From Acidobacteriota bacterium (GTDB taxonomy: Bacteria; Acidobacteriota; Polarisedimenticolia; Gp22-AA2), in assembly GCA_027297005.1 (NCBI GenBank), contig JAPUIN010000215.1:1-7631 (forward strand): a DNA stretch of 7,631 nt, read 5' to 3'. This document shows positions 1 to 7,631 of this stretch, in pieces (position 1 is the first letter of the stretch; each line of letters begins with the position of its first letter). A program made the position numbers and the translations under genes. The notes below the pieces were generated by a model, which was given only the letters and a program-made list of their open reading frames with translations, was not told where the DNA came from and did not search any database.

Positions 1-1102
1 CGGCCCAGGCGCCGAGCACAAGCAGCGCCGCAAGATCGAGGCCGTCGAGCCGCAGATCGGCATCCAGCCCAAAGCCGGTATCGGTGGGGGAGGTATCGAG
101 CGAGCCGGTCGCCTGACCTCCGAGCAGATGGGCCCGAAGCATCCGCAACGCGATGCCGTTCGCGATCGTCAGATCCGATTCGAGACCATCCAACTGAAGC
201 CCCCACAGGTTTAGAGCGGCCGCTCTCACGTCCCCCTGCGCGGTCACCACGCCGTCCTCCCAGGCACCGACGAGATTGCCCTCGAGACGGCCGGCGACAC
301 CGGCCGTCTCGGGAAAATAAGCGGCCAGTCGCGCAGCATCGAGACCGATTTTGACGGCGCCCTCGACACGCTGGCGCGCCCCGGCAACCAGGAAGATGTT
401 CCCGACCATCGCGAATCGATCACCATGTATCGCGAGCGGATCGAACCGGAGTCCTCCGGCTTCCAGGACGAAACGGGTCTCCCCTCTCAATTCCTGCCAT
501 ACCCCGTCCTCCGCCGACAACTCACCGCCCGTGAACTCCAGTCGTCCCTGTACCCCCCGGTCGCTCGACTCCGTTCCCGTTTCAAGCCGGATTCCCGACA
601 ACGATCCACGCGGTCCACCGCTCCACTTCACCTCGAGGCGGCCAGACCGCACCTCAACCCACCAGCCTGCGGCGATCCGCTGCGATCGTTCGAACGCCGC
701 GGCCAGCAGCGCGCCGTCTGGAAACCACTCGCGCCCCTCCGCCAGCGTCAACTGAACGAGGGGCCCTTCCACCACAATCCGCATCGGCCGTCGTCCACCA
801 TCCAGCAGGTAGCGCCATCCGGTCGTCGCGGTGATCGTCGGCGCGGCTCCGAGCGCACGGGAGCCACGGTTTCCGACCATCAACGCGCGCACTTTCTCGA
901 GCCGTATCGAAGGAGGAAAGGGGGAAATGCGAACCTTTCCGATCGAAATGTCCCCGCCGATGAACGCCGAGCCGCGATCCTCCAGATCCCCATGCAAGCG
1001 CTTCTCGATCCGACCCTTCAGCACGAACAGGCCGGCGATGACGATGGCGAGCGACCCGGCCACGACCAGACCTGCTCTGAGAATCGTTCTGCGTTTCGCC
1101 AT
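1..1102 (-). CDS. AsmA-like membrane-anchored envelope protein (partial, C-terminus beyond window)
   Basis: The frame is open from ATG 1102 to the left edge, giving 367 residues with no stop, so the C-terminus is missing. The N-terminus is a short basic stretch (MAKRR) followed by one hydrophobic helix at about residues 9-29, a signal anchor that would leave the rest in the periplasm. The remainder alternates short beta-strand-like segments with G-x-L-x-G turns. Examples are GDISIGKVRIS near 50-60, VEGPLVQL near 111-118, GRLEGNLVGAWEDG near 271-284, and a GG-x-ATGSLD motif near 328-336 followed by LDADLRLDGLDL. This pattern is typical of the AsmA/TamB/DUF748 group, whose long beta-rich proteins bridge the inner and outer membranes and are linked to phospholipid transport or outer-membrane assembly. 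A ribosome binding site (GGAGAGGAAAG) sits directly before the ATG. It is the third gene of the minus-strand run, 80 nt after the TPR-protease stop. The family call rests on pattern and architecture. The exact subfamily is unknown without the C-terminal half. Confidence 0.75.
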   Translation of the reverse strand, partial: MAKRRTILRAGLVVAGSLAIVIAGLFVLKGRIEKRLHGDLEDRGSAFIGGDISIGKVRISPFPPSIRLEKVRALMVGNRGSRALGAAPTITATTGWRYLLDGGRRPMRIVVEGPLVQLTLAEGREWFPDGALLAAAFERSQRIAAGWWVEVRSGRLEVKWSGGPRGSLSGIRLETGTESSDRGVQGRLEFTGGELSAEDGVWQELRGETRFVLEAGGLRFDPLAIHGDRFAMVGNIFLVAGARQRVEGAVKIGLDAARLAAYFPETAGVAGRLEGNLVGAWEDGVVTAQGDVRAAALNLWGLQLDGLESDLTIANGIALRMLRAHLLGGQATGSLDTSPTDTGFGLDADLRLDGLDLAALLVLGAWA

Positions 1103-1141
1103 CTTTCCTCTCCGCTCCTGGCGGCCGTCGCGTGAGTGTCA

Positions 1142-1155
1142 GCGCCGCGCGGCGC
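1142..1155. repeat. 14-bp perfect palindrome in the protease/AsmA-like intergenic gap
   Basis: GCGCCGCGCGGCGC reads the same on both strands. It lies between the protease stop (1183) and the start of the AsmA-like gene (1102). All bases are G or C, so in this composition chance is a fair explanation. As RNA it could only form a tight hairpin. No function is assigned. Confidence 0.3.
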
Positions 1156-1177
1156 GGGGCGACGCCACGGGACACGA

Positions 1178-1197
1178 GACGATCATCGACGATCGTC
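1178..1197 (-). other. Stem-loop over the stop codon of the TPR-protease gene
   Basis: GACGATC (1178-1184) and GATCGTC (1191-1197) are perfect 7-bp inverted arms around a 6-nt loop. They cover the TGA stop at 1185-1183 of the upstream gene. No T-run follows on the minus strand, so it does not look like an intrinsic terminator. It could be a transcript-stabilising or processing hairpin between the protease and AsmA-like genes, or chance in GC-rich DNA. Confidence 0.35.
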
Positions 1198-4116
1198 CGG
1201 CGCGTCGGGCACGGTTGACCCCGGCGGCCTGTTGTGCCGACGCGGGCGGAGCCCGCGCCCCTGGATCGGCCGGCCGTCGGGGCCCAGCATCTCGGCCATC
1301 GAGATGAGCACCGTCGCGCCGCCCGGGAGAACACGCGACGTCTGTGCGCGCCCCTTTCCGTACGTCGATTCTCCGACCAGCATACCGCGCCCGGTCATCT
1401 CCAGCGCGCGCGCCAGCCGTTCCGCGGCACTTGCCGTCTGCCCGTCGACGAGCACGACGATCGGGCCGTCGACCAGCGCTCCGTCTCCCCTCGTGATCTG
1501 TCGCTCCGCGCCGTCGGGCCCGACATCGACACCCGCGACCAAACCCGGACCGATCAGGAGATCGCCGATCGCATCGGCCACCCTTGAAAACCCGCCGCGG
1601 TTGCCGCGCAGGTCGAGGATCAGCCCCTCCTTCTCGCTGAACCTGAGAAGCGCCTGTCGAATCTGCTCGACCGCTGCCGGATCGGCAAAATTGCTCAACC
1701 GAATGTAACCGAGTCCGCCCTGAAGCTCTTCCATCGTCACGGTGCGACTCCCCGGTTTGACGCGACCCATCGAGTCAATCCGCACAACCTCACCGCGTCG
1801 CGCCAGGTAGATGGCAGCCGTCTCCTCCAGTCGGCGCAGCCGCGTGTGAGGATCCCCCAGTGAGCCGAGCATTTCGGCAATCGCGCGGTGGGCATCCTGG
1901 AGATCGATCAGATCGCCCCGGTAGCGATCCCGCCAGTCGAGCCAGTTCTGACCATTGAAGTGCCGATCGCGATTTTTGTCCCGCGCGAATCTCCACGCCT
2001 CGTGGTAGATCAGCTCGGGTGTCGGCGCGAGCATCCCCCGAAGCACGTGCCGCGCCTCCAGGTTCCTCCCCAGCGCCGCGAGCGTGATCGGATGCTGGCC
2101 GCGGGCCAGCCCGAAGTTGTCGGCGGGGTCCAGGAGCAGGGCGGTGGCGAACGCTTCGGCCGCCTCCTCGAGCCGGCCCCGATTCATGAGGGACACGCCG
2201 AGAATCGAAGCGAGCGGAGCCGAGTCGGGGAAGAGATGCAGTCCCTCGCGGGCCACCTCTTCCGAGGCGGCGGCCCTCCCGATGTTCAGCAGCGCCAGCG
2301 CGAGATCAATGCGGGCAGCGGAGCGCGTCGGATCGAGGTCGACGGTGCGGTGCCACTCCACGAGGGCCCCTTCGAGGTCCCGGTCAATCCGCGGCGCCGC
2401 CTCGGCGAGCGCGGAGCGCGCGATGGCCGAGTCCGGCTCAACCATGGTGGCCCGACGAGCGAGGCGGTACGCCTCTTCGTATCGTCCCAACCAGGTGGTC
2501 AGCCGCGAGAGCAGAACGAGGAGCGAGGCGTCGGCTCCCTCGAGCGTCTCGCCTCCTCCGGGCAACTCTCCGCGCGCCCTGTCGAATAGCCGACCGAGCA
2601 GTGGTGGGCGGACGAACATCAGGTCGCTCGCCACCTCGATCGTCCACGGATCGGTCGGATCGGCGCGCAGCGCACGATAAAGCGCCTCTGTCGCTCCGGC
2701 CCAGAAACCCGCCTCAGCCAGGATGAGCGCGTGGCGCCTGAGATCGGACGGCGCAACCTTCCCACGTTCGGCGTCGAGGGAGGTGTTCGCCCGCTGCACG
2801 GCGCGCTCCATCTGCTCACCGCCGGCTCGCCTGAGAAATGCGATGGACGCGCGCGTGGCGAAGAGGTCATCCGGCCTTGATTTCAGAAGTCTCGTCCAGG
2901 CGGCCTCCTCCTTCTCGAGACTTCCCGACGCCCGCGCGATCTCGGCGAGGGCGTAAAGCGCGACCGCGTCGTGCGGACGCGAACGCAACAACCGTCGAAA
3001 CACGCGCGCGGCGCCATCGTCCTCCCCCGCGAGGCGCAGGCTCACTCCGAGCCCGCGCTGCGCTGCGGGCCGATGCGGCTCGATCGCCAGCGCCTCGCGA
3101 TATGCTTCCTGAGCCGCCTTCTGATCGCCGATGATCGAGAGCAGCCGGCCCAGTTCGGTCCTGATCTCCGCACCGGGGGTCTCATCCCCCGCCTCGCGGA
3201 GCGCGCCGATCGCGGCCTGGACGATGGACAGCTCCTCGCGCTTCAACACCGCGGTTTCGTCGTCCGGCCTGTGATCGAGATAGCGATCCCAGTGCGCCAG
3301 AGCTCGCATCAAATCCCCCCGGCTCTCGGCGATGACAGCCAGCCCGGCGTGGGGGCGGTGGGCCGTCGGATTGGCCCGTAGCGCCCGGCGGAACATCTCT
3401 TCGGCCTCGGCGGTCCGGCCCGCCTGGCGTCGGGTCTCGGCAAGAGCAACCAGGAGGTCGTGACTTCGTGGCGGGCGGACCACGGCCTGCCCCCGTTCGA
3501 TAACACGCTCCGCCTCGTCGAAGCGAAATGCGTCGCGCTGGATCCTCGCGAGTCCCACATACGCTTCATGTCGCGCGGGGTCGAGTGACACCGCCGCTTC
3601 GAACCCGGTCATCGCCTCGCCGGCTCGACCGGCGCGCCGCAGCGTGTCGGCGATCAGCATCCGGATTCCGTAATGGGCGGGCGCCAGGCTCTGCGCCTCG
3701 CTGAATGTGGCGAGGGCCTCATCGATGCGGCCCCCGCGCCGCTCCTCTTCGCCACGACGCATCAGATCATCGATCGCGTCGACGGAGGATCGCCCGCCGC
3801 TCGAGGCACGCCCCTCTTCCTCTCTCAAATCGGCCGGTCGTGCATCCGGAGACGGGGTCTCGTCGGCCCTTGCCGGGCCAGGTTCCTGAATCGAGAACAC
3901 CACGATGGCGAAGAGGAGGGCGATTCCGATGGAACGAGGAGTCTGTCCGGGTATTGCGTGGGGCCGCGTTCGGGACGCCCTCCGCCGGGCGGGAAGAGCT
4001 CCGGGCAGACGGGATCCTCCGGCCGTTCGATCGAATCCGGGAGGGGTGCGCACTTCGCTCGAGGTCGTCCTGATCACGTGACCAACTAAGGTACGGTGGG
4101 GGCCGCCGCAAGTCAA
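1183..4116 (-). CDS. Exported TPR-repeat protein with C-terminal S41 (C-terminal processing) peptidase domain, no PDZ
   Basis: The longest reading is 977 residues. A hydrophobic core at 63-75 followed by PARA-DE suggests a signal peptide cut after A84, so the protein is probably periplasmic. Residues about 113-700 hold roughly 14-15 TPR-like helical pairs, many with 34-residue spacing and ending in AL-x-x-x-P. Residues 725-758 match the cap of S41 peptidases, ending in LGDPHT (753-758). The catalytic core follows: GLGYIRLSNF (801-810), DLRGNRGG (835-842), the nucleophile region QTASAAE with Ser896, YGKG with Lys921, and IQGRGLRP (951-958). Ser896 and Lys921 are 25 residues apart, the same spacing as the Ser-Lys dyad of E. 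coli Tsp/Prc, so the enzyme should be active. Only about 40 residues separate DPHT from the core, too few for the PDZ domain of about 90 residues usual in CtpA/Prc. It is the second gene after the histidine kinase (37-nt gap). The start is uncertain: TTG 4116 and GTG 4053 lack a clear Shine-Dalgarno, while CTG 4008 has GGAGGA six bases upstream. Confidence 0.9.
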   Translation of the reverse strand: MTCGGPHRTLVGHVIRTTSSEVRTPPGFDRTAGGSRLPGALPARRRASRTRPHAIPGQTPRSIGIALLFAIVVFSIQEPGPARADETPSPDARPADLREEEGRASSGGRSSVDAIDDLMRRGEEERRGGRIDEALATFSEAQSLAPAHYGIRMLIADTLRRAGRAGEAMTGFEAAVSLDPARHEAYVGLARIQRDAFRFDEAERVIERGQAVVRPPRSHDLLVALAETRRQAGRTAEAEEMFRRALRANPTAHRPHAGLAVIAESRGDLMRALAHWDRYLDHRPDDETAVLKREELSIVQAAIGALREAGDETPGAEIRTELGRLLSIIGDQKAAQEAYREALAIEPHRPAAQRGLGVSLRLAGEDDGAARVFRRLLRSRPHDAVALYALAEIARASGSLEKEEAAWTRLLKSRPDDLFATRASIAFLRRAGGEQMERAVQRANTSLDAERGKVAPSDLRRHALILAEAGFWAGATEALYRALRADPTDPWTIEVASDLMFVRPPLLGRLFDRARGELPGGGETLEGADASLLVLLSRLTTWLGRYEEAYRLARRATMVEPDSAIARSALAEAAPRIDRDLEGALVEWHRTVDLDPTRSAARIDLALALLNIGRAAASEEVAREGLHLFPDSAPLASILGVSLMNRGRLEEAAEAFATALLLDPADNFGLARGQHPITLAALGRNLEARHVLRGMLAPTPELIYHEAWRFARDKNRDRHFNGQNWLDWRDRYRGDLIDLQDAHRAIAEMLGSLGDPHTRLRRLEETAAIYLARRGEVVRIDSMGRVKPGSRTVTMEELQGGLGYIRLSNFADPAAVEQIRQALLRFSEKEGLILDLRGNRGGFSRVADAIGDLLIGPGLVAGVDVGPDGAERQITRGDGALVDGPIVVLVDGQTASAAERLARALEMTGRGMLVGESTYGKGRAQTSRVLPGGATVLISMAEMLGPDGRPIQGRGLRPRRHNRPPGSTVPDAPDDRR

Positions 4117-4153
4117 CGCCGCGTCCGGGCCCGGGGGACCCGACGTGCGGGTC

Positions 4154-6337
4154 TCAGGCGGCCTGTAATCGGCCGCTGAGCTGGTTGAGGACGGTGAGAA
4201 CTTCCTCCAGGCGGAACGGTTTGTTCAGGTAGGGAGCACCGGTGCGCTGAAAGAAGAGCTGCACTTCGGGGTTCGCCAGGTCGCCGGTCGAGAAAACGAA
4301 ACGTCTCGCCATCGCAGGCTTCTTGCGACAGATGCGATCGTAGAGTCCCCGCCCATCGAGGCCCGGCATCTTGAGATCGCTCAGCACCAGGTCGTAATCA
4401 CGCTCGGTCGCGAGCTGCAGCGCCTCCTGACCATTGCGTGCCCTGTCGACCCGGTGCCCGACACCCTCGAGAAAATCGCACAGGAGCTCCAGAAGGATCG
4501 CCTCGTCATCGACGACAAGAAGATAAAGCGGCCGGTCGGCGCCGGTCCAGGCCTGCGGTTGTGCCTCGGTTGACTTCGCTTCCTTCTCCTGCGCGAGGAA
4601 GGGCAATTCAATAATGAACGTGGTCCCCTCGCCGAGAACACTTTCCGCCGCCATGGAGCCCAGATGGTCCTCCATGATGGCGCGCGAGAGGCTGAGCCCG
4701 AGCCCGGTCCCTTTGCCGGCCGACTTCGTCGTGTAGAAGGAGTCGAAAATCCGGGCGAGTCGGTTCTTCGCGATGCCCGGTCCGGTGTCGATGATCCGCG
4801 CCCACACCACGCCGTCTCCCTGCCCGGTCTCCACGGTGAGGCGCCTCGCGCGCCCGGCGATCTCCATCATCGCCTGGTGCGCGTTGTTGATGATGTTCAG
4901 AATCACCTGCTGCATCTGATGGAAGTCCAGCATCGTCTCGGGCAGGAACTCGTCGTACCGCCGGTCCACCTCGATGTCGTCGACCTGGAGCTGGTAGGAA
5001 CGGAGTTCCAGGACGCTATCGATCACCCGGTTGAGGCTGCACCCGGTTTTCTCCGGCTCATGGCGCCTCGCGAACCCCAGCAGGTTCTGGACAATCTTCT
5101 GGCAACGGATCGCCTCAGAGTAGATCTTCTCGAGGTTTTTCTTCTCCTTCGCGCCGACATCGCTGCTCTGGAGAAGCTGCGCGTAGCCGATCACTCCCGC
5201 GAGCGGATTGTTGAGCTCGTGGGCGACGCCCGATATCAGCTGGCCGATGGCCGACATCTTCTCCGACTGCATCAGCTGATCCTGAGCGCCGCGCAGCCCG
5301 GCCTCAGCCTTCTTCACCGCCTGATCGAGATGCTTTGTCTCGATGGCGTGCGCCATCTGGCTGGTGAACAGCTCGAGCGGCGAGAGTATCTCGGCGGTCG
5401 GCTCATCGGGGCTGTTTGGATCCCCGAGGACCAGCATGCCGACGAGGCGCTCCCCCGAGCCGCGCAGAGGGACGATCAGAACTAACCCCCCTTTGTGATC
5501 CGCGTCCGCCCGAACGGCAAGCCCGAGGCGCTCCCCCTGCGGAACCGGGGAAACGAGATACGAGTTGCCGAGTCGCGTCCCTTCCCGCAACAGGAGATCC
5601 CGATCGGTGGGCTTGAGCTTGCGCGTATGAAAGGCATCGATCTCATCGTCGCTCAGACCGGTGAAGAACCACTGGTAGTCACGTCCACCCGTGTCGGTGA
5701 GCGTCAGAATCGCGCGACTGTACCCGGAGTGCTCGTGGATTTCCTGAAGGAAGAGTCGGCAGGCCTCGTTGAGATCGTTCGCGGCGTGAATGAGGCTCGA
5801 TTGACGACTGAAGGAGGCCAGCTGCCGGTACGCCCCGCGCATGACTTCATCAGCCGCCTCCTCGCCACGCGCAGCGTCCGGATGAAAGGATGCCGGCGGC
5901 CCACCAGTGGCGGTTGCCAGCGCCAGCGCGACGATCCCGGAGACGCGTTCCAATTGCCGGATCCCCCTCCCCTCAAGACAGTGAGGCGTAGAGGCGCCGA
6001 GGATCAGCACCCCGAACGGCTCCCCTCCCCTTCTGAGCGGCAGGAAGGCGACATCCCGGATTCCCTGACGATAGAGGACCTTCTCTTCGCTGTATTGAAA
6101 TTCCCCTCCGAGCGTCGGCAGGAGTTCCGTCTTCCACCGCTTCATCACCTCGGCGCAGCAGGATTCCTCCCACTCCAGACTCCAAGTTTGGGCATCAGTC
6201 TGCTGCGGGTGAAGAGGGATGACGGTCAGGGTCCCGCCATCCTGAGACGGCAAGGCCAGATCGATGCGATCGCAGGGGACGAGATTGACGATCTCCCGGC
6301 AGATTTCGAGTAAAAGCTCGTGAGGGGGGACTGCCAT
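4154..6337 (-). CDS. Hybrid sensor histidine kinase: GAF-GAF-HisKA-HATPase_c-receiver
   Basis: 727 residues with no membrane segment, so a cytoplasmic sensor. Residues about 1-145 and 168-335 look like two GAF-type sensory domains, each ending in the V-x-x-L-x-LG pattern before a helix. A charged helical linker (about 335-360) leads to the H-box, where SAIGQLISGVAHELNNPLAG places the phospho-accepting histidine at His373. The ATPase domain shows the N-box around N481/N484/N485, the G1 box DTGPGI (517-522), the F-box FDSFYTTK (531-538) and the G2 box GKGTGLGLSL (541-550). A receiver domain fills about 604-720 with acidic pair D610/D611, phospho-acceptor D654, T684 and K706 in NKPF. All residues for autophosphorylation and transfer to D654 are present. 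No separate response regulator, HPt or output domain is encoded in the window, so the downstream partner is unknown. The ATG at 6337 has a strong ribosome site (AGGAAGAGGA, 6350-6341). It is the first gene of the run that continues with the TPR-protease and AsmA-like genes. The ligand of the GAF domains cannot be read from the sequence. Confidence 0.95.
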   Translation of the reverse strand: MAVPPHELLLEICREIVNLVPCDRIDLALPSQDGGTLTVIPLHPQQTDAQTWSLEWEESCCAEVMKRWKTELLPTLGGEFQYSEEKVLYRQGIRDVAFLPLRRGGEPFGVLILGASTPHCLEGRGIRQLERVSGIVALALATATGGPPASFHPDAARGEEAADEVMRGAYRQLASFSRQSSLIHAANDLNEACRLFLQEIHEHSGYSRAILTLTDTGGRDYQWFFTGLSDDEIDAFHTRKLKPTDRDLLLREGTRLGNSYLVSPVPQGERLGLAVRADADHKGGLVLIVPLRGSGERLVGMLVLGDPNSPDEPTAEILSPLELFTSQMAHAIETKHLDQAVKKAEAGLRGAQDQLMQSEKMSAIGQLISGVAHELNNPLAGVIGYAQLLQSSDVGAKEKKNLEKIYSEAIRCQKIVQNLLGFARRHEPEKTGCSLNRVIDSVLELRSYQLQVDDIEVDRRYDEFLPETMLDFHQMQQVILNIINNAHQAMMEIAGRARRLTVETGQGDGVVWARIIDTGPGIAKNRLARIFDSFYTTKSAGKGTGLGLSLSRAIMEDHLGSMAAESVLGEGTTFIIELPFLAQEKEAKSTEAQPQAWTGADRPLYLLVVDDEAILLELLCDFLEGVGHRVDRARNGQEALQLATERDYDLVLSDLKMPGLDGRGLYDRICRKKPAMARRFVFSTGDLANPEVQLFFQRTGAPYLNKPFRLEEVLTVLNQLSGRLQAA

Positions 6338-6403
6338 CGTTCCTCTTCCTGACGCGGCCTGTCGGTCGCCTGAACCTGATTCGACTCTAAGCCGAACTCC
6401 GCA

Positions 6404-6432
6404 AATATAGATATGAAAAAAAATACAGTCAA
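6404..6432 (-). promoter_or_regulatory. sigma70-type promoter for the histidine kinase operon
   Basis: On the minus strand a -35 box TTGACT (6432-6427) is followed by a 17-nt spacer containing a run of eight T and a -10 box TATATT (6409-6404). Each hexamer differs from consensus at one or two positions, and the spacing is ideal. Transcription would start near 6397, leaving a leader of about 60 nt before ATG 6337. No other promoter-like, AT-rich site was seen in the short gaps downstream, so this one may drive all three genes. Confidence 0.65.
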
Positions 6433-6449
6433 GATTATGAAAGTCATCA

Positions 6450-6509
6450 TTGACTATTTATCTATTTGTGCCGACATTAGTCGATGTAATACATATTGAT
6501 TATTAAAAT
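6450..6509 (+). promoter_or_regulatory. Candidate promoter(s) for the small secreted PKD-like protein
   Basis: Two plus-strand options overlap. The first is TTGACT (6450-6455), N17, GACATT (6473-6478): a good -35 with a weak -10. The second is a good -10, TAAAAT (6504-6509), with only a poor -35 (TCGATG, 6481-6486). Either would give a short leader before ATG 6546. The region is about 24% GC over 6401-6520 (29 of 120 bases counted), far below the flanking genes, as expected for a divergent promoter region. Confidence 0.4.
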
Positions 6510-6516
6510 ATTACAT
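6484..6516. promoter_or_regulatory. Inverted repeat ATGTAATA-N17-TATTACAT, possible operator
   Basis: Perfect 8-bp arms (6484-6491 and 6509-6516) flank 17 nt of AT-rich sequence, upstream of the secreted-protein start. The left arm is also part of a shorter palindrome, ATGTA-A-TACAT (6484-6494). The site overlaps the plausible plus-strand -10 boxes, so a dimeric regulator bound here could control that gene. High AT content makes chance dyads more likely, and no regulator is identified. Confidence 0.4.
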
Positions 6517-6545
6517 ATACGTCACTTGGCCGGGGGGAACGGACG

Positions 6546-7025
6546 ATGCGTGCCAGGCGCAGGCTCGGGAATGGATGGATGGTGGCGGGGGCGTTCGGCC
6601 TGGCGCTGCTCGCGTCCGGCGGGACGGTCTCCTCCGGCGAGCAGTCGTCCGAGAATCAGGGGGATCTTTACATCGCGACCGACAGGGTGGTCGGCTTCGT
6701 CCCCCTCAAGGTCTATGTCTACGGTAGGATACGAAGCGGAACACCGGCCCGGATCGAACTCTGCCGATCCGAGGTGCGGTCGATCATGGCCGATACGCGC
6801 CGCCGCCCCGACGCAAGGCGCGATGCCATTCGCTCTATCCGCGGTGAAACGAGCCGCCCCGCGACCTCTTGCACCGCAGCGCGCCTGGTCGAGACCCCGA
6901 ACGGCTACGATCACGCCTACGAGATGCGATTCGACCGTCCCGGAACCTACCAGGTCCGGCTCATGATGACGGACCAATCAGGGCGAAGATCGATGTCGAA
7001 TACCGTCCAGGTCCGCGCGTTTTAG
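6546..7025 (+). CDS. Small secreted protein with a single PKD/Ig-like domain
   Basis: 159 residues. The N-terminus is basic (MRARRR) with a hydrophobic core at about 11-24 and a small-residue region after it, fitting a Sec signal peptide cut somewhere around 24-31; there is no lipobox cysteine. The mature part begins with a strand like LYIATDRVVGFVPLKVYVYG (41-60), resembling the opening of PKD/Ig-like domains (an A-x-x-x-x-G-x-x-P-L-x-V pattern). It ends with FDRPGTYQVRLMMTDQSG (129-146) and NTVQVRAF, the typical F-x-x-P-G-x-Y-x-V-x-L-x-x-x-D closing strands. Two cysteines, C73 and C109, could form a disulfide. Such domains usually mediate binding rather than catalysis. The ATG follows GGGGGGAA with a 6-nt gap. 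It is transcribed away from the histidine kinase out of a shared AT-rich region, and converges with the lipoprotein gene 39 nt beyond its stop. No specific function is recognised. Confidence 0.7.
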   Translation: MRARRRLGNGWMVAGAFGLALLASGGTVSSGEQSSENQGDLYIATDRVVGFVPLKVYVYGRIRSGTPARIELCRSEVRSIMADTRRRPDARRDAIRSIRGETSRPATSCTAARLVETPNGYDHAYEMRFDRPGTYQVRLMMTDQSGRRSMSNTVQVRAF

Positions 7026-7064
7026 GCGCTTCCTGACCGAATCCCCGACAATTCCCGGAAACCT

Positions 7065-7469
7065 CTATTTAGAAAGCGGCTTCTTAAGGGCCTCCTGCAC
7101 CTCGCTGCGGTAGGTCCTGTCGGAGGTGAGGGCGGCGATCACCTCGGGCCGGATCTCTTCATCGGAGGTGATCTGCCTGATCAGCTCGCCACGGATCGTC
7201 TTGTCGGCGGTCAGCCGATTGATGGCCATGGTCTTGATCGAGGTGTCACCCAGGAGGGTTTCGGCCAGCTCGACCTTGGTGTCGTCGGAACGGGTCAGGC
7301 GTTCCATGATGTCCTGCTTGGCCACCGGATCAGCCAGCAGCCTGTTGATCAACTGGTCCTTGGTGTTCGGGTTCATGACCAGTTCGTCGATGCCGGAGCT
7401 GCAGGCAAACGCTCCGGCGAGCACCAGGGATGCCACGACCAACGCGAGGGTTCTGCCAACTGATCTCAT
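7065..7469 (-). CDS. Probable lipoprotein with seven tandem 14-residue helical repeats
   Basis: 134 residues. A hydrophobic signal (about 7-22) ends in AFA-C23-SS. The cysteine position suits lipoprotein processing, although Ala at -3 and Phe at -2 are less usual than the standard L-A-[GA]-C. Ser at +2 would favour the outer membrane under the E. coli Lol rule. From residue 33 to 130 the chain divides without gaps into seven 14-residue units (33-46, 47-60, 61-74, 75-88, 89-102, 103-116, 117-130). The approximate consensus is D-x-x-[IT]-[KR]-x-[ED]-[LIV]-[IA]-x-x-[LI]-[TL]-[AS], for example DKTIRGELIRQITS and DEEIRPEVIAALTS. Each unit is probably one short amphipathic helix capped by the Asp. 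The ATG 7469 has AAGGAGA (7484-7478) eight bases upstream. I do not recognise a named family. The repeats suggest a structural or binding role at the membrane. Confidence 0.8.
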   Translation of the reverse strand: MRSVGRTLALVVASLVLAGAFACSSGIDELVMNPNTKDQLINRLLADPVAKQDIMERLTRSDDTKVELAETLLGDTSIKTMAINRLTADKTIRGELIRQITSDEEIRPEVIAALTSDRTYRSEVQEALKKPLSK

Positions 7470-7490
7470 GCTGAGTCTCTCCTTGGATCC

Positions 7491-7524
7491 GAGCGGTGAC
7501 TCCGCTCACGGCGCTGAGCGCCGT
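7491..7524 (-). other. Two adjacent perfect hairpins upstream of the repeat lipoprotein
   Basis: GAGCGG-N5-CCGCTC (7491-7507) and ACGGCGC-TGA-GCGCCGT (7508-7524) abut exactly. On the minus-strand transcript they lie between the stop of the upstream gene (7550) and the ribosome site of the lipoprotein gene (7484-7478). No T-run follows, so they are not standard intrinsic terminators. They could be leader structure near the ribosome site, a processing signal, or a Rho-independent terminator lacking its U-tract. Confidence 0.45.
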
Positions 7525-7549
7525 CATGGGACACGGGTAACCGGGAACG

Positions 7550-7631
7550 TCAGGCGGGCGGGGGCGGAGCCTCTCCCCCTCCCTGTGCCTCCGCGGGCGC
7601 GGGTGCCGGTGATTTGGCCTTGACCTTGGCC
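7550..7631 (-). CDS. C-terminal tail of an unidentified gene (partial, start beyond window)
   Basis: In the frame entering from the right edge, 26 codons read AKVKAKSPAPAPAEAQ then GGGEAPPPPA and a TGA stop at 7552-7550. The composition (Lys/Ala, then Ala/Pro/Gly/Glu) is that of a disordered tail, common at the ends of ribosomal, nucleoid and other abundant bacterial proteins. No domain is visible, so no family can be named. The stop is 80 nt upstream of the lipoprotein start on the same strand, with two hairpins between. The frame is supported only by its length, its plausible composition and the spacing. Confidence 0.45.
   Translation of the reverse strand, partial: AKVKAKSPAPAPAEAQGGGEAPPPPA

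Follow-up and report, generated by a model that had tools for sequence, protein, structure and literature searches.

In the two described adaptor systems closest to the protein reported here, as given in excerpts of the papers cited, the S41 protease and its TPR adaptor are separate chains. In LbcA-CtpA from Pseudomonas aeruginosa, CtpA is a PDZ-containing hexamer and LbcA a lipoprotein in which an N-terminal adaptor domain precedes 11 TPRs (PMC8764530, PMC11021448), its inner surface being lined by TPR-A helices (PMC8764530). The binding site of LbcA on CtpA is the N-terminal dimerisation region, and binding there moves PDZ and cap (PMC11021448). NlpI-Prc from Escherichia coli combines Prc, which contains PDZ and helical domains, with NlpI, a dimeric lipoprotein with four TPRs (PMC5686067). 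Protease and TPR domain share one chain in the periplasmic E. coli protein BepA; two conserved arginines in its TPR cavity, R466 and R470, are required for BepA to function fully and to degrade BamA (PMC7950410). An S41 core without PDZ has been made in the laboratory: the CtpB PDZ-deletion mutant from Bacillus subtilis, which has no TPRs, is a constitutively active, open-gate protease that has lost substrate selectivity (PMC3808539). In Prc, the PDZ is stimulatory rather than inhibitory (PMC6686036), and hence PDZ loss need not mean an open active site. S41 folds that lack a PDZ are already known, as is, separately, a chain combining TPRs with a protease (BepA). In the literature searched, we found no description of a TPR-S41 chain without PDZ.

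The window, the whole stretch of 7,631 nucleotides analysed here, encodes such a chain, which we term TPR-S41. Its gene lies on the minus strand between those of a hybrid kinase and of a TamB-like N-terminus, 80 bases from the latter:

4154..6337, minus strand: hybrid histidine kinase, GAF-GAF-HisKA-HATPase-REC, upstream (Pfam; on the same strand upstream in 5/5 close-clade loci)
1183..4116, minus strand: TPR-S41 gene (ORF list, Pfam, start codons, relatives' N-termini)
3865..4077, minus strand: probable signal peptide, if the start is GTG 4077, with cleavage near ARA/DE (read from the sequence)
2..1102, minus strand: AsmA/TamB-like gene, downstream, N-terminal fragment only (weak DUF748 match; tblastn to L101-L105)

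The open reading frame at 1183-4116, given without its strand in the preliminary description, is present in the ORF list and comprises 977 codons counted from TTG 4116. This TTG is doubtful as the start, and GTG 4077 looks likelier when the N-termini of relatives are compared by eye. The database gene call begins at TTG 3828, 96 codons past TTG 4116, and loses the signal peptide; the called starts of P0003, P0024, P0032 and P0045 likewise lie at the TPRs. Hydropathy reaches a maximum of 2.9 within the first 100 residues, in a test that discriminated poorly across the family, and a crude pattern finds a lipobox-like motif in 3/73 members, whose gene starts are often uncertain. TPR-S41 is probably secreted and periplasmic.

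Pfam places TPRs at ∼113-700 and Peptidase_S41 (PF03572) at 802-958 (E 4.7e-32; 111.3 bits against a cut-off of 24). The AlphaFold2 model (pLDDT 93, pTM 0.91) contains the S41 fold, in which the active site has a predicted active-like geometry with small rmsd differences. ORF numbering equals model numbering plus 96, and the parts of the protein are as follows:

2038..3786, minus strand: TPR solenoid, 16 TPR-like helix pairs (model 15-597) and a lone long helix (191-216) (Pfam, model, groove conservation)
1834..2028, minus strand: protease N-terminal helical region (model 601-665), ending in LGDPHTRLR (aligns with the first domain of D1 protease; model; VIA-align)
1723..1833, minus strand: linker in the place of the PDZ (model 666-702), without PDZ (model; length count in relatives)
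1243..1722, minus strand: S41 catalytic core (model 703-862) (Pfam; D1 protease alignment; VIA-align)
1429..1431, minus strand: catalytic Ser896 (model 800), Ser in 115/115 alignable rows of 117
1354..1356, minus strand: catalytic Lys921 (model 825), Lys in 114/114 alignable rows of 117
1342..1344, minus strand: Gln925 (model 829), the third residue proposed for CtpB, Gln in 114/114 alignable rows of 117

No PDZ family appears in the Pfam scan of TPR-S41 at E<=1, and the model contains no PDZ fold, only a short linker at its usual place. The solenoid's end is covalently continuous with the protease N-terminal helical region in the model. The architecture, a TPR solenoid and a complete PDZ-less S41 protease in one chain, is firm. 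Whether a structure prediction would show a PDZ fold had been asked beforehand; the model shows none and keeps the S41 fold. The ∼40 residues reported between LGDPHT and the core are confirmed as well, the counted stretch (model 665-703) measuring 38-40 residues in 117/117 relatives. Of the 14-15 TPR units in the preliminary description, the span stands (Pfam, ∼113-700) and the number does not, since manual pairing in the model yields 16 TPR-like helix pairs plus the lone long helix. LGDPHT, assigned there to the end of the S41 cap, instead closes the N-terminal helical region, where it aligns with LDDPFTR of D1P.

Compared with LbcA-CtpA, TPR-S41 is a single chain with its TPRs ahead of the protease, without PDZ and rarely with a lipobox; the region matching the LbcA-bound part of CtpA is joined covalently to the TPR end. 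BepA differs in being an M48 metalloprotease, a domain absent from TPR-S41, in which only TPR-type and S41 matches exceed the Pfam cut-off. The S41 proteins in PDB entries 8vcb and 4l8k resemble TPR-S41 in that their matches run from the N-terminal region to the core with ∼20 extra residues, too few for a PDZ, but their chains measure 320-330 residues and no TPR solenoid is reported in the match rows.

Ser896 and Lys921, the dyad proposed earlier, are real: they lie 25 residues apart, the Tsp/CtpA spacing, align with D1 protease motifs and are invariant in 73/73 rows of alignment A1. The rows that cannot be aligned at Ser (2) and Lys (3) are gaps in P0266, P0275 and P0283. Mutation of the Gln925 equivalent in CtpA, Q331A, is reported to have a minor effect only (excerpt of PMC11021448). 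TPR-S41 shares its core fold with CtpA, CtpB, Prc and D1P. TPR-S41 scores 101.1 bits with NCBIfam TIGR00225 (prc), below the curated cut-off of 218.6, and 25.5 bits with the NlpI model, below its cut-off of 250. TPR-S41 is a member of peptidase family S41 and not a standard CTP; we place it outside the standard CTPs because a PDZ was tested for and none found.

How widespread this architecture is had been posed as a question, and we collected 117 relatives in two protein searches, each scoring ∼8,000 candidates and listing the best 120; the 117 are those among the matches listed, and the family may be larger. The first search, with the S41 part as query, returned 73 members with TPR and S41 (P0001-P0073), with no PDZ in their precomputed Pfam lists, read row by row; E-values run to 5.6e-73 (P0072) and 2.8e-40 (P0073) and then drop to 6e-26 (P0074). 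A distant member as query added 44 (P0241-P0284) down to 2.8e-56. The next match beyond the family, at 1.4e-21, combines a trypsin domain with TPRs and PDZ, and PDZ-bearing CTPs come after it; the first PDZ-bearing match is ∼35 orders of magnitude weaker in E-value than the family's last. The linker stretch measures 38 (4 members), 39 (110) or 40 residues (3). On these sequence comparisons, TPR-S41 proteins without PDZ appear as a discrete family. Mean identity to P0001 in the TPR part is 47% for close and 26% for distant members, and in the S41 part 63% and 45%, respectively.

The partial protein P0283 lacks S41 in its Pfam list. P0285 (1033 residues) has TPRs, a trypsin-like domain, PDZ and S41 in its precomputed Pfam list, and is a TPR-S41 chain with PDZ. 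P0074, an S41 protein of 761 residues, has a long low-complexity stretch ahead of its core and N-terminal repeats that look TPR-like by eye, with no TPR in its Pfam list.

A single-protein scan of genome contigs found no relative, and an alignment-based scan found at least 80 loci, mostly matching the S41 part at 26-42% identity. A TPR-consensus search, positive in 73/73 members, detected TPRs in 0/136 S41 ORFs or proteins (those loci and the non-members P0074-P0120), the search being crude enough to score P0074 as negative.

At E<=1e-30, TPR-S41 is matched in 12/396 sampled genomes of Acidobacteriota (the phylum of Terracidiphilus; L063, G001), all in one class (12/41 of its searched genomes). 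This class is probably Polarisedimenticolia: source names of some family proteins include Candidatus Polarisedimenticolia, an Acidobacteriota class, and the name is given as probable only because a few source names are odd (Cryosericum, Saccharimonadales). The 12 genomes contain 4-8 S41 matches each, TPR-S41 included, and 11/12 have an S41 match above 168 bits. Among eight other S41 proteins from seven of these genomes, Pfam detects PDZ above cut-off in 6, a weak PDZ in 1 and none in 1; the missing PDZ of the family is therefore no failure of the Pfam test.

The solenoid groove carries a ladder of arginines, new here together with the gene order described below for the window's clade:

3427..3741, minus strand: arginine ladder span, groove position 12 of TPR1-4 (model R30, R64, R98, R134)
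3739-3741, 3637-3639, 3535-3537 and 3427-3429, minus strand: codons of R30, R64, R98 and R134, respectively

These positions are arginine in 70, 71, 71 and 71 of 72 close members (P0001-P0072) and arginine or lysine in 23, 21, 21 and 22 of 27 distant members (P0241-P0267), 4 of which are gapped there; P0073 and P0268-P0284 (18/117) are outside the count. R228 in TPR6 is arginine in 72/72 close members and arginine or lysine in 21/27 distant ones. The ladder is thus kept in both clades counted, whereas the distant clade mostly does not share the close-clade groove charges N27, E88, E131 and R197, a difference that could reflect different clients. The TPR positions that we take to be groove-lining have a mean conservation of 0.484, against 0.345 for outer positions of helix B and 0.532 for structural ones (Mann-Whitney p 8e-9, with positions treated as independent), although helix A may simply be more conserved.

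We favour as reasonably probable the reading that TPR-S41 is a secreted S41 Ser-Lys protease with its adaptor in the same chain, its selectivity coming from the TPR groove. With the PDZ lid gone, the active site would be open as in the CtpB mutant, and the fused groove would supply the selectivity: the arginine-lined TPR1-4 would hold an envelope substrate, whose tail would enter the fused protease. It is likely that the groove picks substrates for an always-open protease. TPR-S41 would be the in-cis counterpart of the NlpI-Prc and LbcA-CtpA pairs, which act in trans, with wall hydrolases or other envelope proteins as its likely clients, and probably works like an adaptor-CTP pair. The preliminary description had proposed just such a merger, with TPRs in place of the PDZ; it is partly supported. 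As a natural one-chain combination of TPRs and PDZ-less S41, the protein has a fixed stoichiometry, and mutations could uncouple substrate capture from cleavage; a single molecule could serve for the study of an adaptor and a protease that better-known bacteria make as two proteins.

The neighbouring genes bear on another possible role for the solenoid. Five close-clade loci (L101-L105) have the same three-gene order on one strand, with 48-57% identity for the kinase and 32-37% for the TamB N-terminus. A sodium/calcium-exchanger gene lies between TPR-S41 and TamB in two of them by Pfam (L101:10540-11889 and L104:4077-5351 (-)), an exchanger-like ORF occupies the same place by eye in two more (L102:7765-9042 (-) and L103:10100-11371), and L105 has there an ORF without Pfam match; the exchanger is absent from the window. 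In the distant clade, the kinase adjoins TPR-S41 in L107, and one oppositely oriented ORF (permease-like by eye) separates the two in L108 and L111. L110 has only a partial kinase match, ∼8 kb downstream, and the short contigs L106, L109 and L112 show none.

TamB and TamA form a two-protein bridge in Proteobacteria. In these loci the TamB/TamA-type bridge is one chain, Pfam detecting TamB, four or five POTRA stretches and an Omp85 barrel in single ORFs of 2116-2192 codons (L101:11960-18310; L102:1164-7742 (-); L103:11383-17847; L105:1-6519 (-), cut at the very end). Its C-terminal 1117 residues have matches at E<=1e-60 in 33/41 class genomes, 24 of these 33 having the match inside an open frame 2,000 codons or longer, and TamB and Omp85 are both present in 119 of the best 120 rows listed of 230 in the protein collection (rows read). 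We found no description of a single-chain TamB-POTRA-Omp85 fusion in the literature searched; a 2015 survey gives a BamA-TamB gene order in Acidobacteria operons, and the word 'fusion' is not used in the available excerpt (PMC4494059).

The solenoid might dock the protease on an envelope machine such as this adjacent bridge, with stalled outer-membrane clients removed much as by BepA at BAM and selectivity a matter of location. We consider this unlikely. It would suit the position of the TamB-Omp85 gene, which follows TPR-S41 on the same strand both in the window and in 5/5 close-clade loci, and the precedent of BepA, itself a TPR-protease chain with its cavity arginines. Against docking, TamB-Omp85 adjoins TPR-S41 only in the close clade; in the distant clade, the gene is on another contig (G094, G139, G073 and, as a partial match, G210) or was not found (G179, G281 and G112). 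Moreover, 24 class genomes, among them G297 with a close-clade copy, have TamB-Omp85 without TPR-S41 at threshold. Contigs common to TPR-S41 and the listed TamB-Omp85 proteins, recognised by coinciding lengths, number 13 in the first search and 5 in the second, a count that does not imply adjacency.

Still less probable is a sensor role, in which the TPR part would bind a small signal, lipid-derived or otherwise, or a regulatory protein and turn the protease on or off, standing in for the gating by a PDZ and not for its recognition of substrates. In P. aeruginosa, CtpA is less active when TamB, YhdP or YdbH is overproduced, and the idea that the TPR adaptor has a lipid-derived ligand is discussed (excerpt of PMC12569750); the TamB-type neighbour is a genomic parallel, not proof, to this AsmA-family effect, and the groove arginines could bind phosphate or carboxylate. 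However, the TamB-Omp85 synteny is confined to one clade and the ladder is found in both of those counted.

Setting these roles beside the preferred adaptor-protease reading, we put forward only tentatively, as an unlikely extension, that the one-chain adaptor-protease links proteolysis in the envelope with lipid or outer-membrane traffic: an S41 protease that lacks a PDZ and is always open, with an arginine-lined groove, would select clients or sense a lipid-derived signal, its gene lying between the kinase and the one-chain TamB-Omp85 bridge. If true, this coupling would bring into one chain the control that has been proposed for NlpI-Prc and LbcA-CtpA.

RBP3 is a binding protein with several S41 modules, and its S41 fold, matching without PDZ and with no TPR solenoid reported in the match rows, is among the best PDB sequence matches; that the S41 part of TPR-S41 is likewise a non-catalytic binding module, with the TPRs as scaffold, is very improbable given that Ser, Lys and Gln are invariant where alignable in the 117 relatives and DLRGNxGG is present in 73/73 rows.

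Upstream of the kinase, the window also encodes two small proteins, one matching PKD weakly (6546-7025 (+)) and one lipoprotein-like (7065-7469 (-)); the fifth close-clade contig stops before these genes, and both are kept in the other 4/5 close-clade loci.
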